Shown: positions 1 through 35,568 of the stretch, piece by piece
Numbering within the stretch: position 1 is the first letter of the stretch
Layout of the letters: each line of letters begins with the position of its first letter
Assembly (NCBI GenBank): GCA_011389535.1
Contig: JAABUE010000013.1
Coordinates: 1 to 35,568, forward strand
DNA length: 35,568 bases
Direction of reading: 5' to 3'
From: Anaerolineales bacterium
Lineage (GTDB): Bacteria > Chloroflexota > Anaerolineae > Anaerolineales > Villigracilaceae
Notes under the pieces: model-generated
Seen by the model: only the letters and a program-made list of their open reading frames with translations
Told to the model about the DNA's origin: nothing
The model's database searches: none
Program-made: the position numbers and the translations under genes

Positions 1-912
1 GATCACCACCGCCTGGCTCCAGGCCACCCGCAGGGACCTGAGCGCCAGGGGCAGCACTCCCTCCACCACCCCGATCCCTGATGGGGTCGGTGATACGATC
101 GTGAACAGGTAGCCAATCGCAAACCCGCCGATAACCGTCCCCGGCGTATAGGGGACCTGGAAGGCAAGGAAGGCGCACAACAAAATACAGACCAGCAGGC
201 CTTTATTCAAGAAAGACAGCAGGATTGGCTTGAGCAGGCTGCGCGGCCGGTTGGGCAGGGAGGCCAGCCCATCGGCCATTTCGCGGGCAAATTCGTAGGC
301 CCGCTCCTCGCGCAGGTAATCGCGGCGGATAAACGGGCGCAAAACCGAGTTGATCAGCCGTGCGATCCGTGCCAGGAAACGCCCCATGGCTTCCACAGAG
401 TGGAAACCGATGTAGAGCGTTATAGCCAGAAGGGTAGCCACCACCAGTAAGATCAGCGCTGCGATCACTTCGCTGGTATCCAGGTCACCACGCCGGAAGA
501 GCACCAGCATCCCCAGCGCCAGCACGCCCAGAAAGGCAGCCATGTCGAACAGCCCGAACAGGGCTGCAGCCAGGGTTACTTTACCGGGCGGGTGCCCCTC
601 TCTGTTGGCGGCTTTAACGAACAGGGCAATTCCTCCCACCCCTGCAGTCGGCATGACCACATTAACAAAGGTCGCTGCGGCTGCAACCTTTGTCAGGTTC
701 AGAATCGATTCGCGCATACCCAGCAGGCGGTAGATTGAACGGTACGTAATGCCCACCAGGAAGAACCAGCCAATCTGGATCAACAGGCCCAACAGTATGT
801 ACCAGAGATTGCCATGCTGTAGTGTTTCGACGGTTTGTTCCAGTTCGCTGAAGCTGATGATCACGAAGCCGACCCCCAGAAATAAAACCAGCACGATCAC
901 GAATTTTCGCAT
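1..912 (-). CDS. YbhN/UPF0104 family (LPG synthase transmembrane-like) membrane protein, truncated at window edge
   Basis: The reverse strand stays open from the ATG at 912 to the window edge (304 codons seen, C-terminus missing). The product is very hydrophobic. It starts MRKFVIVLVLFLGVGFVII and shows about seven membrane segments. Near the visible C-terminus is a SPTPSGIGVVEG stretch, and near residue 85 a PTAGVGGIALFVKAA stretch. These match the family of lysylphosphatidylglycerol synthase membrane domains (UPF0104/YbhN/AglD), which act as lipid flippases or as the membrane part of lipid-modifying enzymes. The substrate cannot be told from sequence. An in-frame ATG lies 18 bases upstream at 930, but 912 is preferred because a TATAAT at 925-920 would start transcription at or just before it. 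The gene lies downstream of the YugP-like peptidase, separated from it by a terminator. Family assignment is fairly sure; function is not. Confidence 0.8.
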   Translation of the reverse strand, partial: MRKFVIVLVLFLGVGFVIISFSELEQTVETLQHGNLWYILLGLLIQIGWFFLVGITYRSIYRLLGMRESILNLTKVAAAATFVNVVMPTAGVGGIALFVKAANREGHPPGKVTLAAALFGLFDMAAFLGVLALGMLVLFRRGDLDTSEVIAALILLVVATLLAITLYIGFHSVEAMGRFLARIARLINSVLRPFIRRDYLREERAYEFAREMADGLASLPNRPRSLLKPILLSFLNKGLLVCILLCAFLAFQVPYTPGTVIGGFAIGYLFTIVSPTPSGIGVVEGVLPLALRSLRVAWSQAVVI

Positions 913-919
913 ATGGGCG

Positions 920-925
920 ATTATA
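920..925 (-). promoter_or_regulatory. TATAAT -10 box placed for a leaderless start
   Basis: A perfect TATAAT reads on the minus strand, followed by seven bases (CGCCCAT) and then the ATG at 912. A transcript starting the usual 6-7 bases after the -10 box would begin at 913-912, so the mRNA would have essentially no 5' leader. No convincing -35 box is seen. Confidence 0.6.
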
Positions 926-930
926 CACAT

Positions 931-966
931 GAAAAAACCCCCGGACTCACAAAAGTTCGGGGGTTT
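931..966 (-). terminator. Rho-independent terminator after the YugP-like peptidase gene
   Basis: Arms 935-946 and 955-966 pair over 12 positions with one G.T pair and an 8-nt loop. On the minus strand the stem is followed by six T's (937-932). The T tract ends one base before the upstream candidate ATG (930) of the next gene, so terminator and next promoter are packed together. Confidence 0.85.
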
Positions 967-1081
967 AGAATTTTTCGCTCTTGCAGGATCTCAGACCCTG
1001 CAAACTTTTACGCAGTTTATAAAAGCTACCGAAAAGATGAGTATTTTCGGGCCTGTCCTGTTCAGATGCAGAAACCCTGTA

Positions 1082-1768
1082 CTATCTGCGACGCCCGCCG
1101 ATCATGCTGGCAAAGTACAGCAGCTGCAGCACGGACGTTAGCAGGGCCGCTACGTAGGTCAGGGCGGCGGCATTCAGCACGTTGTTCACGCCGCGCCGTT
1201 CCTGTTCGGTTTGAACGATGCCGGTCTCGGACAGGAGCTGCTTGGCGCGGGCCGAGGCGTTCAGTTCTACGGGCAAAGTAGCCAGGGCGAAGAGCGCACC
1301 GCCGGAGAAGACCAGCACGCCCAGCCAGGCCAGGTTGAGCATGTTCAGGAACAACCCGATCATGATCAGGATCCAGCCCAGCCACGAGCCGATATTGACC
1401 ATCGGGACGAGCGCCGCGCGCAACCGCAGGGGCATATAATCCTCGGCATCCTGCATGGCATGGCCGAGCTCATGCGCGGCGATTGCCACCGCGGCAACCG
1501 AAGCGTTGTTGGCCACGCCTTGCGAAAGCCGCAGCGTTTTTGAGCGCGGGTCGTAGTGGTCGGAGAGATTGCCGCTCACGCCTTCGATCTTGACGCCATA
1601 CAGGGCGCCGGACGAGACCAGCCGCTGGGCAGCTTGTGCGCCGGTCAGGCGGCTGCTGGAAGGCACCTTGCTCCACTTGTTGTAAGTCGACCGGACGTAC
1701 CAGGAGGCCAGTATCATCAAGAGGAATGCCGGGGCCATAAATAGGAGATAGGATGAGTTAAAAAACAT
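1082..1768 (-). CDS. YugP-like neutral zinc metallopeptidase (Zn_peptidase_2 family)
   Basis: 228 residues, the normal length for this family. An N-terminal membrane segment (about residues 7-24) is followed by a soluble part carrying the zinc motif HELGH (H99, E100, H103) in the context IAAHELGHAMQDAE. Two hydrophobic segments (about 120-165) and a C-terminal one (about 200-220) follow. The arrangement matches the membrane-bound YugP/DUF2265 peptidases, whose substrates are unknown. The ATG at 1768 is preceded by GAGGTG four bases upstream, a good ribosome site. It lies 57 bases downstream of the S41 peptidase stop on the same strand, with a hairpin between them, so the two membrane peptidases may be co-transcribed. 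Identity is secure at family level; physiological role unknown. Confidence 0.9.
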   Translation of the reverse strand: MFFNSSYLLFMAPAFLLMILASWYVRSTYNKWSKVPSSSRLTGAQAAQRLVSSGALYGVKIEGVSGNLSDHYDPRSKTLRLSQGVANNASVAAVAIAAHELGHAMQDAEDYMPLRLRAALVPMVNIGSWLGWILIMIGLFLNMLNLAWLGVLVFSGGALFALATLPVELNASARAKQLLSETGIVQTEQERRGVNNVLNAAALTYVAALLTSVLQLLYFASMIGGRRR

Positions 1769-1790
1769 GTTTCACCTCACAGTAACTAGT

Positions 1791-1813
1791 TCTGTCAGGC
1801 AGACCCTGACAGA
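1791..1813. other. 9-bp hairpin between two peptidase genes
   Basis: TCTGTCAGG (1791-1799) pairs with CCTGACAGA (1805-1813) around a 5-nt loop. No T tract follows on the minus strand, so this looks more like an mRNA stability or partial attenuation hairpin than a full terminator. Confidence 0.5.
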
Positions 1814-1825
1814 GAGAAAATATGC

Positions 1826-3100
1826 CTATTGGGGTGCGCTGCCATTAAGTTCTTCGAGCAGGACCTCGATGGCTTTGTCCAGTTGCGGATCGAGATCGGC
1901 CTCGTAGTCTTCATCGGTGATCTCCACTTCCACGTCAGGCTTAAGACCCTCATCCTGAATGGTGCGTTCATCGGGGGTCAGCCATTTGGCGATCGTTACC
2001 CGTACGGCGCCCTGGTTATCGGAGAGCGGCACCCAGTTCTGCACCGAGCCTTTTCCGTAAGAGACCACACCGACCAGTTTGCCACGTTCGTAATCCTGAA
2101 TGGCGCCAGCCACGATCTCCGAGGCCGAAGCCGTGCCCTCGTTGATCAGCACCACCAGTGGGATTTCTGTCGCCTGGCCATTTTTGAGCGCCTGGTACGT
2201 GTCTCTCTCTCCGTTGCCATATTGCTCATACAGAATGACACCTTCACCGACGAACTCGGATGCAACCTCAACAGAAGTATGCAGGTAACCGCCGCCGTTA
2301 TTGCGCAGGTCGATCACCAGCCCCCTGGGGTTCTGGGCCATCAGTTCTTCCAGCGTGGCGCGCAACTCGGGGGTGGTTTTGTCGCCAAAGGTGGTGATCT
2401 GGACGTAACCAATGCCATCTTCAAGCATTTCACCAGAAGCGCTCTTGATGACGATTTTCTCGCGTGTAACCGTGAATTCCAGCGCTTCGGACTCCCCTTC
2501 GCGTGCCACCGTTAAAACGACAGTTGACCCAGCCGGGCCGAGCACGCGCTGGCGGGCCAGTTCGGCGTCGACGCCGGTCATGTCTTCGCCATCGATCTCG
2601 ATGATCTTGTCTCCCGGCTTCAGGCCAACTTCCTCGGCGGGCGACCCGGGGATCGGGCTGATGATGGTCAGGTAATCTGCGGTAGTATCCACCCATGCGC
2701 CGATGCCTTCATATTCCTGACCTGACAATATCGTACTGGCGGTTTCGTAGGTTTCCGGGTCCATGTAGGAGCTGTGCTCGTCGCCCAGCGCTTCCATCAT
2801 GCCGCGGATGGCGCCCTGCATAAGAAGCAGATCGTCTACCGGCTGGTCGACATAGTCGTCATGGACGATGTTCCAGGCCTCCCAGAAGGGTTGGAAGAGC
2901 GTCTCCAGCTCACCGGGGGTGGTAGATTGTTGTTGTGGGGAAACGGTTGGAGCAAGCTCGGGTGCGCCGGCGAAGAGGGGCTGGCTGGCGTTTGCCCGGA
3001 TAGGCAGGAAGTGTCCGACCAGAAAACCGCCCGAAAAAGATCCCAGCAACATAATGATGGCGACTGCGCCGATCAAACCACCTTGTGCATATTTATTCAT
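1826..3100 (-). CDS. S41 family carboxy-terminal processing peptidase (CtpA/Prc-like)
   Basis: 424 residues. An N-terminal hydrophobic segment (about 8-32) anchors or exports the protein. A proline/glutamine-rich stretch (45-62) leads to the S41 N-terminal helices, a PDZ domain (about 130-215, with PGSPAEEVGLKPGD) and the tail-specific protease domain. The catalytic serine is S325 in EGTASASEIVAGA and the general-base lysine is K350 in SYGKGSVQ, with Q354. Spacing equals that of characterised Ctp enzymes, so it should be active. Such enzymes cleave proteins near the C-terminus outside the membrane; bacterial Prc also degrades tmRNA-tagged periplasmic proteins, which is notable because ssrA lies in this window. 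AGGAGG five bases before the ATG makes the start certain. The YugP-like peptidase gene follows. Substrate is unknown. Confidence 0.95.
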   Translation of the reverse strand: MNKYAQGGLIGAVAIIMLLGSFSGGFLVGHFLPIRANASQPLFAGAPELAPTVSPQQQSTTPGELETLFQPFWEAWNIVHDDYVDQPVDDLLLMQGAIRGMMEALGDEHSSYMDPETYETASTILSGQEYEGIGAWVDTTADYLTIISPIPGSPAEEVGLKPGDKIIEIDGEDMTGVDAELARQRVLGPAGSTVVLTVAREGESEALEFTVTREKIVIKSASGEMLEDGIGYVQITTFGDKTTPELRATLEELMAQNPRGLVIDLRNNGGGYLHTSVEVASEFVGEGVILYEQYGNGERDTYQALKNGQATEIPLVVLINEGTASASEIVAGAIQDYERGKLVGVVSYGKGSVQNWVPLSDNQGAVRVTIAKWLTPDERTIQDEGLKPDVEVEITDEDYEADLDPQLDKAIEVLLEELNGSAPQ

Positions 3101-3353
3101 AGAATCCTCCTGGATAACCAGTAATGGTACATCTCAATAAATTGGGGTGTAGGGCGTTTTGGGCGAGCGTGACGCGCTTACAACACTCCATCTTCCCGCA
3201 TCGTTTTAAAAGGTACTGGTAAATCAATATGAGAGGGTATCACACGCTTATTAAAAAATAATGAATTCTCTATTCCCTGATTATATGAAACGCGTAAACA
3301 TTTTGTTAGAGAGGGAATACCCTGGTTGGCCTGCAAATTGGTACAACATCACC

Positions 3354-3581
3354 CTATTCTTCCTTTTTCCCTTTTTTCGACAATTCTTCCACCCTCCTGT
3401 GCAGCTCATCCAGCGAGTCGTCTTCTTTTTTGAAGGGCTGGCCGATCGAGCCGCGCATGTTCTTGAACCAGTCAGAAGTCGTGCCGCGTGAGCCGCGCAC
3501 CATAGCGAACATCGCCAGGTTGGCCAGGACCACAATCCCAATAACCAGCAGGACCACGAGCAGGGCGTTATCCGTGTTCAT
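3354..3581 (-). CDS. Small single-span membrane protein, unknown function
   Basis: 75 residues: a short N-terminus, one transmembrane helix (about residues 7-30), a basic/polar segment around 31-50, and a charged helical tail (about 55-75) rich in Lys/Glu that could form a short coiled coil. The start MNTDNALL at 3581 is chosen over an upstream in-frame start at 3602 because GGAGAG lies six bases before it. It sits between the S41 peptidase and the HAD hydrolase on the same strand, 66 bases after the HAD stop. I do not recognise the family. Topology suggests a membrane-tethered cytoplasmic tail. Confidence 0.75.
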   Translation of the reverse strand: MNTDNALLVVLLVIGIVVLANLAMFAMVRGSRGTTSDWFKNMRGSIGQPFKKEDDSLDELHRRVEELSKKGKKEE

Positions 3582-3647
3582 GGATATCTCTCCTAATTGC
3601 ACTTTCCGCCGTCCTCGGCTGGGATTTCAACGGCGAAGGTTTTGTAA

Positions 3648-4289
3648 TCATGGAACTGTTCCATTCAAGATCGAAGCTAGATCTCGCCAGTCCCTCAGGG
3701 TGGCGTCTGCATCCGGGTGCGGGGTATCCTGCCCGAACAAGATACTGAACCAACCCGCATCCCGTGCGGCCCTGGTTGTACGCGGCAGGTCGTCGATCAT
3801 CACGCAGCGGGCCGGGTTGCTTTCGCCGGCTGCGCGCATGGCGATTTCGAAGGATTCGGGCATGGGCTTGCAGTACGGCGCCACAGCGTTCACGTCCACG
3901 ATGTTCTCGAAGCATTCATCTACCCCAAGCACTTTCAGAACCCGCCGGGCGTGGGCTGCGTCCGCGTTGGTGAAGATCAGGTTGAGGGTCCCAAGCGCGG
4001 CGATGATTTCACATAGATCCGGGTTAGGCAAGATGAAGTCTCCCAGGGGCAGGTCGTGCACAAAGGCCAGGAAGTCCTCCACGTCGATTTCGTGGTTGGC
4101 TTGCAGTCCGCGCAGTGTGGTACCGTACTGGATATAGTACTTTTCACGTACGCGTGAAATCTCGGCCGGTTCGAAGTCCATCCGGTCGCGCATATAAAGG
4201 TTCATGCGTTCCTTGATGGCTTCCCATAACCCTGTCGAAGAGGGGTAAAGCGTATCGTCCAGGTCGAAAAAGATGGTAGTGAATTGCAC
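3648..4289 (-). CDS. HAD-superfamily hydrolase, pyrimidine 5'-nucleotidase (SDT1/PHM8-like)
   Basis: 213 residues. The HAD motif I FFDLDDTLYP places the nucleophile and acid at D9 and D11. Motif II is in LIFTNAD, the motif III lysine in CKPMPESF, and motif IV is MIDDLPRTTRAARDAGW. The helical cap between motifs I and II has NLYMRDRMDFEPAEISRVREKYY and YGTTLRGLQ, as in the pyrimidine 5'-nucleotidase branch of yeast SDT1 and bacterial relatives. It probably dephosphorylates nucleoside monophosphates or their damaged forms; exact substrate is inferred only. The start is GTG at 4289. A TATAAT six bases upstream implies a leaderless mRNA. It is divergent from mutL. Confidence 0.88.
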   Translation of the reverse strand: MQFTTIFFDLDDTLYPSSTGLWEAIKERMNLYMRDRMDFEPAEISRVREKYYIQYGTTLRGLQANHEIDVEDFLAFVHDLPLGDFILPNPDLCEIIAALGTLNLIFTNADAAHARRVLKVLGVDECFENIVDVNAVAPYCKPMPESFEIAMRAAGESNPARCVMIDDLPRTTRAARDAGWFSILFGQDTPHPDADATLRDWRDLASILNGTVP

Positions 4290-4295
4290 GGATTG

Positions 4296-4301
4296 ATTAT
4301 A
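4296..4301 (-). promoter_or_regulatory. TATAAT -10 box for the HAD gene, leaderless geometry
   Basis: Perfect TATAAT on the minus strand, then six bases (CAATCC), then the GTG start at 4289. The expected transcription start coincides with the G of the start codon. Confidence 0.65.
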
Positions 4302-4449
4302 CCTTTTGCACTTGCGGAAGTAAGTTGCGTTTCGCTCCTGAGGGAACTTCGCACCTTAACTGCTACTCCACAGGCCAACATGGAATACGTCAAAAGTACC
4401 ATTAACAAGAGTGTATATTTCATGGAAACGCAATTATATACGCAGGCGG

Positions 4450-4455
4450 TATAAT
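4450..4455 (+). promoter_or_regulatory. TATAAT -10 box for mutL, leaderless geometry
   Basis: Perfect TATAAT followed by six bases (ATTTTT) and the ATG at 4462. The predicted transcription start is the A of the start codon, so in-frame codons upstream of 4462 would not be transcribed. No clear -35 hexamer is visible. Confidence 0.65.
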
Positions 4456-4461
4456 ATTTTT

Positions 4462-6213
4462 ATGCCTATCCGCGTACTCTCTCCCGAGGTCGCTTCCCAG
4501 ATCGCCGCCGGCGAGGTGGTCGAGCGCCCGGCTTCGGTGGTCAAGGAACTGGTCGAAAACGCCCTGGATGCAGGCGCACAGTCCGTCTCTATCTCGATCG
4601 ATGCAGCCGGACGTAACCTGATCGAGGTGGCGGACGACGGCTCCGGCATCCCCGCAGACCAGCTGGCGCTGGCGGTCTCGCGTCACGCCACCTCCAAGCT
4701 TGCTTCCGCCAGTGAGCTTTTCTCTATCTCCACGCTCGGATTCCGCGGCGAGGCCCTGGCTTCGATCGGTTCCGTCTCACGACTCACCGTCACCTCCCGC
4801 GCAGTTGAGGCTGCGATCGGCGCGCGCATCCGTGTGGAAGGCGGGCAGGAGGGCAGGGTGCAGCAGGTCGGCGTGCCGGTTGGGACGGTGGTGCAGGTGG
4901 AGAACCTGTTCTACAACGTCCCGGCGCGCTTGAAATTCTTGAAATCGGACACTACCGAGCGCCGCGCAATTGACACCTTCGTGGCACGCCACGCGCTGGC
5001 CTACCCAGGTGTGCGCTTCAAACTGTCGGAAGGCAAAAAGATCATCCTGCAAACATCCGGCGATGGCGACCGGCGCGCGGTCCTGGCCTTACTCTATGGC
5101 GTCGATACGGCCAAACAGATGCTGGAAGTTCTCGCGGAAGAGGATGGCCTGGGACTAACAGGGTTTATCAGCCCAACCTCTGTCACGCGTTCCAACCGGC
5201 GCGAGATGACCTTCTTCATCAACGGCCGCTGGGTACAGGATGTCCCGCTGAATGCCGCGTTAACCCAGGCCTATCACACCATGCTGATGGTGGGGCGCTA
5301 CCCGTTAGCAAGCCTGTTTCTGCAAATCGACCCCGCTGCGCTGGACGTCAACGTGCACCCTGCCAAGGCCGAAGTCCGTTTCCGCGAGCAGGATAAGGTC
5401 TTCAGCTTCGTGCAGCGCGCGGTGCGGCGGGCTTTGCTGGCTTACGCGCCCGTCCCCAGCCTGCTGCCAACCACGTTATGGGGAAGCCCCGCATCGCGGG
5501 AAACCTACTCTTCCAATTCGAGCCAAACCGGCCTGGATTGGAGCATGGCGGGGGATGCGAGGCAGGCTGAAACAATGGAAGCAGGCCAACCGGCTGGGAT
5601 TGAAGCGGGACAGTCCGCATTTGTCAGGATGCCCTTGCTACGCTTGATCGGCCAGATCGGAGCGAGTTATCTGGTGGCTGAAGGACCGGATGGCCTATAC
5701 CTGGTGGACCAGCACGCCGCGCACGAACGGGTGCTGTTTGAAAAGTTGATGCTCCAGCACGACAAGCGCAATATTCCTTCACAATCCTTGTTGGAGCCGG
5801 TCAGTGTCACACTACCGCCGGCGCAGGCGGCGCTGCTGGAGGGCCAACTGGAGCTGCTCAATGGTTTTGGCTTTCAGGTAGAACCGTTTGGGCCAAATAC
5901 GTTCCAGGTGCGCGCCATGCCGGCGCTGTTTTCCGGCAGCGACGCCGCCTCCGCGTTGCGCGCGCTGGTGGAGGATTTTGAAGAAGATGAAACCCCGCTG
6001 CAGGAAGAACTCGAAGCGCGCCTGGCCGCCCGGGTCTGCAAGCGGATGGCGGTCAAAGCCGGGCAGGCGCTCTCCGGGGAGGAGCAGCGCGCCTTGCTGG
6101 CCGATCTGGAAAATTGCGATTCGCCTCGCACCTGCCCGCATGGCAGACCAACCATGATCCATCTTTCTGTGGACATGTTGGAACGCCAGTTTGGCAGGAA
6201 AGGCGCTCGCTAG
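4462..6213 (+). CDS. mutL: DNA mismatch repair protein MutL
   Basis: 583 residues from MPIRVLSPEV. The N-terminal GHKL ATPase is complete: E29/N33 in VVKELVENALDAGA, DDGSGI (58-63), GFRGEAL (93-99). A transducer domain and a low-complexity linker (about 340-390) follow. The C-terminal dimerisation domain carries DQHAAHERVLFE, which fits the DQHA-x2-E-x4-E motif of endonuclease-proficient MutL, plus the zinc-site-type CKRMAVKAG and CPHGRP segments. It should therefore be a nicking MutL of the MutH-independent type. An in-frame upstream start at 4411 is rejected because homology begins at MPIRVL and the -10 box lies inside that extension. No mutS is in the window. The GGDEF gene follows after 15 bases, so the two are probably co-transcribed. 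Confidence 0.97.
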   Translation: MPIRVLSPEVASQIAAGEVVERPASVVKELVENALDAGAQSVSISIDAAGRNLIEVADDGSGIPADQLALAVSRHATSKLASASELFSISTLGFRGEALASIGSVSRLTVTSRAVEAAIGARIRVEGGQEGRVQQVGVPVGTVVQVENLFYNVPARLKFLKSDTTERRAIDTFVARHALAYPGVRFKLSEGKKIILQTSGDGDRRAVLALLYGVDTAKQMLEVLAEEDGLGLTGFISPTSVTRSNRREMTFFINGRWVQDVPLNAALTQAYHTMLMVGRYPLASLFLQIDPAALDVNVHPAKAEVRFREQDKVFSFVQRAVRRALLAYAPVPSLLPTTLWGSPASRETYSSNSSQTGLDWSMAGDARQAETMEAGQPAGIEAGQSAFVRMPLLRLIGQIGASYLVAEGPDGLYLVDQHAAHERVLFEKLMLQHDKRNIPSQSLLEPVSVTLPPAQAALLEGQLELLNGFGFQVEPFGPNTFQVRAMPALFSGSDAASALRALVEDFEEDETPLQEELEARLAARVCKRMAVKAGQALSGEEQRALLADLENCDSPRTCPHGRPTMIHLSVDMLERQFGRKGAR

Positions 6214-6228
6214 AGGATGGGGATTTTG

Positions 6229-6855
6229 ATGGATAACTTAAAGGATGAAATCCGGCGTCTCAGCTTCGAGCTTGAGGCAGCTAAAAAAGAGCTGGAAGCT
6301 ACGAAACGCATTATCAGAATAAAGGAAATCGAGCTCGATGCCGTCATTGCACAGGCGGAGGAAGTTTCGCACGTCGACGCCTTGACCTGCCTGCCGAACA
6401 GGCGCCAGGTGATCAAGCAGCTGCAAAATGAAGTCATTCGCGCGGAGCGTTACAAGACGACGTTGTCCATTTCGATGATCGATATAGACCATTTCAAGAA
6501 GATCAACGATTCCTACGGTCATACGGTTGGCGATCAGGTGCTTTTTCAACTGGCAAATATTTTGCAGGAAAGCGTCCGTGACCCCGATACGGTCGGGCGT
6601 TATGGCGGCGAAGAGTTCCTGGTGGTGTTACCAAACACCCGTTCAAAGGATGCTGCAGGACAGGCTGCTCGCCTGTGTAAACGCGTCCGTGAAACGGATA
6701 TCAACATCGGTGAGCTGATCCGGATGACCATCAGTATTGGCGTGGCGGAATATCGTCACGGCCAGGAGAACTGGCAAAAATTCTTGAGCCGCGCTGACCT
6801 GGCTCTTTATGAGTCCAAGAACAACGGGCGCGATCGTTGGTCTATCTCGGAATAA
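6229..6855 (+). CDS. Soluble diguanylate cyclase (coiled coil + GGDEF)
   Basis: 208 residues from MDNLKDEIRR. Residues 1-45 form a charged coiled coil; the rest is one GGDEF domain with the active-site signature GGEEF, preceded exactly five residues earlier by an RDPD inhibitory (RxxD) I-site. The enzyme should make c-di-GMP from two GTP and be product-inhibited; the coiled coil probably drives dimerisation. There is no membrane segment and no recognisable sensor domain. ATG 6217 is also in frame, but 6229 has GGATGGGG at better ribosome-site spacing. It follows mutL by 15 bases and precedes the dehydrogenase gene by 11 bases, suggesting one transcript. Confidence 0.93.
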   Translation: MDNLKDEIRRLSFELEAAKKELEATKRIIRIKEIELDAVIAQAEEVSHVDALTCLPNRRQVIKQLQNEVIRAERYKTTLSISMIDIDHFKKINDSYGHTVGDQVLFQLANILQESVRDPDTVGRYGGEEFLVVLPNTRSKDAAGQAARLCKRVRETDINIGELIRMTISIGVAEYRHGQENWQKFLSRADLALYESKNNGRDRWSISE

Positions 6856-6866
6856 AAGGGTGATCT

Positions 6867-7814
6867 ATGAAGGCCCTCTGGCTGGAAAATAGTCGACTGG
6901 GCTTGCGCAGCCTGCCTGAGCCATCGAAACCTGGTGAGGCGCTCATCCGCATCCGGGTGGCAGGGATTTGCAGCACCGACCTGGAACTGGTCAGGGGCTA
7001 TTATCCGTTCACGGGCATTCCCGGGCATGAGTTCGTCGGCGAGGTGGTCGCCTCAGATGACCAGAGCTGGATTGGCCAGCGCGTGGTGGGCGAGATCAAT
7101 GTCACCTGCGGAAGCTGTGAACAATGTTTGAACGGACGTTCCACGCATTGCGAAAACAGGACGGTGCTGGGGATCTCCAAACGAAACGGAACGCTTGCTG
7201 AGTTCACCACTCTGCCGACCGCAAACCTGCATCGTGTCCCCGCTTCCGTGCCGGACGAGCTGGCTGTTTTCACAGAACCCCTGGCGGCGGCACTCCAAAT
7301 CCAACAGCAGGTGTGCGTCCGGCCTACGGATAGGGTGCTGGTGGTCGGCGCGGGCCGGCTGGGACAGTTGGTTGCCCAATCCCTGGCGCTAACCGGTTGT
7401 GACTTACACGTGGTAGCGCGCCATTCCTACCAGCAAAAAATATTGGTCGATCGGGGGATCCGGATCATCGGCGAAGAGGACATACAACCCCGGCGCTGGG
7501 ATATCGTGGTGGAAGCGACCGGGTCACCGGATGGCTTTTCTTTAGCCAGGCAGGCGGTGCGCCCGCGCGGGACGCTGGTGATGAAGTCCACGTATAAGGG
7601 CGATGTGTCGGTCAATTTCTCTTCCATCGTAGTGGACGAGGTCACCATCGTCGGTTCGCGCTGTGGCCCGTTCGAGCCCGCATTGCGCTTGTTGGAAAAG
7701 GGGCAGGTCGATCCGAGCGTGCTGATCGCGAAAGAGTTCGGGTTGGAAGAATCGCTGCAGGCCTTTGAGCATGCGGCGGGAGCAGGGGTGCTCAAAGTAC
7801 TGGTTAGACCATAA
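6867..7814 (+). CDS. Zinc-dependent medium-chain alcohol dehydrogenase family protein
   Basis: 315 residues, slightly short for the MDR family (usually about 340). The GroES-like N-terminus has the catalytic zinc ligand C35 (GICSTDLEL) and H54/E55 (PGHEFVGEV). The structural-zinc cysteines are C81, C84, C87 and C95. The Rossmann domain begins at VLVVGAGRLGQ (about 157-167). The C-terminal part ends in a normal AGVLKVLVRP. All zinc ligands are present, so the protein should be an active NAD(P)-dependent dehydrogenase of an alcohol, polyol or threonine-like substrate; the substrate is not predictable. The stop codon overlaps the A tract of the terminator serving the converging kinase operon. 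Confidence 0.92.
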   Translation: MKALWLENSRLGLRSLPEPSKPGEALIRIRVAGICSTDLELVRGYYPFTGIPGHEFVGEVVASDDQSWIGQRVVGEINVTCGSCEQCLNGRSTHCENRTVLGISKRNGTLAEFTTLPTANLHRVPASVPDELAVFTEPLAAALQIQQQVCVRPTDRVLVVGAGRLGQLVAQSLALTGCDLHVVARHSYQQKILVDRGIRIIGEEDIQPRRWDIVVEATGSPDGFSLARQAVRPRGTLVMKSTYKGDVSVNFSSIVVDEVTIVGSRCGPFEPALRLLEKGQVDPSVLIAKEFGLEESLQAFEHAAGAGVLKVLVRP

Positions 7815-7847
7815 AAAACGCCCGTCTATTGAAACCGGACGGGCGTT
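7813..7847 (-). terminator. Terminator of the regulator-sirtuin-kinase operon
   Basis: AACGCCCGTC (7817-7826) pairs with GACGGGCGTT (7838-7847), a perfect 10-bp stem with an 11-nt loop. On the minus strand it is followed by six T's (7818-7813) that run into the stop codon of the converging dehydrogenase gene. On the plus strand the tail is less T-rich, but the hairpin may stop both transcripts. Confidence 0.88.
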
Positions 7848-7852
7848 GTGGT

Positions 7853-9055
7853 TTAACGATTTGTCTTTTTGCTGCCGCGTGGCAGGCCGACCAGGATATT
7901 CGTTCCAATCCCCAGCTTGCTCTTGATCTCGATCGTGCCTCCGTGCCCCTGGACAATTTGCTTGCAGATCGATAAGCCAAGACCTGTGCCGGCAGCTTTC
8001 GATTCGTTCTCACGCACGCGATAGAACTTCTCAAAGAGATGGCCCAGCGCATCTTCCGGGATGCCCACGCCGGTGTCTTGCACCGAAATGATCAGTTTTT
8101 GTTCCTGGATTTCGGTTTTCAGGATGATTGAACCATTTCTCCGGTTGTATTTGATCGCATTGCTGAGCAGGTTGATAATGACTTGTTTGATCTTGTCGCG
8201 ATCTGCCTCCAGCAGCGTAGTGGCTTCGGGTTCTATCACTTTTATCTGGATGTGATCCTCTTCGGCTTTAGAACTCATGGCGTCACAGCACTCATGCAAT
8301 AGATCCATCACGTTAAACGTGGATTTGCGGAATTGCACGCGCCCGGATTCCAGCCGCGCCAGGTCGAGGAAAGAGGATGCCAGCGCATTCAAGCGCAAGG
8401 TCTCATTGTGAATGTTGCTCACAATCTGTTCCTGCTGCTCCCGCGCCATTTCCGGGCGCAGCAACAAATAGGTCGCTGTGCTGAGCGAGGCCAGCGGGGT
8501 ACGCAGCTCATGGACGAATTCTGCGATCAGGTCCGATTGCTGGAACAGGCGCGCATTTTCAATGGCCACCGCTGCCTGCGCTCCCAACACCGACAGTAAA
8601 TTCTCGTCCCTGGTTGTGAACTTTCCCCGTTTCTTGTTTAGAGTTTCCAGTACGCCCACCACCTTGTTCTTGGTAACCAGGGGAATACCCAGGATGGAGC
8701 TGGTGGGAAAACCAGTGGTCTGTTCGACATCGCTAAAGTGACGAGAATCTTCGTGCACGTCATCGATGCGGACCGGTTTACGATTGGCCACGATCCACCC
8801 CGCAATGCTGCCTTCCAATGGCACAACCAGGCCACGCATAGTCGGTTCATCCATGTTGGTCGCAACCTGGAAATAAAGCTGGCGCGAGGTGTTGTCGTAA
8901 AGGAGGATCGAAGCGGCTTCCGCAGAGGTGATGTCTGCGGCGGCTTTTACGATCCGGTTCAACAATACGTCGAGATCTAAAGTCGACCCCAGGTCACGGG
9001 CAATATCGATCAACCGTAGATAACTATCCAGCCGTTCAGTCTTGATTTCAGCCAT
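7853..9055 (-). CDS. Soluble GAF-domain sensor histidine kinase
   Basis: 400 residues. A GAF sensor domain (about 25-170) is followed by a HisKA domain with the phospho-acceptor H182 in EFVHELRTPLAS, then a HATPase domain with the N box (N299 in INLLSNAIKYN), G1 box DTGVGIPE (327-334), F box and G2 box GTGLGL (356-361). There is no transmembrane segment, so it senses a cytoplasmic signal, perhaps redox, a small ligand or a nucleotide bound by the GAF domain. It should autophosphorylate H182 and pass phosphate to a receiver. The receiver-CpaE protein two genes upstream is the obvious partner. Its start overlaps the sirtuin stop by 8 bases, implying translational coupling. Confidence 0.95.
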   Translation of the reverse strand: MAEIKTERLDSYLRLIDIARDLGSTLDLDVLLNRIVKAAADITSAEAASILLYDNTSRQLYFQVATNMDEPTMRGLVVPLEGSIAGWIVANRKPVRIDDVHEDSRHFSDVEQTTGFPTSSILGIPLVTKNKVVGVLETLNKKRGKFTTRDENLLSVLGAQAAVAIENARLFQQSDLIAEFVHELRTPLASLSTATYLLLRPEMAREQQEQIVSNIHNETLRLNALASSFLDLARLESGRVQFRKSTFNVMDLLHECCDAMSSKAEEDHIQIKVIEPEATTLLEADRDKIKQVIINLLSNAIKYNRRNGSIILKTEIQEQKLIISVQDTGVGIPEDALGHLFEKFYRVRENESKAAGTGLGLSICKQIVQGHGGTIEIKSKLGIGTNILVGLPRGSKKTNR

Positions 9056-9824
9056 TTATGACTTGCTCCGCAATCGCAGGCATGATGGCAGCCACATCTT
9101 CTTGAATCACCACATCCGCTCGCACGTTGAGGTAAGTTTCCGCATTGTTCAAAATGACCAGGTGTGACCCCCGGTCAATGGCTTGCATCGGCAGGCCTGC
9201 AACTGGTAACACTTCCAGGGATGAGCCTGCCACGAGCATCAGGTCGCAGCGGCGGCTCTCACGCTGGGCATCGTACCAGGCTTTTTGGGGTAGTTGTTCG
9301 CCAAACAGGATCACGTCCGGTTTCAGCAATCCGTTACAATCCGGGCAACGGGGCAACTCACCCTGTTCGACGAAACTTTCCAGGTAATCTTTCGCTTCCG
9401 CCTTCTTAAAACACTGCGCACAGGAAAGCGTGCGTAGTGTGCCATGCATTTCGATCACATACCTTGAACCGGCCTTATGGTGCAGGGCATCGATATTTTG
9501 GGTAATAACACACTGGATGCGGCCTGCCTTTTCCAGTTCTGCCAGCGCCTCATGAGCGGGATTCGGCGCGGCGTTGAAGATTTGACTCGCCAGCGGCCGG
9601 AACCAGACAAAAAAACGCTCCGGATCGGTGCGAAACGTGCTCAGCGAGGCCACTTCTAACGGTTCATCCCTGGACCACAGTCCTGTTCCTTCCGAACGGA
9701 AATCCGGGATGCCCGAGGGCGTCGAGATGCCGGCCCCAGTCAGGACGACTGCATATTTGGCTTTCCGCAACAACTCTGCAGTGTATTCGATGTTTGTTTT
9801 CGTCTGACTGGAGAAGGCTATCAT
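9048..9824 (-). CDS. NAD-dependent protein deacylase, sirtuin (SIR2) family
   Basis: 258 residues, a full-length bacterial sirtuin. Visible: the NAD-binding GAGIS (30-34) and GIPDFRS, TQNIDALH (108-115), catalytic H127 in EMHGTL, the zinc cysteines C135/C138 and C160/C163, and GSSLEV. It should remove acyl groups from lysines using NAD. A Tyr/Arg pair of the SIRT5-type desuccinylases is not evident where expected, so deacetylase activity is the simplest guess. The gene overlaps the response regulator by ATGA (9821-9824) and the kinase by 8 bases. Being translationally locked between a regulator and its kinase suggests it modifies, or is controlled with, that signalling pair. Confidence 0.95.
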   Translation of the reverse strand: MIAFSSQTKTNIEYTAELLRKAKYAVVLTGAGISTPSGIPDFRSEGTGLWSRDEPLEVASLSTFRTDPERFFVWFRPLASQIFNAAPNPAHEALAELEKAGRIQCVITQNIDALHHKAGSRYVIEMHGTLRTLSCAQCFKKAEAKDYLESFVEQGELPRCPDCNGLLKPDVILFGEQLPQKAWYDAQRESRRCDLMLVAGSSLEVLPVAGLPMQAIDRGSHLVILNNAETYLNVRADVVIQEDVAAIMPAIAEQVING

Positions 9825-10984
9825 TTTGTCTGGGCCTCATGCTCTGTGATCCGCTCTACCAGTTTGTTGATCTGCTGGGTTGTCTGGCTCTCTGGCTGAC
9901 AAAGTACGGCCGGCGTATTCAGGCGTGAAGCTTGTGCAAACAACTCGGGAGCGGGGGTCAGTGTCCCTGCGAGCGAGTGTCCCAATTGCTCCTGGACTTC
10001 TGCCCAGGGCATCAGGTTCTCCGAGCGCGAACGATTGTTCAATACGGCGGCGATGTTATTTTTGTTGGTCCCGAACTCGATCAGATCTTCGATCAAAGCG
10101 CGGGTGTGGACAATCGTATTGGGAACCCCCTCGACCACAACGATGAGTTCATTGATCAGGGGCAGGATGCGCTGCACAAACGGTGGCAGCCCCATTCCCA
10201 GGTCCAGAACGATGAAGCGTCCCAGGGTGGCCAGGCGCGCCACCACATTTTCATATTGGCTTACCTGGTTGATCAATTGAAAATCGCGGGGGTGATTCGA
10301 CGCAAGCAGCACTTTAAATCCTGCGTCATGGGTGACCAATTGCTCGACCACATTGTTGCGCGTGATCTCGACAGGAGGCTTCCCCAGTAAATTGGCCAGC
10401 CCTCTGTCCGTCGAAAAGCCGAGATCCAGCGCCAGGCTGCCCTGGCCGGGTGTCAATTCTGCTAAAATAACATCGGCCTGTACTTTCTTGAAAAGGCTGG
10501 CAGACAGGTTCGTGGCCAGGGTGGAAACGCCCAGCCCTCCGCGTGCAGCGATCACGCCGGTGACGTAACCATGCTGCTCGTGTATGACGGTTTCCGCTTT
10601 TTCAAGTGACGTAGCATTACGCGCCAGCAAGGCTTTCACATGCGATTGTAGCTCTGATGGGTGAGTGGGTTTGGTCAGGTAATCATCTACACCGACTTCG
10701 AAGCCCGCCACTTTGTCGTCCAGTTGAGTTTTTGCTGTAAACATCAGAATGGGGATATCCACCGTCTGTGGATTAGCGCGGAGCCTGCGGGTGACTTCAT
10801 ACCCGTCCATATCGGGCATCATGACATCTAATAAGATCAGGTCGGGGGCCTCTTCAAGCGCTTTTTCCAATCCCTGTTGCCCATTGGTCGCCGCTGTGAT
10901 CTGATACCCCTGGCGTTGCAGCATCAAACCTACCAGGCGCAAGGTGTCCAGATCATCGTCAATGATTAGTATTTTTTCGGCCAT
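9821..10984 (-). CDS. Response regulator fused to a CpaE/TadZ-like ATPase-fold domain
   Basis: 387 residues. Residues 1-120 are a receiver domain with the acidic pocket IIDDD, phospho-acceptor D53 (LILLDVMMPDMDGYE) and K105 (YLTKP). Residues about 135-375 are a MinD/ParA-fold domain starting GVIAARGGLGVSTLATNLS. The Walker A is degenerate: the invariant GK(S/T) lysine is Val. Loss of that lysine is typical of TadZ/CpaE, which localise Tad/Flp pilus machinery rather than hydrolyse ATP strongly. No other tad or pilus gene is in the window, so a pilus role is only inferred; it could be a free polarity or output module. It is first gene of the operon with the sirtuin and kinase. The ATG at 10984 lies 25 bases from a plausible -10 box. 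Confidence 0.92.
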   Translation of the reverse strand: MAEKILIIDDDLDTLRLVGLMLQRQGYQITAATNGQQGLEKALEEAPDLILLDVMMPDMDGYEVTRRLRANPQTVDIPILMFTAKTQLDDKVAGFEVGVDDYLTKPTHPSELQSHVKALLARNATSLEKAETVIHEQHGYVTGVIAARGGLGVSTLATNLSASLFKKVQADVILAELTPGQGSLALDLGFSTDRGLANLLGKPPVEITRNNVVEQLVTHDAGFKVLLASNHPRDFQLINQVSQYENVVARLATLGRFIVLDLGMGLPPFVQRILPLINELIVVVEGVPNTIVHTRALIEDLIEFGTNKNNIAAVLNNRSRSENLMPWAEVQEQLGHSLAGTLTPAPELFAQASRLNTPAVLCQPESQTTQQINKLVERITEHEAQTK

Positions 10985-11009
10985 AATGATTGTCCTTGTA
11001 GTTTTTTAA

Positions 11010-11038
11010 AGTCTAGCATAAAGACAATTATCCAACAA
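11010..11038 (-). promoter_or_regulatory. Sigma70-type promoter of the regulator-sirtuin-kinase operon
   Basis: On the minus strand, TTGTTG (11038-11033), a 17-bp spacer and TAGACT (11015-11010). The same TAGACT -10 form with a 17-bp spacer occurs upstream of the MFS gene at 18053-18081, which supports both calls. Confidence 0.55.
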
Positions 11039-11077
11039 GCATGTTTATTGTATCCTGAATCGCTCTGGTACCCGGCG

Positions 11078-11086
11078 TGTTATAAT
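11078..11086 (+). promoter_or_regulatory. Extended -10 promoter of ssrA
   Basis: TGTTATAAT is an extended -10 element whose expected start near 11093 would give a leader of about 36 nt ahead of the tmRNA 5' end at 11129, removable by RNase P. A second AT-rich patch (TCTATATAG, 11117-11125) lies nearer and could start transcription close to the mature end. Confidence 0.55.
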
Positions 11087-11216
11087 GAAGTGGTAAGTTT
11101 CCTCATTGAGGAGTCTTCTATATAGTACGGGGATGACAGGCTTCGACGGGAGAGGTTGTTCCCGGAATGCGGGTCGAGCGGCGCCGAACTCGTTAACTCA
11201 GCGCAAAAAATCAAGT

Positions 11217-11258
11217 GCCAACCGCACTTCCTATGCTGCTATGCCCCTCGCTGCATAA
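11217..11258 (+). other. tmRNA proteolysis-tag reading frame, ANRTSYAAMPLAA
   Basis: After the AAAAAATCAAGT stretch, codons GCC AAC CGC ACT TCC TAT GCT GCT ATG CCC CTC GCT GCA and TAA encode ANRTSYAAMPLAA. Alanine resume codon, an AN start and a hydrophobic LAA end are the hallmarks of the SsrA tag, which sends proteins to ClpXP and related proteases. The interior NRTSYAAMP departs from the common NDNYA core, which could alter SspB-like adaptor binding. Confidence 0.93.
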
Positions 11259-11493
11259 GCGATCTGCATAACAGTCGGTCTCCCTAGATGAGGCCGCGTC
11301 CACCTGCCCCGAACCTCCGCCAGGGACAGGCCCGGGCGAGACAAACGCGGAGTGCCGCACGCGATGCCGCTATAGCGTGCGAAAGACAAGCGGCTGGCTC
11401 AGGGTAGTCCGCGCCAGTTGAGGCGCCCTGCGTGACAATTTTCAACCGGCTACACTCGTAGATTTCCGTGGTGCGAATCTTTCGGACGCGGGT

Positions 11494-11774
11494 TCTTTAA
11501 CAATTGAATGAGCCCCTCTGCGTGGTGACATGCAGAGAAAATCCGGCTTAATCAGGGAAAGCTCACCGGCTTATGCCGATGCCAACCCTGAGGGGTGAAC
11601 CCGAAAGGGGTAAGCCCTGCATCGACTCATAGGCTCCTACGTTTTGTTTGTAATATGGAGTACTAGGGTAAGGAGAAAAATTTTCAAATCTAATCTCCTT
11701 ACAATACGCCGGAGAAGTGATGTATATCACTTCAAGAGATAGTCAGCGCCGTGGCGAAAGCCCGGAATTACGTG
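11494..11774 (+). ncRNA. ORF-less group I self-splicing intron inside the tmRNA T-loop
   Basis: All core elements are readable. P1: GGGTTC (11490-11495) pairs with GAGCCC (11510-11515) and places a U.G pair at T11493, the 5' splice site. P2: CTCTGC/GCAGAG (11516-11521/11532-11537). P3: TCCGGC/GCCGGA (11542-11547/11708-11713). P4: TCAGGG/CCCTGA (11552-11557/11586-11591). P5: CGGC/GCCG (11567-11570/11575-11578). P7: GACT-c-AT (11624-11630) with ATAGTC (11739-11744), including the typical bulge. P8: GAAGTGAT/ATCACTTC (11714-11721/11726-11733). P9 is capped by GAAA (11756-11759). Between P7 and P3 lie P7.1/P7.2-like hairpins, such as GTAAGGAG/CTCCTTAC, a trait of subgroup IA. The terminal omega-G is 11774. 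P10 pairs AATTGA (11502-11507) with 3' exon TCGATT. No homing endonuclease is encoded, so movement would rely on reverse splicing or outside help. Confidence 0.95.
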
Positions 11775-11794
11775 TCGATTCCCGCCATCTCCAC

Positions 11795-11836
11795 AATAAT
11801 TTCGACCAGCAAATTATACTGCTGGTCGAAATTATT
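11795..11836 (+). terminator. 17-bp perfect hairpin directly after ssrA
   Basis: AATAATTTCGACCAGCA (11795-11811) pairs perfectly with 11820-11836 around an 8-nt loop. It begins one base beyond the tmRNA discriminator base and its neighbour. The AT-rich foot (ATTATTT) could serve as a weak terminator tail. It is the best candidate for the 3' border of ssrA transcription, but so long a stem could also be a RNase processing site or a mobile repeat. Confidence 0.6.
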
Positions 11837-11942
11837 TAAACAGGGCAGCAAAAAATACACTTGTATTTTTAGCGTTTTGATCACAGATTTACCAGTAGTC
11901 CAACAGTTGGTCAATTGCGTTATACTGCTGCTCGATCTTATA
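11814..11942. repeat. Degenerate 23-bp direct repeat downstream of ssrA
   Basis: Positions 11814-11836 and 11920-11942 match at 19 of 23 bases, sharing TTATACTGCTG, then TCGA, then TTAT. The first copy contains the right arm of the ssrA 3' hairpin, so the second copy could compete to pair with the left arm. The stretch 11837-11951 otherwise shows no gene. Confidence 0.55.
11851..11870 (+). terminator. AT-rich 9-bp palindrome, possible second terminator of ssrA
   Basis: AAAAATACA (11851-11859) and TGTATTTTT (11862-11870) are complementary with two bases between them. The right arm ends in five T's. The stem is AT-only at its base, so its strength as a terminator is doubtful. Confidence 0.4.
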
Positions 11943-12015
11943 TAATACCCACGGTCACAAATTGCGCCTTCCCGCTCCTAAAAAAAGCGCAATTTGTGAC
12001 CGCGCTGGGTATAAT
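11943..12015. repeat. Long interrupted palindrome covering the lipoprotein promoter
   Basis: CGGTCACAAATTGCGC (11952-11967) is perfectly complementary to 11987-12002 across a 19-nt centre. The outer parts ATAATACCCA (about 11942-11951) and TGGGTATAAT (12006-12015) extend the symmetry with one mismatch and a 3-nt bulge. The right outer arm contains the TATAAT of the next gene. It could be an operator for a large dimeric regulator, a mobile palindrome, or a structured element. Confidence 0.7.
12010..12015 (+). promoter_or_regulatory. TATAAT -10 box of the lipoprotein gene
   Basis: Perfect TATAAT with 11 bases (CTGGAGACAGC) before the ATG at 12027. The expected leader would be only about five bases, too short to include the GGAG fully, so translation may be nearly leaderless. 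The box lies in the arm of the long palindrome. Confidence 0.55.
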
Positions 12016-12026
12016 CTGGAGACAGC

Positions 12027-12773
12027 ATGAAAAAACTGTTTTTGGTTGGACTATTCTTCCTGGTTGCGTGTGGCCAGCCCGCGACTCCCGAACCAACTTC
12101 TATCCCCTCAGCCACGGCCACTCAGATTCTTCCCACCCCCATACCTGTTACCGCTACCAATACGTTAACCCCACCCCCCACATCCACCTCCGAACCGCCA
12201 CCACGCTTCTTCACCGAAGAGTTTAACAGTGAGTTCGTACACTGGTCCACTCTATTTGCTTCCGGCGATGCCAGCCGTGTCGAGACCCTCAACCAGGATG
12301 GCAAACTGATATTTGAACTGTACAGTTCCAACGCCTGGTTGTACGCTATCTATGGCGCGCACGAATATCAAACGGTTAAGGTTGAAGCCAGTATCGAGAG
12401 CACCGGCAGCAACACCAATTACATGGGTTTGATCTGTAGTTACACAGAGCAGGAGGGCTGGTTCGAGTTCAACATTTCCAGCGACGGGAGCTATACCATC
12501 CTCCACGGCCAATGGCTGGGAGAAGGTGTAGCCAGTTACATGCCGGTTGCGGATGGCGGTTCCGAGTATATCAATCCGGGGAATACCACCAACGAGATTG
12601 GCCTGGACTGCCTGGGTGAAACCCTGCAGCTTTATATCAACGGCAAATTGTTCCGCAATATCGATGTATCTCGCTTCGAAATGGACGGGGGCAAAGTGGG
12701 TCTGGCCGTGGCTTCCTTCCAGGAAGTGCCGGTCATCCTGGGGTTTGATTGGGTGAAGGTGAGTGAGCCTTGA
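12027..12773 (+). CDS. Putative lipoprotein with a concanavalin-like (DUF1080-type) beta-sandwich domain
   Basis: 248 residues. The signal peptide MKKLFLVGLFFLVAC ends in a lipobox with the lipid-anchored C15. A Thr/Pro/Ser-rich linker (about 20-58) follows, then a domain (about 60-248) with FTEEFNSEFVHWSTL, YMGLICSYTEQEGWFEFNISSDGSYTILHG, LYINGKLFRNID and GGKVGLAVAS. This pattern is shared by DUF1080/LamG-like jelly-roll domains found in extracellular glycan-binding or glycan-hydrolysing proteins. No catalytic residues can be named. It is probably a cell-surface binding protein. It sits alone between ssrA and dnaK; its stop codon overlaps the left arm of an intergenic inverted repeat. Confidence 0.75.
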   Translation: MKKLFLVGLFFLVACGQPATPEPTSIPSATATQILPTPIPVTATNTLTPPPTSTSEPPPRFFTEEFNSEFVHWSTLFASGDASRVETLNQDGKLIFELYSSNAWLYAIYGAHEYQTVKVEASIESTGSNTNYMGLICSYTEQEGWFEFNISSDGSYTILHGQWLGEGVASYMPVADGGSEYINPGNTTNEIGLDCLGETLQLYINGKLFRNIDVSRFEMDGGKVGLAVASFQEVPVILGFDWVKVSEP

Positions 12774-12875
12774 CCCCCTCCCGCCCTGACGGGCACCCTC
12801 CCCCAATTTCCATAGATTCCTTCTTAGGTTCGTTTTCGTCAATATGGAAATTGGGGGAGGGCCGGGGTGGGGGTC
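12772..12875. repeat. C/G-rich inverted repeat (MITE-like) between the lipoprotein gene and dnaK
   Basis: Arms 12772-12814 and 12843-12875 share the perfectly complementary core CCCTCCCCCAATTTCCATA and the outer GACCCCC. The left arm has an extra internal CCCTGACGGG palindrome. The 28-nt centre has no gene. The C-rich/G-rich strand asymmetry and symmetric ends resemble small non-autonomous intergenic repeats found in many copies in some genomes. Genome-wide copy number was not testable here. Confidence 0.65.
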
Positions 12876-12981
12876 GGCTGGGGGCCAAAATTCGATACAA
12901 TTTCTACACCTTGTTAACAGGATTCTTGCATTGATGCGTTATCCTACTAGCAGACAAAAACTGTACTGTAGGAGTGAAGCC

Positions 12982-14880
12982 ATGGGAAAAATCATTGGAA
13001 TTGACCTGGGGACCACGAACAGCGTGGTCGCCGTTATGGAGGGCGGACAGCCGACTGTAATTTCAACCGCGGAAGGCGGGCGTTTAGCCCCCTCTGTGGT
13101 AGCCTTTAATAAGAACGGCGAACGCATGGTTGGCCAGACCGCCAAACGCCAGGCCGTTGTCAACTCGGAAAACACAATTTATTCCATCAAGCGTTTTATC
13201 GGTCGCCGGTATGAAGAGACCGAAATGGAACGCAAGATGGTTCCCTTTGAGGTTGTTAAAGGCCCTGCGGACGATGTCAAGGTGAAAGTGCCTGTGACCG
13301 GGCGCGAATACAGCCCGCAGGAAATCTCCGCTATGGTGCTTGCCAAGCTCAAGTCCGATGCCGAAGCATACCTGGGCGAGACGGTCACACAGGCCGTGAT
13401 TACCGTCCCGGCTTATTTTAACGATAGCCAGCGCCAGGCCACGAAAGACTCGGGCAAAATAGCCGGTCTCGAGGTGATGCGGATCATCAACGAACCGACC
13501 GCATCCGCGCTCGCTTATGGCCTCGATAAAAAGAAAGACGAGACGATCCTGGTCTTCGACCTGGGTGGCGGTACCTTCGATGTATCCATCCTGGAAGTGG
13601 GCGAGGGCGTGATCGAAGTCAAATCCACCAACGGTGATACCCATCTGGGCGGCGATGACTGGGACCAGAAGATTGTCAACTGGGCCGCGGACGAGTTCAA
13701 GAAGGATCAGGGCATTGACCTGCGCAACGACCGCCAGGCGCTCCAGCGTCTGCGTGAGGCGGCAGAGAAGGCCAAGATCGAGCTTTCCACAGTAATGGAA
13801 ACCGAGATCAACCTGCCCTACGTCACAGCCGATGCCAGTGGCCCCAAGCACTTACAGCTGAAACTGACCCGCTCCAAATTCGATCAAATGACCGAAGACC
13901 TGCTCAACCGCACCAAAGGCCCGTTCGAAGCCGCTCTCAAAGATGCAGGCATGAGCGCTGGGGATCTCGATGAGGTGGTGCTTGTGGGTGGCTCGACCCG
14001 CATGCCGCAGGTCCAGGACCTGGTGCGTAAGTTGTCCAACGGGAAAGAACCGCATAAGGGCGTCAATCCCGACGAGGTTGTCGCCATCGGCGCGGCCATC
14101 CAGGGCGGCGTGCTGGGCGGCGAGGTCAAGGATATCCTGTTGCTCGACGTGACCCCGCTTTCGCTGGGCGTCGAGACGATGGGCGAAGTCATGACCGTGA
14201 TGATCGAGCGCAACACCACCATCCCGGTGCGCAAGACCGAAACCTACTCGACCGCTGCCGACAGCCAGACCGCCGTCGATATCCACGTGCTGCAGGGTGA
14301 GCGCCCGATGGCTTCTGATAACATGAGCCTGGGCCGCTTCCGCCTGGACGGCATCCCTCCGGCGCCGCGCGGCATCCCACAGGTCGAAGTAACCTTCGAT
14401 ATCGATGCCAATGGCATCCTGCATGTTACTGCCAAGGATAAGGCCACCGGTAAAGAACAGAAGGTGACCATTACAGCCTCGACCAACCTGAACAAGGAAG
14501 AGATCGAGCGCAAGGTGCAGGAAGCCCGCCAGCATGAGAGCGAAGATAAGAAGCGCCGCGAGCTGATCGAAGCGCGCAACACCGCCGACCAGTTGACCTA
14601 CCAGACGGAGAAGACCCTGCGCGAGCTGGGCGATAAGGTTCCCGAAGCCGAGCGCTCGAACATCGAGAGCAAGATCAACGATCTCAAGCAGGCTGCCCAG
14701 AGCGATGATGCTGGCCGCATCAAGCAACTGACCGAGGAAGTCCAGCAGGCCTTCCATGCCCTGAGCCAGCAGCTGTATGCACAGGAACAGCCGCAGCCCG
14801 AAACGCCGGGTGGCCCGTCTGCGCCGCCTCCGGGTGGTGATGACGGGGATGTAATCGACGGCGAAGTCCGCGACGCGTAA
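12982..14880 (+). CDS. dnaK: Molecular chaperone DnaK (Hsp70)
   Basis: 632 residues. The actin-fold ATPase shows [15 protein letters not shown] (phosphate 1), [15 protein letters not shown] (phosphate 2) and [14 protein letters not shown] (adenosine). The linker DVTPLSLG is followed by the substrate-binding beta domain and helical lid. It ends in a Gly/Pro-rich tail and [12 protein letters not shown], close to the EEVD-like end of bacterial DnaK. The start is MGKIIGI at 12982, with GGAG upstream. The longer open frame to 12844 runs through the inverted repeat and encodes nothing Hsp70-like. No grpE, dnaJ or hrcA, and no CIRCE operator, is seen next to it, so regulation is unclear. A terminator follows 13 bases after the stop. 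Confidence 0.98.
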
Positions 14881-14893
14881 ATGAGCTAGAAAT

Positions 14894-14926
14894 AAGGGCG
14901 ACCCAAGTGGCCGCCCTTTTTGTTTT
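14894..14926 (+). terminator. Rho-independent terminator of dnaK
   Basis: AAGGGCGACC (14894-14903) pairs with GGCCGCCCTT (14909-14918) with one mismatch around CAAGT. The tail TTTTTGTTTT runs directly into the TATAAT of the next gene, sharing its first T. Confidence 0.92.
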
Positions 14927-14931
14927 ATAAT
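14926..14931 (+). promoter_or_regulatory. TATAAT -10 box of the C39 peptidase gene, fused to the dnaK terminator tail
   Basis: Perfect TATAAT, then seven bases (CCCCTCC), then the ATG at 14939. Leaderless geometry. Any -35 contacts would fall inside the terminator stem. Confidence 0.6.
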
Positions 14932-14938
14932 CCCCTCC

Positions 14939-16252
14939 ATGTTCAACAACTTTAGACGTATTTACGTCCTGCCTATCGCGTTGCTCGTGGTGGTCGGCAT
15001 TTACTTTACACCCCCGGTTCATTCCCGCCTTTCCTGGCGACTCGATGAAATGCGCACCCGCATTGTCTACTTCTTTAAACCACCGGATGAAGCCGTCTTC
15101 CAACCCGAGCAGCAGGCAGACTTCGAGTCCGTTTTAGCGACCACACGCGCCGAATTCGCGCAGACACTCACACCCGTAGCGACAGTTTCCCCAGTGGGGA
15201 CAACGACCCCCGGCCCTACGCCACGGCCAACGATCACAGCGACGCCTCTGCCTGTCACCGTTAAATTAGAAGGGGTCAAATACGAAGACCAGCACAACCG
15301 CTGGAACTACTGCGGACCGGCCAACTTCTCCATGGCGCTGACCTACTGGGGCTGGGAAGGGGACCGCGACGTGGTCGGCAAGGCCATCAAGCCCAGCGAC
15401 AAGGATAAGAACGTGATGCCGTACGAACTGCAGGACTTCGTGGCCGAGAATGTCCCGGGCATGAATACTGCCATGCGTTATGGGGGCGATATTGATACCC
15501 TCAAACGCCTGGTCGCGGCTGGTTTCCCTGTGGTGGCTGAAAAAGGGTACTACGAACGCGATTATGCCGGTAAACTGGGCTGGATGGGACACTACCAGTT
15601 CGTTACCGGGTACGATGAGACAAAAGGTGTGGTCATTGCCCAGGATACCTATCTGGACGGCCCGAACTTCGCCCTCCCTTATGATGAATTTAACGAAGGC
15701 TGGCGCTCGTTCAATTATGTCTTCGTGGTGGTCTATCCCGCCGAGCGTGAAAGCGAAGTGATGACTTTGCTCGGCCCGCTGGCAGATGCGGATGCAGCCG
15801 CGCGTCACGCCCTGTTCGTGGCGCAGGATGAAAGCCAGCGCTTGAGCGGTATCGATCGCTACTTCAGTTATTTCAATATCGGCACCAGCCATGTCGCGTT
15901 GCGTCAATACGGGGATGCCACCTACGCCTACGATTATGCCTTCCAGCTTTACAACGGCCTCTCGGGCGACAACAGCATCCGTCCTTATCGCATGATGTGG
16001 TACCAGACCGGCCCTTACTTCGCGTATTATTACAGCAACCGCTTCTCCGACGTGATCAACCTGGCAACGACCACGCTGGAAGACACCATCAGCGAGCCGG
16101 TGCTGGAAGAGAGTCTGATCTGGCGCGGACGGGCCTACTACATGGCCGGGGATACCCAGGCCGCCATCAAAGATTATCGCGCCGCGCTCAAAGTCCATCC
16201 CAACTGGCCGCCTGCCGTGCAGGCCCTGCAGGATTTGGGAGTGCAGCCTTAG
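14939..16252 (+). CDS. Exported C39-type (papain-like) cysteine peptidase with TPR region
   Basis: 437 residues. An N-terminal membrane segment (about 8-25) anchors the protein outside the cell. A Thr/Pro linker (about 75-107) leads to a C39-like domain (about 108-268) with the catalytic C125 in RWNYCGPANFSMAL, H218 in GWMGHYQFVTGYD and D236 in IAQDTYLD. The C-terminal part (about 285-437) is helical; its last segment has RGRAYYMAGDTQAAIKDYRAALKVHPNWPPA, a clear TPR. The triad looks intact, so it is probably an active surface peptidase, although no C39 ABC transporter is fused or adjacent. Substrate unknown; the TPR may bind a partner or peptide. Confidence 0.87.
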   Translation: MFNNFRRIYVLPIALLVVVGIYFTPPVHSRLSWRLDEMRTRIVYFFKPPDEAVFQPEQQADFESVLATTRAEFAQTLTPVATVSPVGTTTPGPTPRPTITATPLPVTVKLEGVKYEDQHNRWNYCGPANFSMALTYWGWEGDRDVVGKAIKPSDKDKNVMPYELQDFVAENVPGMNTAMRYGGDIDTLKRLVAAGFPVVAEKGYYERDYAGKLGWMGHYQFVTGYDETKGVVIAQDTYLDGPNFALPYDEFNEGWRSFNYVFVVVYPAERESEVMTLLGPLADADAAARHALFVAQDESQRLSGIDRYFSYFNIGTSHVALRQYGDATYAYDYAFQLYNGLSGDNSIRPYRMMWYQTGPYFAYYYSNRFSDVINLATTTLEDTISEPVLEESLIWRGRAYYMAGDTQAAIKDYRAALKVHPNWPPAVQALQDLGVQP

Positions 16253-16334
16253 TTTGGTAGTTCTTAGTTCAGTAGCTTTATAGTTATTTTGCTCTGGTCC
16301 GGAATTTTTATTGTGAATTAAGGTAGAAACCATC

Positions 16335-16699
16335 ATGGCAAAAATCGAACGGTTTGAAGATTTGCATAGCTGGCAAAAGGCCCGGCAACTCGCTAACGCA
16401 ATTTATGATCTGACCGAACATCCGATATTCAAAAAAGACTTCCGCTTGAGCAGTCAAATTCAATGTGCTGCCGGATCGGCCATGCACAATATTTCAGAGG
16501 GCTTTGATTCTGGTTCAAACCCCGAATTCATCCGCTTCTTGAAAATGGCAAGGCGCTCCGCAAGTGAAGTACAATCTGAACTCTACCTTGCTCTCGACCG
16601 TAAATACATCACCCAGGATCAACTCACAACATCCTATAATCTTGCAACCGAAGTCAAACGCTCATCAACGGCATGATCGGATACCTGCGGAAATCCTAA
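16335..16699 (+). pseudogene. Four-helix-bundle protein (S23/TIGR02436-like), single-base frameshift near the 3' end
   Basis: The open frame from ATG 16335 encodes 113 residues: FEDLHSWQKARQLANAIYDLT, NISEGFDSGSNPEFIRFLKMARRSASEVQSELYLALD and YNLATEV, all typical of the family first noted in 23S rRNA insertions. It then ends abnormally with KRSSTA and a stop at 16674-16676. Reading one base back from 16661 gives LINGMIGYLRKS and TAA at 16697-16699, which is the normal family C-terminus. So one base is missing around 16658-16662, by mutation or sequencing error. The family has unknown function. The final helix of the bundle would be lost in the shortened product. Confidence 0.8.
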
Positions 16700-16725
16700 C
16701 TAACTAACCACCCAACTACCAAACT

Positions 16726-17934
16726 ATGAAACTACTCCACTTCGCCGACGCTCATATCGACATGGCCAACTATGGCCGCCATGACCCGCAGACGGGCTTA
16801 CCCCTGCGCGTGCTGGACTTTTTGAAATCACTGGATACGATCGTGGACGCGGCCGTCTCCGAAAACGTGGACGCGGTCATCTTCGCGGGCGATGCCTACA
16901 AGGACCGTTCGCCCGCTCCCACCTTCCAGCGCGAGTGGGGCCGGCGGATCATCCGCCTTTCTCGGGCGGGCATCCCCACCTTTTTGCTGGTCGGCAACCA
17001 CGACATGTCGCCTGCAACCGGGCGGGCGCACGCCATCCACGAGTTCGATACCCTGCAAATCCCGCATGTGCGCGTGCTGCAAAAACCAGGCTTCCTGAGC
17101 GCAGACGAGCTGGGCTTGCCGTTCCAAATGATCGCTATCCCTTATATCTCGCGCTCCGGTTTGATGGCCGCGCTGGAAGTCAGCGGTGCCGACCGGGCTG
17201 AAGTCTATAGCGAGATCGAAAAACGGCTGACCGATCTGATTATGGGATGGCTGGAGAATGCCGATCCGAGCCTGCCCGTTATCCTGACGGCGCATGCTTC
17301 GGTACAGGGTGCATCCTACGGCTCGGAACGGACCGTGATGCTGGGCGCGGACTTTGTGCTGCCTGCTTCGCTGGTCAAAGACCCACGACTGGATTACGTA
17401 GCGCTGGGGCACATCCACAAACCGCAGGATTTGAACGAGGGGCATCACCCGCCGGTGATCTATCCCGGCTCTATCGAGCGCGTGGACTTTGGTGAAGCAA
17501 GAGACGACAAGTTTTATGTCATCGTTGATGTAGCCAAAGGCCATTCACAGGTGGAATGGAAAAAGCTCGACGGGGTGAGACCTTTCGTAGATTGCCGGGC
17601 AGTCCTGAATTCGGGGGAGAACGTGACCCAGGCGCTCATGTCTGCCCTGCCGAAGTCGAAGGGGCTCGAAGGCGCCATCGTCCGCCTGACGGTCGAATAT
17701 CCGCGCGAATGGGATACGCTGATCGACGATGCAGCCATGCGCAAGCATACCGAGGGCTGTTTTGAGTTCCACCTGGTCAAGCGGCCCCAGGTGGAAGCGC
17801 GCATCCGTCTGCCAGCCGACCAGACCGTCAGCAGCCTTTCGCCGCTGGACCTGCTTGACCAGTATTGGCGCGCCAGCCACACGGAAGATGCCGGGGAACT
17901 GCAAAAGCTGGCCCAGGAAATCATTTTTGGGTAA
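16726..17934 (+). CDS. SbcD/Mre11-like DNA repair exonuclease subunit
   Basis: 402 residues. The metallophosphoesterase motifs are in order: LHFADAHID (D8, H10), FAGDAYKD, LVGNHDMS, LTAHASV, and ALGHIHKPQ near residue 230. They supply the two-metal site for nuclease activity. A C-terminal capping region follows (about 270-400). Length and order match SbcD-type subunits, which with SbcC/Rad50 process DNA hairpins and ends. No sbcC lies next to it; an MFS gene follows, so it either acts with an unlinked partner or alone. Long palindromes in this window would be natural substrates, but that is only a suggestion. The upstream four-helix-bundle remnant is on the same strand. No strong ribosome site is seen before ATG 16726. 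Confidence 0.9.
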   Translation: MKLLHFADAHIDMANYGRHDPQTGLPLRVLDFLKSLDTIVDAAVSENVDAVIFAGDAYKDRSPAPTFQREWGRRIIRLSRAGIPTFLLVGNHDMSPATGRAHAIHEFDTLQIPHVRVLQKPGFLSADELGLPFQMIAIPYISRSGLMAALEVSGADRAEVYSEIEKRLTDLIMGWLENADPSLPVILTAHASVQGASYGSERTVMLGADFVLPASLVKDPRLDYVALGHIHKPQDLNEGHHPPVIYPGSIERVDFGEARDDKFYVIVDVAKGHSQVEWKKLDGVRPFVDCRAVLNSGENVTQALMSALPKSKGLEGAIVRLTVEYPREWDTLIDDAAMRKHTEGCFEFHLVKRPQVEARIRLPADQTVSSLSPLDLLDQYWRASHTEDAGELQKLAQEIIFG

Positions 17935-18052
17935 AGAGATAGCGAGTATCGCAACCAGAATTAATTTTTAGGGTCAAAGTTGATCCTGTACCTTGAATAT
18001 CAGCCGGACACCCCATACCTTAGGAAGTTGCGGCACAGGTGACAAACGTCAA

Positions 18053-18081
18053 TTGACTCGCTCTTTTTTGTATTGTAGACT
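18053..18081 (+). promoter_or_regulatory. Sigma70-type promoter of the MFS gene
   Basis: TTGACT (18053-18058), a 17-bp spacer and TAGACT (18076-18081), about 29 bases before ATG 18111. Confidence 0.7.
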
Positions 18082-18110
18082 AACACTAAATCCATCATTC
18101 GAGGCTGCTC

Positions 18111-19406
18111 ATGGCACAAAAAAGTCCGCGTTACCGCTGGTTCGTTGTCCTTATCTTCTTCTTTTTCATGCTGTTGCATCAGAGCGACAAGCTGCTAATT
18201 GGCCCGCTCACGCCCGCTATTATCGAAGAATTCAATATCACAAAAACCCAGATGGGCGCTGTGCTGACCGGCGCGCTGCTCGTCGGCACGGTCTTGTACC
18301 CATTGTGGGGCTACCTGTACGACCGCTTTGCGCGCTCCAAACTCCTGGCGCTGGCCTCCTTCCTGTGGGGCGCAACGACCTGGTTGAGCGCCATTGTGCG
18401 CACCTATCCCGGTTTTCTGATAACGCGCGCCTCCACCGGCATCGACGACTCATCTTATCCCGGCCTGTATTCGCTCATTGCCGACTACTTTGGCCCAAGC
18501 ATGCGTGGCAAAGTGTATGGCATCCTGCAACTGACCCAGCCGATCGGCTACCTGGTGGGCATGATCCTGGCCTTGATGCTGGCACCCACGCTGGGCTGGC
18601 GTAACGTTTTCTATATCACTGGCGCGCTGGGATTGGTACTGTCTGTGCTTATTTTCTTCGGCGTCAAAGAGATCCCCCGCGGGCAGGCCGAACCCGAACT
18701 GCAGAACCTGGAAATCAGCCAGTACCGCTTTAACTGGCAGGAAGCTAAAGAAGTCTTCAAGAAAAAGACCATGTGGTTCGTCTTTTTACAGGGATTTGCG
18801 GGGGTCTTCCCCTGGAACGTAATTACCTACTGGTTTTTCACCTACCTGGCCGAAGAGCGCGGCTACGACGAGGGCAGTATTCTGTTCACGATGGCGCCGA
18901 TCATTTTGGTGCTGGCGGGCAGCTACTTCCTGGGCGGATTCCTGGGGGACTGGGCTTTCAAACGCACGCTCAAAGGCCGCATCATTGTTTCCAGCATTGG
19001 TGTGTTGATGGGCGCGGTGTTCCTGTTCTTTGCCATCAACACCCCGGTTGAAGCCCGCAGCACCTTCTTTATCCTGATGATCCTGACGGCGGTCTTCATG
19101 CCGCTATCCTCCCCGAACGTCATCGCGACCGTTTACGACGTGACCATGCCCGAAGTCCGCTCCACGGCGCAGGCCACCGAGTATTTTATTGAAAACGCAG
19201 GCGCGGCTTTTGCTCCCCTGCTGGCGGGCATCATCGCCGACGCCTCCAACCTGCAAACATCGATCCTGGTCATCTGCATCACCGCCTGGATCTTGTGCTT
19301 CTTCTTCTACCTCGGCGCACTGTTCTTTATCGAAGGTGATATCCATTCACTCCGCCGGCAAATGGCGGAACGCGCCGCGTTCGAACGAGCCAGGCAGACG
19401 AACTAA
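18111..19406 (+). CDS. Major facilitator superfamily transporter (Spinster/ACS-like)
   Basis: 431 residues with 12 predicted membrane segments. The signature GYLYDRFARSKLLALASFLWGATT between helices 2 and 3 and RASTGIDDSSYPGLYSLIADYF in helix 4 place it near the Spinster/anion:cation symporter side of the MFS. No substrate-defining residues can be named. It is followed after 37 bases by the acyltransferase-like gene, so the two may share a transcript. Eukaryotic Spinster proteins carry sphingolipids and the adjacent gene resembles bacterial ceramide synthases, but a lipid role is speculative. Confidence 0.88.
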   Translation: MAQKSPRYRWFVVLIFFFFMLLHQSDKLLIGPLTPAIIEEFNITKTQMGAVLTGALLVGTVLYPLWGYLYDRFARSKLLALASFLWGATTWLSAIVRTYPGFLITRASTGIDDSSYPGLYSLIADYFGPSMRGKVYGILQLTQPIGYLVGMILALMLAPTLGWRNVFYITGALGLVLSVLIFFGVKEIPRGQAEPELQNLEISQYRFNWQEAKEVFKKKTMWFVFLQGFAGVFPWNVITYWFFTYLAEERGYDEGSILFTMAPIILVLAGSYFLGGFLGDWAFKRTLKGRIIVSSIGVLMGAVFLFFAINTPVEARSTFFILMILTAVFMPLSSPNVIATVYDVTMPEVRSTAQATEYFIENAGAAFAPLLAGIIADASNLQTSILVICITAWILCFFFYLGALFFIEGDIHSLRRQMAERAAFERARQTN

Positions 19407-19443
19407 TCCGTAGGACAAGATACTATCTCGTCCTACCCTTTCT

Positions 19444-20565
19444 ATGAACATCACCCAGATCGACCTCTCCAACAAAAAGCAGGTCCGAGCCTTCCTCGAC
19501 CTGCCTTTTTACATTTACAAGGATACTCCCCAGTGGGTGCCGCCTTTACGGATGGACGACCGCCTCCGGCTGGACCCGAAACGGTATCCGTTTTACCGGC
19601 ATTCCCGGGCCGGGTTCTTTCTCGCTTACGAAGGAACGCGCGCGGTAGGGCGTATCGTCGCAATCGACAACCGCCTCTACAACCAGTACAACAACGAGGC
19701 GACCGCTTTTTTCTATTTATTCGAATGCGAAAACAGCCAGCAAGCTGCCAACTCCCTGTTCGACGCCGCCTGTGACTGGACCCGTGCCCGCGGCTTGACG
19801 AAGATCTTCGGTCCCAAAGGCTTTACCGCGCTGGACGGTTTCGGACTGCTGGTGAAAGGCTTCCAGCACCGCCCCGCCTTCGGTTTGCCATACAATCCTC
19901 CTTATTATCCCGAACTGATCGAAACAACTGGATTCGAGCCCGAACTGGATGCCGTCTCCGGCTACCTGGACGCGGGCATCCAGTTCCCGGCACGGATCCA
20001 TGAATTAGCCGAGCGCATTGCCAGACGGCGTGGCTTGCGGATTACGCGCTTCCGCACCCGCAAGGACCTGCGAACATTTGTCCCAAAGCTAAAAAAACTG
20101 TACAATAGCGCCTTGCGCGGCACTGCCGGGAATGCGCCCCTGACCGATGCCGAAGTCAAAGTAATGGCAAACCAACTGCTCTGGTTCGCCGACCCGCGTC
20201 TGCTCAAGATCGTATACAAAGGCGATGAACCGGTCGGTTTCCTGATGGCCTATCCGGATATCTCCGCCGCGCTGCAGAAAACCAAAGGCCGCATTCTTCC
20301 TTTCGGTTGGATCACGCTGCTGCGCGAGTTCAAGCGCACCGACTGGTTGAACATCAACGGCGCAGGCCTGCTGCCCGAATACCGTGGTTCCGGCGGGACG
20401 GCCATTTTGTACAGCGAGCTGTTCAAGTCCGTAGTGGAGACTGGCCAGTTCAGGCACGCCGAAGTGATCCAGATCGGCGTGGAAAACGAGAACATGCGGC
20501 GCGATATGGAAAACTTCGGTATCGACTTTTATAAAGTACACCGCACCTATGTGCGAGCCTTGTAA
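19444..20565 (+). CDS. GNAT-fold protein of the YghO/BcerS-like group
   Basis: 373 residues. The N-terminal part has RAFLDLPFYIYKDTPQWVPPL, then FFLAYEGTRAVGRIVAIDN, FGPKGFTALDGFGLLVKGF and PYNPPYYPELIETTGFE. The C-terminal part has FLMAYPDIS, NINGAGLLPEYRGSGGTAILYSELFK and IQIGVENENMRRDMENFGI, a GNAT acyl-CoA binding layout. This is the family including E. coli YghO and the bacterial ceramide synthase of Caulobacter. Members of known function acylate lipid amines; whether this one does is not established. The organism would need other sphingolipid genes, none of which is in the window. It sits just after the MFS carrier. Confidence 0.78.
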   Translation: MNITQIDLSNKKQVRAFLDLPFYIYKDTPQWVPPLRMDDRLRLDPKRYPFYRHSRAGFFLAYEGTRAVGRIVAIDNRLYNQYNNEATAFFYLFECENSQQAANSLFDAACDWTRARGLTKIFGPKGFTALDGFGLLVKGFQHRPAFGLPYNPPYYPELIETTGFEPELDAVSGYLDAGIQFPARIHELAERIARRRGLRITRFRTRKDLRTFVPKLKKLYNSALRGTAGNAPLTDAEVKVMANQLLWFADPRLLKIVYKGDEPVGFLMAYPDISAALQKTKGRILPFGWITLLREFKRTDWLNINGAGLLPEYRGSGGTAILYSELFKSVVETGQFRHAEVIQIGVENENMRRDMENFGIDFYKVHRTYVRAL

Positions 20566-20590
20566 CGCGACACACCGTCCTCCAATTGTC

Positions 20591-20607
20591 CAGCAGTGCA
20601 ACTGCTG
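20591..20607. other. 7-bp hairpin upstream of the HD-domain gene
   Basis: CAGCAGT (20591-20597) and ACTGCTG (20601-20607) pair around a 3-nt loop. No T tract follows, so it is not a convincing terminator. Confidence 0.4.
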
Positions 20608-20645
20608 ATAGTAAGATGCAACAGTTTTTATTAAAGGGAGTTTGA

Positions 20646-21200
20646 ATGGATTTTGCTGAAAATACCGGTCTCTTGCTGAAGGCATTGCGTTTTTCGGCGG
20701 ACAAACACCGAAATCAGCGCCGTAAAGATAATGCCCAATCTCCATATATTAACCATCCGATCGAGGTCGTGCAGTTGTTATGGGAAGTTGGCGGCGTGCG
20801 CGATAATGACATCCTGCTGGCTGCCATCTTGCACGACACGATCGAGGACACGGAGACGCGCTCCGAGGATATTAGAGAAGTGTTTGGGGAGGTAGTCATG
20901 GCACTCGTTATGGAAGTGACCGATGATAAAAGCCTGCCCAAAGCGGAACGCAAACGCCTGCAGATCGAGACCGCCCCGCATAAATCCCATGGCGCCAAAT
21001 TGATCAAACTGGCTGATAAATCCTGCAATGTGCGCAATCTGGTCACCACACCACCGAAGGACTGGTCCATGGAGCGCCGCCAGGAATATCTTCTGTGGAC
21101 AGAGAAAGTCGTTGCCGGCCTGCGCGGCACGAACCCGGCGCTGGAAGAATATTATGACCAGGAAATTACCAGTGGAAAAATGTTGTTAGGGATTGAATAA
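20646..21200 (+). CDS. Small alarmone-hydrolase-like HD protein (MESH1/RelA-SpoT hydrolase type)
   Basis: 184 residues, a stand-alone HD domain. H21 in [26 protein letters not shown]63-D64 in [12 protein letters not shown]67-D68 and D124 in [12 protein letters not shown] reproduce the metal and substrate residues of RelA/SpoT hydrolase domains and of MESH1. It probably removes the 3'-pyrophosphate of (p)ppGpp, or 2'-phosphate from NADPH as MESH1 can. There is no synthetase domain. GGGAG before ATG 20646 supports the start. The DegV gene follows after 23 bases. Whether the main substrate is ppGpp is inferred from family. Confidence 0.87.
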
Positions 21201-21223
21201 CCTATACTCTCGTTGGAGACTCT

Positions 21224-22060
21224 ATGACCATCATCGTTGCTGATACCACCTGCAGTTTGCCGCGTGATTTGCTTGCCCAACGCGGCATCCCGACTGTTCC
21301 GCAAGTCGTCATCTTTGGGGAAGATGCTTACCACGATGACCGGGAACTCGACACCGCTACTTTTTTACAAAAGCTCAAAGCTTCACCAGCGCTGCCAAAA
21401 ACCGCTGCCCCGGAGCCGCCGCTTTATTACCCGATCTACAAAGCGGCGCTGGATAAAGGCGAGAGTGTGATCGTGATTGCGCCCTCGGCCAAAGTCAGCG
21501 GGACGGTGCGCTCTGCGGAAGTCGCCGCGCAAGAATTCCCCGGCCTGGATGTGCGCGTGATCGACTCGCTGACCGTCTCATGCAACCTGGGCTCCATGAT
21601 ATTGGTTGCTGATGATATGGCGAAAGCAGGTAAGTCTGCCGATGAGATCGAAGCAAAAATTCGCGCGATGATCCCGCGCGGGCGGATCTTCTTCGTGGTC
21701 GATACGCTCGAATACCTGGCCAAGGGCGGACGCATTGGCGGAGCGAAGAAGTTGCTGGCTGAACTGCTGGAGATCAAACCGATCCTGACCATCCGCGATG
21801 GACAGGTGGAGCCGTTCGAGCAGCAGCGTACCAAGAAGCGTGCCATGGCGCGCCTGGCCGAAGTGGTCGCGGAAGAATGTCCCAGGACCGGGGAGTCCTA
21901 TTTAAGCGTGCTGCAGGTTGAGGCGGAGTCTGAAGCGCAGGCGTTTGTCGCCACGTTGAAAGAACATGTCTCGGTGACCGAAATCCCCATCTACGAGCTG
22001 CCTCCGGCCATTGTGGTCCATGGCGGGCCGAAAACGATGGGCGTCGGCTTTTTTGTTTAA
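21224..22060 (+). CDS. DegV family fatty-acid-binding protein
   Basis: 278 residues. The two-domain DegV fold is visible: IVADTTCSLP at the N-terminus, IAPSAKVSGTVRSAEVAAQEFP, the VIDSLTVSCNLGSMIL segment, then FFVVDTLEYLAKGGRIGGAKKLLAELLEIKPILTIRDGQVEP, a hallmark stretch, and HGGPKTMGVGFFV at the end. Family members bind fatty acids and, in some bacteria (FakB), present them to a FakA kinase. No FakA is present here. GGAG eight bases ahead of ATG 21224 fits the start. It probably shares a transcript with the HD gene. Confidence 0.92.
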   Translation: MTIIVADTTCSLPRDLLAQRGIPTVPQVVIFGEDAYHDDRELDTATFLQKLKASPALPKTAAPEPPLYYPIYKAALDKGESVIVIAPSAKVSGTVRSAEVAAQEFPGLDVRVIDSLTVSCNLGSMILVADDMAKAGKSADEIEAKIRAMIPRGRIFFVVDTLEYLAKGGRIGGAKKLLAELLEIKPILTIRDGQVEPFEQQRTKKRAMARLAEVVAEECPRTGESYLSVLQVEAESEAQAFVATLKEHVSVTEIPIYELPPAIVVHGGPKTMGVGFFV

Positions 22061-22128
22061 TTCCTTTGATATCCGGCAGTTGCGCTGCCGAATATGTTCG
22101 TCCCTTTGGGAAGCTTTATGGTAGATAC

Positions 22129-22178
22129 CCGGATTTGGGATACGAGCGTGCGTACGCACGCTCGTATCCCAAATCCGG
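22129..22178. repeat. Perfect 50-bp palindrome with no spacer
   Basis: The 25 bases from 22129 are the exact reverse complement of the next 25, with the axis between 22153 and 22154 and CCGG at both ends. It can form a 25-bp cruciform or RNA hairpin. No T tract follows on either strand, so it is a poor intrinsic terminator. It lies between the stop of the DegV gene and the promoter of yebC. A smaller hairpin, CGGCAG/CTGCCG, lies at about 22074-22090. Confidence 0.95.
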
Positions 22179-22236
22179 CCTCTTTCATGGGTAGCTTTGC
22201 GAACCGAAGTTTATAAGAAGGGTTGGGGAAGGGGCA

Positions 22237-22245
22237 TGGTATAAT
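22237..22245 (+). promoter_or_regulatory. Extended -10 promoter of yebC
   Basis: TGGTATAAT is an extended -10 element. Transcription would begin near 22252, giving a leader of about 56 bases that includes a hairpin and a good ribosome site. Confidence 0.65.
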
Positions 22246-22266
22246 TTTGCCTTGCAAAAATAGCAT

Positions 22267-22287
22267 CCCGCCTTCATTTCGGGCGGG
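22267..22287 (+). promoter_or_regulatory. GC-rich leader hairpin before yebC
   Basis: CCCGCC (22267-22272) pairs with GGCGGG (22282-22287) around a 9-nt loop, followed by TTCTTT and then the ribosome site GAAGGAG (about 22294-22300). It could attenuate transcription weakly or protect the mRNA end. No known riboswitch is recognised. Confidence 0.5.
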
Positions 22288-22307
22288 TTCTTTGAAGGAG
22301 TGCTCGT

Positions 22308-23063
22308 ATGTCTGGACATTCAAAATGGTCCACCATCAAACGCAAAAAGGGCGCGGCAGATGCCAAACGCGGCGCTATTTTTACCCGTCTCGCGCGCGAG
22401 ATCGCTGTAGCTGCCCGCGAAGGCGGCGGCGACCCGGATTCCAATTTCCGCCTGCGCCTGGCCGTCGATAAAGCCCGCGCCGAAAATATGCCGAAAGACA
22501 ACATCGAACGCGCCATTAAACGTGGCTCTGGCGATGATAAAGACGGCACGGCCTATGAAGAGATCATGTACGAAGGCTATGGCCCGAAAGGCGTGGCCAT
22601 GATGATCGAAACCGTCACCGATAACCGTAACCGCTCGGTCTCGGAGATCAGGCACGCGCTTTCCAGGAGCGGCGGCAGCATGGCCGAGGTGGGATCGGTT
22701 TCCTGGCAATTCGAGCGCAAGGCTTATTTTGCCTTCCACTCTAGAGAGTTGAACTATGACAAGGCTTTCGAGTTGGCCATCGAAGCCGGCGCCGACGATG
22801 TGACCGAAGAGGAGGGTATGATCGAGATCACCGGCCCCGTAGAATCCTTTAAAGCAACTGCGAACTTGTTGCACAAGGCCAAAGTCAACCCGGAAGATGC
22901 CGGGTTGCGCATGGTTCCTAAACAGGAAGTGGAACTGGATATAAACGACACTTTGCAGGTGATCAGGGTGATCGAAAGCCTCGAAGAAATGGACGACGTC
23001 CAGATCGTCTACTCGAACCTGAAGATGTCGGAAGATGCCATGGCGGCGCTCGAAGCCGAATAG
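22308..23063 (+). CDS. yebC: YebC/TACO1 family translation factor / regulatory protein
   Basis: 251 residues, full length. The N-terminal SGHSKWSTIKRKKGAADAKRG and FTRLAREIAVAAREGGGDPDSNFRLRLAVDKA are family signatures, followed by MPKDNIERAIKRGSG, YEGYGPKGVAMMIE and the acidic C-terminal domains. Members have been linked both to transcription control and to relieving ribosome stalling at proline stretches; the latter fits the linkage here with ribosome-rescue genes only loosely. It directly precedes ruvC, a neighbourhood common in bacteria. GAAGGAG eight bases before ATG fixes the start. Confidence 0.97.
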   Translation: MSGHSKWSTIKRKKGAADAKRGAIFTRLAREIAVAAREGGGDPDSNFRLRLAVDKARAENMPKDNIERAIKRGSGDDKDGTAYEEIMYEGYGPKGVAMMIETVTDNRNRSVSEIRHALSRSGGSMAEVGSVSWQFERKAYFAFHSRELNYDKAFELAIEAGADDVTEEEGMIEITGPVESFKATANLLHKAKVNPEDAGLRMVPKQEVELDINDTLQVIRVIESLEEMDDVQIVYSNLKMSEDAMAALEAE

Positions 23064-23154
23064 TATCTTACCAACCTGCATGATCCGCTATTCTTCGCTA
23101 ATCTGCGCTAAAATTGTCGCATGATTGGCAGAGATTGGCGGATTTTTTTTGACT

Positions 23155-23649
23155 ATGTTTGCCTTAGGCCTTGACCCGGGGACTGCAACGACCGGCTACG
23201 GACTCGTCCGCCTCGATCCGGACGGGAGCCTGCTGGCCGTTAAATATGGCGTGATCACCACCCCAAAGAACACCCCCGCCGCTGAGCGGCTGTTGACCCT
23301 GTATGATCAATTGCAGGATCTGCTCCACGAGCATAAACCTGAAACAGTTGCCGTGGAAAAGTTATTTTTCCAGCGCAACGTGAGCACTGCCCTCGCCGTC
23401 GGTCAGGCGCGCGGCGTCATGCTGCTTGCATCGGCCAGGGCCGGGCTGGAAGTGTACGAATACACCCCCAACGAGATCAAGCAGGCTGTTGCGGGCTACG
23501 GCTCGGCTGGTAAACGCCAGATGCAAGAGATGGTGCGCGTGCTGTTGGCGCTGGACGATATCCCCCGGCCTGACGACGCCGCCGACGCGCTTGCGGTGGC
23601 GATCTGTCATTTGCACAGCGCTCGTCTATTACATTTAACGAACGAATGA
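23155..23649 (+). CDS. ruvC: Holliday junction resolvase RuvC
   Basis: 164 residues from MFALGLDPGTATTGYG. The RNase H-fold catalytic acids are D7, E68 (VAVEKLFF), D141 and D144 (PDDAADALAVAICH). Length is standard. The open frame continues upstream to TTG 23125, but the family normally begins a few residues before the GLDPG motif, so ATG 23155 is preferred; no ribosome site precedes it. It cuts four-way junctions in complex with RuvAB. ruvA lies 1.65 kb downstream, separated by two unrelated genes, and ruvB is not in the window. Confidence 0.97.
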   Translation: MFALGLDPGTATTGYGLVRLDPDGSLLAVKYGVITTPKNTPAAERLLTLYDQLQDLLHEHKPETVAVEKLFFQRNVSTALAVGQARGVMLLASARAGLEVYEYTPNEIKQAVAGYGSAGKRQMQEMVRVLLALDDIPRPDDAADALAVAICHLHSARLLHLTNE

Positions 23650-23665
23650 GGGAGATTGAAACTCG

Positions 23666-24922
23666 ATGGAAAATATTGATCTGTTTTTACGATTTGGAAC
23701 TGCCATCGCGATTGGATTCCTGATTGGATTGCAGCGCGAGTATGCCCATGGCGGCCGGGACCAGATGATCATTGCCGGCGAACGAACCTTTGCTTTATTC
23801 AGCCTGGCCGGGGCTATGGCTGCCATGGTTGCAGATCAACTCAGTTCTGCTTTGGCTTTCTTTGGAATTATTTTGGTCCTGGGTCTATTTACCACCATGG
23901 CTTATTTCACGAGTTCCCGCAGTGGCAATGTTGGACTGACCACCGAGGTTGCCATCGTGATCGCGATTGCAATCGGCGCGCTGTGTTACTGGGGTTATCT
24001 AACCTTAGCGGTTGCGGTGGGTATCGCCACAACAGTTTTGCTTTCCATAAAATTGGAAACTGACCGGTTAGCGCGTGCGCTCACCCGGGAAGATATCCTC
24101 GCGGCCTTACAACTGGCGGTCATCAGCGCGATCGTCCTGCCGATCCTGCCGAATGAAAGCTTCCTGCCGCCTCCATTCGATGTGCTCAACCCCTTCAAGA
24201 TTTGGCTGATGGTCGTGTTTATTTCGGGGATCAGTTTTTTGGGGTATGTCGCCATAAAGATTGTCGGCCCGGAGCAGGGGATCGGGCTGACCGGCCTGCT
24301 GGGTGGGATGGCTTCCAGTACAGCGGTCACGCTCAGCTTTTCAGAACGCAGCAACCGCGAGCCGGATCTCTCGAAGCCTTTTGTGCTGGCCATCACCTTA
24401 GCATGGACAGTCATGTTCGCCCGTGTGTTGATCGAGGTCAGCGTGGTCAACCCGGCCTTGTTGGGACAGGTCTGGCTTCCGATTACGCTTGCGGGACTGG
24501 TAGGTTTAATCTATTGTGGCTATCTTTTCTTTGTCCAGCGTACTGCTGAAAAAGGCGATGTCAAGTTTTCGAATCCCTTCGATCTGATGTCTGCGATCAA
24601 ATTCGGTCTCCTGTATGCGCTGGTATTGCTCATCTCGCGCGCTGCGCAGATGTATCTCGGTGAAACTGGGCTATATCTCTCCAGCATAATTTCCGGACTC
24701 GCTGATGTAGATGCTATTACCTTATCGATGGCCGAGTTGAGCAGAACAGGGGTCCTCGGAATGGATCAGGCAGCCCTGGCCATTGTGCTCGCCACCATGT
24801 CAAACACGTTGGTAAAGGGCGGCATTGCCATAATTGCCGGCTCTTCGACTTTGCGGAAGTCTATCATTCCTGCGGTGGTCATGATTCTAGTGGTCGGCTT
24901 GGGGAGCGCAATCTTGTTTTAG
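23666..24922 (+). CDS. MgtC/SapB + DUF4010 membrane protein
   Basis: 418 residues with about 12 hydrophobic segments. The N-terminal part (FLRFGTAIAIGFLIGLQREYAHGG, AGERTFALFSLAGAMAA) is MgtC-like. The C-terminal half is DUF4010-like, with GLLGGMASSTAVTLSFSERS and SIISGLADVDAITLSMAELS. Function is unknown; MgtC relatives affect Mg2+ and phosphate homeostasis or regulate ATP synthase. It begins 16 bases after ruvC and is followed by the cupin gene, so it is embedded in the ruv transcription unit. Confidence 0.88.
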   Translation: MENIDLFLRFGTAIAIGFLIGLQREYAHGGRDQMIIAGERTFALFSLAGAMAAMVADQLSSALAFFGIILVLGLFTTMAYFTSSRSGNVGLTTEVAIVIAIAIGALCYWGYLTLAVAVGIATTVLLSIKLETDRLARALTREDILAALQLAVISAIVLPILPNESFLPPPFDVLNPFKIWLMVVFISGISFLGYVAIKIVGPEQGIGLTGLLGGMASSTAVTLSFSERSNREPDLSKPFVLAITLAWTVMFARVLIEVSVVNPALLGQVWLPITLAGLVGLIYCGYLFFVQRTAEKGDVKFSNPFDLMSAIKFGLLYALVLLISRAAQMYLGETGLYLSSIISGLADVDAITLSMAELSRTGVLGMDQAALAIVLATMSNTLVKGGIAIIAGSSTLRKSIIPAVVMILVVGLGSAILF

Positions 24923-24935
24923 GTTTTGATTTTCG

Positions 24936-25307
24936 ATGAAAATATATTGTTTTGGTCCCGAAGTTGGTAAAAAGATTGAGCAATTTGGCAGTGTGAATGC
25001 TATTGTCTCAAGGATCGTTCACCTGGATGATGAAGCCGTGATCAATAGCGTTTACATCCGCCCGCATGGAAAAAATGGCTATCACCAGGCAGCGGCTCCA
25101 CAATTATTCTTGGTTGTGGAGGGCGAAGGTTGGGTTAAGAGCGAGTCTGGAGAAAATATTGCGATCAAGGGAGGACACGCCGTATTTTGGAGAAAAGACG
25201 AGTGGCATGAATCGGGCACTGAAACAGGGATGGCTGCTGTTATCATTGAGGGTATGACTATTGACGCGGCTAAACTTATGCCTCCTATGCAGGAAGATGA
25301 ACCATGA
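24936..25307 (+). CDS. Small single-domain cupin protein
   Basis: 123 residues. A beta-barrel pattern with HGKNGYHQAAAPQLFLVVEGEGWVKSESGENIAIKGGHAVFWRKDEWHES suits a cupin-2 domain. The first motif is degenerate (only one clear His before the Gln-Leu-Phe strand), and a second His lies in EWHES, so metal binding is possible but not certain. Its stop overlaps the ruvA start by ATGA (25304-25307), so ruvA translation is coupled to it. Role unknown: a sensor, isomerase or storage-type cupin are all possible. Confidence 0.82.
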   Translation: MKIYCFGPEVGKKIEQFGSVNAIVSRIVHLDDEAVINSVYIRPHGKNGYHQAAAPQLFLVVEGEGWVKSESGENIAIKGGHAVFWRKDEWHESGTETGMAAVIIEGMTIDAAKLMPPMQEDEP

Positions 25308-25882
25308 TAGCAACACTCCGCGGCGAAATCACCCAGATCGAAGACAACGCCCTCGTCATTGAAATTGGCGGCGTGGGGCTGCGCGTGCTCGTCCCTGCAC
25401 CCTTGCGCGGACGGATGAAGGTTGGTGAAGCAATTTTCCTTTATACCCATCTCATCGTCCGGGAGACGGAGTTGAGCCTGTACGGGTTCGAATCCCAGGC
25501 CGAGCGTGACCTGTTCAACCTGCTGCTCGGTGTGGACGGGGTTGGTCCCAAGGCATCGCTCTCCGTGCTGTCCGCGATGAGCATCGAAGCGGTCCAGCGC
25601 GCGATCTTTGGCGATGAGCCCGAGCTTTTGAGCCGCGTCCCGGGCGTGGGCAAAAAGACGGCCCAGAAGATCGGCCTGTATTTGAAAGACCGCTTGAAAC
25701 CGGTCGATACGCTGGCTTACGTGGCAGCCATGTCCGATGCGGATTCGGAAGTGCTGGCCGCATTGACTGCGCTGGGCTACAGTGTGGTCGAAGCCCAGTC
25801 AGCCGTCCAGTCGATCCCGAAAGATGCGCCTGAGGATGTGGAGGAACGCCTGCGCACGGCATTGCAGTATTTCCAGAAGTAA
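25304..25882 (+). CDS. ruvA: Holliday junction DNA helicase subunit RuvA
   Basis: 192 residues. The OB-fold domain I (MIATLRGEITQIEDNALVIEIGGVGLRV), the two helix-hairpin-helix motifs of domain II (LLLGVDGVGPKASLSVLS and LSRVPGVGKKTAQKIGLYLKDRL) and the three-helix RuvB-binding domain III (ADSEVLAALTALGYSVVEAQSAV) are all present. It binds junctions as a tetramer and loads RuvB. The start overlaps the cupin stop by four bases. It ends the rightward run of genes before a shared hairpin. Confidence 0.97.
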   Translation: MIATLRGEITQIEDNALVIEIGGVGLRVLVPAPLRGRMKVGEAIFLYTHLIVRETELSLYGFESQAERDLFNLLLGVDGVGPKASLSVLSAMSIEAVQRAIFGDEPELLSRVPGVGKKTAQKIGLYLKDRLKPVDTLAYVAAMSDADSEVLAALTALGYSVVEAQSAVQSIPKDAPEDVEERLRTALQYFQK

Positions 25883-25909
25883 TTCCGATTGCTTTTGTAC
25901 AGCATTGAA

Positions 25910-25949
25910 AATGAAGCACCCCATCTCGGAAGAGACGAGGTGCTTCATT
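25910..25949. terminator. Bidirectional terminator between ruvA and the M28 peptidase gene
   Basis: AATGAAGCACC (25910-25920) pairs perfectly with GGTGCTTCATT (25939-25949); an inner CTC/GAG pair extends it with interruptions. T-rich ends (GGTTT on plus, TTTTC on minus) are modest. It sits between two converging genes. Confidence 0.82.
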
Positions 25950-25982
25950 GGTTTCAGATTGATGCGCTAATCCGGATAGTTT

Positions 25983-27488
25983 TTATTCGGCAGCCGCTTC
26001 CACTTCCGATTTGCCGGGGGACGGCTGGAAATTTCCCTTGCCTTTCACGGCATTGATCTCTTCTGTATTCATGGCATATTTCAGTGTAGCATATGCCACG
26101 GCGTCAGAGTTGACATCCAGGGCGTGAAGACTGATATTGTCATAGGTGTCGCAGGCCAGATGGTAGCAAGGATCATACTGAATGCCTGCTGTGCCACCCC
26201 AGATCGCTACTTCTTCAGGTGTCTTAATGCCTTCAGCGCCGGTGAAGAGCCCACCAGATGGGATTCCAACCGCAATGAATGGCCCATAGTCAGAGCGTCC
26301 GGAGAAGTCGGTGCCCTTGAACGGTTCGCCAACCATAGTGAAGTACTCTTCAAAGGTCTTTTCGATCTGGGCAGAACCTGCTGGCCCGGGACCAGCGCCC
26401 ACGCCATCAGAGTCGTCTCCATCGTAGATGAAAAAGACGTAATTTGGGGACCCGATCATGTCGAAGTTCAGGTACAGGGTAATATCCTCCAACTCGGCTG
26501 CGCTCAGATTGTTTACATAGTAAGTGGAACCGACTAGGCTGGCTTCCTCAGCGCCCCACCAGGCAAAGCGTACCTGGTTACGTGGTTTTACCTTGGCCAT
26601 CTGCTCGGCTACTTCGAGCAGGGCTGCGGAACCGGAGCCGTTATCCTGGATGCCAGGACCTTCGTTCACTGAATCGAGATGAGCGCCGGCCATCACAACA
26701 TTATTAGGATTCCCTCCGACAGATTCGGCAAAAACATTCGAAGTTGTGGCAATTCCACGGAACGTTTCGGTTTTCAAGCGCAGAACAAGACCCGGCGTGG
26801 CAGCCAACTGCTGGCCGATCGCCTGGGTCACAGAAGTGACCGGAATATCCAACGTAAAGGCATTGCCAAGCGTACCATTTAATGTACCGGGGGCATTGTT
26901 GTAAATGACCACACCTGCTGCCCCAGCATTGTAGGCATTTGTAGCCTTTATAGCGAAGGTGCACGCGCCACGGCTGATGAGGGCGATATCTCCGGCCGGG
27001 AAACCAGCAAAGTCAGCGGCCTCACAACCTGGGGTTGCGTCCGCTGGCGGCGCTGCCAGCGCGGTCACGGAAGCTGTCACGTCACCGCTCCCTGAATAGG
27101 ACATGATGGTGTTTTCGATCGGTCCTGCAGGGGGCGGAGCTACCTGTTCAAGAATGGGTGGAGCCAGGGATATGAATGTCTGGAACTGGAATTCCTGGAC
27201 AGTCACGTTATACCCGGCGGCTTCCATGCGCTCCACAACATAGTCCACAGATCGATCATAGCCTGGGGTACCTGAGGTGCGGATGCCACCATTCGCATCC
27301 GCAATCGCCTGGAAAGCTGCCTGGTGCTCACGCACGCCTTCCACAGTCACACATTCCAGCAGTTTATTAAAGTTATTGTTAACACGCGTATCGCACGCTT
27401 CATTGCCGGCTAGCACAGTGGATGCAAACACAAAAGTGGCTGCAACCAACGCTACAACGATCAGTATGCGTACAAATTTACGATTCAT
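25983..27488 (-). CDS. Secreted M28 family aminopeptidase with PA domain
   Basis: 501 residues. The signal peptide MNRKFVRILIVVALVAATFVFASTVLA is followed by an M28 catalytic fold with an inserted PA domain (about 125-240). The zinc and catalytic residues are in place: H270 (AGAHLDS), D282 (GIQDNGSG), E314/E315 (WWGAEEASLVGS), D343 (NFDMIGS) and H443 (CYHLACD). This matches Streptomyces aminopeptidase-like enzymes that remove hydrophobic N-terminal residues outside the cell. Paired cysteines (C441/C446 and others) suit an exported protein. A good AAGGAG ribosome site precedes ATG 27488. The tail after about 455 is a Glu/Lys-rich extension of unknown use. The organism probably feeds partly on protein. 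Confidence 0.95.
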   Translation of the reverse strand: MNRKFVRILIVVALVAATFVFASTVLAGNEACDTRVNNNFNKLLECVTVEGVREHQAAFQAIADANGGIRTSGTPGYDRSVDYVVERMEAAGYNVTVQEFQFQTFISLAPPILEQVAPPPAGPIENTIMSYSGSGDVTASVTALAAPPADATPGCEAADFAGFPAGDIALISRGACTFAIKATNAYNAGAAGVVIYNNAPGTLNGTLGNAFTLDIPVTSVTQAIGQQLAATPGLVLRLKTETFRGIATTSNVFAESVGGNPNNVVMAGAHLDSVNEGPGIQDNGSGSAALLEVAEQMAKVKPRNQVRFAWWGAEEASLVGSTYYVNNLSAAELEDITLYLNFDMIGSPNYVFFIYDGDDSDGVGAGPGPAGSAQIEKTFEEYFTMVGEPFKGTDFSGRSDYGPFIAVGIPSGGLFTGAEGIKTPEEVAIWGGTAGIQYDPCYHLACDTYDNISLHALDVNSDAVAYATLKYAMNTEEINAVKGKGNFQPSPGKSEVEAAAE

Positions 27489-27815
27489 TTGTCTTTCTCC
27501 TTATGGAAGTAAAGAAATAGGGAACCCGACCTTTGGCCTGTCTTAGCAAGAGACTAATTCTCTGTTATGTTATTAAATTCATAGGAATGGGCGCGAATCA
27601 CCTCCTATAAGCATGTTCCCATGAGCATAGAGCAGCGGAGGTGTGTCTGCGATTAGCGTGCGGGAAAATCGCGGCGGATCTCATGGAATATGATAACTTA
27701 GACTATATTGCTCATATTTATCATGAAACAGTGCTTCTTACAAGGCATAAAGGTACTGACAAAAAAGGCAACCTGTTCAGGTTGCCTTTCAATGCTTCAA
27801 CTTCAAAAAGTACTT
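27489..27815. other. 327-bp intergenic region between two secreted peptidase genes
   Basis: It holds the terminator of the downstream-strand HExxH peptidase at 27761-27789 and the leader of the M28 gene, with AAGGAG about 8 bases before ATG 27488. A strong ribosome-site-like AGGAGGTGA lies on the minus strand near 27606-27598, but the only nearby ATG opens a 5-codon frame. No gene or clear promoter hexamer pair is supported. Confidence 0.6.
27761..27789 (-). terminator. Rho-independent terminator of the HExxH peptidase gene
   Basis: AAAGGCAACCTG (27764-27775) pairs with CAGGTTGCCTTT (27778-27789), a perfect 12-bp stem with a minimal loop. On the minus strand the stem runs into six T's (27766-27761). 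Confidence 0.9.
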
Positions 27816-29831
27816 TTAACGTATCTCTACTGTGTAGCTTCCCACTTCCCGGGTGAACCGCGTTGTACCGCTCACCACCAGTGTGATACTGTCCACATCG
27901 CCGCCAATGGAAATGGGAATTTCGGCGGTCTGGTCGTCGCCGACCTCGATCATTTCGACTGTCGTGGTCGAACCTTCTTTGATCAGCGCCAGACGAAAGG
28001 TCTGGGGAAGCGCGTTCTGCACGCGCACGAACCCATCGCTCGTCCAGCCGCCATCGTCAGTTTCAAAATCGCTGAAGTAGTCGATCGCTTCCACAGAAAC
28101 ATCATCGATCAACATGCCTTCGCCGTTGACAGCCGCATCGGTCACATATTCGAAACGGACGAAGATATTCTTCCCGGCGTATTCCGACAGGTCGATCTCT
28201 TCCTGGATCCAGCCTCTGGTCACACCGTTGTACCCCCAGCCATACGAGTTGCCGGAGGGGTCCTCGTCCGTACCGGAGGGCGTGGTGATGATCTCCCATA
28301 CCTCTCCATCTTCGGAGACTTCGAAGTACAGGTAGTCGTAATCTTCTTCCAGGTCATACCAGGTGCGGAAGGAGAAGGTGATCGGCCCGCTGACGCCCGT
28401 AAAATCGAACTCACGGGTCAGGGTCATATCCGATTCATCGCCCTTGTTGGACCAGATGGCATAGGAACCGGAGTAAGCATCCTCGGGCAGCAGGCGGGCT
28501 ATCGTTGAGCCTTCGAAGCGCAGGGTGTAATCGCCTGAGCAGTTGATCTGGATGTAGTCCACACCGTACTGTTTGACCGTGCGCCCGGCAGCGCCTGCGG
28601 GACATTCATTGATCGATTCGGTGGGGGAAGTCTGTGGTGCGTTAGGGTAGTTGTTGTAGATATAACGCCCGTCACCTACATTATCATCCAGCAGGTAATT
28701 GGTAACTACCCAGTCCATAAACAAGGCATCGGCTGTGATCGGCTGGTCGATCAATTCATCGGTAGCGCTGATCTGGCTCAAAACATTATCTACGCTATCG
28801 AGACCGTTTTCCGGATCCCTGACCAGTGCCTTGGTAGCGTCATCACCAAAGCGGTCGAGGAAGTAAGCCAGGTAAAGGAAGCCGGCGCCATAGTGCGGCG
28901 CAGTGGCGTTTTGATCGTTGGGCCAGTCGTTTAATTGCAGATCGGGGTTACTGGCATACAACCAGTCAAAGCCTCCGATATCATAGCCATTCAAGAAGGC
29001 TGCAAGCACAGAGAAGCCCTCGTTCAGATAGGAGGTCTCGTTGCGGTCCTGGTACCAGTGGATCATGTGCTGGAATTCATGCGCCAGCACACCATAGGTA
29101 AATTCGTCTCCCAGGTCGGTGTTGTCGGCGTTGAACAGGAACATCTCATGGCCATTGGAATACTCATGCGCCAACGGATGGGTTGAATCTGCCGAGGAAA
29201 AGTATCCCGCAATCGACATGCCCAGCCCGCGCGCGTACAGGATGTAGATGTGCTCATCGCCGTCGATGCCCGGACTCCACTCGCTGCCAAAGAATTCCCG
29301 GTTGGTGGGATACATCTTATCCTCGAACGCATCGGCCAATTCCACCAACTCGTCCTGGTCATAGTTGACCCCATTTTCTACCCAGAAGTAAACATGCGGT
29401 GTCACGTACTGCAGCGTAGCGTCCACCTGGAAGTTCTCATTCGTATTTACATTGGTTACCCAGAAAGTATCCTGTTCCCCCTCCTGGCGCGGACCGGCTG
29501 GCGCTGGCAGGGTCGCCGGAATATTGCATTCACCTCTCAGGCGGCAGGCTAACTCTAGCGGATCGTTCTCGGGGACGATCGTAACTTTGAGTTCTTCGAG
29601 CGTGTCGGTCGGCACATTGACCACCGGCGGGCGGGTCACTTCCACTAACGGAGTGGAGGTGGGAGAGCCAAAGGGTATATCCGAAATGATTGGGTTTCGC
29701 TGGTAAAGATCGTATGCGAAGACACCCACAGCCGCCAGGATAAGCACACAACAACACAACACAATCAGCACGATAGCAATCACAAGGCCGGTCTTGCTCC
29801 TTGGTCTTTCGACGGGATATTCTTCAATCAT
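27816..29831 (-). CDS. Surface-anchored zinc metallopeptidase (HExxH, hyicolysin/immune-inhibitor-A-like)
   Basis: 671 residues. A cytoplasmic N-terminus (1-14) and one membrane helix (about 15-40) precede a Pro/Thr-rich linker. The peptidase domain (about 120-400) has VLAHEFQHMIHWYQD (H251, E252, H255) and a third ligand E271 in YLNEGFSVLAAF, as in M30/gluzincin-type peptidases. The C-terminal part has a carbohydrate-binding-like jelly roll (about 430-595: SNKGDESDMTLTREFDF, FSFRTWYDLEEDYDYLYFEVSEDGEVW, GMLIDDVSVEA), the region that follows the catalytic domain in immune inhibitor A proteins. A final beta domain ends in YTVEIR. GGAGG four bases before ATG 29831 sets the start. It should act on the outer cell face. 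It probably works with the M28 aminopeptidase on external protein. Confidence 0.85.
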   Translation of the reverse strand: MIEEYPVERPRSKTGLVIAIVLIVLCCCVLILAAVGVFAYDLYQRNPIISDIPFGSPTSTPLVEVTRPPVVNVPTDTLEELKVTIVPENDPLELACRLRGECNIPATLPAPAGPRQEGEQDTFWVTNVNTNENFQVDATLQYVTPHVYFWVENGVNYDQDELVELADAFEDKMYPTNREFFGSEWSPGIDGDEHIYILYARGLGMSIAGYFSSADSTHPLAHEYSNGHEMFLFNADNTDLGDEFTYGVLAHEFQHMIHWYQDRNETSYLNEGFSVLAAFLNGYDIGGFDWLYASNPDLQLNDWPNDQNATAPHYGAGFLYLAYFLDRFGDDATKALVRDPENGLDSVDNVLSQISATDELIDQPITADALFMDWVVTNYLLDDNVGDGRYIYNNYPNAPQTSPTESINECPAGAAGRTVKQYGVDYIQINCSGDYTLRFEGSTIARLLPEDAYSGSYAIWSNKGDESDMTLTREFDFTGVSGPITFSFRTWYDLEEDYDYLYFEVSEDGEVWEIITTPSGTDEDPSGNSYGWGYNGVTRGWIQEEIDLSEYAGKNIFVRFEYVTDAAVNGEGMLIDDVSVEAIDYFSDFETDDGGWTSDGFVRVQNALPQTFRLALIKEGSTTTVEMIEVGDDQTAEIPISIGGDVDSITLVVSGTTRFTREVGSYTVEIR

Positions 29832-29983
29832 AAATCCTCCGTTTTAAATTCCACCAATCTTACTCTATTTCGCTGAAAATCAGATTAGGGATTTCGGTGC
29901 TTCACAAAATAATAAAGTACAGCCTCAAAAACCGGCATTCTACAGGTCAGCGCGTGATCGATTGAATTTGAGTGTAATAGGAA

Positions 29984-30010
29984 AGAGCGGGATAATTTCT
30001 ATCCCGCTCT
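29984..30010 (-). terminator. Hairpin terminator of clpC
   Basis: AGAGCGGGATA (29984-29994) pairs perfectly with TATCCCGCTCT (30000-30010) around ATTTC. On the minus strand the tail is TTCCTATTAC, only moderately T-rich. It lies 19 bases beyond the clpC stop. Confidence 0.8.
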
Positions 30011-30028
30011 CTACTTCGATCAGCCAGA

Positions 30029-32506
30029 TTAAGCTTCAGCTTCAATGGTCTGTTTAGCATTCGATACCAGCTGGGCTGGTGTGAAGACCAAGGTGTTTTT
30101 CTTCTCATCCACATCCACATGCACGATGACGCCATCCTTGAACTTGCCGGACAGCAATTCCACCGAAAGGGGACTCTCCATGTATTTCTGGATCGCCCTG
30201 CGCAGCGGTCGCGCACCAAAGGCCGGATCATATCCTTCCTTGGCCAGCCAGCTCCTTGCAGCCGGGGTTAGTTCGACATTGATATCGTGCTCACTCAGGC
30301 GCTCCTGCACTTCTTTCATCTGCAGGTCAACAATGTACTCCATCTCTTCGATGCTGAGCGGGGAGAACATGATGATCTCATCGATGCGGTTGAGGAACTC
30401 GGGCCGGAATGCGCCCTTGAGCGCTTTATCGATCTTATCGTGCGACTCGCGTTCCTCGTCCGTGGCTTTTTGTTGGAGGAAGCCCAGGGTGCCGCCTTTT
30501 CTTACATATTCGGTGCCCAGGTTGGAGGTCATGATCAGAACCGTGTTTCGGAAATCGACCACGTTGCCCTGGCCATCGGTCATGCGGCCATCGTCCAGAA
30601 TTTGCAGCAGCGCATTCCAGACTTCGGGATGGGCCTTCTCGATCTCGTCGAACAGCAGGACCCGGTACGGCCGGCGGCGGACGGCTTCGGTCAATTGACC
30701 GCCTTCCTCGTAGCCGACGTATCCTGGCGGCGCGCCGAACAGGCGGGACACAGTATGCTGCTCCCGGTATTCGGACATGTCGATCCTGACGAGGGCATCC
30801 TCATCATCGAACATGAACCAGGCCAGCGCTTTTGCCAGCTCGGTCTTGCCTACGCCAGACGGGCCGATGAAGATGAACGAACCTATCGGGCGAGCCGGGT
30901 CTTTCAACCCCGATCGCGCGCGGCGGATGGCATCCGAAATTGCATGGATAGCCGCCTCCTGGCCGATAATGCGCTCGTGCAGGCGTTCTTCCATTTGGAG
31001 CAGTTTCTCGGTCTCGCTCTCCATCATCTGGGTGAGCGGGATGCCGGTCCATTGGTTGACAACTTCGGCGATATCGTCCACATCCACTACTTCGTCGAGC
31101 TTGTGGTCTGTTTCCCAGCTTTCGCGCTGCGCAGTGAATTCCTGCTCGATGCGCAGGCGTTCGGCTTTCTTCTGGGCGGCGCGTTCGTAATCACGCTCCA
31201 GGCCGGCCTGCTCTTCTTCGGCGTGCAGTTTCTCGATCTCGTTTTTCATTACCTTAAGATCGTCCGGCAGGGAATAAAGAGCCACGCGCAGTTTGGCGGC
31301 GGCCTCGTCCATCAGGTCGATAGCCTTGTCAGGCAGGTGCCGGTCTGTGACGTAGCGGTCCGCCAGCCGGGCAGCAGCTACCAGAGCCTCATCCGCAAAA
31401 TGGACTTTGTGATGGGCCTCATAACGGTCGCGCAGGCCTTGCAGCATCAGGATGGTATCTTCTACGCTCGGTTCCTCCACATAAATGGGCGCAAAGCGAC
31501 GCTCCAGAGCAGCATCTTTCTCGATGTGTTTATGGAACTCGTCCAGCGTGGTCGCGCCGATGCATTGCAGTTCGCCGCGCGCCAGGGCCGGCTTCAGCAT
31601 GTTGGACGCATCCATCGCGCCCTGGGCTGCTCCCGCTCCAACGACGGTATGCAGTTCGTCGATCATCAGGATGATCTCGCCCTGCGCGCGCTGCACTTCC
31701 TCGATGGAAGATTTCAGGCGCTCCTCGAACTCGCCGCGGAAGCGTGACCCGGCGATCATGCTGCCCAGGTCGAGCGCAACAACTTTCTTGCCCGCCAGGA
31801 TCTCGGGAACGTCGTTGTTGGCGATCTTCTGCGCCAGTCCCTCGACGATGGCGGTCTTGCCTACACCCGCTTCGCCGATTAACACCGGATTGTTCTTGGT
31901 GCGGCGTGACAAAATCTGGATGAGGCGTAAGATCTCGTTATCGCGGCCAATGACCGGATCGAGTTTGCCCTCGCGCGCCATCTGGGTCAGGTCGCGGGAG
32001 TACTTTTCCAGGGTGCGGTAGCGCGCTTCGGCCTGCGGATCGGTCACGCGCTGACCACCGCGCAGGTCCTGGATGGCCTCGTAGACACGGTCGCGCGTGA
32101 GACCGGCAGACTCTAAGATGCGGGCTGCAGGTGTGTTGCGCTCGGTCAGGATGGCCAGGAAAATGTGCTCGGTGGAAATATATTCGTCTTTCAGGCGGTT
32201 GGCTTCTTCGTTGGCCAGGTCAATGATCCGCTTCACGCGCGGCGTGATAAAGATCTGCCCAGCGCCACCGCCAAAGATATTGGCTTTGGGGCTGGCGCGC
32301 AAGGTGGAATCCAGGCGCTCCGTCAGAGCCGCTGCGCTGACATTCAGTTTTTCCAAAATTTGGGGAATCACACCGCCTGGCTGCTCGATCAGCGCCAGCA
32401 GGATGTGCTCGGTATCGATCTGGTTATGGCCGTAGCGCTGGATGATCTCCGCTGCGCGTTGAGCGGCCTCTTGTGCTCTCTCAGTAAAACGGTCAAATCG
32501 CATCAT
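30029..32506 (-). CDS. clpC: ClpC-type AAA+ unfoldase (Hsp100)
   Basis: 825 residues from [12 protein letters not shown]. Two N-terminal Clp repeats (about 5-140) precede AAA module 1 ([16 protein letters not shown]), a short middle domain with [13 protein letters not shown], and AAA module 2 ([21 protein letters not shown]). The C-terminal D2-small domain follows ([13 protein letters not shown]). The short middle domain, compared with the long coiled coil of ClpB, and a GTLGF sequence in the position of the ClpP-docking loop support ClpC. It should feed ClpP with unfolded substrates, including tagged proteins. The in-frame upstream start at 32527 is rejected; AAGGA precedes 32506. No mcsA/mcsB or ctsR, the usual clpC partners in Firmicutes, is adjacent. 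Confidence 0.93.
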
Positions 32507-32698
32507 TAGCGTTAATCCTTTCAACAATCAAAACCGACAGTCACAACCTTACTATTCTTATCCTAATCCGGGCATCTGTTTAAACGAAGCTGGTCCTCCA
32601 GCGATTTCTCGTTGAGAACTGTCAGGTTTCGTGACAGTGTGATTATAACAAAACCGGATATGCGATTTGCATAAGTGACATAAGATTTTCGTTAGATT

Positions 32699-34117
32699 CT
32701 AGGGTCCCGGTGAGGTTGTCGCAGTTGGCGTGTACGTGACCACCGCCAGCTGGATCTGCGGAAGCCAGCCGATGCGGCCTTCAGCGTCCATTATTTCCCA
32801 CCAGACCAGGCCTTCATACACTTTTGATCCGTATAAAACGGTCACGAAGTCGCCAGGGCGGATTTGTCCGACCACCGGGCCGCCGGGTTCTTGGACCAGG
32901 TCCAGCGTTCTCCCGTTGTTGCTGTTACGCGGGATCTGCGCCAGTTGGGGAGTCGCTGTTGCGGTAGGCGGGACACTGGTAGGGCTGGGGGTGTAAGTGA
33001 CGGTTGCGGTTGGGGTAGAAGTGGTTGTCGGTGTAAAGGTAGCAGCCGTGGGCGTGACGGTGAGCGTGGGCGGGATGAGCGGGTCGAGCCGCGCCGCGAC
33101 GACCTGGTTCACCACAATGGATACCGGTCGTTGCAGTCTCAGCGCTATGTTTTGTTGTAGTTCGACCACATCTTCGTAGCGAAGCTGCCTTGAAACACGT
33201 AATGTGGCCGTCAGGTGGAGCGTTTCGCCTTCCTGGATCGGGTTAAGATCTGTCAGCTCAGCCTCAAAATGAGCGACTTCTTCCTGGACGACGATATTGA
33301 TCTGGCGGTTTTCGGTTGCGTTGCGAAAGAAGCGCGCGCTGAGAATGGAGAGCGGTACCAGCAACATGAGCGTAAAAACAGCCGAAACAGCCAGCGCGCG
33401 CGTGGCCCGTTTCCCGGCGACGCGTTTGGGGGCAAATCCCAGCGCGAAAAACACCAGCATCCCTGAGAACGCTATGGTGACCGCGTTGGTCAGGAACAGC
33501 AGCAGCGCGCCGCCGGCCACATCCCAGCGGCCCATGGCGATCCCGATCCCCACCGTACACAACGGCGGCATCAAAGCAGTCGCGATGGCAACCCCGGGCA
33601 GCGCTGCCGAAATGGATGGCATCGCCAGCGCAAAGGCAGCCGCCAGGCCGCCCGCCAAGGCGATGGTCAGGTCAATTGGGCTGGGATGGGTGCGTGAAAG
33701 CACTTCCGCAGGCAGTTCCTGCAGGGTGACGAACGGGAGATAGCGATTGCCCCAGGCCAGTAAAGCGGCCATCAGGATCGCCAGGAGCGCGCCACGCGCC
33801 AGGGCCACGCTCGAGTCGCTGAACAGGCGCGCGTCACCGATCAAGGAGGCCAGCCCGATCCCAATGATGGGCGACATGAGCGGAGCAACCAGCATGGCCC
33901 CAATGATCACCGCGGCTGAGTTGGTCAAAAGCCCCAGGGTGGCGATCACGGCAGAGAGCAATACCAGCAGGAAAAAGGCGAAATCGGGAGTGCAGGAATC
34001 TCGCAACTGCACCTGTACTTCGGCGCGTCGCTCCAGGGTTACCGGTTTGACGGCTTTGCGCACAATATGCCGGATCATTGATCGTAAGGAAGGCTGGACG
34101 GGTTCAGGCAGGCTCAT
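32699..34117 (-). CDS. DUF389 membrane protein fused to an extracellular SH3-like domain
   Basis: 472 residues. After a basic N-terminus, several membrane segments (about 45-270) carry the DUF389 signatures TNSAAVIIGAMLVAPLMSPIIGIGLASLIGD and MPSISAALPGVAIATALMPPLCTVGIGIAMGRWDVAGGALLLFLTNA. A soluble domain (about 275-350) follows, then a Thr/Pro linker (about 355-390) and an SH3b-like domain (about 395-455: LVQEPGGPVVGQIRPGDFVTVLYGSKVYEGLVWWEIMDAEGRIGWLP). SH3b domains often bind peptidoglycan, so the tail may tether the protein to the wall. DUF389 has no firmly known function. The start at 34117 is the first ATG of the frame in the divergent spacer; no obvious ribosome site is seen. Confidence 0.88.
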   Translation of the reverse strand: MSLPEPVQPSLRSMIRHIVRKAVKPVTLERRAEVQVQLRDSCTPDFAFFLLVLLSAVIATLGLLTNSAAVIIGAMLVAPLMSPIIGIGLASLIGDARLFSDSSVALARGALLAILMAALLAWGNRYLPFVTLQELPAEVLSRTHPSPIDLTIALAGGLAAAFALAMPSISAALPGVAIATALMPPLCTVGIGIAMGRWDVAGGALLLFLTNAVTIAFSGMLVFFALGFAPKRVAGKRATRALAVSAVFTLMLLVPLSILSARFFRNATENRQINIVVQEEVAHFEAELTDLNPIQEGETLHLTATLRVSRQLRYEDVVELQQNIALRLQRPVSIVVNQVVAARLDPLIPPTLTVTPTAATFTPTTTSTPTATVTYTPSPTSVPPTATATPQLAQIPRNSNNGRTLDLVQEPGGPVVGQIRPGDFVTVLYGSKVYEGLVWWEIMDAEGRIGWLPQIQLAVVTYTPTATTSPGP

Positions 34118-34172
34118 TGATCACCATTTTTGGGGATTGTCCTTATTCTACCCGCAACCTTCCACATAAGAC

Positions 34173-34178
34173 TATAAT
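34173..34178 (+). promoter_or_regulatory. TATAAT -10 box of the GNAT gene, leaderless geometry
   Basis: Perfect TATAAT, then six bases (AGCCTC), then ATG 34185. The region CTATAATAG is nearly self-complementary, so the same bases could supply a TATTAT -10 for the opposite strand. Confidence 0.65.
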
Positions 34179-34184
34179 AGCCTC

Positions 34185-35177
34185 ATGACATCCGTCCCGC
34201 TCCCGGCTAGTTCGTCTGCCAGCAGATACGTACGCCCGCTCAATGTTCTGCGAGATCTGCCGCGCGTGGCCGACCTGATCGAACTGTGTTTTGACACCAA
34301 TATGGACAGCGAAGGCCGCTCCTACATCCGGCAGATGCGACGCGCCAGCCGGGATGTGTCCTTCATGCGTTGGGCCAGCGCTGCGATTGAAACCGCCTCT
34401 TTGCCGCTCTCCGGTTTTGTCTGGGAACAGGATGGGCGCATCGTCGGCAACGCCAGTCTGGTACCATTTCGCCACAAAGGCAAACGTATTTTCTTGATCG
34501 CCAACGTCGCCACACACCCGGACCACCGCCGTAAGGGCATCGCCCGTTTTTTGACAGAACAAGTCATGAGGCAGGCCCGCCAACGCGGCGCCGACCAACT
34601 CTGGCTGCACGTCCGTGCGGATAATCCCGGCGCGGTTCAAATGTACTCAGAACTGGGATTCGTAGAACGCGCGCGACGGATAACCTGGCGCATGAGCAAA
34701 TCTCTCACTCCCCCACGCACTCGTTCAGACCACGCTCGCGGCCTGCCAACCGTTACCAGGCGGCACTCCCATTTTTGGCCGCAACAGCTTGCCTGGCTTG
34801 AACGGTTGCATCCGGAAGAATTAAGCTGGTACCGCTCCCCCAGTTGGAACAGTCTCAAACCCGGTATGTGGAACTCCTTATACCGCCTCTTTATCGAATT
34901 CGACATTCAACAATGGGCTGTACAGAAAAATGGAAAGTTGCAAGGTGTACTTGCCTGGATACCAACTATTCACACTATGCCCTTGTGGCTGGCCTGTGAT
35001 CCCGGCGCCGATCCAGATTCGATTACTACCCTGTTTCTAAACGCGCATCGAGACCTGGGCTACCGGCAAAGCCTGACGCTCGACCACCCTGCCGGTTTGC
35101 AGGAAGATGCCCTTCAGGCAGCCGGTTTTACTGTTTCCCGGACCCTGATCTGGATGCGTTCAGAAAGTGCAACCTAG
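34185..35177 (+). CDS. GNAT family N-acetyltransferase with a C-terminal extra domain
   Basis: 330 residues. A GNAT domain occupies about residues 20-170, with VGNASLVPFRHKGKRIFLIANVATHPDHRRKGIARFLTEQVMRQA (the acetyl-CoA loop being RRKGIA) and NPGAVQMYSELGF. The region about 190-330 has no clear family but shows a weak GNAT-like strand pattern (WAVQKNGKLQGVLAWIP), so it may be a duplicated, degenerate half. The substrate is unknown. It is divergent from the DUF389 gene with a 67-bp spacer, and its mRNA is probably leaderless. A transposase remnant follows 43 bases later on the opposite strand. Confidence 0.88.
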   Translation: MTSVPLPASSSASRYVRPLNVLRDLPRVADLIELCFDTNMDSEGRSYIRQMRRASRDVSFMRWASAAIETASLPLSGFVWEQDGRIVGNASLVPFRHKGKRIFLIANVATHPDHRRKGIARFLTEQVMRQARQRGADQLWLHVRADNPGAVQMYSELGFVERARRITWRMSKSLTPPRTRSDHARGLPTVTRRHSHFWPQQLAWLERLHPEELSWYRSPSWNSLKPGMWNSLYRLFIEFDIQQWAVQKNGKLQGVLAWIPTIHTMPLWLACDPGADPDSITTLFLNAHRDLGYRQSLTLDHPAGLQEDALQAAGFTVSRTLIWMRSESAT

Positions 35178-35220
35178 GCTTTGATCCCTCGTATTTATAT
35201 GAGCAGTGTGCATAATGTTT

Positions 35221-35568
35221 TCAAGAAAAGGCAGTCAATAGGTTTGAAATCTGTCTAAGCGGTAAACCGAAGGCGTTATTGACGATCATAGCGATTTGCA
35301 CGGCCAAAACGCCCAGGCAAAGGAAAGAGCGCACGTTCGCCAAGTGTTGCAGCGGAAGCTGTTTATGGTTATTGGCAGTACCCAGCACCTTAGCAAACAA
35401 ATCGAAGATGGGTTCGATCGCGGTTTTTCGGCAGGTTAGCCAGTTCCTGCAAGGAGTTTTGGCGATAAAACGATGGTAGGCTCGAGCATAGCGGCCGTTT
35501 TTCCATCTGGTTGCTGGTGTCAGTAGAACGACACCTTCAGCAGCCCAATTTCTGACCCGCATGGCTTT
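35221..35568 (-). mobile_element. Transposase C-terminal part (IS4/DDE-like), truncated by the window edge
   Basis: On the minus strand the frame is open from the window edge to a stop at 35221 (116 codons). It contains WKNGRYARAYHRFIAK, CRKTAIEPIFDLFAKVLG and NHKQLPLQHLANVRSFLCLGVLAVQIAMIVN. The RKTAIEPIFDLFAKVLG stretch resembles the glutamate region of DDE transposases (RxxIEPxF...), the third catalytic acid being E in AIEPIF. The N-terminal DDE residues lie outside the window, so intactness cannot be judged. An internal ATG at 35562 is probably not the real start. No terminal inverted repeat was identified between 35178 and 35220. Confidence 0.8.

Follow-up and report, generated by a model that had tools for sequence, protein, structure and literature searches.

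A Predicted Group I Intron Lacking a Homing Endonuclease Gene in the T Loop of an Anaerolineales tmRNA Gene

Introduction

An intron in the tmRNA of Clostridium botulinum was reportedly described by Williams in 2002. Self-splicing has been demonstrated for a C. botulinum tmRNA intron (PMC2729099), and the tmRNA intron site known before 2025 was position 7 of the T loop (PMC11915505). A recent survey counted 883 unique tmRNAs of the intron form, spread over four subsites of the T loop (PMC11915505, 2025); the view taken in the initial annotation of the present locus, that intron-bearing ssrA genes are known but rare, was therefore right in kind and is superseded in number. In that survey subsite 2 was described only from Anaerolineae and one Myxococcota, and the P7.1 region held most of the homing endonuclease genes (HEGs) of tmRNA introns. 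In nuclear rDNA, group I introns with an antisense HEG are well established, for example S956-2 and L2066 of Didymium (PMC3679873, PMC9548176).

The intron described here lies in the window, the whole 35,568-nt stretch of DNA that was analysed, from an Anaerolineales bacterium. It shares with the subsite-2 introns of PMC11915505 the insertion after U54, a host in the class Anaerolineae, and the –1U.G and terminal G rules, and from the insertion after U54 together with the –1U rule of that study it is read as a subsite-2 intron. The window copy is distinguished by having no HEG. It resembles the C. botulinum intron, by description and not by sequence, in being a group I intron that lacks a HEG and is about as long (287 nt in C. 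botulinum), and differs from it in taxon and in site, position 7 being the one known before 2025. The window intron is of an already documented kind, and what it adds is a HEG-less member of the minor subsite-2 class.

Results and Discussion

The ssrA Gene and Its Exons

On the plus strand of the window a one-piece ssrA gene with the standard gene order was found at 11129–11793, its T loop split by 281 nt at 11494–11774. The 5' exon (11129–11493), identified with RF00023 and with ARAGORN on the spliced sequence, begins with the acceptor strand GGGGATG and ends at T-loop position U54, and the 3' exon (11775–11793) supplies the rest of the T loop, the T stem, the acceptor 3' strand CATCTCC and the discriminator A. 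In the acceptor stem, as read from the sequence, 11129–11135 pairs with 11786–11792 and includes the G3.U70 pair (11131.11790). The tag reading frame, likewise read from the sequence, occupies 11217–11258 (GCC AAC CGC ACT TCC TAT GCT GCT ATG CCC CTC GCT GCA TAA) and encodes ANRTSYAAMPLAA*. The identical tag was found in locus L028 and in the intronless same-family locus L077, and the tag of the same-genus L078 is AKRTSYAAMPLAA. ARAGORN gave the window a tag starting AECRTRC, which was discarded as a mis-call in favour of ANRTSYAAMPLAA, conserved in relatives. A permuted two-piece tmRNA was also rejected, as RF04321 reached only 29.7 bits against a cut-off of 47 and the gene follows the standard order.

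A cmscan search with RF00023 gave a match at 11136–11491 with 87.3 bits, over the cut-off, in which the alignment breaks at the T arm. Throughout the unspliced window ARAGORN reported neither a tRNA nor a tmRNA gene; a tmRNA was called once 11493 was joined to 11775, and never before joining. This junction, which brings the exon end GCGGGT in front of TCGATTCCCGC, restores the T arm, with the insertion following U54. A 3' exon starting one base later was rejected, because the intron would then end in U and the terminal G would be lost.

All features of a functional tmRNA were present, namely a tRNA-like domain with G3.U70, a tag ORF, and the SmpB partner, found in the genome of this bacterium with 203 bits. 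A second intact ssrA elsewhere, which the initial annotation had named as evidence against its own reading, did not come to light, the 65%-complete assembly (210 contigs) holding no second tmRNA over the cut-off; in the same-genus genome G377 a single tmRNA passes the cut-off. If this ssrA, found in a 65%-complete assembly, is the only copy in the organism, its anatomy indicates that ribosome rescue would depend on splicing.

Homologous Introns, Secondary Structure and Covariation

Homologues were collected with a search pattern in which the intron is followed immediately by TCRANTCCC...CTCCA. It occurred in 55 stretches of GTDB genomes, many of them from Chloroflexota; many of the 55 loci gave no tmRNA and were left out, although some of these may be genuine genes that are cut short. 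The tmRNA of 18 other Chloroflexota records was split after U54 by a homologous intron at the identical position. These introns and that of the window were aligned (19 introns, with the ORF part cut out), and a group I structure with P1, P2, P3, P4, P5, P6, P6a, P7 (with a bulged C), P7.1, P7.2, P8 and P9 was drawn on the window sequence. Across the alignment the structure was 94.9% paired, as compared with a mean of 85.0% in shuffled controls and 32–49% in slid ones, and both partners had changed in 39 pairs, where the shuffles gave 19.5 ± 2.5.

P1 (11490–11495 with 11510–11515) was 100% paired, with the splice-site U.G pair (11493.11512) in 19 of 19 introns. It is followed by the 9-bp P2 (11516–11537), in which eight of the nine pairs showed changes on both sides. 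The conserved group I core P3-P4-P6-P7-P8 with the P3/P7 pseudoknot was found. P3 (11542–11547 with 11708–11713) was 100% paired and had both-side changes in four of its six pairs; P4 (11552–11557 with 11586–11591) was also 100% paired; and P7, formed by GACT(C)AT at 11624–11630 and ATAGTC at 11739–11744, was invariant and 100% paired. P6 (11592–11594 with 11615–11617) and P6a (11600–11602 with 11607–11609) were placed from the structure drawing and the alignment, and P8 (11714–11721 with 11726–11733) was 98.5% paired when its loop-closing pair was excluded. In P5 (11561–11562 with 11581–11582) the distal extension (11567–11570 with 11575–11578) was only 60% paired across the set, and the P9 hairpin with its GAAA loop (11749–11765) was variable in the outer pairs and 79.5% paired overall. 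Of the remaining helices, P7.1 (11634–11637 with 11657–11660) was 97.4% paired, with both-side changes in three of four pairs, and P7.2 (11668–11675 with 11695–11702) is the helix whose loop holds the HEG in relatives. P7.1 and P7.2 are by convention signs of group I subgroup IA, and their presence suggests that the intron belongs to this subgroup.

The last intron base was G in 19 of 19 introns, a count to be read with the fact that the homologue search pattern itself required a terminal intron G. The U.G pair at the 5' splice site, P3, P4, P5, P7, P8, P9 and the terminal G had all been proposed beforehand and are all present; P2, P7.1 and P7.2 come in addition to that earlier list. The 6-bp P10 of the same proposal (AATTGA with TCGATT) exists in the window and otherwise only in L043, and was rejected as a family feature (two of 19 introns). 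What is conserved is a P10 of 2–3 bp, possible in all 19 introns, between the GA just 5' of the partner of the U.G pair and the TC of the 3' exon; in the window this guide GA (11510–11511) pairs with intron positions 1–2 (UC) in P1 and is also able to pair with the UC that opens the 3' exon (11775–11776).

The Infernal check suggested with the initial annotation gave a divided answer, RF00023 scoring over its cut-off as described above and RF00028 matching the intron (11484–11765, 34.0 bits, E 8.5e-7; cmscan on an 851-nt stretch containing the gene) but falling short of its gathering score of 50. The shortfall is a matter of threshold, since the model aligns end to end and the covariation is independent support. 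With the RF00023 and RF00028 matches, the ARAGORN call after joining and the covariation in 19 introns, comparative analysis confirms the 281-nt insert at 11494–11774 (plus strand, terminal G at 11774) as a predicted group I intron in the tmRNA T loop, as originally claimed. Standard annotation misses this ssrA, ARAGORN remaining blank and the Rfam intron model staying under its cut-off.

The sub-threshold RF00028 score and the incompleteness of the genome could also be taken to mean that the insert is a decayed intron dead for splicing, that ssrA is here a pseudogene, and that rescue proceeds via another ssrA or factors of the ArfA/ArfB type. All core helices are intact, however, with an invariant P7 and the U.G pair; the exons have kept the acceptor with G3.U70, the tag frame and a T arm that is whole after joining; SmpB is present; and both this assembly and G377 hold a single over-cut-off tmRNA. 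We therefore regard a splicing-dead intron as highly improbable.

Probable Loss of an Antisense LAGLIDADG Gene

Seventeen of the 19 introns measured 658–692 nt and contained an ORF region, which was missing from those of the window (281 nt) and L059 (294 nt). In the relatives the ORF lies inside the P7.2 loop on the strand opposite the ribozyme, and it was antisense in all HEG-bearing homologues found. It matched LAGLIDADG_3 (PF14528; E 1.5e-5 and 9.3e-5), and in most relatives its start was preceded by a Shine-Dalgarno sequence TAAGGAG. Pairwise differences at codon positions 1, 2 and 3 of the antisense frame were 26, 20 and 55% in 15 long frames, a bias which argues that the antisense ORF evolves as a protein. 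A search for a solved structure for the HEG produced only a chance-level match (E 0.49) to an I-DmoI/I-CreI chimera.

The HEGs of this Anaerolineae family share with those of Didymium S956-2 and L2066 the location on the strand opposite the ribozyme. They differ in being bacterial, of the LAGLIDADG type, located in P7.2 and without spliceosomal introns, whereas the Didymium-type nuclear HEGs are of the His-Cys box type. HEG orientation is not mentioned in the main text of PMC11915505, and no description of an antisense LAGLIDADG arrangement in bacterial tmRNA introns was found in the literature searched, which is not proof of novelty. The present comparison exposes this arrangement in tmRNA introns.

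The 281-nt intron of the window itself holds no HEG, so that the homing endonuclease expected of a mobile intron is missing from it, and no relative of the HEG was found elsewhere in the assembly (65%-complete genome, 210 contigs); a free-standing copy may lie outside the assembled part. A putative vestige is seen on the minus strand at 11663–11701, consisting of the Shine-Dalgarno sequence TAAGGAG (11695–11701) and the C-terminal end TTTTTCTCCTTACCCTAG (11663–11680), the ORF between them being gone. This stretch also forms P7.2 and would be conserved anyway, so its conservation alone is no proof of HEG loss. In the intron tree the HEG-less introns of the window, L059 and L067 occupy three separate tips, requiring three HEG changes, with L059 and L067 sisters of the HEG-bearing L048 and L006, respectively. 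The position at three separate tips makes HEG loss the best reading, in which the window intron would be a HEG-less derivative that has lost its antisense LAGLIDADG gene.

The opposite history, in which the HEG-less forms are ancestral and an antisense HEG invaded P7.2 repeatedly, would agree with the place of the HEG in a peripheral loop, the normal site of HEG invasion, and with the coincidence of the scars with P7.2. It appears unlikely, given that the three HEG-less tips are nested among HEG-bearing introns, L059/L048 and L067/L006 being close sisters, and that the HEGs are all homologous and lie in the same loop in the same orientation. Loss also bears on a remark of the initial annotation: the absence of an endonuclease had been correctly noted, and the survival of the intron had been considered interesting in itself, which is better explained by loss of the antisense LAGLIDADG gene that most sister introns carry. 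Elsewhere in the family, the HEG frame of L039 looks broken and that of L043 apparently shifted, which may represent a decaying stage of homing or errors in draft genomes and MAGs.

Distribution and Mobility

Genomes were surveyed with an invariant 21-nt intron pattern, to which diverged introns are invisible. The pattern occurred in 12 of 396 genomes of the class, among which Anaerolineales and Thermoflexales records were recognised by sequence match, indirectly placing the host in Anaerolineae, against none of 263 genomes of the same phylum outside it; ten of the twelve carried the long form and two the short one (281 nt in the window, 283 nt in G247). In the same-genus genome G377 (locus L078) the T arm was uninterrupted and the site empty (GGACGCGGGTTCGATTCCCGCC), and its tmRNA is sister to the exons of the window with support of 100/100. 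The exons of the window are nested among Anaerolineales and Anaerolineaceae records in the exon tree, on which intron presence required at least nine changes, the tree set being enriched for intron-bearing genes. Patchy presence and a same-genus empty site are as expected for a mobile intron, and on these comparisons the intron family is considered mobile and, within Chloroflexota, was found here only in the class Anaerolineae. HEG-plus, apparently HEG-broken, HEG-less and empty-site relatives, including the same-genus empty site, are now at hand within one bacterial class, and with relatives in all four states the homing cycle of a tmRNA intron becomes directly traceable.

The same distribution bears on the speculation, raised in the initial annotation, that splicing could make rescue capacity respond to GTP, Mg2+ or temperature, and on the further idea that the intron is kept as such a regulatory switch. 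The requirement of group I splicing for guanosine and Mg2+ favours a switch in a generic way only. The patchy presence, the same-genus empty site and the homology to HEG-bearing mobile introns point instead to a selfish element, and no sensor domain was seen beyond the standard ribozyme; a switch is accordingly considered very unlikely.

The introns of L006 and L054 group together (98/96), while the exons of L006 group with the L012/L025/L034 clade (100/100), and the intron of one of them may thus have been acquired horizontally. A Neisseriaceae MAG (L019:28–646; RXKI01000036.1) also has its tmRNA split after U54, in this case by a group I intron of 240 nt (RF00028, 73.4 bits) that shows no obvious relationship to the Anaerolineae family. 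Provided that the binning is correct, it would place subsite 2 outside the published taxa.

Proposed Splicing and History

From the anatomy, the covariation, the homology, the intact tmRNA obtained by in silico joining and the SmpB of the genome, the locus is very probably a normal one-piece ssrA with a group I ribozyme inserted in its T loop behind U54. The ribozyme would be a HEG-less derivative of a mobile family. In P1 the guide GAGCCC pairs with the exon end GGGU and the intron start UC. By analogy with the group I family, the P7 pocket would bind an exogenous guanosine, which would cleave the RNA after U54; the freed U54 would then attack after the terminal G (11774) and be joined to UCGAUU. 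The T arm restored in this way should make the RNA usable by AlaRS, EF-Tu and SmpB. The HEG of the relatives presumably cleaves empty ssrA T loops, and a copy without HEG would persist because splicing makes the intron nearly neutral and precise loss is rare.

In L041, L028, L048 and other HEG-bearing loci the Shine-Dalgarno sequence of the HEG forms one strand of P7.2. As the last HEG codons form the other strand and transcription of the HEG is antisense to ssrA, the gene and the ribozyme may be interlocked, in the sense that expressing the HEG could preclude maturing the tmRNA and vice versa, and that the endonuclease could limit itself. We offer this as a tentative and rather doubtful suggestion; were it true, an intron that loses its HEG, like the window copy, would release ssrA from the conflict.

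Neighbourhood of ssrA

Just 3' of the gene a perfect inverted repeat was read from the sequence at 11795–11838 (plus strand), a possible terminator that has no T run and was not reported by the inverted-repeat scan. Further downstream, at 11954–12006, there is a strong inverted repeat (GTCACAAATTGCGC ... GCGCAATTTGTGAC) that is terminator-like on the minus strand. Between ssrA and dnaK, a 248-aa ORF (12027–12773) gave no NCBIfam or Pfam match, and the 113-aa protein encoded at 16335–16676 matched PF05635 (23S rRNA-intervening sequence protein) with E 5.8e-30.
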